Notes under the pieces: generated by a model
Seen by the model: only the letters and a program-made list of their open reading frames with translations
The model's database searches: none
Told to the model about the DNA's origin: nothing
Translations under genes and position numbers: made by a program
In this document: one piece after another, positions 1-30,652 of the stretch
How the letters are laid out: the number at the start of each line of letters is the position of its first letter
Position numbering within the stretch: position 1 is the first letter of the stretch
DNA from: a virus
Strand: one strand, 5' to 3'
IMG/VR virus record: IMGVR_UViG_3300027977_000136
Span: 1 to 30,652 of that record
Length of the DNA: 30,652 nucleotides

Positions 1-1432
1 GCAAAAAACTCATCGTCATCGTGTCAACCCAGTCCCGCGAATCCGCCGCCGGAAACTGCACGCACTGCTCCATGAAATCCCGTGCCCACGGCCTCAACTG
101 ATCCGGCGAATTCTTCATCGTCGGCAGCCAAACCCGCCCGTTCTCGATCAGATCCGTCACCAGCCGCACACGCGCAATCTTGTCGCCGAACTTATCTGGG
201 TTAAACGGCGTCGCCACAATCCCTGCCCGGCCCAGATCCTGTATCAGCATCTGCCCGTTCGCCTTCGCCTCCACCAGCACCGTATCCGGCGCCCGCTCCC
301 GCGATGCCTTGATCGGCATCTTATAGTTATCGTCCCGGTAATCCGTCGCCATCCGCTGCACCATGCGCCTCAGAATCGGCCACTCCGCCCGCTCCCGCCA
401 CACACTCAGCAAAATCAGGTTCGGGATCCCATTGTCGTCATCGAACACGCCCCACGTCGTCGACGCACTAAACGCCGACGTCTTATTCGCCGTCAGCGCC
501 GTGTCCCACGCCTGCAAAACATACTTCACCTTCGGCGGCTCGGGGGAGCGCCACCACTTAAACCACGTCTGATCGATGATGCCACCGCTATCGACGACTG
601 GGTTCTGCTGCCATAGCGATGCCCAGACGCGACTCGTGGTCGCCGGGTTCTTACGGACTCGCTCAAGCTCATCAATCGGAAACGGCTCAGGCCACAACGC
701 CTCGCCCGGCTTGCGCCCAATTGCATCATCATCCCCAGCAATCGCCGGCAGAATTACGCGCTCCCACTTTTCGCCGTTGCCATCGCGCTCTGCCTGATCC
801 AGCCGCCCCATAAGGTCGCCGAGGTGCCAACGGGTGGCTATCAGGATGATCGGCGTGTTTAAATTCTTCCGCCGAGTGAACATGTCCGCCGCCCACCACG
901 CCCACAGCTTGTCACGCTCGCGATCACTCTCAGCCGCCTCAATCCCGGAGAGCAAATCGTCCCCGATCAATATGTCGCCGCGCCGGCCCGTCACGTTGGC
1001 ACCAGTCGCTGTCGCATGATAGCCGCCGCCCGCCGTCGTCTGCCACTCCCCCGCCGCCGTCTTGTCCCCCGAAACCCGCGAATCCGGGAAAATCCTCGCA
1101 TGCTCATCCGACATGATCGTATTGCGAACCTTACGACCAAAGCTGTCCGACAACTCCTGCTTGTGGGTAGCCGCGATGATCTGCTTCTCAGGGTATTTCG
1201 CCAGATAATAAGCTGGAAAATAGTGCGATGCGCAATAACTTTTCCCGTGCCCGGGGGGCATTGAAATCATTAGCCTTTTAATTTCCCCGCGTGCCACAGC
1301 GTCCAGCTTGTCGCACACGTATTTCATGTGTTTCGGAACCTTCATCCCCGAACAATACTCAATATACTTCTCCAAGGAGACCATCGCCTCCTCGCGCCGC
1401 AGCAGTTCCTCCAAGAGTTCCTGCTTATCCAT
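1..1432 (-). CDS. terL: Terminase large subunit (partial, C-terminus beyond window edge)
   Basis: This is the phage packaging motor: an ATPase that pumps DNA into the prohead and a nuclease that cuts the concatemer. I translated it from the ATG at 1432 and it stays open to position 1 (477 codons). The Walker A motif PPGHGKS is at residues 59-65, the Walker B-like ILIGDD at 154-159, and the coupling motif IATRWH at 198-203. The RNase H-fold nuclease has acidic residues D310 (QAWDTA), E388 (VLVEAK) and D470 (DWVDTM). Since these motifs are all present, little more than the end of the C-terminus should be missing. The start overlaps the stop of the upstream HNH gene by 8 nt (ATGGATAA), so translation is probably coupled. 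It is the third gene of a leftward operon terS-HNH-terL. The identification is secure; the phage subgroup is not. Confidence 0.95.
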   Translation of the reverse strand, partial: MDKQELLEELLRREEAMVSLEKYIEYCSGMKVPKHMKYVCDKLDAVARGEIKRLMISMPPGHGKSYCASHYFPAYYLAKYPEKQIIAATHKQELSDSFGRKVRNTIMSDEHARIFPDSRVSGDKTAAGEWQTTAGGGYHATATGANVTGRRGDILIGDDLLSGIEAAESDRERDKLWAWWAADMFTRRKNLNTPIILIATRWHLGDLMGRLDQAERDGNGEKWERVILPAIAGDDDAIGRKPGEALWPEPFPIDELERVRKNPATTSRVWASLWQQNPVVDSGGIIDQTWFKWWRSPEPPKVKYVLQAWDTALTANKTSAFSASTTWGVFDDDNGIPNLILLSVWRERAEWPILRRMVQRMATDYRDDNYKMPIKASRERAPDTVLVEAKANGQMLIQDLGRAGIVATPFNPDKFGDKIARVRLVTDLIENGRVWLPTMKNSPDQLRPWARDFMEQCVQFPAADSRDWVDTMTMSFL

Positions 1433-1934
1433 AACGACGGAACTCTCCAAAATACTCATCAGCGGCGCGGCAATACGCCAGATGCGCCTGATACTCGTCG
1501 TCAAAGCTCCCAAGCCGAATCAGCTGGCCTTCAACCCGAATGGCAGCCCTCCACTTCCGCCAGTTCCGGTCCCACGTCACCCCCTTGTACCCAGACGTGC
1601 AACCCTCTCGCTTTTTCTGATTGCGGCTATTCTCCATCTTGCTCGCCAACCGCAAATTACAAATCCGATTGTCCGCCGGATCCCCATTCGCGTGGTCTAT
1701 GTCCGCCGTCGGCCACTTCCCATGATGAAGCGCCCAGCAGATCCGGTGCGCCTTAAACATCCGCTTCAAAACCTTAACCTGAATCCGACCGTCTGGGCGC
1801 GTGCAACCAGCCGGAACATTCATTCGGCCCCTGCCTCCCGGCGGTTTAATCCACCACAGATAACCCGTATCCGCGTCGTAACGCAGCCATTGCCGTAAAT
1901 CGGCTGTCGGTATATCACGCTCACTAAGCGTCAT
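1425..1934 (-). CDS. HNH homing endonuclease with AP2-like DNA-binding domain, between terS and terL
   Basis: This is a probable free-standing homing endonuclease of 169 aa. The N-terminal part (about 60-95) carries the HNH_3-type core: H63, the DH pair at 80-81, N83, N89 and NL at 92-93. The C-terminal part (about 115-167) is AP2-like, with YKGV, KWRA and LGSF followed by a helix. I chose the ATG at 1934 because GGAAGGG lies about 9-10 nt upstream and because homologous families start just before the LRQWLRYDADTGYLWW segment. A longer reading from ATG 2048 overlaps the terS stop as ATGA and would add 38 unconserved-looking residues. That version would be translationally coupled, so it remains possible. 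The gene sits inside the packaging operon, a usual place for homing endonucleases. Its stop overlaps the terL start. Confidence 0.85.
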   Translation of the reverse strand: MTLSERDIPTADLRQWLRYDADTGYLWWIKPPGGRGRMNVPAGCTRPDGRIQVKVLKRMFKAHRICWALHHGKWPTADIDHANGDPADNRICNLRLASKMENSRNQKKREGCTSGYKGVTWDRNWRKWRAAIRVEGQLIRLGSFDDEYQAHLAYCRAADEYFGEFRRYG

Positions 1935-2044
1935 CGGAATCACCCTTCCTATGTGCGCTGCTCGCCGGGGCCTGATCTCCCCGGCGGGCGCTCCTGCCTT
2001 ATACGACAGTAAGCGCCCAAACTGCAACTCCGGCCACAGTAATA

Positions 2045-2593
2045 TCATTCGCGCCCTTCATCGAGCTTGCCATCGCGCCCTTCACCGCGCCCAATAACCT
2101 TAAACTCACCTTCAATCAGCGACGGGCCGCCAGACTCAATCACCTCACGCGCCACTAACGCACGCAACTCACTCAAACTTAAATCCTTCGCGCTCACACT
2201 GTGGTTCACATTCACCGTCTGATCCAACATCCCCAGCAACTGTGCCTGCGTCTTCACCGCACTAATCGCACTCGGATACGCACCCTTGTCCATCGCCGCC
2301 TGAACAACAGCCTGCAACTCATCCAAAAACAAATCCCGCGTATATTCCCGCCGCTCAACCTCATACCCAGAAGCCTCCGCAGCCATAACCAAACGCTGAA
2401 CCTCAGGACGAGCCAGCTGCCGCGACGCAACAATCGACATGTTCAACTCAGGACTCGTAATCCCAGCCCGGACGCACGCAATCTCAGCCGCATTACCCTT
2501 CTTCAACGCCCTCTGCTCAACATAAACACGCGCAAAAATCGCGTCCCTATCCTCAGACGTGATCGTATCCAAATCATCCATGCCAGCAAACAT
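2045..2593 (-). CDS. terS: Terminase small subunit
   Basis: This is the DNA-recognition subunit of the packaging enzyme (182 aa). The protein is mostly helical. Residues about 30-75 read like a DNA-binding helical domain (an AAEIACVRAG helix, then ASRQLARPEVQRLV). The middle (about 85-125) is an oligomerisation-like helix pair, and a C-terminal tail contains SAKDLSLSELRALVAREVIE, which I recognise from phage small terminases. No invariant catalytic motif is expected. The assignment rests on this fold pattern and on its position directly upstream of terL, interrupted only by an HNH gene. The start at 2593 is preceded by GGGG about 9 nt upstream. An internal ATG at 2581 has no good ribosome site. 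The stop overlaps an in-frame ATG of the HNH ORF (ATGA). Confidence 0.85.
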   Translation of the reverse strand: MFAGMDDLDTITSEDRDAIFARVYVEQRALKKGNAAEIACVRAGITSPELNMSIVASRQLARPEVQRLVMAAEASGYEVERREYTRDLFLDELQAVVQAAMDKGAYPSAISAVKTQAQLLGMLDQTVNVNHSVSAKDLSLSELRALVAREVIESGGPSLIEGEFKVIGRGEGRDGKLDEGRE

Positions 2594-2603
2594 AATCAGT
2601 CAC

Positions 2604-2673
2604 CCCGTTCAGCGCAATAAAATAATCTCACACGGTAACCCCTCACGTCACCAACCCGTTCAGCGCAATAAAA
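2604..2673. repeat. Two direct copies of a 19-bp sequence in the terS leader
   Basis: The 19-mer CCCGTTCAGCGCAATAAAA is present at 2604-2622 and again at 2655-2673, 51 bp apart. The similarity extends a few bases on both sides (GTCAC before, ATA after). Both copies lie downstream of the predicted late promoter and upstream of terS, so both would be in the leader of the terS mRNA; the first copy starts close to the predicted transcription start. They could be an operator pair, a terminase binding site, or a small duplication. The sequence alone does not decide. Confidence 0.85.
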
Positions 2674-2686
2674 ATACGCGTAAATT

Positions 2687-2715
2687 ATTATATATGGAAC
2701 CACAGTTAAAAACAA
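2687..2715 (-). promoter_or_regulatory. Sigma70-type promoter for the leftward packaging operon
   Basis: On the minus strand, TTGTTT (2715-2710) is followed after exactly 17 nt by a perfect TATAAT (2692-2687). Transcription would start near 2680, about 90 nt upstream of terS, and run leftward through terS, the HNH gene and terL. It lies in the short gap between the second HNH gene and terS. The -35 box is only half consensus; the -10 box and the spacing are ideal. Confidence 0.55.
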
Positions 2716-2761
2716 AGGGGGCCGTTTCAGGGGGTGGGGGTGCTGAGGAGGGCCAGAGGAA

Positions 2762-3247
2762 TTAAAACCGGGCAAATTCGCCGTGATAAACCACAGCCGC
2801 ACTGCGGTAAGCCTCAGCCGCCTCCTCCTCAGTCGCAAAAGCCCCCAATTCAATGCGCCTGCCATCGCCAACCCTAATGCGCGCGCGCCACTTGCCCTTG
2901 TGTCTGCCCACGCCCTTGTAAGACGATGAGCCCGTTCTAGCCGGAATGTTCCACTGATTTCGAGTGTCGTCGCAGGGCCGCAAATTGACAATCCTGTTGT
3001 CGGACTTGTTGCAGTTAACGTGATCCAGATCACGCTCAGGCCAAGACCCATAGTGCATAGCCCAGATTACCCTATGGGCACGGTATTGCCTGCCGCCATG
3101 TCTCACTACAATGTAGCCGTCCACGCTCTCACAGCCAGCCACAGCGCCGGCCAAAACGCGGCCAGCCCCAATTTTCCAACGAAGAACCCCGCGATCAGCG
3201 TCACACGAGAAAATTCCCCGCAGATAATTAATGCTTAAGTCTTCCAT
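2762..3247 (-). CDS. HNH homing endonuclease with AP2-like domain, upstream of terS
   Basis: This second HNH/AP2 protein (161 aa) is related in architecture to the one at 1425-1934, but the sequence is clearly diverged. The HNH core is at about 56-90: H58, the DH pair at 75-76, N78, N84 and N88. The AP2-like part is at 109-160, with YKGVGRHKGKWRARI, LGAF and a final helix. I chose ATG 3247 because AGGAGG lies 4 nt upstream. A GTG at 3262 would place that ribosome site inside the coding sequence. It probably nicks or cuts DNA at a site in a related phage lacking the insertion, promoting its own spread. It stands alone, pointing left toward terS, and ends 46 nt before the -35 box of the packaging-operon promoter. 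Confidence 0.85.
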   Translation of the reverse strand: MEDLSINYLRGIFSCDADRGVLRWKIGAGRVLAGAVAGCESVDGYIVVRHGGRQYRAHRVIWAMHYGSWPERDLDHVNCNKSDNRIVNLRPCDDTRNQWNIPARTGSSSYKGVGRHKGKWRARIRVGDGRRIELGAFATEEEAAEAYRSAAVVYHGEFARF

Positions 3248-3559
3248 AACGCCTCCTTGCACCCCGCACTTTGTTGGATGCGCTCAAAAATAGCAAACGA
3301 AATTTGACGGAACCGTAAGTCTGATTGGGTATATATGTATATAAACCGCCGCCTTGCTGGGCATTGTCGGTGGGTGGGGGGTGTGCGGGCAGTGCCAGTG
3401 CCGCCGCCAGCCGGAAACTGGGCAGGCATTGCACCACATCCGGCTGAATATATATCCGCATCCGGTGCTGAATGTTGTCGTTTACTGTTGACGCTATGTG
3501 CTGTTTCATGGTTTCCTGTTCATGGGCGATATGCCCGGTCTAGTGGAAAGGAAACGGAC
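3248..3559. other. Divergent intergenic region with operator-like repeats
   Basis: I see no gene in this stretch between the leftward HNH gene and the rightward early genes. It should hold the early promoter(s). TTGACG at 3304-3309 is followed by TATATA at 3330-3335, but the 20-nt spacing is long. The near-palindrome TATATATGTATATA is at 3330-3343. Two direct repeats, CATCCGGCTGAAT (3437-3449) and CATCCGGTGCTGAAT (3459-3473), flank TATATATC, a plausible operator pair around an AT-rich core. No promoter here is convincing on its own. Confidence 0.4.
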
Positions 3560-3874
3560 ATGCACAGAGATTACACCACACTTGGCGAACGCCGCACCGC
3601 CACCCGGCTAGTCGCTGCCGCCCTCGCCGCCGGCTATACCGTCTCCGTCTATGACGGCGAGGAATATACCGTGAAGCGGTCGCGCAAGTCGAAAGAGATA
3701 CTTGAGGCGCTGGCCACCACCGGGGAGGACGCGCTGGTAATCCGCGATGCTACCGGGGAGCGCCTCGGTGTGCTCTCGCTGATCTGGGGCAACGAAGAAA
3801 GCGGCGATGAATTGATCAGCAACCACACCGATAATGACGCGATGGACGCCCTGTATCGGGCCGCGCAACGCTAA
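3560..3874 (+). CDS. Small early protein of unknown function (104 aa)
   Basis: This is the first gene of the rightward early block. I chose the ATG at 3560 because GGAAAGGAAAC lies just upstream. The reading frame is open further upstream to 3335, but that stretch has unlikely composition (runs of Pro, Ala and Cys). The protein begins with a basic helix (about 7-24), followed by a short strand with VYDGEEYTVKRS and then a DALVIRDATGERLGVLSLIWGN strand pair. This suggests a small alpha/beta fold. The acidic C-terminus ends in a helix (DAMDALYRAAQR). There is no catalytic motif, signal peptide or membrane segment. I do not recognise the family; a role in early takeover or counter-defence would be a guess from position only. 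Confidence 0.75.
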   Translation: MHRDYTTLGERRTATRLVAAALAAGYTVSVYDGEEYTVKRSRKSKEILEALATTGEDALVIRDATGERLGVLSLIWGNEESGDELISNHTDNDAMDALYRAAQR

Positions 3875-3882
3875 CAGCAACA

Positions 3883-3903
3883 GGGCCGGCCCAGCGCCGG
3901 CCC
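3883..3903 (+). repeat. GC-rich hairpin, copy 1
   Basis: There is a perfect 8-bp stem, GGGCCGGC / GCCGGCCC, with loop CCAGC. It lies 8 nt after the stop of the gene at 3560-3874 and just before the ribosome site of the next gene. No T-run follows, so it is not a standard intrinsic terminator; an RNA-processing or mRNA-stability element is possible. An identical copy is at 4345-4365, and the identity continues for about 6 bases after the stem with one mismatch. Confidence 0.7.
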
Positions 3904-3927
3904 ACCACATCGAAGGGAGCAACTACC

Positions 3928-4062
3928 ATGATCGACCGTTCCGCTACCGCCCGCGCTATGGCCAAAGCCATTGCCTATAAATCATGCGGCAAAGATGCCG
4001 AGGCTGAGCGATGGGCGCGGGAGCTAGTGCGCCTGCTCGAATGTGCGGACATTCTCCGGTGA
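3928..4062 (+). CDS. Very small protein of unknown function (44 aa)
   Basis: This is a short frame from the ATG at 3928 to the TGA at 4062, with a strong ribosome site (GAAGGGAG, 8 nt before the start). The protein is one long basic amphipathic helix by appearance: RSATARAMAKAIAYKSC, then DAEAERWARELVRLLECADIL. It lies between two genes that use the same ribosome-site sequence. Codon choice matches the neighbours. I do not recognise a family. The length is the main reason for doubt. Confidence 0.6.
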   Translation: MIDRSATARAMAKAIAYKSCGKDAEAERWARELVRLLECADILR

Positions 4063-4135
4063 CAGAGAGCCGCCTGCAATCCGCGCTGGCGGCGCCGCGC
4101 TCGTTATCGTTCTGGCCGTTCTGGCCGCTATCTGA
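4043..4135 (+). CDS. Possible 30-aa membrane micropeptide
   Basis: This is a GTG-started frame of 30 codons. Its C-terminal half is a clean hydrophobic segment, GGAALVIVLAVLAAI, and its TGA overlaps the ribosome site of the next gene, as true genes in this cluster tend to do. It overlaps the end of the 44-aa gene by 20 nt. No ribosome site is placed properly before the GTG (GGGAG is too far upstream), so coupling would be needed. It fills an otherwise empty 87-nt gap. Treat it as a candidate only. Confidence 0.25.
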   Translation: MRTFSGDREPPAIRAGGAALVIVLAVLAAI

Positions 4136-4149
4136 AGGGAGCAAACGAC

Positions 4150-4329
4150 ATGACACGCAAATGGATCAAGACTGGCGACCGGGTGCAGACCCCTCGCTAC
4201 GGTACCGGCATCGTCAAGGACGTCTACGTCATTGCTGGCGTCGAGTACGCGGATGTGTTGCTGGACGATTACCTGCGCGATCACCACCCGCATGTGTGCT
4301 GGACTGGTGATCTGGCGTGTGCGGCCTGA
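4150..4329 (+). CDS. Small beta-rich protein of unknown function (59 aa)
   Basis: This is an ATG at 4150 with GAAGGGAG 8 nt upstream. The protein begins MTRKWIKTGDRVQTPRYGTG and continues with alternating strands (GIVKDVYVIAGVEYADVLLDD). This resembles a small SH3- or KOW-like barrel such as those in DNA- or RNA-binding accessory proteins. That fold suggestion is from the pattern GDRV-x-TPRYGTG-x-V only. It ends with WTGDLACAA. It is followed 15 nt later by the second copy of the GC-rich hairpin. I do not know the function. Confidence 0.65.
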   Translation: MTRKWIKTGDRVQTPRYGTGIVKDVYVIAGVEYADVLLDDYLRDHHPHVCWTGDLACAA

Positions 4330-4344
4330 CCGCCTAATCACACC

Positions 4345-4365
4345 GGGCCGGCCCAGCGCCGGCCC
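4345..4365 (+). repeat. GC-rich hairpin, copy 2
   Basis: This has the same 8-bp stem and CCAGC loop as 3883-3903. It again lies just after a stop codon and before the next ribosome site. No T-run follows. Confidence 0.7.
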
Positions 4366-4367
4366 AT

Positions 4368-4381
4368 CACATTGCAATGTG
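4368..4381. repeat. Perfect 14-bp palindrome, operator-like
   Basis: CACATTGCAATGTG is a perfect palindrome. It lies directly after the second GC-rich hairpin and 22 nt before the next start codon. It may be a binding site for a dimeric regulator or part of the hairpin structure in RNA. Confidence 0.5.
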
Positions 4382-4403
4382 ACGCAACACAATGGGAGCA
4401 CAT

Positions 4404-4544
4404 ATGATTATCGGAAGCCTTTATTTCCTTGGCCGCTATCGCCCGCTCCACGTCGAAGGCGACACGGCTGAAGAAGTGTTCATCGAGCTATTCTGCCGCG
4501 CCCTTGATGGGCCGCCTGCCCGGAGACGATACGCAAGCCCCTGA
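4404..4544 (+). CDS. Small protein of unknown function (46 aa), possibly truncated by a frameshift
   Basis: The ATG at 4404 follows GGGAG at 6 nt. The protein begins MIIGSLYFLGRYRPLHVEGD and continues TAEEVFIELFCRALDGPP, a plausible strand-strand-helix fold, before RRRYASP and the stop. The +1 frame continues without a stop to 4629 and reads GDDTQAPERLLIRWSHQASP, ending directly before the next ribosome site. The two parts could be one original protein of about 74 aa split by an indel near 4505-4525. As written, the sequence encodes only the 46-aa form. No family recognised. Confidence 0.5.
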   Translation: MIIGSLYFLGRYRPLHVEGDTAEEVFIELFCRALDGPPARRRYASP

Positions 4545-4643
4545 ACGCCTGCTTATCCGCTGGTCTCATCAGGCAAGCCCCAACGACCGCCACCATTGCC
4601 TAGGCGCATTGTCCGCCTTCACTGCTTGAGAGGAACCAGCATC

Positions 4644-4853
4644 ATGAGCACCACCACAGCACCCAGCGCCGCCGAGAGCGCCACGTTTGACCAATGGCTT
4701 GCCTACTACACGGAGCGTTTCACCCGCCTGCCTGATGACGCCCTGAAGGGCTATTGGTGGCTTTATGGCCGCGACAGTGAGACGCTAGGCACGCCACGCG
4801 ATGAGGCGGCATGGGCCGCCGTCAATGCCGCAATGCAAGAACGCGACCTATAA
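4644..4853 (+). CDS. Small acidic protein of unknown function (69 aa)
   Basis: The start at 4644 follows GAGAGGAACC about 8 nt upstream. An upstream in-frame start at 4596 lacks a ribosome site. The N-terminus is a low-complexity STTTAPSAAESA stretch. Then come two helices, FDQWLAYYTERFTRLPDDALKGYWWLYGRD and PRDEAAWAAVNAAMQERDL, rich in aromatic and acidic residues. It looks like a small protein-binding module. I do not recognise the family. A 97-nt gap with a short hairpin (stem GCCGGG/CCCGGC, 4884-4900) separates it from the next gene. Confidence 0.65.
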   Translation: MSTTTAPSAAESATFDQWLAYYTERFTRLPDDALKGYWWLYGRDSETLGTPRDEAAWAAVNAAMQERDL

Positions 4854-4950
4854 CGTCGAAACGCGCTCTGGTGCGCGTCGCCAGCCGGGCGGCTCCCGGC
4901 GGCCTGATGAGACAAGCCGATACAATCATCTAACCGAAGGGACACTACCC

Positions 4951-5238
4951 ATGACACGCAAATACACCATCATCGAGAGCAACAGCGGCCTCGTCTGGGG
5001 CACTGTCGTCGCCGACACCCTCACAGACGCCTGCCGCATCATTGACGAAAACATCGGCGCTCATGGCTGCACATATGAAGAAAGTGGCCGCAGCGTCATT
5101 GGCAGCGTCATTGGCAGCGGCAAGGACCATTATATCGTCCATATCGACGACACATACATCGACTACATGGCGGACGATTACGACGCTGTGCGCGCCCTGC
5201 CAATCGCTGGCTATGTCGTGCGTACCTACGCCGCCTGA
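4951..5238 (+). CDS. Small alpha/beta protein of unknown function (95 aa)
   Basis: This is the last gene of the first early cluster. The ATG at 4951 follows CGAAGGGAC. The protein starts MTRKYTIIESNSGLVWGTVVADTL. A helix follows (TDACRIIDENIG), then a short tandem repeat SVIGSVIGS, and then strands with DHYIVHIDDTYIDYMADDYD. The repeat comes from a 12-nt tandem duplication (GGCAGCGTCATT) near 5098-5125. The acidic sequence and alpha/beta pattern give no clear family. A strong intrinsic terminator starts 23 nt after the stop, so this gene closes the transcript. Confidence 0.75.
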   Translation: MTRKYTIIESNSGLVWGTVVADTLTDACRIIDENIGAHGCTYEESGRSVIGSVIGSGKDHYIVHIDDTYIDYMADDYDAVRALPIAGYVVRTYAA

Positions 5239-5261
5239 TAGGTCAGCCCCACCCCCACTAA

Positions 5262-5290
5262 GCCCGCCCTCACCCGGCGGGCTTTTCTTT
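5262..5290 (+). terminator. Intrinsic terminator of the first early cluster
   Basis: The stem GCCCGCC (5262-5268) pairs with GGCGGGC (5276-5282) across a 7-nt loop, followed directly by TTTTCTTT (5283-5290). This is a textbook rho-independent terminator 23 nt after the last gene. A further small stem GCCCG/CGGGC with a GAAA loop follows at 5291-5304. Confidence 0.85.
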
Positions 5291-5304
5291 GCCCGGAAAC
5301 GGGC

Positions 5305-5532
5305 CGCACAGCGCCGCCAGCATCGCGCTGGCACCTGCACCACCCCCAGCACCCGGACGCGCTCAGCGGGCTTTAAAATCGCTGCCAGCCGCGCCCAGCC
5401 CGCCGCCGCCCCGGCGCCACGCCCACGCGCCCCCGCCCCCGGCTTCGCCGCAAGAGCTTGTCCGCCGCCCCTCCCCCCGCTGAATTACCGGATGAACGCC
5501 GCGATGAACGTAACGTGCAGTAATACAGCCTA
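5305..5532. other. GC-rich gap with no gene
   Basis: This is a strongly pyrimidine-rich, C-rich stretch on the plus strand between the terminator and the AT-rich island. The frames open here translate to low-complexity Pro/Ala/Arg sequence without ribosome sites. I see no RNA gene or protein gene in it. Confidence 0.5.
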
Positions 5533-5553
5533 AGAGCCTGTTTCTATTGGATA

Positions 5554-5577
5554 TTTTTTCCAAACATACGGAAAAAA
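5554..5577. repeat. 8-bp inverted repeat in the AT-rich island
   Basis: TTTTTTCC (5554-5561) and GGAAAAAA (5570-5577) are perfect complements separated by 8 nt. The element could form a weak hairpin, or be a protein site. It is not a good terminator, since the stem is mostly A-T. Confidence 0.5.
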
Positions 5578-5618
5578 CGCAAATAAAACGGGGTCTGTAT
5601 GACTTATAAGCCTTTGTT

Positions 5619-5647
5619 TTTACATATCTTTTCCTTATTATTATTAT
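5619..5647 (+). promoter_or_regulatory. Possible sigma70-type promoter in the AT-rich island
   Basis: TTTACA (5619-5624, five of six to consensus), 17 nt, then TATTAT (5642-5647, five of six). It would transcribe rightward through the island toward the cluster starting at 6100, leaving a leader of over 400 nt. AT-rich DNA gives such matches by chance, so confidence is limited. Confidence 0.35.
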
Positions 5648-5809
5648 AAATAAAACAAGAAAAATATATATAACCCCAATAGGATTTTTAGTGTATTGGT
5701 TAACTAATACAGGGGGTATGTCTATCTATATGGGGCTATGTCTTTTTAAAATCCGTTTTATTTTCACATTAACAGCCTTTTTATCGAGCGTTTTCAGTGG
5801 CTTAAGAGC

Positions 5810-5832
5810 CATACAGCCCCTGTATGTTTTTT
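5810..5832 (+). terminator. Possible intrinsic terminator or attenuator
   Basis: CATACAG (5810-5816) and CTGTATG (5820-5826) form a 7-bp stem with a 3-nt loop, followed directly by six T (5827-5832). It lies between the candidate promoter at 5619 and the genes from 6100, so it could act as an attenuator. The stem has few G-C pairs, and the same bases belong to the ATACAG/CTGTAT repeat family. Confidence 0.4.
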
Positions 5833-6099
5833 GTCGTTTTCCGTTTGTTTCTTTTGTTTTCAATGGGTTGGGCTGTATGATTAAGGGTTCTTTAAGAAAT
5901 AGGTTTTCCCGTGGGATTGCAGGGGCTTACGTGTTTTGTGATACACTGTATCATACAGGCTTGCGTTGGTTTTCGTATAAATCCGGCATCGGTTATAAAT
6001 ACATCCGTTTATGCTGCTGATTATACTTGCATAAAAATACTTCCGCACGTAGAGATGCGTAGCGGTTTCATGACGGGCCGCTGAACTTAGGGAGCAACT

Positions 6100-6399
6100 A
6101 TGTTTGTTGGTAAGAACAGCCCTTGGGGCATTGTGCAGGACGAAGAAACCATTGCGGACGGTATCGTGTATGTGTCCACTGCATCGCATGGCGGCATCTG
6201 GGTTAGCCCGGAATTGCTGGGCCGGGTGCAGGAAGCGATGCGCGATTACGCCGCTTACTGGTCGGGTTCGTCGCAGTGGTTCGAGGAAGATTGCGCCGCG
6301 CAGTGCGTGGTCGTGTCGTTCCCGGAATACTTCTCGGCGGATCAGGTGGAGCGGGCGCAGGCGATTGTTAATCGTTATGTGCTGAAGGTGCTGGCATGA
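6100..6399 (+). CDS. Conserved phage protein, DUF7007-like (99 aa)
   Basis: This is the first gene of the second early cluster; the ATG at 6100 is preceded by AGGGAGCAACT. The sequence has the pattern I associate with the small DUF7007-type family: PWG at 8-10, VSTASHGGI at 25-33 and W-FEEDC around 60-65, then a helix with YFSADQVERAQAIVNRY. The family name is from memory and was not searched. Function unknown; these proteins occur in phages and mobile elements, often among accessory genes. The conserved His, Glu and Asp could be catalytic or metal-binding, which is a guess. The stop overlaps the start of the next tiny gene (ATGA). Confidence 0.8.
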   Translation: MFVGKNSPWGIVQDEETIADGIVYVSTASHGGIWVSPELLGRVQEAMRDYAAYWSGSSQWFEEDCAAQCVVVSFPEYFSADQVERAQAIVNRYVLKVLA

Positions 6400-6506
6400 T
6401 GTGGCGCGTTATTGACTGCCCGTTTAACCGGGCATGGTGCGCCGATCTGATTGGTCGGGTTCTGGCGGTGCCGCCGTCCTACGCGATTGTGAGGGCTGTG
6501 GCATGA
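6396..6506 (+). CDS. Tiny protein in an overlap chain (36 aa)
   Basis: This frame begins with ATGATG overlapping the upstream TGA and ends with a TGA that overlaps the next ATG. Both junctions are of the ATGA type. This double coupling, in a cluster where nearly every junction is of the same type, is the argument that it is translated. The sequence MMWRVIDCPFNRAWCADLIG is followed by RVLAVPPSYAIVRAVA. It has two cysteines and a hydrophobic C-terminal half. No family recognised. Confidence 0.5.
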   Translation: MMWRVIDCPFNRAWCADLIGRVLAVPPSYAIVRAVA

Positions 6507-6655
6507 GCTGGATTATCGTGAGCCGCGAGACGGGCAAGCCTGTGCTTGAGACGTTTTCGTCTCGGACGGCGGAGGCTGTGGATCGTGCGCGATATGAAGT
6601 GCTGACGGCGCTGCAGTGGTTGCAGCGGTTTAACGCGACAGTGAAGGGGAATTGA
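6503..6655 (+). CDS. Small protein of unknown function (50 aa)
   Basis: I start it at ATG 6503, which overlaps the stop of the 36-aa frame. The same reading frame is open upstream to 6434, but that would put 23 unlikely residues across the tiny gene. The protein begins MSWIIVSRETGKPVLETFSS and ends in a helix (EAVDRARYEVLTALQWLQRFNA). It looks like a small beta-hairpin plus helix fold. No family recognised. The next gene starts 1 nt after its stop. Confidence 0.6.
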   Translation: MSWIIVSRETGKPVLETFSSRTAEAVDRARYEVLTALQWLQRFNATVKGN

Positions 6656-6656
6656 G

Positions 6657-6920
6657 ATGAGCGAATATAACGGCTGGACGAACTACGCCACTTGGCGCGT
6701 CAATCTGGAGATGTTCGACGGCTATGATGGCGCGTCGGATAACGATCTGGACGCCTACGAGCTAGGCCGGGTGCTTTGTGAGCAAGCGGAAGAATTGGTG
6801 TGTGAGAGCGCCCGCGAAGGCTTGGCGCGTGATTACGCTATGGCGTTTCTGTCGGACGTGAACTGGCGCGAAATCGCCGAACACATGATCGCGGATTACC
6901 GGGAAGGGGAGGACGTATGA
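6657..6920 (+). CDS. Conserved small phage protein with NGWTNYATWR motif (87 aa)
   Basis: This 87-aa acidic protein opens with NGWTNYATWRVNLEMFDG (residues 5-22), a signature I recognise from a widespread family of small proteins in phages and integrative elements (DUF7249 in my memory, not verified). The rest is helical and acidic, ending DYREGEDV. The ribosome site AAGGGGAATTGAG lies directly upstream, inside the end of the previous gene. Function unknown. Homologues usually sit, as here, in runs of small early genes. The stop overlaps the next start (ATGA). Confidence 0.8.
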   Translation: MSEYNGWTNYATWRVNLEMFDGYDGASDNDLDAYELGRVLCEQAEELVCESAREGLARDYAMAFLSDVNWREIAEHMIADYREGEDV

Positions 6921-7183
6921 AACGGAATGTTTTGGACACGCTGTATGCTGCCAATGAAACGCTGATTGATGCAGCGGACACGCTGGAAGGCGCGGCTGGC
7001 GCATATATGCGCGTCTTGGCCCGCGAAACGAGGGCCGCGCGAGTGTCTGTCTCTGCGATGCTGGCGGCGCTTGATCGAGCCGAGGCGTTTATCTCTGGGT
7101 TCGAGGATGACAACACGCAGGAAGGCGTCACGGAGATGCTGGCGGCTATCAGGGCCGCGCTAGCGAATGCGAAGGGAGAGTGA
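6917..7183 (+). CDS. Small helical protein of unknown function (88 aa)
   Basis: The ATG at 6917 overlaps the upstream TGA. The protein is almost entirely helical: about 4-45 (LDTLYAANETLIDAADTLEG and following), a second helix 45-60 and a third near 70-86. Heptad-like hydrophobic spacing suggests a helical bundle or coiled coil. No motif identifies a function. GAAGGGAG at its very end is the ribosome site of the next gene, which starts 1 nt after the stop. Confidence 0.7.
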   Translation: MKRNVLDTLYAANETLIDAADTLEGAAGAYMRVLARETRAARVSVSAMLAALDRAEAFISGFEDDNTQEGVTEMLAAIRAALANAKGE

Positions 7184-7184
7184 A

Positions 7185-7937
7185 ATGACGGGACAGCAGG
7201 CATTGCAGGCGCTGGATGCGGCGATTGTGGAGCAAGAGCGGCAGCGGCAGGCGCAAGCTGACCGGGTGTGTGACGAAGCCATGCAGGTGGCGCGTGATGC
7301 GCTGGCGCTTTGGTCGCAGGAATTAAAAGCGGAGCAGAAAATGACGATGACGCTTGACGAACTATTGGCCCGCTGGCCGACTGACATACCGTTCAAGGGC
7401 GAGCTGATCGACGATCGAGGGTGTATGTGCGCGCAAGGGCAGGTGCTGCACTATATCGGCGGCATGACGCCGGATGATTTGCGGCGCATTAGACAGGCAG
7501 ACGCTGACCGCAAAACGGCGGAACTGCTGGGCATCAGCCGCGCTCATGCCGTGCTGTTGCGGCGGGTGAATGACAGTATGCCGGGCGCTCCGACGTGCGT
7601 TCTGACCGAGCCGGAGAAAGTGCTGGGCGATCAGGCGCAGCGTGTTCTGGCGTTTTGGCGGCATTTGGATGCAATGACGGCAAATGACTGGCAAAAGTTT
7701 TACGCCGCACGGGCCGCCGCAGGGGACGCCGCACGGGACGCCGCATGGGACGCCGCAGGGGACGACGCCGCATGGGCCGCCGCACGGGCCGCCGCATGGG
7801 CCGCCGCAGGGGCCGCCGCATGGGACGCCGCACGGGCCACTAACGAAATCCAAGGCGCGGCAGTCATGCGTGATCGCGGGCAGCCGTTCTTTTTCCTGCC
7901 GATGTTTGGTTTCGCTACGCCAGAGGAGATTGTCTGA
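7185..7937 (+). CDS. Protein with an Ala-rich tetrapeptide repeat (250 aa)
   Basis: The start at 7185 follows GAAGGGAGAGTGAA; an in-frame upstream start would bury that site. Residues 1-52 form a helix rich in Gln, Ala and Arg. Residues about 56-130 hold a domain with MTLDELLARWPTDIPFKGEL, DDRGCMCAQGQVLHYI and a helix ending RAHAVLLRRVND; I recall this segment from other phage early proteins without a function. Residues 174-218 are the repeat AA-[RGW]-[AD], encoded by a 12-nt minisatellite, and the tail is FFFLPMFGFATPEEIV. An internal ATG at 7341 could give a shorter form. The cysteines in CMCAQGQ could be functional, which I cannot show. Function unknown. Confidence 0.75.
   Translation: MTGQQALQALDAAIVEQERQRQAQADRVCDEAMQVARDALALWSQELKAEQKMTMTLDELLARWPTDIPFKGELIDDRGCMCAQGQVLHYIGGMTPDDLRRIRQADADRKTAELLGISRAHAVLLRRVNDSMPGAPTCVLTEPEKVLGDQAQRVLAFWRHLDAMTANDWQKFYAARAAAGDAARDAAWDAAGDDAAWAAARAAAWAAAGAAAWDAARATNEIQGAAVMRDRGQPFFFLPMFGFATPEEIV
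7704..7838 (+). repeat. 12-nt minisatellite, 11 units, inside the Ala-rich gene
   Basis: Eleven tandem units follow the pattern GCCGCA-N-GGG-M-C (M is C or A), with one 3-nt insertion (GAC) after the fifth unit. The variable bases give Arg, Gly or Trp at the third residue and Ala or Asp at the fourth. The frame is kept throughout, and the variation is confined to positions that change those residues. Confidence 0.9.
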
Positions 7938-8098
7938 TGATGGCCGAAATACTGGATTTGCTGGCCGAGTGCGCCGAATTCTTGGATCGGTATGCGGATT
8001 ACGAATCCGACGGCTATGGCGGCATGGAGCCGAACAGGGCGGCGCGGCTGCTGTATGACGTGCAGCAGATGATAAACAAGGCAGAGGGGAGTGAATAA
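7937..8098 (+). CDS. Small helical protein of unknown function (53 aa)
   Basis: The ATG at 7937 overlaps the upstream TGA by one base (TGATG); the next codon is also ATG. GAGGAG lies about 10 nt upstream. The sequence MMAEILDLLAECAEFLDRYA is one acidic amphipathic helix. It is followed by DYESDGYGGMEPNRAARLLY and a final helix VQQMINKAEG. It looks like a two-helix protein. No family recognised. Its last codons contain the GAGGGGAG ribosome site of the next gene. Confidence 0.65.
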   Translation: MMAEILDLLAECAEFLDRYADYESDGYGGMEPNRAARLLYDVQQMINKAEGSE

Positions 8099-8099
8099 C

Positions 8100-8438
8100 A
8101 TGGGATACCGCAGCGATGTGACGTTCGCGTTTTATCCGCGCGACACGGTGAAGGGGTGGCTGGAGCGGCACTGGCCGCAGGAGTGGTGCCACGTCGAGGA
8201 GACGGAGGACATGGTTCTGGTCACATACCGCGATGTGAAGTGGTATGCCGACTACGTGTTCGTCGGTCAGGCGCTGGCCGCCGCACAGGCGTTCGAGCGG
8301 GCGTTTGAGGCGGACGAGGACACGGCGCGGGCGCACTGGGAGATGGCCCGCATAGGCGAGGATGATGCGGACGTGGAGCGCGATGGTTCGCCGTTCCATG
8401 ACTATCGTCTGGGCATCAGGCGCGAGATTGTCTGGTGA
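8100..8438 (+). CDS. Conserved phage protein beginning MGYRSDV (112 aa)
   Basis: The ATG at 8100 has GAGGGGAG 9 nt upstream; an earlier in-frame GTG at 8091 would overlap that site. The N-terminus MGYRSDVTFAFYPRD followed by VKGWLERHWPQEW is one I associate with small phage proteins of unknown role. The middle alternates strands and helices (MVLVTYRDVKWYADYVFVGQ, then a helix with AAAQAFERAFEADED). Many aromatic and acidic residues suggest a compact alpha/beta fold, perhaps ferredoxin-like; this is a pattern guess. The stop overlaps a GTG start of the next gene (GTGA). Confidence 0.75.
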   Translation: MGYRSDVTFAFYPRDTVKGWLERHWPQEWCHVEETEDMVLVTYRDVKWYADYVFVGQALAAAQAFERAFEADEDTARAHWEMARIGEDDADVERDGSPFHDYRLGIRREIVW

Positions 8439-8704
8439 AGATCAGCACAGGCAAGCGAGTAATCATCCACGACCGCCGCTTTATGTGGTGGGATGGGCAG
8501 CGGCTCACGCCTGTGCGCCTGTCTGAGAAAGCGCGGGCGCACCTGTCGCAGGTGAAGGCGGTGGTGGCGCGGGGAACCCCGGTGCCTGAGGTATTTCCGG
8601 CGCTGGCAGAGCGCAGCAATGAGGAAGTGGCGCAGCGGCTGGACGTGGATCGAGAGACTGTCCGGCTGTGGCGAATGGCCGAGCGCGGAGCAGTGGATTT
8701 TTGA
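8435..8704 (+). CDS. Putative helix-turn-helix protein (89 aa)
   Basis: It starts at a GTG that overlaps the upstream TGA. Residues about 61-84, SNEEVAQRLDVDRETVRLWR, match a helix-turn-helix of the kind found in MerR/sigma-like and excisionase-like proteins (AQRLDVDRETVRLW). The first 40 residues are basic and contain MWWDGQRLTP. A role as a small regulator of phage or host promoters would fit the position among early genes; this is inferred from the HTH only. The next gene begins 21 nt downstream with its own strong ribosome site. Confidence 0.65.
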   Translation: MKISTGKRVIIHDRRFMWWDGQRLTPVRLSEKARAHLSQVKAVVARGTPVPEVFPALAERSNEEVAQRLDVDRETVRLWRMAERGAVDF

Positions 8705-8725
8705 AGCAGAGGAGGGGGAAGGCTA

Positions 8726-8908
8726 ATGATAATTGAAATAAAACCGGAAACCTTGGAAGATTTTACCATCGCGTGGCTAAGGGAGCATTTGTCCATGCTG
8801 CAAAAGGACATAGATTCTTTTGAATTTCTCCCCGAAGACGAGGAACTCTACAAAAAAGACATCGAGGCAATAAAACATCTGCTCGAATATCTGACGGGGG
8901 AGAAATGA
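8726..8908 (+). CDS. Small acidic protein with unusual AT-rich codons (60 aa)
   Basis: It begins MIIEIKPETLEDFTIAWLRE, and nearly the whole protein is helical and acidic, ending IKHLLEYLTGEK. A strong ribosome site (GAGGAGGGGGAAGG) precedes the ATG. Codon choice (ata, aaa, gaa, ttt) differs clearly from all neighbours and suggests recent gain from a lower-GC source. Proteins of this length and style, with a DIDSFEFLPEDEELYKKDI-like segment, occur in other phages as I recall, without known function. The stop overlaps the next start (ATGA). Confidence 0.7.
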   Translation: MIIEIKPETLEDFTIAWLREHLSMLQKDIDSFEFLPEDEELYKKDIEAIKHLLEYLTGEK

Positions 8909-9324
8909 CGCGACCCGTCTATGAGAGCGATGCGGATCGCGCCAATCAGGCTGGCGTCATCGCCAAGCTGGAGCGCGCATTCGGGCTGACGGCCACGGCG
9001 CCACGAGACCCGTTCGCGTCATACGATGCTGTGTTCCGCTGCCGGCCGCGGCCCCGTGTCGTCGAGATCAAGGTGCGTAGGAATGAGCGCGCGCGATACG
9101 AAACGTATCTGCTGAGTGAGCATAAATACAATGCGCTGTGTGCGATAGATGCGAGGGGTGCTGACGCACTGCTGGCGGTGCAGTGGACGGATGAACTGGG
9201 CATCGTTCAGGTGCCGGTTGAACACACCGTGTCCACTGGCGGTCGTTACGACCGGGGCGACAGCCGAGATGTTGAGCGCGTGGTGCTGATACCGACGCGC
9301 AGTTTCACCACTGTAACGGAGTGA
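8905..9324 (+). CDS. Putative PD-(D/E)XK-type nuclease (139 aa)
   Basis: The N-terminal half fits the core of the PD-(D/E)XK fold. There is a helix with E23 (VIAKLERAFG), then D41 in ASYDAVFR, then E54-I-K56 in RVVEIKVRR, followed by a helix with YETYLLSEHKYNAL. The spacing D-x12-E-x-K is normal for this superfamily. The C-terminal half has strands (DALLAVQWTDELG, IVQVPVEH) and an acidic tail. Such small enzymes act as resolvases, restriction-like nucleases or host-DNA degrading enzymes. The residues are visible, but the assignment to the superfamily is an inference. The stop overlaps the GTG option of the next gene. Confidence 0.5.
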   Translation: MTRPVYESDADRANQAGVIAKLERAFGLTATAPRDPFASYDAVFRCRPRPRVVEIKVRRNERARYETYLLSEHKYNALCAIDARGADALLAVQWTDELGIVQVPVEHTVSTGGRYDRGDSRDVERVVLIPTRSFTTVTE

Positions 9325-9329
9325 CTGAG

Positions 9330-9569
9330 ATGATTGCGACTGCGACATACGAGAGCGACGACCTGCGGGTGACGTTCATCTGCCAGATGGAGCGCGCCGA
9401 CTACGGTGTGCCGCGCTCACCATCATGGTGGGAGCCTGTGCATGAGACGGCTGAGATCGATGAGCTTGAGATACTGGGCGTGTCGGTAGACCCGGCGGCG
9501 CTGCCGAAGGATTTGCGGCTGGCGATTGAGAGCTTGTCTGTCGATTTGGACTGGGAATCAGAAATATGA
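9330..9569 (+). CDS. Small acidic protein of unknown function (79 aa)
   Basis: I chose ATG 9330 because GGAG lies 9 nt upstream. A GTG at 9321 overlapping the upstream TGA is an alternative that adds three residues. The protein starts with two strands (ATYESDDLRVTFICQMERAD). It then has W residues around SPSWWEPVHE and an acidic C-terminal half ending VDLDWESEI. It looks beta-rich and strongly acidic. No family recognised. The stop overlaps the next start (ATGA). Confidence 0.65.
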   Translation: MIATATYESDDLRVTFICQMERADYGVPRSPSWWEPVHETAEIDELEILGVSVDPAALPKDLRLAIESLSVDLDWESEI

Positions 9570-9877
9570 TGAAACATCATGAGTTTACGCTGTGCTTCGG
9601 CATCAAGGCCGAGGATGAGACGGATGCGTGGGGGCAGTTGAGTGATTTGCTAACTTCGGTCTCGCGGGATCAGTTGGTGAGCGCGATGCACTTGGAGAAG
9701 CAGGGCGACCTGACGGCGCGCGATGCTGGCCGGGTGCTGCGGGTGCTGGACAATCTGGTCGATGCGTTCGACGCCTATACGGACGACAGCATGATACCGG
9801 GGCGCCTGTATGCCGAGATGGAGCGGGCGCTGGACTTGCTCCGGGAATACGGCATGCGGCCAGCGGCGAAGCACTGA
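9566..9877 (+). CDS. Small alpha/beta protein of unknown function (103 aa)
   Basis: The start ATGATG overlaps the upstream TGA. The first strand HEFTLCFGIKAED is followed by helices (DAWGQLSDLLTS, DQLVSAMHLEKQG, AGRVLRVLDNLVDAFDAYTD, RLYAEMERALDLLREYG). This pattern suggests a small alpha/beta protein with a helical C-terminal part. There is no catalytic motif. It is chained to both neighbours by position; the next gene begins 11 nt after the stop with GAGGGGAC as ribosome site. Confidence 0.65.
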   Translation: MMKHHEFTLCFGIKAEDETDAWGQLSDLLTSVSRDQLVSAMHLEKQGDLTARDAGRVLRVLDNLVDAFDAYTDDSMIPGRLYAEMERALDLLREYGMRPAAKH

Positions 9878-9888
9878 GGGGACAAGAC

Positions 9889-10092
9889 ATGACGGAGCAT
9901 GAAGTGATCGCGGCTGCGGCTGCGACATTCGAGAAGCGCGATGCGTTGAAGGCTGAGATGGACACCGTTGACGCTGAGATTGCGGAGTTGGTGAAGCACT
10001 ACAGCACAGCGATGCGGATGTGGGGATTAACCCCGTTGATGCTGCGCCGCGCGGTAGAGGCGCGGACGGGGCAGAAGCTTGCCGCGTGGTGA
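9889..10092 (+). CDS. Small helical protein of unknown function (67 aa)
   Basis: It has ATG at 9889 with GAGGGGAC upstream. The first 40 residues are one long coiled-coil-like helix (HEVIAAAAATFEKRDALKAE, MDTVDAEIAELVKHY), followed by a basic C-terminal part with LTPLMLRRAVEARTGQKLAAW. It may be a small DNA-binding or oligomerising protein. It ends the second early cluster. A 101-nt gap follows, with an operator-like repeat and a promoter candidate. Confidence 0.65.
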   Translation: MTEHEVIAAAAATFEKRDALKAEMDTVDAEIAELVKHYSTAMRMWGLTPLMLRRAVEARTGQKLAAW

Positions 10093-10160
10093 CGTTAAAG
10101 AATAATTTTGCTGGCAGGCTTGTCAGTTCAATTTGAAACTGTAGCATTGCCATCCCGCGT

Positions 10161-10189
10161 TTGACGGCGCGGCGATAGAGGGATAATAT
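10161..10189 (+). promoter_or_regulatory. Possible promoter before the primase genes
   Basis: TTGACG (10161-10166) is followed after 17 nt by TAATAT (10184-10189). Transcription would start at about the first codon of the gene at 10194, so either that gene starts later or the match is accidental. Just upstream, CAGTTCAA and TTTGAAACTG (10124-10141) form an inverted repeat with one bulged base, a possible operator. Confidence 0.3.
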
Positions 10190-10193
10190 ATCA

Positions 10194-10589
10194 ATGACGA
10201 CCGGGAACTGTGGCGCTGTCCAAGGCTTGCCTAAAAACCACAGAGGCGGTGGGAGGCATGCTCCCCCTCGTTCACCCGCCGCACCCGTCAATGCCCGGTC
10301 GTATTCCATCCGTGACATCAAGGATCGGCTGAGTCCGTCTCACATCGAGGCGCTGTGCCGTGACTGGCTGCCGGGCGGCAAGCGTCAGGGCGGCTGGTAT
10401 CTGGCGTGTGCGCCGTGGCGCGACGACCGCAACCCGTCGCTGGGCGTATCGTTCAGCACCGGGCGGTGGAAGGACTTCGCGACCGGCGAGAAGGGCGACA
10501 TGATTGATCTTTCGATGAAGCTGTTCGGAGATAATTTGCAAGATACGATCAAGGGCTTCGCCGAGATGCTGGGCCTGAGCCATGCGTAA
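10194..10589 (+). CDS. Primase N-terminal domain, zinc-less type (131 aa)
   Basis: Residues about 38-131 match the N-terminal domain of phage and plasmid DnaG-like primases that lack the zinc-binding cysteines. The marks are DWLPGGKRQGGWYLACAPWR, RNPSLGVSF and GRWKDFATGEKGDMIDL (90-106), where a CHC2 zinc finger would be in the classic enzyme. The first 35 residues are basic and of low complexity, so the true start may be later (for example a TTG at codon 12). GAGGGA lies 10 nt before the ATG. It ends 8 nt inside the next gene, which carries the TOPRIM and helicase parts. The two probably act as one replication enzyme: template binding here, synthesis and unwinding there. Confidence 0.75.
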   Translation: MTTGNCGAVQGLPKNHRGGGRHAPPRSPAAPVNARSYSIRDIKDRLSPSHIEALCRDWLPGGKRQGGWYLACAPWRDDRNPSLGVSFSTGRWKDFATGEKGDMIDLSMKLFGDNLQDTIKGFAEMLGLSHA

Positions 10590-12990
10590 GGTAGACCTGA
10601 AGGCGCTGGCGATTGCTGAGGACATCACGGCGAAGGCGGAGATTGTCACGCCCATGCCTGAGCCGGTGGTGATACCGGACACGCTGCAGAAGTCTCTTGG
10701 CCCGGAGCCGGATGCGATGTGGATCTACCGCATGGCTGATGGTGCTGCGTTCGGGGCCGTGGCGCGGTGGAACCCGCCGATGAAGCGCAAAGAGATCAGG
10801 CCGATTGTCTGGGACGGCAAGAAGTTCCTGACCTCCGGGTTCGGCAAGGATCGCCCGCTGTATAATGGCGACCTGTTGGCGGCATCGCCGACCGCGCCCG
10901 TGCTGATCGTCGAGGGCGAGAAGGCCGCCGATGGTGCAGCGCAATATGTGCCTGAGGGCTGGGTAATCACGACATGGCAGGGCGGGGCGAAGGCTGTCGA
11001 TCAGACGGACTGGAGCCTGTTGGCTGGTCACGACTGCGTGGTCTGGCCGGATAACGACACGCCGGGGATCGAGGCGGCGCTGGAGATACAGAAGATACTG
11101 GGTGAACAGCGTGTGCCGGTGTCGATTGTGACGCTGAGCGTGGTGTTTCCGGACGGCTGGGATCTGGCCGATGCGCTGCCGCTGAAGGTGAAGCCGCAGC
11201 AGATCACGGACATCCTGCGCCGGGAACTGAAGCGCGCGGCAGTGCCGGAGGCGGCGATTGCGTTGCCCGAGGCGACTGAGGATCCGGACGAGGAGGCCGC
11301 GCGTGAATGGCGACCGCTAGGATATGACCACGACGTTTATTATTTTCACTTACAGAACCGGCAGCAGGTGCTCCCGTTTCATTTGGACCGCCTGCGGACG
11401 AAGGCTGGGTGTCTTGCGATCTATGCTGATAAAAACCACTGGGCGATGCTGCAGGGGAAAACGGACGCCAAAAGCATTGACTGGGATGAGGCTGGTTCGT
11501 TGGTTATCAGGCAGTGTGAAGATGTCGGCGTGTATGATCCTGCCCGAATGCGGGGGCGGGGCGTGTGGCTGGACGAGAGGGAGGGGTCGAGGGTTATCCT
11601 GAACTCAGGGAACAGGCTGCTGGTGGCGCGTCCCGGTTGCGATACGCGGGAGGTGTCACACGTCCGAGTGAAGAGTCGCTATATCTACACGAAGGGTCAC
11701 GACCTGATTTTGGACGTTGATAAGTTCGATGCGCGCGCGACCGACGACGATGGTCGCATGATCCGCGAACTGTGCAACAAGGTGCGCTGGGAGGCGCAGA
11801 TCCACGGCGACCTGTTGGCTGGCTGGATTGCGACGGCGATTGTGTGCGGTGGTCTGGATTGGCGAACGCATGCGTGGGTGACGGGGAATCAGGGTTCGGG
11901 GAAGTCCACGGTGGTGAACATGGTGGCCGGCGCTTGCCTTGGGAACATGGCAATCTATCCGCTGGGCGCCACGACCGAGGCTGGCATCCGGCAGGTGGTA
12001 AAGAATGACGCGATCCCGGTGGTGTTCGACGAGGCGGAGACCGATGAGAAAGAAAACAAGATAGCGTCAGCGGCGCGACGCAAGGCCGTGATGGATTTGA
12101 TGCGGCAGTCGTCGAGCGAGGGCAGGGGGCGGATCCTGAAGGGGTCTGCGAACCATCAGGCGCAGTCGTTCACGATGCGGTCGTCGTTCTTGATGTCGTC
12201 GATTGGCGTGGGGCTGAAGGAGGCTGCCGACCTGACGCGCACCGCGGTGCTGACGATCAGGCCGCTGGATTCGTTCACATCAGAGGAGCGGCGCAAGAGG
12301 GAAGAGGACTTCAAGGACTTCATCGCTCTGGCCTTGTCGATTCCGAAAGACATGCCGCAGCGGTTGTTGGGCAGGCAGCTGGAGAATCTGTTCACGCTGC
12401 GCCACAACATCGTGGTCTTCAAGGAAACGATTGCCACGGTGCTGGCGAACCGCCGTATCGGCGACCAGATTGGGACGCTGTTGGCCGGATGCCACAGCCT
12501 CTACAGCACGAAGCTGTTGGATATGAAGCAGTGCGAGAAGTATCTGGCCACGGTGAACCTCGAAGACTTCCTGCAGGTGAAGGCAGAGCGCGAAGACCGG
12601 GTGCTGCTGAATCACATCGCTCAGGCGACGGTTCGGGTCGAGACGTTGCACGGCGTGCAGGATCGGACTCTTGGGGAACTGCTGATGATCTGCTTCAAAA
12701 TGGACGAACAATCAGACGTTCATCTCAAAGTGGCAGATGACACGCTGGCTCGCTACGGACTGAAGGTTGAGCGCGAGTATGCAATTCCGACGGGGGTGTG
12801 GATTGGCCAGAGCATCACGTCACTGAACAGAATTATGCAGTCGTCGGTCTATCACGAGGGCTGGGTAGGCGTGCTGTTGCGCCATCCTGCCGCGAAGAAG
12901 AGTGAGAACGCGGTCTACTTCAAGGGAACGATGTCGCGTGCAATTTTTATACCAAAAAAAGAGTGGCCAGTAGGGGTATGGGACCGATGA
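10582..12990 (+). CDS. TOPRIM-domain primase/DNA helicase (802 aa)
   Basis: This is the main replication protein. The TOPRIM signature is at about 107-160: VLIVEGEKAADG (E111, E113) and VWPDNDTPG (D157, D159), as in DnaG-type primases and topoisomerases. A P-loop ATPase follows: Walker A GNQGSGKST at 435-443 and Walker B VVFDEAE at 480-486. A DNA-contact region with RQSSSEGRGRILKGS follows. The C-terminal 250 residues are helical and end with GTMSRAIFIPKKEWPVGVW. Together this resembles DUF927/virulence-E-like primase-helicases of phages and mobile elements; I cannot separate these families without a search. It starts 8 nt inside the primase N-domain gene (ATGCGTAA), so the two are coupled. 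It should unwind DNA and lay primers at the phage fork. Confidence 0.85.
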   Translation: MRKVDLKALAIAEDITAKAEIVTPMPEPVVIPDTLQKSLGPEPDAMWIYRMADGAAFGAVARWNPPMKRKEIRPIVWDGKKFLTSGFGKDRPLYNGDLLAASPTAPVLIVEGEKAADGAAQYVPEGWVITTWQGGAKAVDQTDWSLLAGHDCVVWPDNDTPGIEAALEIQKILGEQRVPVSIVTLSVVFPDGWDLADALPLKVKPQQITDILRRELKRAAVPEAAIALPEATEDPDEEAAREWRPLGYDHDVYYFHLQNRQQVLPFHLDRLRTKAGCLAIYADKNHWAMLQGKTDAKSIDWDEAGSLVIRQCEDVGVYDPARMRGRGVWLDEREGSRVILNSGNRLLVARPGCDTREVSHVRVKSRYIYTKGHDLILDVDKFDARATDDDGRMIRELCNKVRWEAQIHGDLLAGWIATAIVCGGLDWRTHAWVTGNQGSGKSTVVNMVAGACLGNMAIYPLGATTEAGIRQVVKNDAIPVVFDEAETDEKENKIASAARRKAVMDLMRQSSSEGRGRILKGSANHQAQSFTMRSSFLMSSIGVGLKEAADLTRTAVLTIRPLDSFTSEERRKREEDFKDFIALALSIPKDMPQRLLGRQLENLFTLRHNIVVFKETIATVLANRRIGDQIGTLLAGCHSLYSTKLLDMKQCEKYLATVNLEDFLQVKAEREDRVLLNHIAQATVRVETLHGVQDRTLGELLMICFKMDEQSDVHLKVADDTLARYGLKVEREYAIPTGVWIGQSITSLNRIMQSSVYHEGWVGVLLRHPAAKKSENAVYFKGTMSRAIFIPKKEWPVGVWDR

Positions 12991-13151
12991 AGAGGGTTAG
13001 CAGTCAGGAGTTAGCGCGTAAGATGGTGCGTGATTGGCCTGATGATGTGCTGATGAAGCGCGAGCCGCGCGAGTTGGCATATACGTATGGCGTGAGTCGT
13101 TCAGAGGCTGAAAAAATCTTCAAAGAAGAACGCTTACGCCGTGATTTATAA
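12987..13151 (+). CDS. Small HTH-like protein (54 aa)
   Basis: I chose ATG 12987, which overlaps the TGA of the helicase gene (ATGA), with AGGGG about 11-14 nt upstream. An ATG at 12978 would lie too close to it. Residues about 27-47, EPRELAYTYGVSRSEAEKIF, fit a helix-turn-helix. The remaining sequence is basic and helical (MVRDWPDDVLMKRE and KEERLRRDL). It may bind DNA near the replication genes; this is an inference from the HTH-like stretch. Confidence 0.55.
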   Translation: MKRVSSQELARKMVRDWPDDVLMKREPRELAYTYGVSRSEAEKIFKEERLRRDL

Positions 13152-13152
13152 G

Positions 13153-13180
13153 TTGAAACTGTGAGTAGAACCCTTAGAAT
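13153..13180 (+). promoter_or_regulatory. Sigma70-type promoter before the gene at 13202
   Basis: TTGAAA (13153-13158) is followed after 16 nt by TAGAAT (13175-13180), five of six to the -10 consensus. Transcription would start near 13187, leaving a leader of about 15 nt with GGAGG at 13192-13196. The gap between stop and start is just long enough for this. The -35 region shares TTGAAACTGT with 10133-10142. Confidence 0.5.
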
Positions 13181-13201
13181 ATCAAAAAACCGGAGGACAG
13201 A

Positions 13202-13429
13202 ATGACGTTTAAAATCGAAGATGGTTACGAGATCCCTGCAGAGCGGCAGCCCCGCAAGCGCCGGGCGAAGTATCCTTGGAACGAACTGAATGTGGGTCAG
13301 AGCTTCTTCGTTGACGGCGCAAAGCTGCGCTCGATGAGCAGCACTGCGTCACACGCTGGTCGTCGTTTGAGTCGTAAGTTTGTTGTGCGTAACGCTGAAC
13401 ATGGCGTCCGCGTTTGGCGTCTTGAATGA
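13202..13429 (+). CDS. Conserved small phage protein, DUF7303-like (75 aa)
   Basis: A strong ribosome site (GGAGG, 5 nt before the start) precedes the ATG at 13202. The sequence is basic: RQPRKRRAKYPWNELNVGQS (14-33), FFVDGAKLRSM, HAGRRLSRKFVVRN and a final VRVWRL. The order KYPW-x4-VGQSFFV, then a Ser/Arg helix, then GVRVWR is the pattern I remember for a recurrent phage family (DUF7303; not verified). These proteins are short, beta-rich and likely to bind nucleic acid. Function unknown. It is the first gene after a promoter candidate. Confidence 0.75.
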   Translation: MTFKIEDGYEIPAERQPRKRRAKYPWNELNVGQSFFVDGAKLRSMSSTASHAGRRLSRKFVVRNAEHGVRVWRLE

Positions 13430-13440
13430 GGAGAGAGAGC

Positions 13441-13620
13441 ATGAAGAAACTGATTATTGCCGCTGTGATTGCAGTGACCGCCGCCACCCCGGCGCTGGCT
13501 ATGGCGAGCTACCTCGTCGCTGAGTGGTATGCCAACGGCAATCACTTCTGCCGCTACGACAACGGCACTGTGCTGAACGTCGGCTATCGTATCTGCCCAC
13601 TGAAGATCGAGGGGGCATGA
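13441..13620 (+). CDS. Small secreted protein with signal peptide (59 aa)
   Basis: I chose ATG 13441 with GAGGAGAGAGC directly upstream; an ATG at 13426 would swallow that site. Residues 1-22 are a standard Sec signal: MKK, a hydrophobic core (LIIAAVIAVTAA) and a cleavage site TPALA-MA. The mature part is about 37 aa with aromatic residues and two cysteines (HFCRYDNGT and YRICPLK), which could form a disulphide in the periplasm. Small periplasmic proteins of phages can act in lysis or in excluding other phages; nothing here decides. The pattern NGNHFCRYDNGTVLNVGYRI seems familiar from alphaproteobacterial phages. Confidence 0.7.
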   Translation: MKKLIIAAVIAVTAATPALAMASYLVAEWYANGNHFCRYDNGTVLNVGYRICPLKIEGA

Positions 13621-13630
13621 GCCATGGCGA

Positions 13631-14173
13631 ATGACCATGAGTAGTTCCAGCGGATCTTTACCGCGCCACTATTACGTGTGGGTGGACTCGTCATTCCTGC
13701 GTGAGCATGGCGCCGGATACGAACCGGCGGTTTGGTTTGGCCTACATAGCCATCCGGGCCGCGCGTGGGGGTGTCATGTTATGCTGGAGTGCGGTGCATT
13801 CTATCGTGGCCTGCCACCCCACGCCATCAGCTTCAGCGCCGATCCGGCATGCACCGACTGGACGCTGCCGCAGGCGCAGATCTGGGATTGCTACGGCACG
13901 GACTTCTCGCTGCTGGTCTATGACTATCTGGACGGGCTACGGGTGCGGGTGAAGAGCGGCGAGGCTGGCGAGTATCTGTTCACGGCGGTGCCGCAGAACG
14001 ATGCGTTCACGCATGAGCCCAGTCAAGGTAAAGAGTTTATGTTCATCCGCACCATTAATGATCGGTTGACCATCGTGCCAACGAATGATCTTTTGTTTGA
14101 AGAGCGTAGCTTTACCGTCGATAAGGGCTGGCCGAGCCTTAAGCGATCCGCTGAGGTTTGGTCATGCGAATGA
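13631..14173 (+). CDS. Conserved protein of unknown function (180 aa)
   Basis: The frame begins ATGACCATG (13631 and 13637). The nearest good ribosome site (GAGGGGG) is better placed for an ATG at 13624 that encodes only MANDHE before a stop, so translation may be coupled. The protein is beta-rich and aromatic: RHYYVWVDSSFLREHG, GYEPAVWFGLHSHPGRAWGC, HVMLECGAFYRGLPPHAISF, WDCYGTDFSLLVYDYLDGL and a C-terminal RSAEVWSCE. The pattern VWFGL-x-SxPxRxWGCHVMLECGA-x-YRGLP is one I associate with conserved phage proteins of unknown role. Conserved Cys, His and Trp could form an active site, but no known motif fits. Confidence 0.75.
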   Translation: MTMSSSSGSLPRHYYVWVDSSFLREHGAGYEPAVWFGLHSHPGRAWGCHVMLECGAFYRGLPPHAISFSADPACTDWTLPQAQIWDCYGTDFSLLVYDYLDGLRVRVKSGEAGEYLFTAVPQNDAFTHEPSQGKEFMFIRTINDRLTIVPTNDLLFEERSFTVDKGWPSLKRSAEVWSCE

Positions 14174-14308
14174 AGAATGCGAATATGCGCCATCCGCGCG
14201 ACTGACTTGGACGGGCCGGGAAGACTTTCCAGTAATTGGAGAGTCGGCACGTCGCCCCCCGCTGGCAGACCGGGCCAAGGTGTCTGCCACTCCCTCTGAG
14301 GACATACA

Positions 14309-15796
14309 ATGCAGCTTCGAGATTACCAAGAATCCGCCGTGCAGGCGGTGCGCGATAGCTTTCGCTCTGGCCACGGGCGCACCCTGCTGGTCAGCCCGAC
14401 CGGCAGCGGCAAGACCGTGATCTTTTCATACATCGCCGCCGGCATGGCGCGGAACAACAAGCGCATCCTGATCTTGGCGCATCGCCGCGAACTGCTGAAG
14501 CAGATCAGTGGCGCGCTGAAGAAGGTCGGCGTGTCGCATGCTGTGATGACCGGGGGATACCGGGGTGTGCCTACGGCGAACGTCGTCGTGGCCTCCGTGT
14601 TCACACTCGTGAAGCGGATGAAGGGTATGAAGCCATTCGATCTGATCATCGGGGACGAGGCGCATCACTTCACGTCGCAGTCTAGCTGGGGCAAGGTCGT
14701 GGCAGGCTTCCCGACAGCGCGCCTGCTTGGCGTCACAGCCACCCCTGAGCGCCTCGACGGCAAGGGGCTGGGTCAGATGTTCGACGACATGGTGATGGGC
14801 CCCACGGTGGCGGAATTGACCGCTCAGGGGTTCCTCTCCCACGCCATCGTCTATGCGCCGAGCGCGCCGGATCTGGGCGGCGTCGGCACCCGCATGGGCG
14901 ACTACGTGCAGAAGCAGCTTGAGGCGGCGATGGTGAAGACCGTCATCACCGGGAGCGCGGTCAAGCACTACGGTAAATACGCGCCGGGCAAGAAGGCTAT
15001 CGCGTTCTGCGTGAGCGTGAGGCACGCGATGGACGTGGCCAAAGACTTCCGGGAGGCAGGCTACACGGCCAGCCACATCGACGGGGGCATGAACGAAGAG
15101 GAACGCGACGGCGTCCTGAAGGCATTCGAGGAGGGCCGGGTGCAGGTGCTGACCAGCTGTGATCTGGTGAGCGAGGGCTTCGACCTGCCGGCGGTGGAGG
15201 TGGCGATCCTGCTGCGCCCGACGAAGTCTCTGGGCCTATACCTGCAGCAGTGCGGACGCGCGATCAGGCCGCACCCTGACAAGGAGAAGACCATCATCCT
15301 CGACCACGCTGGCAACACAGCGCGGCACGGGTTCATCGACGACGACCGCGAGTGGTCGCTGGCTGACGGGTTCGTGCAGGGACGCGGCAAGGGTGACAAG
15401 GCAGAGACGGTGCGGACATGCACCGCCTGCTTCGCCATGCACAGGCCGAGCCCCACCTGCCCAGTGTGCGGTCACGTCTATCCGGTCAAGCCACGCACCG
15501 TGAAGCACGTCGATGGCGATCTGGTGATGATGGCCCGAGAGGGTGAGGAGAATGTCGCGACACCAGAAGGCATGATTCAGAATAAGTTTAAGGTGCTGAC
15601 CAGCGTCGCGCGCAAGCGTGGGTATAAGAACCCGACGCACTGGGCGTTTAATGTCATCTGCGGGCAGGAGGCTGCGCGCATTGCGAAGAAGATGGGCGGG
15701 CGCAATGCTCCCACTACGAACGGGCTAACCGAAGAAGAGAGGACAGCGATATGGAAGATGACGATGGGAACGACTCAGGGCCAGATGCGGTATTGA
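14309..15796 (+). CDS. DEAD/DEAH-type SF2 helicase with C-terminal zinc finger (495 aa)
   Basis: All superfamily 2 motifs are visible. Motif Q-like QLRDYQESAV is at 2-11, I SPTGSGKT at 29-36, Ia AHRREL at 57-62, II DEAH at 116-119, III TAT at 143-145, and the C-terminal RecA lobe holds VLTSCDLVSEGFDLP and QQCGRAIRP (motif VI). After the helicase core come four cysteines, CTAC at 371-374 and CPVC at 384-387, a probable zinc ribbon. The order and length fit phage DNA helicases of the UvsW/RadD-like type, which remodel forks and recombination intermediates. GAGGACATACA precedes the ATG. The last 46 nt overlap the next gene. Confidence 0.9.
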   Translation: MQLRDYQESAVQAVRDSFRSGHGRTLLVSPTGSGKTVIFSYIAAGMARNNKRILILAHRRELLKQISGALKKVGVSHAVMTGGYRGVPTANVVVASVFTLVKRMKGMKPFDLIIGDEAHHFTSQSSWGKVVAGFPTARLLGVTATPERLDGKGLGQMFDDMVMGPTVAELTAQGFLSHAIVYAPSAPDLGGVGTRMGDYVQKQLEAAMVKTVITGSAVKHYGKYAPGKKAIAFCVSVRHAMDVAKDFREAGYTASHIDGGMNEEERDGVLKAFEEGRVQVLTSCDLVSEGFDLPAVEVAILLRPTKSLGLYLQQCGRAIRPHPDKEKTIILDHAGNTARHGFIDDDREWSLADGFVQGRGKGDKAETVRTCTACFAMHRPSPTCPVCGHVYPVKPRTVKHVDGDLVMMAREGEENVATPEGMIQNKFKVLTSVARKRGYKNPTHWAFNVICGQEAARIAKKMGGRNAPTTNGLTEEERTAIWKMTMGTTQGQMRY

Positions 15797-15975
15797 TCCC
15801 TCTGTCGCTGATACAGGCGCTGTCAGTTGGTCTGCTGCGGGCATTGGATGAGTGGCAGGAAGAGCGGGGCATTGATGAGATCGAGGCCAGCAGGTGCTTC
15901 GTGGCGATGGCTGCGGCGGTCAACGCCGCAATGGAATGCCTGAGCGGTGAGACGGAAGGGATGACGTTGCAATGA
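15751..15975 (+). CDS. Small helical protein overlapping the helicase end (74 aa)
   Basis: The ATG at 15751 lies 46 nt inside the helicase gene and follows AGAGGACAGCGAT. The N-terminus is acidic (MEDDDGNDSGPD). The rest is helical: LIPLSLIQALSVGLLRALDE, WQEERGIDEIE and FVAMAAAVNAAMECLSGE. It could be a small oligomeric partner of the helicase or the following nuclease. No family recognised. The stop overlaps the next start (ATGA). Confidence 0.65.
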   Translation: MEDDDGNDSGPDAVLIPLSLIQALSVGLLRALDEWQEERGIDEIEASRCFVAMAAAVNAAMECLSGETEGMTLQ

Positions 15976-16292
15976 AAGAGGCAATACTTCAAGCCGAGAT
16001 CCGCCTCGCTCTGGGGCGCCGCATGGAAATCATGATGTTCCGCATCAACGTCGGCAAGTTCCGCCCTCTGGACGGCGGCGCCCGCGTGATTCAGTCGGCG
16101 CCGGAGGGAACCCCGGACTTGCTGGGCGTCATCACCCCCGGTCGCGCGTTCGCCATCGAGGTGAAAGCCCAGCGCGGTAAGCAGCGTCAGGTGCAGGCTG
16201 CGTGGCAGGTCGCATGGGAAAGGCGCGGTGGTATTTATATTTTAGCCCGCTCTCTCGACGACGTTTACAAGGGGCTTGACATAAAACCGTAG
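15972..16292 (+). CDS. VRR-NUC domain nuclease (106 aa)
   Basis: This is a single-domain nuclease of the PD-(D/E)XK superfamily, VRR-NUC branch. The catalytic signature is G46-T-P-D49 in PEGTPDLLGV, then E63-V-K65 in AFAIEVKAQRGK, followed by Q71 and Q78 in the last helix. The N-terminal helix holds E3 and E9. Length and motif order match stand-alone phage VRR-NUC proteins, which cleave Holliday junctions or branched DNA as dimers. It fits the replication/recombination block: helicase upstream, exonuclease and RecT downstream. The start overlaps the previous stop. A good promoter lies just inside and after its 3' end. Confidence 0.85.
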   Translation: MKEAILQAEIRLALGRRMEIMMFRINVGKFRPLDGGARVIQSAPEGTPDLLGVITPGRAFAIEVKAQRGKQRQVQAAWQVAWERRGGIYILARSLDDVYKGLDIKP

Positions 16293-16305
16293 ACGGCGGT
16301 ATGTC
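16276..16305 (+). promoter_or_regulatory. Promoter of the recombination operon
   Basis: A perfect TTGACA (16276-16281) is followed after 18 nt by TATGTC (16300-16305). Transcription would start near 16312, leaving a leader of about 27 nt with GGAGG before the YqaJ gene. The motif TTGAC..AACCGTA..GGTAT is partly repeated in the divergent region near 3304, which hints at a shared phage-specific promoter type. The -35 box lies in the last codons of the VRR-NUC gene. Confidence 0.55.
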
Positions 16306-16338
16306 TGTAACCCCACAACAACAATACCGGAGGCATAC

Positions 16339-17277
16339 ATGGGAGCACTATCTGTCCGTGACCAGACCCACTGGCACGAGCTACGATCACAACACATAGG
16401 CGCAAGCGATGTCGCGGCACTGTTCGACATGTCGCCGTTCACAACGCTCTGGCAGCTGTGGATGGAGAAGTCTGGCAAGCTGCCGCCTGAGGATCTCTCG
16501 GACAATAAGTCCGTTCAGGCCGGCACGTTCCTCGAAAGCGGCATCGCTAACTGGGCGGCGCACCGCTGGGATATGAAGATCGAGAAGGTCGTCGACTACT
16601 ATACCGCGGATGACTGTCCCGGCATGGGCGCATCGCTGGATTTCCAGACAGACGGTGGCCACCCGGTCGAGATCAAGTGGTCGGCGCACGGCGACGGCTG
16701 GGAGTACGAAGGTGACACGATCACCTGCGCTCCCGACAACTACGTCCTTCAGGTTCTGCATCAGATGGCCTGCACGGATGCTGAGTATGGCTGGCTGATT
16801 GCGCTGATACGGAACGAGCCACGCCGCATGAAGGTTCCCCGCAGTGTGGAAATAATTTCGAAAATTAAATCTCATGTCGCGAAGTTCTGGGACAGCGTCC
16901 GGGCAGGCGAGGAGCCGCCGGTCGACTTCGAGAAAGATGGTGAAGCAGTGGTTCGCCTGCTGGACTTCGTGCCGATGTCTGAGGTGACGCTCACCACGGA
17001 GCATGCCCACCTGTTCCAGACGTATCTGGAGAACGCTGCGATTGAGAAGGAGGCCAAGGCCAAGAAGGACGCAGCAAAGACCGAGCTTCTGACCCTTAGC
17101 ATCGAGGAGATGAAGAAGATGAACACGTCTCAGGAAAAAGCCGTTGTGAAGTGCGGCGACCACAAGCTGTCGATCAGCACCATCAAGGCATCGGTCGGCA
17201 CTGAGATCACCGCCGAGATGATCGGTAACTTCTACGGTGCCCGCTCCGGCTACAAGAAAGTTACGGTGTCAAAATGA
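16339..17277 (+). CDS. YqaJ-type recombination exonuclease (312 aa)
   Basis: This is a lambda-exonuclease-fold (YqaJ) enzyme that degrades one strand from a double-strand end and gives the annealing protein its substrate. IGASDVAALFDMSPF (20-34) is the family N-terminal motif. E66 is in GTFLESGIANW, D101 in MGASLDFQTD, E111-I-K113 is the catalytic pair, and Q138/Q142 are in YVLQVLHQM. The C-terminal third (about 230-312) is a coiled coil plus a basic end. GGAGG lies 7 nt before the ATG. It is the first gene of a four-gene unit with an RHH-like protein, RecT and an SSB-like protein, the usual partners. Confidence 0.9.
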   Translation: MGALSVRDQTHWHELRSQHIGASDVAALFDMSPFTTLWQLWMEKSGKLPPEDLSDNKSVQAGTFLESGIANWAAHRWDMKIEKVVDYYTADDCPGMGASLDFQTDGGHPVEIKWSAHGDGWEYEGDTITCAPDNYVLQVLHQMACTDAEYGWLIALIRNEPRRMKVPRSVEIISKIKSHVAKFWDSVRAGEEPPVDFEKDGEAVVRLLDFVPMSEVTLTTEHAHLFQTYLENAAIEKEAKAKKDAAKTELLTLSIEEMKKMNTSQEKAVVKCGDHKLSISTIKASVGTEITAEMIGNFYGARSGYKKVTVSK

Positions 17278-17459
17278 TAAAGTACACTACGATTAGAAAA
17301 GACGACGTGATGATGCGGGTCGACCGTGAGTTGCTGGCACAGCTACGCACCCTCACCAAGCGCCACCCGCTCAAGCCCACCCTGCGCGCCACCGTTGAGC
17401 GCGCGATTGAACTCATGATTGAAGATCTCGAAGAGGAACTGAGCAATGTCAGCAAGTAA
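17274..17459 (+). CDS. Small ribbon-helix-helix-like protein (61 aa)
   Basis: The start overlaps the exonuclease stop (ATGA). Residues 6-16 (TIRKDDVMMRV) read as a short strand. Two helices follow, 18-30 (RELLAQLRTLTKR) and 37-55 (LRATVERAIELMIEDLEEEL). This is the order of ribbon-helix-helix DNA-binding proteins, which act as dimers. It could be a regulator of the recombination operon, or a small partner of RecT. The gene overlaps the start of recT by 14 nt. The fold call is from pattern only. Confidence 0.55.
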   Translation: MIKYTTIRKDDVMMRVDRELLAQLRTLTKRHPLKPTLRATVERAIELMIEDLEEELSNVSK

Positions 17460-18501
17460 TCTCCCGGCCAAACCGATGGACCGGTTCAAGCAGGAGCTCG
17501 CCATGCGCGAGAGTCACCTGCGTAGCCTTCTGCCGCAGGCGATGAGCGTCGATAAATTCCAAGGCATCGTCGTCGCCGCTGTGGCCGACAACATGGACCT
17601 GCTGGACTGTGACCGCGGCTCGCTGCTGAAGGCGTGCCTGAGCGCCGCAGAACTGGGCCTGAGCCTCAACAAGAACATGGGTGAGGCAGACATCCTGAAG
17701 GTATGGGATGGGCGCCTAAAGAAGAACGTGGCGCAATTCCGGCCCCGCTATAAGGGCCTGATGAAGCTTGCCATGCAGTCCGGTGAGGTGCTGAAGATTG
17801 AAAGCCGGCTGGTCCACGAGAACGATCTGTTCGAGGTTGTGGAAGGTCTGGACTCCAGCATCGTCCACAAGCACGGACTGTCCAATCGCGGCGCGATGGT
17901 CGGTGCCTACTGCGTGTGGAAGCTGAAGAACGGCGAGACCCAGTTCGAGGTGATGAGCAAGGAACAGATCCTTGCTATCCGCGACCGCTCATCGGCTAAG
18001 ACCAAGGACGGCAACATCGTCGGCCCGTGGAAGACGGACGAAGCCGAAATGTGGCGCAAGACCGTGGTCCGCCGGGCCAGCAAGTACATGCCGCTCTCGA
18101 CCGAAGCGCAGCGCGCCGTGGCCGTGGACAATCAGGCGGAGGGTGTGATCGAGGCCGATGAGATCACCGGCAGCGAGGTCGATATCACGGGCTTCGATAT
18201 CACGGACTTCGATGAGACCCCTGTCGCGGAAGTGCAGGTGCAGAGCCTCGAAGAGAAGCTGGCAGCCAAGACAACGGCAGTGCCGCGCCAGAAGAAGGAG
18301 CTCCACATCGACGTTCTGGAACCTCGGGAAGAAGGCGACATGGTTGATTGGGATGAATGGTGCAATGCGGCACACGACATCGTTGTAAAGCTCACTCAGG
18401 AAGAGCGCGGCGAGTGGCGGGAACTGCACAACGGCTACCTCGACGAAGCCGAGCTCATGTCCCCGCGCGGCGCCTTGAAGCTGCTGAAACTGTTTAACTG
18501 A
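17446..18501 (+). CDS. recT: RecT-family single-strand annealing protein (351 aa)
   Basis: This ATP-independent annealing protein pairs the strand left by the YqaJ exonuclease with its complement. The RecT core is at about 35-225: FQGIVVAAVADNMDLLDCDR, LLKACLSAAELGLSLNKNMG, AQFRPRYKGLMKLAMQSGEV, MVGAYCVWKLKNGETQFEVM, and EAEMWRKTVVRRASKYMPLS, the strongest family signature. The C-terminal part (about 240-351) is acidic and variable, a likely protein-contact region. It overlaps the RHH-like gene by 14 nt and is followed after 11 nt by the SSB-like gene. Lengths and order match phage exonuclease-annealase pairs. Confidence 0.92.
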   Translation: MSASNLPAKPMDRFKQELAMRESHLRSLLPQAMSVDKFQGIVVAAVADNMDLLDCDRGSLLKACLSAAELGLSLNKNMGEADILKVWDGRLKKNVAQFRPRYKGLMKLAMQSGEVLKIESRLVHENDLFEVVEGLDSSIVHKHGLSNRGAMVGAYCVWKLKNGETQFEVMSKEQILAIRDRSSAKTKDGNIVGPWKTDEAEMWRKTVVRRASKYMPLSTEAQRAVAVDNQAEGVIEADEITGSEVDITGFDITDFDETPVAEVQVQSLEEKLAAKTTAVPRQKKELHIDVLEPREEGDMVDWDEWCNAAHDIVVKLTQEERGEWRELHNGYLDEAELMSPRGALKLLKLFN

Positions 18502-18512
18502 GGAGAGAGTGA

Positions 18513-18812
18513 ATGGGTAAGAAATACGATCTGGTCGTCAAGGTTGGCGAATACACTGACGGCCAAGGCCAGACCAAGGGCCGCTTCAAGAACGTCGGCG
18601 TCGTGATGGATGGGCAGAACGGCCCCTACATCCTGCTCGACCGCACGTTCAATCCGGCTGGTGTCGGCGGCAACGATGGCCGTGAGAGCATCATCGTCTC
18701 GATGTATGAACCTAAGCAGGACGGCGCTCAGCCCACCCAGCAGCGTTCAGCAGCGCCCGCCCAGCGCGCACCGCAGCGTCCGCTGGATGATGAGGATTCT
18801 ATTCCATTTTGA
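18513..18812 (+). CDS. SSB-like protein with acidic tail (99 aa)
   Basis: The C-terminus DDEDSIPF is the tail by which bacterial SSB proteins hold their partner enzymes. Before it is a Gln/Pro/Ala-rich linker (about 69-91). The first 65 residues are a beta-rich domain (KYDLVVKVGEYTD, GRFKNVGVVMDG, YILLDRTFNPAG, SIIVSMYEP) that could be a reduced OB fold. It is shorter than true SSB (usually about 150-180 aa). GAGGAGAGAGTGA precedes the ATG. Placed directly after recT, it probably coats single strands in recombination or recruits SSB partners. That it binds ssDNA is inferred. Confidence 0.75.
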   Translation: MGKKYDLVVKVGEYTDGQGQTKGRFKNVGVVMDGQNGPYILLDRTFNPAGVGGNDGRESIIVSMYEPKQDGAQPTQQRSAAPAQRAPQRPLDDEDSIPF

Positions 18813-18821
18813 GAACGTGAA

Positions 18822-18849
18822 AGCAGGCGGCCTTAACGGGTCGCCTGCT
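18822..18849. terminator. Hairpin between converging gene blocks
   Basis: AGCAGGCGGCC (18822-18832) pairs with GGTCGCCTGCT (18839-18849), an 11-bp stem with one G-T pair and a 6-nt loop. The stop codon of the 2153-aa gene (TAA on the minus strand) lies in the loop. On the minus strand TTT follows; on the plus strand no T-run follows. It lies exactly where the rightward early block and leftward late block meet, so a role in ending one or both transcripts is likely. Confidence 0.45.
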
Positions 18850-21800
18850 CCACCTGATTGTAGACCCGGTTGAAGCGCACGAACTCTGCGTCGGTGCGTT
18901 CCCGAAGAGCCTCAAGGCGCTCAGCCTTGCTACCCTCATCGATGTCCAGATTCCGAATGCGCTTGCGTTCTTCGTTCAGTTTACGAACCGCAGAGCGGGC
19001 GCTGGTCAAGGCCGACTGAACACGCGGATTAGTTTCCGCCGGGAACTTCTCAATCAGCGCCCGCCGCTCAAGACCGGTCAGATCCTTCATCTGCTGGTTC
19101 ACGACGCGCGCTCTCTCTTCGCGTTCGTAATACTCGCCGACATTACGCCCCTTACCCGGTTGGCCAACAAGACGACGGACCACAGGAGCGGCCACGACAT
19201 CGCCTTCTTCGCCCGTCCGATAGAGCGACTTGGCCAGATTGGTCACGCCACCGAAGGCGAACTCTGTGAGGTATTCAAAGCTCTCGGCAGGTGCATTCAG
19301 GTTGCCCTTGAGTTTACCCTCTCCGCCGCTGATGTCGTTCAGGAACTGGGACAGTTCTTTATATCCTTCGGGCGTATTGAACCGGGCGACGGAGGCGTAG
19401 GACTGACCCTTGTCGAACGGCTCGTTGTAGATCGGCTTGCCCATGAAGTTCTCATTGAGCATGAGTTCAACGAACGGCTTGCCCATCGTGGGCGTCACTG
19501 CGCGGGCAACCGAACTGGGGATATTGCCGGCACCGAACTGGACCGGGGAGAAGTTGCCAAGGCCAGCAGTCACGATGTCCAGACCGACAGCGCCGAGATC
19601 GTCACCGCGACGAGCTGCGTCCATCGTCCGGGTCGCCAGATAGGGGAAGAAGCCAAAGCCGTAGGGCATCGGGATCTTGGTATAGGTCTTCCCGTCGAGC
19701 GGGTTCATGATGATAAGGTTGCGCTCTTTCTCGTAGTCCGGGATCTTATCCCAGAAGAGCTTGCCGTCATCGTCCTCGTCAGACATGGCCGCGTTCGCAG
19801 CTGCCAGCGTGGCAGCCGTGGTCATCATGCCAAGCAGCGCCGCCTGCGTGGTGGACAGCTTGCCGGTCTTGAACGGGTTGTTCGACAGCGCCCGCGCCGT
19901 GCGGACGCTACCCTGAACCCCGGCATTGAAGAAGGCGTACAGGGCGTTCAGCAGGGCGCCAGCTTCACCGCGGCGGTTGAAGTCCACAGTCGCCTCACGG
20001 GCAATCATAGCCGCCTGCTCGCGGGTCATGCCGACTTTAATTGCAGCGCGATAGGCGGCGAAGCGGATGCCGTTCTCGAAGATAGCGTTGGTGCTTTCGA
20101 GGGCGCCGACCATAGCGCGGAAGCTCTTGCTTGTGGGCTTCCACAGAGCGTCAATGGTCTCCTTGGCGCCCTTGGCGTCCTTGATGTCCTTCAGCCGTTC
20201 GTCGAGCGTCTTCAGGTCATCCTGAATGCGGGCAGCCGCCTCTTGCGGAGTTTCGCGTTGTGCCCATGACACTGAGCCACCGTCCAGTTTGAACTGCTCG
20301 TACAGGTCGCGCAAGGCGGGATCGCCTCCGGACCTCCCGTATTCAAACGCGGCAATGCTACGGAATGCCTTCCTGTCCCTCACGTTCTTGCTGAAAGCCT
20401 TGGCCAGACCCGGGGCGTCAGCCGCGAGGTTCAGCGCAGCGGACTGCAGATCCCGGAAGACGTTCGGCACGAAGAAGTCCGGGTTCGCCGTCGTGAACGA
20501 ACGCGACAGCAGACGCGTCACCTTGTTTGAAAGCTCTAGGAACGCATTCATCTGCGTCGGGTTCAGATTCTTTGCAGCCTTCTGGAGCAAGGGGTCCTCG
20601 ATGCGCAGGTAGAACGTCTCACCGCCACGCTTCACCACCATGAAGTTTGGATCACGAGGATCGGGACGCCGGATGTTGCCGTTCCGGTCGCGCGGAGGAT
20701 TGCGGTCGCTGAAGACGCGCCATTCGTTGGACGGATTCCTGATAAAGAAATCCATCATCTTCTGACCGACACGGTTACGTTCACCGCGAACGATGCGAGC
20801 GCCGACGTCAGACATGAACGTGCCATACGGGGAGAACGGCAACGTCTTGCGACCGCGACGCTGATTCCACTCGTTCTTGGTAATGGAGAAGCCTGCGCCT
20901 CCGGACATCATCTCCTCATAGGAATCACCCTGATCGTCCATCAGAGCGAAGTCTGCATCAGAGAGATACTGCCCCGCCTTGGTCTTGCCCTTCACCGGAA
21001 CATAGTGGGGGATTGCCTTGAACATTTCGTCGGCGACCTTGCGCGACTTCACACCGCGAGCAACGTCGTTATCCAGCGCCCACTTCACGGAGTCCCGATG
21101 AACCTTCGCAATGTCTTTCCAAGCCTGCCCCTTGGGGCCATTCTCCAACGGATCCACCTCATCAAAGGCGTCCTTGTTGGAAATACCAGACCCCGACAGT
21201 AGGGTCGTGTTAGCCTTTTTGTACTCAGCGAGGATGGCCGCATCAATCGCCGGGTCTGGGTGCGACCACCGCGGCTGATCCGGGGTCCAGTCCCGCTCAC
21301 GCTGGTTCATGTCGAAGTTCGGATTCGTCCCATTGACCTTGGTCATGATCGCCGGATCGCCGCCCTTCTTCGTGACAAGGCGACCGATTTCCCGCATCTC
21401 AAAGTCGGCATTTATCTCCGGAGCCGCCTTCGAATAGAGATACAGATCGATGTCGTTCATCCCGAAGCCAGCGTTGCGGGCGATCTCCTTGATCTTCTTA
21501 CCGAAGTCCCGCTCGAACTTCTGCATCAGTTCGCCGGCACGACTGTCGAACTTGCGGGCAGCCTCGTAGAAACCCTCGATGCCGGCGGCCAGTTGGCCAA
21601 GGCTCTGCACAACGCGCAGGCGCTCGAAACGGTCGACTAGCTTGCGAGAGTAGCGTTGAAGGCGCGTTTCTTTTGGCAGCGTGAGACTGGGCGGCAGCTG
21701 CGACGGCGGGAACAGCGACTGCTGCGGACCTGACGGAGGTGGACCAGACGGCGGAGGCGGAGGCGAGCGTCCACGCATTTGCGCGTTGCTGGAGAACAGG

Positions 21801-24800
21801 TCACCCTGCGTCGGTCCCTGTTTCCCGGGAGCGGGCGCCCCCATAATGGCCCTGTAGTCGGCCTCAGTGGCCTCGAACAGCGGGTTGATGATTTCAATAA
21901 GATGGCTGAGAGCCGACACATCGCCATCAGGGATACCAAGCATGCTCTTGAACATGGCGATAAACCGATGGAACAAGTTTTTCCCGGGTCCAACCTTGAT
22001 GCTACGCAGATAATCCTGCGCTTTGCCGTTGGTCATACCCCACGCCAGAAACTCATCGAGGTTAGTAAAGACGTTGCTGTCGCGTTCGTACCAAGACTTT
22101 TCCAGTTCGTTTAGCTCCGCCCCAGACTTAACCCGCTCGTTAAAGTGCTTAACGACTGTATTGCGTAAGTCGTTCAATTCCTTAACAAATGCGTCAATCT
22201 TCGGGGTGTTCCGTCCAAGACGACGGGCAAGAATGAACGCAGCAGAAACTGCATGCAACGCTTCATGGAGGACAACCTCCGAAGTGTTACCCGCGCTATT
22301 TTCACCTAAGGATGGTGAGCGGAAATAAACATCTATCGTATTGGCTTTAAGATCCGTGTCCACCAGACCATACGCGCGTCCACGGGCGATTCTTGTCGGA
22401 GCGGGATCTCCTTCCTGAAGAATGTGTAGCTTAACCTTCAGCCCAGCGCGCTCAGCCTCACTTAGAAGCGTTGAGATCCGGCCCGCCAAGTACATGTCGT
22501 ACTGACTGAACTTATCGTCAAAGTTGGCAAAAATTTCTTCCAGCATATCGGAGAGAGTGCCGCCCCGATATTTGTCGATGTCCATACGGACGCCGCCGAC
22601 AAGGCCGCCGGGCCGCACCTCGGACAGCATGTCTCCCTGATCGCGGCTGGCGTCGAACATGCCGCCTTCCTGCTGATCGAAGGCCTCCTGATTGCCGCGC
22701 CGCATCTGCGACTGCTGCAAGCGCGCCTGCATTTCGGCACGCTGGCGTTCGGTCATGCCCCCTGCCGGGACGGCCTGAGCAGCCTCTAGTCCGAGCGAGC
22801 CTTCTTCCCCTTGCGGAGCAGTGCCCGCAGGTTGTTCGCGGTCCGCTTGGCCTTGGCCCGTGTCTCCGGGTGCAGCCGCTTGTCCACCGACGCCCGGTTC
22901 AGCAGTGCTATCTTCGATATTGGTGACAGGGCCATCAGGGAATTCCTCTTGTCCAGCATCATATTCCGAGTAGTCGCGCGCCTCGGCCATGACTTCTTCA
23001 AACTGCTCGTTCACATAATCAACGATGCCCTGCAGAGGGTCGCCATCAGCGCCGATCCGCTCAGCGATGGCGCGCATATCGGTATCGGTCAGATCAACGC
23101 CAAGATCGCTTGCCTCCCGAGAGACAGCCTCCACCGTCGCCTCGAAGCCGTAATCCTCCTCCTGAACTTCCTGCTCATAAGGACGCCCGGTGGTTGGGTC
23201 GTACCTTGACGCGTCTCTGTTGATGAGGTCAGCAAGAGCCTCAGGTGTGACATAGCCGTTCTCATCAAGGGCCTCACCGTAGAGGTCCCAGTCCTTGGGC
23301 TGGAATCCCATCGCAAGGTCGGCAAAGTCTTTCAGGTTCTCGTCGATCTGGCGACGGTTCTGGACCACCTTGCCGTCGCGACCGCGCGTCAGCTTCTCCT
23401 TGCCAAACATGCGGCGAAGATCGGCGCGGCTGTTCAGCCAGTCTGGATCGACGCCGTGATAGACAGCGCTCTCAAAGCTATAGCGATCTTGGCCCTTCTT
23501 AAATGTCTTCGCGATCTGGGCGATGTACGCCTGCATCGTGGTCGCGGCCTTAGGAGGGGCCGGTAGCTTTTGAGCGCGAGGCGGCTTAGCGGGAGCGGGT
23601 GCGGGCGCAGGGGTAGGTGTAGGTTCGGGCGCTGGCATGGCAACCGGCGCAGGCGCACTCGGTTTAAAGATTCTCGAATCATCAGACGGCGGTGGCGGCG
23701 CAGGTTCGGGTTCGGGCGCAGGCCGACCGGACGGCTGGAAAATCCTACTAACAGGCGCAGGCGCGGGCGCAGGTGCGGTAGCAGGCGCGGCGCCAATCGG
23801 GCGCACATTTGCGCCACTGGTATCTTCGCCGATTCTGCTTGCAATAATTTGCTCGTCGGACATGCCGGCCTCGACTTGACCGCTCACATCGATAAGCTGC
23901 TCACCGCGCATAATGTATGCGCCGTCAGGACGGCGAACGATCCTAACCTGCTCCGGCCCCTCGGAGTCGATGGCGTCGTCAATGACGTATTCGTTAATGA
24001 TGGGCTTAGCGCGCTCAGCAGGCGCGGGCGCAGGCTCCGCGACTGGCTCCGCGACAGCTACAGGCGCCGCAGCGGGCCTCTGCGTTGCTTCCCACTCAGC
24101 ACGCGGGATGACCTCAAAGCTACCATCCGGCTGTTCGATGATTACTTCTTCGGCGTCAATCGTCACGGTCGGGCCAGCTGGGCCAGCAGGCGGCGGCTCA
24201 GAGGCGGGAGGAGCGCCGAAAGGCGTGGCCGGGACGCCGGTCTCGGGCTCAGGCTCAGGCTCCCCAGTCGGCGGCGGCGGCTCCGTTCCCGGCTCAGCTT
24301 CCGGCCCACGCAGCCCGCTAATAGCGCCTGCTCCACCACCCATCGTGCCGCCAAGGATCAGACCAGCAGCCGCGCGACCGCCGAGATCTTCGGTCAATGC
24401 CACGTTCGGATCGACGGCCTGCGCGCCGATGTTCTCAGCAACGCCCTGCCCGGTTTCCTGAACGATTTCGGTGCCGCCTTCACGAATAGCGCCTTCAGCG
24501 CCGCCACGAATTACACCGCGACGCAGGCCGCCGGTCAGCAGCGCAGCTTCGAGACCAAGCGGGCCGGTGGCAGCCGCAATCGGAGCAGCGACCGCAGCAG
24601 CGCGGCGAGCAGCAGAGATAGCCGCAGCGTTACGCGCCTCTTCAAGTGTGGCGCCTTCCGCGATGGCAGCCTGATACGCGTCTGAGCGCGCCACCACTTC
24701 CTGCGGCATCTGGCTCACGCGGTCGTAGGTAGCCTGCGCCGCATCGCCACCAACGATGGCGGCCTCGCCAGTGGCAGCACCTGCCAGAGCGCCACGCTTT

Positions 24801-25294
24801 GCTGCCTGCTGGCCAATCAGACGCCCAGCCAGAGCGCGACCAGCAAGGCCAGCGCCGCCCGTGCCGATCATAGCCGGCGCCGTCTGTGCGATGCCTGCCG
24901 CGAGCGACAGGGGATCAGTCAGAAGCTCTTTGGCCTGCTGCCCGAAGCCAGAGAGGAAGCCTTCCTTCTCGGCCTCCGCCACGCGTGCTGCCTGCTGGCG
25001 CTGACGCTCACGGAAAGCCTCTGTCTGGAGTTCTTCGCCAAACTCCTCAACGGCTTTACCGGCGCGCGTGGAGATGTTGTCCATGTCGCCGGTAACAAGG
25101 CCGGCAAGCTGACCCGGAAGCGATACGATCTGACCGGCGCCGCGAATGGCAGCGCCGCCTACGTCGCGGAGGAAAGAGGTTTCCTCGTCTTCCTTCTTCT
25201 TCGGTGCAAACGGATCGAAATCGACCGGCTTCAGTGAGACTTTGCTCGAAGCTGGCGCGAATGGATCGTAATCGACCGGCTTGTAGCGAACCAT
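18833..25294 (-). CDS. Very large polyvalent virion protein with HExxH motif (2153 aa)
   Basis: This is a giant multidomain protein, probably packed in the particle and ejected with the DNA. The first 31 residues carry a duplicated KPVD[YF]DPFAP box (5-14, 22-31). About 43-335 is Ala/Gly-rich with hydrophobic stretches, as in phage ejection proteins. About 335-580 is a Pro/Ala/Glu linker. A zincin motif HEALH is at 1010-1014 (VVLHEALHAVSAAF). After a second linker rich in Pro and Ser come helical regions. The region from about 1600 (FVPNVFRDLQSAALNLAAD) to the end resembles the LPD38-type domain of large polyvalent proteins, with a hydrophobic segment near 1815-1840 and a coiled-coil end. AAGGGCTGAGAG precedes the ATG. 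The domain names are from memory; virion location is inferred from context. Confidence 0.75.
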   Translation of the reverse strand: MVRYKPVDYDPFAPASSKVSLKPVDFDPFAPKKKEDEETSFLRDVGGAAIRGAGQIVSLPGQLAGLVTGDMDNISTRAGKAVEEFGEELQTEAFRERQRQQAARVAEAEKEGFLSGFGQQAKELLTDPLSLAAGIAQTAPAMIGTGGAGLAGRALAGRLIGQQAAKRGALAGAATGEAAIVGGDAAQATYDRVSQMPQEVVARSDAYQAAIAEGATLEEARNAAAISAARRAAAVAAPIAAATGPLGLEAALLTGGLRRGVIRGGAEGAIREGGTEIVQETGQGVAENIGAQAVDPNVALTEDLGGRAAAGLILGGTMGGGAGAISGLRGPEAEPGTEPPPPTGEPEPEPETGVPATPFGAPPASEPPPAGPAGPTVTIDAEEVIIEQPDGSFEVIPRAEWEATQRPAAAPVAVAEPVAEPAPAPAERAKPIINEYVIDDAIDSEGPEQVRIVRRPDGAYIMRGEQLIDVSGQVEAGMSDEQIIASRIGEDTSGANVRPIGAAPATAPAPAPAPVSRIFQPSGRPAPEPEPAPPPPSDDSRIFKPSAPAPVAMPAPEPTPTPAPAPAPAKPPRAQKLPAPPKAATTMQAYIAQIAKTFKKGQDRYSFESAVYHGVDPDWLNSRADLRRMFGKEKLTRGRDGKVVQNRRQIDENLKDFADLAMGFQPKDWDLYGEALDENGYVTPEALADLINRDASRYDPTTGRPYEQEVQEEDYGFEATVEAVSREASDLGVDLTDTDMRAIAERIGADGDPLQGIVDYVNEQFEEVMAEARDYSEYDAGQEEFPDGPVTNIEDSTAEPGVGGQAAAPGDTGQGQADREQPAGTAPQGEEGSLGLEAAQAVPAGGMTERQRAEMQARLQQSQMRRGNQEAFDQQEGGMFDASRDQGDMLSEVRPGGLVGGVRMDIDKYRGGTLSDMLEEIFANFDDKFSQYDMYLAGRISTLLSEAERAGLKVKLHILQEGDPAPTRIARGRAYGLVDTDLKANTIDVYFRSPSLGENSAGNTSEVVLHEALHAVSAAFILARRLGRNTPKIDAFVKELNDLRNTVVKHFNERVKSGAELNELEKSWYERDSNVFTNLDEFLAWGMTNGKAQDYLRSIKVGPGKNLFHRFIAMFKSMLGIPDGDVSALSHLIEIINPLFEATEADYRAIMGAPAPGKQGPTQGDLFSSNAQMRGRSPPPPPSGPPPSGPQQSLFPPSQLPPSLTLPKETRLQRYSRKLVDRFERLRVVQSLGQLAAGIEGFYEAARKFDSRAGELMQKFERDFGKKIKEIARNAGFGMNDIDLYLYSKAAPEINADFEMREIGRLVTKKGGDPAIMTKVNGTNPNFDMNQRERDWTPDQPRWSHPDPAIDAAILAEYKKANTTLLSGSGISNKDAFDEVDPLENGPKGQAWKDIAKVHRDSVKWALDNDVARGVKSRKVADEMFKAIPHYVPVKGKTKAGQYLSDADFALMDDQGDSYEEMMSGGAGFSITKNEWNQRRGRKTLPFSPYGTFMSDVGARIVRGERNRVGQKMMDFFIRNPSNEWRVFSDRNPPRDRNGNIRRPDPRDPNFMVVKRGGETFYLRIEDPLLQKAAKNLNPTQMNAFLELSNKVTRLLSRSFTTANPDFFVPNVFRDLQSAALNLAADAPGLAKAFSKNVRDRKAFRSIAAFEYGRSGGDPALRDLYEQFKLDGGSVSWAQRETPQEAAARIQDDLKTLDERLKDIKDAKGAKETIDALWKPTSKSFRAMVGALESTNAIFENGIRFAAYRAAIKVGMTREQAAMIAREATVDFNRRGEAGALLNALYAFFNAGVQGSVRTARALSNNPFKTGKLSTTQAALLGMMTTAATLAAANAAMSDEDDDGKLFWDKIPDYEKERNLIIMNPLDGKTYTKIPMPYGFGFFPYLATRTMDAARRGDDLGAVGLDIVTAGLGNFSPVQFGAGNIPSSVARAVTPTMGKPFVELMLNENFMGKPIYNEPFDKGQSYASVARFNTPEGYKELSQFLNDISGGEGKLKGNLNAPAESFEYLTEFAFGGVTNLAKSLYRTGEEGDVVAAPVVRRLVGQPGKGRNVGEYYEREERARVVNQQMKDLTGLERRALIEKFPAETNPRVQSALTSARSAVRKLNEERKRIRNLDIDEGSKAERLEALRERTDAEFVRFNRVYNQVEQATR

Positions 25295-25307
25295 CTCTCA
25301 GCCCTTA

Positions 25308-26633
25308 TTAACCGACCTGCAAATACTTACCCGGTCGCTTCGGATCTGGCACGTAGTATTTTCCATCGGGAGCGAGGCGCGCCCCGGCAACGGGAGGCTT
25401 CCTTCCGCCGGTAAGCGCGCCAACCGAGGGATTGCGTCCGCCAATGTACGGGGTGAAACCCTGAGTCCGCTCTAGCTCGGCTGAGTATCCTTCTAGCTGG
25501 GCCTTAGTCGCCAGATAATCATCAACGGTTTTTGGGTCCGCCTCCCTCAGCGCTTGCATTGTAGCGCCGGGATTGGCCGCGCGCAAAGCCTCATACCTTG
25601 CCGCCGCTCCGCGATACCGGGCAGCAGCCTTGCCTGTTTCAGCGCGGTCGGCGCGACCTTCAACGTCGACCCTGCCATCTCCACGGCCTTCACGGTTTGA
25701 CGCATTAATCCGAGCGAGAGCGACAAGCCTGTCCAGCTTAGCCATCTCAGGAGCGTTCTTTAAATTAAACTCAGCCGTGCCAACGTCTGCCTCACCCTTA
25801 CGCAGCCGCAGCGGAGTTTCGATGTCCTCAATCGCCGCCTTGCGGCCCTCATCACTCATGCCCTGAATATCGCGCGCACGCTGCAGAGCGGCATCGCGTG
25901 CCCGCTCCTGCATATTATAGCGATCAATCATCGCCTGCTCGCGCGCCTCAGCGATGCTTTCAGCGCCTTCTTCGCCCGCGCGGCGAGACCGGCCATACTC
26001 CTGAACCCCGGTCTGTAGACCCCGCGCTAACGCCTCCGCGAAGCGCTCACCGCGGCGCCCCTGAGCCATGGCAGCCCCGCCCGCAATCAGAGCCTCGAAC
26101 GGCGAACGGGCCCTAGCTTCGGCCAGCAACTCTTCACGGCGACCAAGACGCGCCTGACGCCCCTCCAAAGCAGCGCGCACTTCTTCGGGGATCTCAGCTT
26201 CGGGACTGCCCTCTGCTCGTGCCAAGGCGGCAAGCCTGTTGGCCTGCTCCTGCAGGGTAGCCAGACGGATCTGAGCCATCATATCTGGCTTCTGGCCGGC
26301 CATCGCATTCTCGGCGGCGGCACGCTCAGCCATAACCCTGTCCAGTTCCGGCTGATAACGCGACGGACGCGACGCTGCGCGCTGCGGCGCCATCTCCGCG
26401 GTCGGCTTAGGCGCCACTAACTGAACACCCGGCTGCATCGGGGCGGGGGTGGCAGGCGTCACCGTTCGCGGCGGCACAACCATCAGCGCATTTCCGATGG
26501 CAGTATCCGGCGCGCCCGCGGATTCAGCAATGATCTGCTGCACAAGGTCTTCCAGACCCAGACCGTTGTTCTGCCCGGACCTGATCCTCTGCTCCGCGAG
26601 AGCGCGAGCCTTTCTAATATCCATAGCGGCCAT
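25308..26633 (-). CDS. Coiled-coil virion-associated protein (441 aa)
   Basis: This is an Ala/Arg/Glu-rich protein that is largely coiled coil between about 100 and 360. It has RSGQNNGLGLEDLVQQIIAE near the N-terminus, a Pro-rich linker (about 50-90), a small Ala/Gly stretch (EALIAGGAAMAQGRRGERFA), and a Gly/Pro-rich C-terminus ending PDGKYYVPDPKRPGKYLQVG. AAGGA lies before the ATG, and its start overlaps the upstream stop by one base (TGATG). Its position between a tail-region protein and the 2153-aa protein suggests an internal virion or ejection protein. No family is recognised with confidence. The gap to the next gene is only 13 nt. Confidence 0.7.
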   Translation of the reverse strand: MAAMDIRKARALAEQRIRSGQNNGLGLEDLVQQIIAESAGAPDTAIGNALMVVPPRTVTPATPAPMQPGVQLVAPKPTAEMAPQRAASRPSRYQPELDRVMAERAAAENAMAGQKPDMMAQIRLATLQEQANRLAALARAEGSPEAEIPEEVRAALEGRQARLGRREELLAEARARSPFEALIAGGAAMAQGRRGERFAEALARGLQTGVQEYGRSRRAGEEGAESIAEAREQAMIDRYNMQERARDAALQRARDIQGMSDEGRKAAIEDIETPLRLRKGEADVGTAEFNLKNAPEMAKLDRLVALARINASNREGRGDGRVDVEGRADRAETGKAAARYRGAAARYEALRAANPGATMQALREADPKTVDDYLATKAQLEGYSAELERTQGFTPYIGGRNPSVGALTGGRKPPVAGARLAPDGKYYVPDPKRPGKYLQVG

Positions 26634-27604
26634 CAGCGCACATCCTTCAGCCAGCCAAGCCCGTGCATCGGGCTCTTCAGGTTACGCTTCCCATCCTTGA
26701 CGGGGCTTTCAATCTTGCCGCCCTCTTTCTTGAACAGGCCGGTTAGCCAGCCCGACTTACCGAAGCCGCCGGTCGCACCGATCGTGCCCAGAAGTGTAGC
26801 CCCAAGACCCAGAGCAGAACCAAAGCCAGACGTGCCCGGCTCGGTGCTAATCCGAGTTCCAGAACCCTGCGCCGAAGGCTGGCCGCCAATGTTAGCCAAC
26901 TGCTGAATCTGCGTGAGCGGGTAATCACGCTGACGCTCGAAGTCGCGATACGCCAGATCAGCCGACGTCTGTGCCAGTTCCTGACGTTTTGCGCCAATCG
27001 ACTCCAGACCAGACAGTTCACGCAGGCGCCGGTCTTCAGCCGTGTCACCCAACTGCGCATACTGCTGCGCCCCCGTCAGCGCGCGGCTGGCTTCAGTGCC
27101 ATACAGATCGGCGCCAGACTTATAGGCGTCGGCCATCGCTTCCATCTGCTTGCCAAGCGCCGCCGACTGCGTGTCGCGAACGGCACGACGCGTGAACTCC
27201 GCACTGCGCGAGCCACCGAACGTGCCGCCGCCAATAAAGGTGCGATTCAACTGGGGCAGGATATTCTCGGAAAGGTTCCGCGCCGCGGTCGAACCGATGC
27301 CAGAGATGACGTTCTGGATGTACGGGTTCATGTACTGCTGCGAAACGCCGGGATCCGTGAACGACCCTGTGCCGCGACCGACAGCCTCCGTCGCCGCATT
27401 GATGTACGGCTGATACGAGCCCATCCCCTGCTTGTAGAGATCGAACGCCTGCTGCTGCTCCTGCTGGAACGGCGCGATACGAGGGGCGTTATACATCTGG
27501 TACGGCTGCGAAGTGGCAGCGGTCGCCTTGCTCAGAACGTCCTTCGCGTACTGCTCATACCATGCCGGCAGGATGGTCTGCGTCTGGGTAGTCTGCGTGG
27601 CCAT
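26633..27604 (-). CDS. Tail/ejection-region structural protein (323 aa)
   Basis: The N-terminus is LPAWYEQYAKDVLSKATA with PRIAPFQQEQQQAFDLYKQG; the middle is QLNRTFIGGGTFGGSRSAEF and a helix with RRAVRDTQSAALGKQMEAMA. I recognise this combination (a Phe/Gly-rich loop then a long helix) from phage structural proteins next to ejection genes. The C-terminal part has a hydrophobic Gly-rich stretch (GFGSALGLGATLLGTIGATG) that could insert in a membrane, then a basic end. GGAGG lies about 9 nt before the ATG. It overlaps the previous stop by one base (TAATG) and the next start by one base. Exact role unknown. Confidence 0.7.
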   Translation of the reverse strand: MATQTTQTQTILPAWYEQYAKDVLSKATAATSQPYQMYNAPRIAPFQQEQQQAFDLYKQGMGSYQPYINAATEAVGRGTGSFTDPGVSQQYMNPYIQNVISGIGSTAARNLSENILPQLNRTFIGGGTFGGSRSAEFTRRAVRDTQSAALGKQMEAMADAYKSGADLYGTEASRALTGAQQYAQLGDTAEDRRLRELSGLESIGAKRQELAQTSADLAYRDFERQRDYPLTQIQQLANIGGQPSAQGSGTRISTEPGTSGFGSALGLGATLLGTIGATGGFGKSGWLTGLFKKEGGKIESPVKDGKRNLKSPMHGLGWLKDVR

Positions 27605-30600
27605 TAAACCGCACCTCCAACAGCCTTCAGCATATCTTCAATCCCACGCTGAGGCTTCGCAATCTTTTTCACGTCTTTACGTCCAGCGCCCTTGCGCACC
27701 ATCTGGCGCATCTTATCGAGGCGGCGGACGCCCTCATCGGTCGAACCATCGCCAAGATCGGCAACGTCCTGCGCGCTCCAGACATATTCACCGTCAGAAA
27801 GCCAAGCGGGAATCTTGTCCTCCTGACCGCTGCCGATGCCCTTGACCTGCCCCGGACCCATGTGACCGCCACCCTTACGATAAGCAATGAGGTGGCTTAC
27901 CATATCGTCGTCGACTTCGCCACCTTCGGCCATGCCATCCCCGAAGAACGCGAACTCACCCTCTCTCTGCCCGTAGGTGAAGGGATCGAACGTCGCGGCA
28001 GCAAGCTGGCGAGCGCGCCCTGTCGGTACGATGTAGCCAGTGCCTACATCAAGGGGGCCGCCGCCGCCGCCGCCTCCAGCAAGCGCATCGCTGATGAGGG
28101 CGCCGACTGCGTTAGCAGCCGTGAGGCCGTTGATAACCTGCTTCGCAGTTAAACCACCGGTGCCAGCGGCCCCAGTTTCGACAGTAGACGGGGTGCTAGT
28201 TCCAAGCGGGCCCTGTGGCGCCGCGCCTCCCGACAAGACCGCAGGAGCCGCGACCGCAGCGGCAACCGGGAGGCCGACAAGCGCAGCGTCAATGGGCGGC
28301 GGTTGAATGCGCCGGCCTTCCACCAGTGTTTCGTCATCAGGAAGAACGTCAGTCGCGCCTTCTGCGATGGGATATGTCTGGCTAACAGGGACAGCAAGGG
28401 CGGAAGCGATAGAAGGCTTCTCATAGCGCCGGCCTTCAGCAAGAGCTTCCTCTTCCACTGTGGAAGGAGCATAGCCAAGCGATTCGGTCGCGCTGACAAT
28501 GTTGCTGATAACCTCAGGAGTAAGAGCGCTGATGCCAGACGAAATTTCGCCCGGACGCGTAGGTGTTGAGGTGACGACGATTTCGCCCGGTACGACTTCG
28601 GCAACAGGCTGTGCAGCGGGAGTAAGCGCGCCAGCTGCAGCGGCCAGACCGCTATCAAGGCGCGTTTCCGGGATGCGCCTAGCGGCGACGTCGATCAGTT
28701 CCTCGCCGGGAAGCGACACGTCAGCCGAGGCGGCAGGGAAGAGTGAACCAGTTGCAGCGGACAGGCCAGCGTCAAGGCGCGTCCCCGGCAGGCGCTTAGC
28801 CACAGCCTCTAGAAGCGTCTCGCCCGGCAAAATTTCAACGGCAGGTGCAGCGGGCGGAGTCGGAATCAGAGCAGGCACAAGCCCACCAAGACCGGACAGG
28901 TCGACGCGAGGCGTCGGCTGGCTCGTAACAACAATTTCTTCGTCAGCCGGAGCTTCAGCTGGCTGCTGCGCCGTTCCATCTCCAACCATACCGGCGTTGT
29001 CGCTGAGGAACTGGTCAAAGCCGCCCGCCGCTGCAGCGCCGCCGAGGCCGCCAATCAGATCGACCTTCGGAATCGCAGTGCCTGAGACGACAATCTCTGG
29101 CTCACCCGGCGGCTGCGCGGGCTGTGCAGGCTGTGCGGGCAGGTCCTGCGGCGACAATGGGGCTGTTACTGCGCCGCCAGTGATAGGAGCCAACACCTCG
29201 GTGCCGGGGATCGTCGGAACAGCGCGTTGGCCCAGAGCAAGGATTTCATCGGCGTCTGGCGCAGGGCCGAACCGGTTTTCAATACGCCCTTGATCGACCG
29301 CTTGCTGGAACTGATCGGGCTGCGTGAGCGACTTGCCGACATCTCCCAGTAGAGACCCGCTCGCCGCGGTGAGACCGGAGAGAACGCTAGGGGCTATTAC
29401 GTTCCGGGCCGCCGAGACAACGATTTCAGGCAGGGCCGTCGATCCTAACGTGGACGCCGTAGAGGTGATCAACGGTTCAAGCGCCGCGGCGGGCAACGCC
29501 GTCGAGCCGCCAAAAACGATGTTCTCAAGACCGGCAAAATCAACGTCAGGCATCTGGCCGATGCCATTGCCTCCCGGCATGACTCCCTTGAGCGCGCCTG
29601 CGGTCAGACCAGAAATGCCCGCTTTTATCAAAGATTCTTCGAGGCCTTTGCCAACAGCCAAATTGCCAGCAAATGAGCCAGCTGCAGAACCAAGGCCGGC
29701 ACCAAGGGCGGATGCGCTGCCTGCAACCGCCCCTCCTTGAATCAAAGGCCCAAGCGCGAGGCCTCCCATGACGGAAAGCGCAAGCGGTATGAGGGTCTCA
29801 AGCGCCCCCATGTTATTTTCTTTGTTCGAGTACACGTCTTCGAACGCGGTGTACGGGTTGCCTGCTTTATCCGCTGCCTGCACTTCCCGCTGAAGGCGAA
29901 CGTCTACGTTCGCGCCGCCTTGCTCCGATATGGCGTTCGCTTGATCAACCAGCCGCGCAACTTCCTGAGGATTGCTAGCTGCGCCGACCGCTTTTCCACC
30001 TACAGTAAGTTGATATTTGGTGTCGGGCAGCGGCTGAAAGCTCAGGTTCTCGTATTCCGTGTTGCCCTTCAGCGTCAGAACAGGCGCTGTCTTAGCGTAA
30101 TCAAATAGCGGGTCGAGGGTGCTGAGTGTGCCGGGGGCAAAAAGAGCGGAGATGTCACCAGACTGCGCGGCGTTGCCGACAGCCGCTGCGCCCTGTTGCA
30201 GTTGCTGGATGAACTCAGGCGTCATCTCAGGCACGCCCGGCTGCGCCATCGGCTGCGGCGCGGGGGGTGCCGGCGGAGTGTAGGTCGGCTCTTGATACTG
30301 AGGAAAGAAAGGCTCAGGGGCAAAGTACTGCGGCTCAGGCTCACGGTACTGAGGCACGAAAGGCGGCGGCGCAGAGTTGCCGATACCGCTCACAGGCGCC
30401 GGCTCGGCGGACTGGGCAACGGTTGCTTGCGTATACGTTTGCTCTGGCGCGTAAGATATCGCCGCGGGGCTGCCAATGCCGCTTACGGGCGCGGGCGCGG
30501 GTGTGGGTGCAACATACACCGGCTCAGGCTCGTAATACGTTTCCGCCGATTCGCGTGCAGGTGGATAATACACCGGCGCAGGGGCGGGCTCCGGCGCGGG

Positions 30601-30652
30601 CGGTGGCGGTGGCGGAGGCGGTGCGTAATACACAGGCTCTGGCGCAGGTGGA
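27604..30652 (-). CDS. Proline-rich, repeat-containing structural protein (5' end beyond window)
   Basis: The frame is open to the right edge. A GTG at 30633 is not a true start, since the codons before it continue the same Pro/Glu/Tyr repeats (PAPEPVYY). The first 140 residues seen are Pro-rich with VSGIGS/N boxes. The middle (about 270-360) is Ala/Gly-rich and hydrophobic. Residues about 390-770 hold degenerate repeats: EIVVS/T boxes, and two units of LPGE-x-L-x5-R-x-P-x-TRLD-x-GL-x-AA-x-G. The C-terminus (GPGQVKGIGSGQEDKIPAWL, then SDGEYVWSAQDVADLGDG) is a widespread phage structural end that I have seen in tail and ejection-region proteins. It overlaps the next gene by one base. Probably a tail or internal virion protein. 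Confidence 0.75.
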   Translation of the reverse strand, partial: PPAPEPVYYAPPPPPPPPAPEPAPAPVYYPPARESAETYYEPEPVYVAPTPAPAPVSGIGSPAAISYAPEQTYTQATVAQSAEPAPVSGIGNSAPPPFVPQYREPEPQYFAPEPFFPQYQEPTYTPPAPPAPQPMAQPGVPEMTPEFIQQLQQGAAAVGNAAQSGDISALFAPGTLSTLDPLFDYAKTAPVLTLKGNTEYENLSFQPLPDTKYQLTVGGKAVGAASNPQEVARLVDQANAISEQGGANVDVRLQREVQAADKAGNPYTAFEDVYSNKENNMGALETLIPLALSVMGGLALGPLIQGGAVAGSASALGAGLGSAAGSFAGNLAVGKGLEESLIKAGISGLTAGALKGVMPGGNGIGQMPDVDFAGLENIVFGGSTALPAAALEPLITSTASTLGSTALPEIVVSAARNVIAPSVLSGLTAASGSLLGDVGKSLTQPDQFQQAVDQGRIENRFGPAPDADEILALGQRAVPTIPGTEVLAPITGGAVTAPLSPQDLPAQPAQPAQPPGEPEIVVSGTAIPKVDLIGGLGGAAAAGGFDQFLSDNAGMVGDGTAQQPAEAPADEEIVVTSQPTPRVDLSGLGGLVPALIPTPPAAPAVEILPGETLLEAVAKRLPGTRLDAGLSAATGSLFPAASADVSLPGEELIDVAARRIPETRLDSGLAAAAGALTPAAQPVAEVVPGEIVVTSTPTRPGEISSGISALTPEVISNIVSATESLGYAPSTVEEEALAEGRRYEKPSIASALAVPVSQTYPIAEGATDVLPDDETLVEGRRIQPPPIDAALVGLPVAAAVAAPAVLSGGAAPQGPLGTSTPSTVETGAAGTGGLTAKQVINGLTAANAVGALISDALAGGGGGGGPLDVGTGYIVPTGRARQLAAATFDPFTYGQREGEFAFFGDGMAEGGEVDDDMVSHLIAYRKGGGHMGPGQVKGIGSGQEDKIPAWLSDGEYVWSAQDVADLGDGSTDEGVRRLDKMRQMVRKGAGRKDVKKIAKPQRGIEDMLKAVGGAV

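Follow-up and report, generated by a model that had tools for sequence, protein, structure and literature searches.

The C-terminal domain of the SCCmec protein Cch2 binds a putative origin with AAGTG iterons located downstream of the Cch2 gene (PMC7581432). In PLE, a Vibrio satellite with a RepA_N initiator, the initiator's DNA-binding domain and the origin type covary among close relatives, and the origin swaps were probably selected by an origin-cutting phage nuclease, Odn (PMC8263062). For most sequenced tailed phages, no origin is known. Here, we analysed an IMG/VR virus record of 30,652 bp (the window), whose genes include RecE/RecT, an SF2 helicase, a primase-helicase and virion-type proteins, and which has no close DNA match in the phage collection. 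Among the virion-type genes, positions 18833–25294 on the minus strand encode a 2153-aa protein with PHROG matches to virion RNA polymerase, DarB-like antirestriction protein and endolysin; it is probably a giant virion protein that is injected. An AT-rich island of this window contains an array of short repeats (5521–5958, no strand assigned) that is very likely to be a replication origin whose iterons the phage's own initiator reads through its C-terminal domain.

The island has a GC content of 33–35%, compared to 60% for the genome. An initial annotation had reported eight copies of ATACAG or its complement CTGTAT here, well under one being expected by chance, and every one of the eight positions is exact. 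Within a 500-bp island, the eight copies compare with a mean of 0.22 and a maximum of 3 in 2000 dinucleotide shuffles, and none of the 2000 island shuffles contained eight copies of any hexamer containing all four letters. The whole window holds 19 copies where 6.7 are expected, a number reached in none of 100 shuffles. The annotation had suggested testing whether the hexamer is enriched only here; its density is 16 copies per kb inside the island and 0.36 per kb in the rest of the window.

To find relatives, we scanned with the window primase and obtained 32 loci, some on contigs of about 55 kb. In these relatives the island is kept in place, some 4.4–7 kb upstream of the primase (initiator) gene, but the word found there differs by clade. 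Clade A, to which the window belongs, has the word YGTATKA, clade B YGTTTCA and clade C YGTGACA. Clade A phages, with initiators 87–99% identical to that of the window, carry ATACAG six to eight times; clade B (75–81% identity) carries GTTTCA eight to eleven times, and clade C (about 67–68%) carries GTGACA about ten times, with just two exact copies in one clade C locus (L081). The islands can be aligned across the three clades. In homologous columns the strand and the YGT are usually unchanged and the bases after YGT are switched, with some columns kept in two clades only. Because strand and YGT persist at aligned sites where the following bases change, the array has been rewritten in place. 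Clade B islands contain a few clade C words besides their own and, judged by their sequences, look like an intermediate. The word apparently changed together with the protein that seems to read it.

The comparison also shows that the repeated word is wider than ATACAG: the annotated copies are real, and the variant CCGTTTTA occurs in addition at 5584–5591 and 5753–5760. Since these variants occupy positions of full clade B and C words, the window holds about 12 sites rather than eight. On the left of the array, an iteron CTGTATTA on the minus strand (5521–5528, previously given as 5523) corresponds to CCGTGACA or GTGTTTCA in clade B and TTGTGACA in clade C. It is followed by a degenerate iteron CCGTATGT (5564–5571, minus; clade B CTGTTTCA, clade C CCGTGACA), the first CCGTTTTA variant (5584–5591, minus; clade B GTGTGACA or CTGTTTCA, clade C TCGTGACA) and an iteron CTGTATGA (5595–5602, plus; clade B CCGTTTCA, clade C ATGTGACA). 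An AT-rich core of about 22% GC, the putative melting region (5603–5704, no strand assigned), has a degenerate site TTGTTTTA inside it (5651–5658, minus). Beyond the core lie a second CTGTATTA (5705–5712, minus; previously 5707), the second CCGTTTTA variant (5753–5760, plus; clade B CCGTTTCA, clade C CCGTGACA), CTGTATGG (5809–5816, minus; previously 5811), CTGTATGT (5820–5827, plus), CTGTATGA (5873–5880, plus; clade B CCGTGACA or CTGTTTCA, clade C CCGTGACA), CTGTATCA (5946–5953, plus) and a last CTGTATGA (5951–5958, minus; previously 5953). Three sites thus extend to CTGTATGA, as had been claimed. Counting exact sites only, the window array is divided 2|6 around a 112-bp gap with a core of 22% GC, which is the two-set arrangement of PICI/SaPI origins. 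Within clade A, 55 of 61 columns inside sites are invariant, compared to 280 of 389 between sites.

Some sites had been described as paired inverted repeats, and those at 5809–5816 and 5820–5827 do form such a pair. The hairpin followed by six T that had been noted at this place, CATACAGCCCCTGTATG and then TTTTTT at 5810–5832, is present, but there is no clear excess of terminator-like sites over shuffles (3 versus 1.7). We rejected the hairpin as a terminator and consider it rather as two inverted iterons; clade B lacks the pairing. The observation that no protein fits the island also holds: its sole long ORF (5691–6020) is interrupted by stop codons in three of four close relatives, and its substitutions fall at all codon positions with no clear codon-position bias, which rules out a coding island. 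DnaA boxes (TTWTNCACA) do not cluster here, with no exact copy and one-mismatch matches at chance level, and an origin based on them was likewise rejected.

The proposed initiator is a fusion of a TOPRIM primase and an AAA+ helicase, encoded on the plus strand (10582–12990) about 4.6 kb downstream of the window array. Directly behind it follow a 54-aa helix-turn-helix (HTH)-like ORF that overlaps its end (12987–13151, plus) and a 75-aa DUF7303 ORF (13202–13429, plus). Of 24 conserved window genes, the initiator and these two ORFs alone show higher similarity among clade A phages than to any phage of clade B, i.e., they follow the word class. The conserved genes between array and initiator do not, nor does the CHC2 zinc-finger primase subunit gene (10194–10589, plus). 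As only these three genes follow the word, array and initiator cassette have been co-inherited across freely recombining DNA. The 54-aa ORF diverges between word classes faster than the initiator itself.

We next looked at which part of the initiator goes with the word. The protein consists of a TOPRIM domain (residues ~45–200), an AAA+ domain (~380–668), a C-terminal winged-helix-like region (669–742) and a tail (743–802). Across 38 loci, and with the rest of the protein taken into account, word similarity tracks the C-terminal region (partial r 0.395, permutation p 0.002) and does not track TOPRIM (partial r −0.045, p 0.65); a stretch at residues ~388–424 also scores in this test. Residues 677, 758 and 762, as well as 801 at the end, are invariant inside each of the three clades but differ from one clade to another; the clades are also related by descent. 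The mid domain (residues 240–380) differs most between clades A and B, yet it was rejected as the reader: two phages that share a word (G002 and G011) reach only 63% identity in this domain, and of the residues that are fixed in both B and C, few differ in it.

An AF2 model of the initiator built from 61 sequences had a mean pLDDT of 85, whereas a model from 16 sequences reached a pLDDT of 55 and gave no useful fold match. Read from its secondary structure, the modelled C-terminal segment (671–742; helix-hairpin-helix-helix-hairpin) looks like a winged helix. The closest structure (VIA) to residues 243–801 was SCCmec Cch (5dgk; Z 14.9 over 427 residues), although the AAA+ part alone cannot decide between Cch and MCM because MCM helicases follow closely there. 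Foldseek additionally matched the model to SaPIbov1 Rep (8tch) and PriRep1 (7pds), and PriRep was also matched by sequence (E-value of 4.8e-8). The predicted structure therefore has the AAA+ self-loading helicase fold of SaPIbov1 Rep, Cch and PriRep, while its N-terminal part matches the T7 primase.

To determine how widespread such arrays were, we collected 80 loci with homologous primases in a profile scan, added named relatives from the phage collection, and searched for one over-represented hexamer on both strands, calling an array strong at LLR>=14. Strong arrays were found in 50 of 90 related loci, and just seven other sequence windows in 1.42 Mb were as strong. About 40 of the 90 loci had no array at LLR>=14, which incomplete loci explain in some cases and not in others. 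The scan recovered the annotated type-1 repeats of P4 in ori and crr, found nothing strong in lambda, and in T7 scored only in the terminal repeat region. Dozens of distant phages thus carry a one-word, two-strand array of 6–17 sites near a TOPRIM-primase/AAA+ helicase gene, often directly behind it; in many loci the array starts at most ~130 bp from the initiator stop codon. In Bordetella PY223, Pseudomonas ZRG1, Bdellovibrio phi1422, Serratia MQ-4 and Burkholderia Mica, the arrays lie in or over annotated non-coding gaps. Array-bearing TOPRIM fusions were also paired with VapE-like, D5 and AAA_25 helicases.

The word cores comprise about six bases, mostly with a pyrimidine in front. GT occupied positions 1–2 or 2–3 in one orientation in 45 of 50 words, compared to 19 of 107 second-best words, with whichever orientation fits being counted for words and control alike; the Fisher p of 1e-18 for this rule is too optimistic because the loci are not independent. 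Among the distinct words listed, 28 of 30 fit. The TCTGCA and ATGGTC arrays break the rule. The TCTGCA arrays have 10–13 copies and an otherwise similar layout (L148:170–447, L149:3682–4017 and L154:12277–12560). Two arrays (L095 and L100) failed the two-strand filter, nearly all of their sites being on one strand; in the first, a phage with a homologous primase, GTCTGG occurs eight times in same-strand tandem (L095:16451–16543). In BPP-1 (L217, ~26401–26850), both strands together carry five copies of CCTCGT/ACGAGG near the DNA primase gene bbp29, possibly an origin of this kind that stays below the threshold. A Streptococcus suis contig (L206, ~13801–14250) has 13 copies of TGTCCC, distributed over both strands, close to an SF2 helicase homologue, apparently an array of this kind in a Gram-positive element.

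Most arrays are divided into two sets around a gap of 66–181 bp, and the GC content of the core was lower than that of the locus in 45 of 51 arrays. Perfect mirroring, 6|6 over all twelve sites, occurs in L096 and phi1422, and in a clade B phage (L011) 10 of 11 sites are mirrored (p 0.005). With six sites per side, each side might accommodate one hexamer. As a general rule, mirror symmetry holds in part only, reaching p<0.05 in just 6 of 37 arrays, and the exact-word array of the window is not mirror-symmetric.

The initial annotation had suggested checking for a turning point of the GC skew at 5.5–6.1 kb, and the cumulative minimum falls at 5677. A minimum in or beside the island was found in six of eight related records (the window, G001, G002, G004, G007 and G011). 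Unlike in clades A and B, the minimum in clade C (L111–L113, i.e., G003, and L116–L117, i.e., G012) lies about 2 kb to the left of the array. As distant phages usually have an array without a turning point, GC skew as a general mark of such arrays was not borne out. At third codon positions, plus-strand ORFs just left of the island have skews of −0.07, −0.25 and −0.74, and plus-strand genes to the right are mostly positive, so gene orientation alone does not explain the minimum; the left-side values come from few ORFs, and one ORF farther left, of doubtful coding status, is positive.

The flanking genes also bear on whether the words could be operators, bound by a phage repressor or activator instead of the initiator and controlling the early operon that starts at 6100. 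Phage operators are often grouped, sites of the island occur in inverted pairs, and the rightmost two (5946–5958, present in clade A alone) lie next to a stretch of high conservation upstream of gene 6100. Conversely, the nearest ORFs on the left (4644–5238) point towards the island, and this plus-strand cluster is closed before it by a terminator-like hairpin (5260–5284, plus). The initially proposed role in controlling two flanking early clusters thus fits poorly, and a divergent promoter region was rejected because of the orientation of the left ORFs. Moreover, no other conserved regulator follows the word class, distant phages have the array behind the primase-helicase gene, and gene 6100 keeps 92% identity in a phage whose word is different. 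We consider an operator array improbable, while a side role in the control of the rightward operon is possible.

Somewhat less probable still is that the small HTH-like protein reads the word and the initiator merely travels along. Its identity follows the word class, with 89% within clade A, 53–81% to B and 37–41% to C, and it resembles a helix-turn-helix, albeit with a weak Pfam match (E-value of 0.081). Its homologues were found in this group and its nearest relatives only (L128–L131), and not in the many distant phages with arrays, where the words track the C-terminal region of the initiator. It is very improbable that the words are primase recognition sites gathered where priming begins. 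GTC is the T7 primase site and GT is common to T4 and T7 primase sites, so that the GT of the words and the T7-type TOPRIM fusion would both match; but no residue within 1–200 of the initiator separates clades A and B, and their CHC2 subunits are ~90% identical, while their words differ. Word similarity is also independent of TOPRIM identity, and the words are clustered rather than scattered along the genome. Chance in AT-rich DNA, where some hexamers are favoured, is refuted both by the shuffles, none of which reached the count in the island, and by the conservation and rewriting of the array in relatives, and can practically be dismissed.

A replication origin with iteron-like repeats, the other proposal of the initial annotation, is supported by the conservation of the array and its rewriting in place, and further by the linkage to a self-loading helicase type of initiator, the arrangement in two sets with an AT-rich core between them, and the skew minimum. 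We infer that replication could start as follows. Some twelve 8-bp iterons, each composed of YGT and three lineage-specific bases and mostly ending in A, flank the core in two sets and would be bound by the C-terminal region of the primase-helicase (10582–12990). Helicase rings would then form at both sides, the core would melt, and forks would depart both ways, with the fused primase and the CHC2 subunit together providing the primers.

More broadly, tailed phages might share a GT-anchored family of origins, with one word per lineage read by the C-terminal domain of a TOPRIM-helicase initiator, and with whole arrays rewritten one site at a time, through mixed intermediates as in clade B, as the reader changes, perhaps in escape from origin-stealing satellites or origin-cutting nucleases. 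This generalisation is tentative, and we rate its chances at slightly under even. If true, matching words to readers from sequence alone could provide origins for hundreds of uncultured phages. The proposed origin by itself already suggests a simple origin finder, a search of both strands for one enriched word near a TOPRIM-helicase gene. It would also extend to tailed phages an origin layout thought special to PICIs, and close relatives with different words are natural pairs for studying a joint change of specificity in a DNA-binding protein and a dozen sites.

How does this locus compare with the known systems? The lambda O protein is likewise a phage initiator with iterons, but these are four 18-bp direct repeats within the O gene, and O carries no helicase. 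PLE RepA_N offers a precedent for the covariation of reader and origin and for a selective cause; its initiator is unrelated, its iterons are ~30 bp long, and modules are exchanged rather than sites rewritten singly. P4 has 8-bp type-1 repeats on both strands and, in alpha, a primase-helicase fusion, but two cis regions where we found one array; against the initiator profile, only the N-terminal zinc ribbon of a single alpha sequence aligned. SCCmec Cch is the best whole-domain structural match of the initiator, yet Cch lacks the TOPRIM primase fusion, and only three iterons are present there. SaPI and PICI Rep (Pri-Rep) origins have short iterons in two sets with an AT-rich region, read by the C-terminal domain of an AAA+ initiator whose fold, in SaPIbov1 Rep and PriRep1, our model resembles, and many distant relatives carry the array directly 3′ of the initiator gene, as PICIs do. 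In the window, by contrast, the array lies 4.6 kb upstream of that gene, the initiator is fused to a DnaG/T7-type TOPRIM primase, and the hosts of these arrays are tailed phages, not satellites. PICIs are satellites without virion genes; the window encodes giant virion-type and DNA-ejection proteins and related contigs reach ~55 kb, so the element is not a PICI. A literature search, with most subscription journals outside its coverage, found no paper on tailed-phage origins of this type among the hits listed. What is new is the tailed-phage setting, the placement of the array in the window clade, and the replacement of the word one site at a time, with a mixed intermediate. The island is best explained as working like the Rep-ori of PICIs and SaPIs and the alpha-ori of P4.
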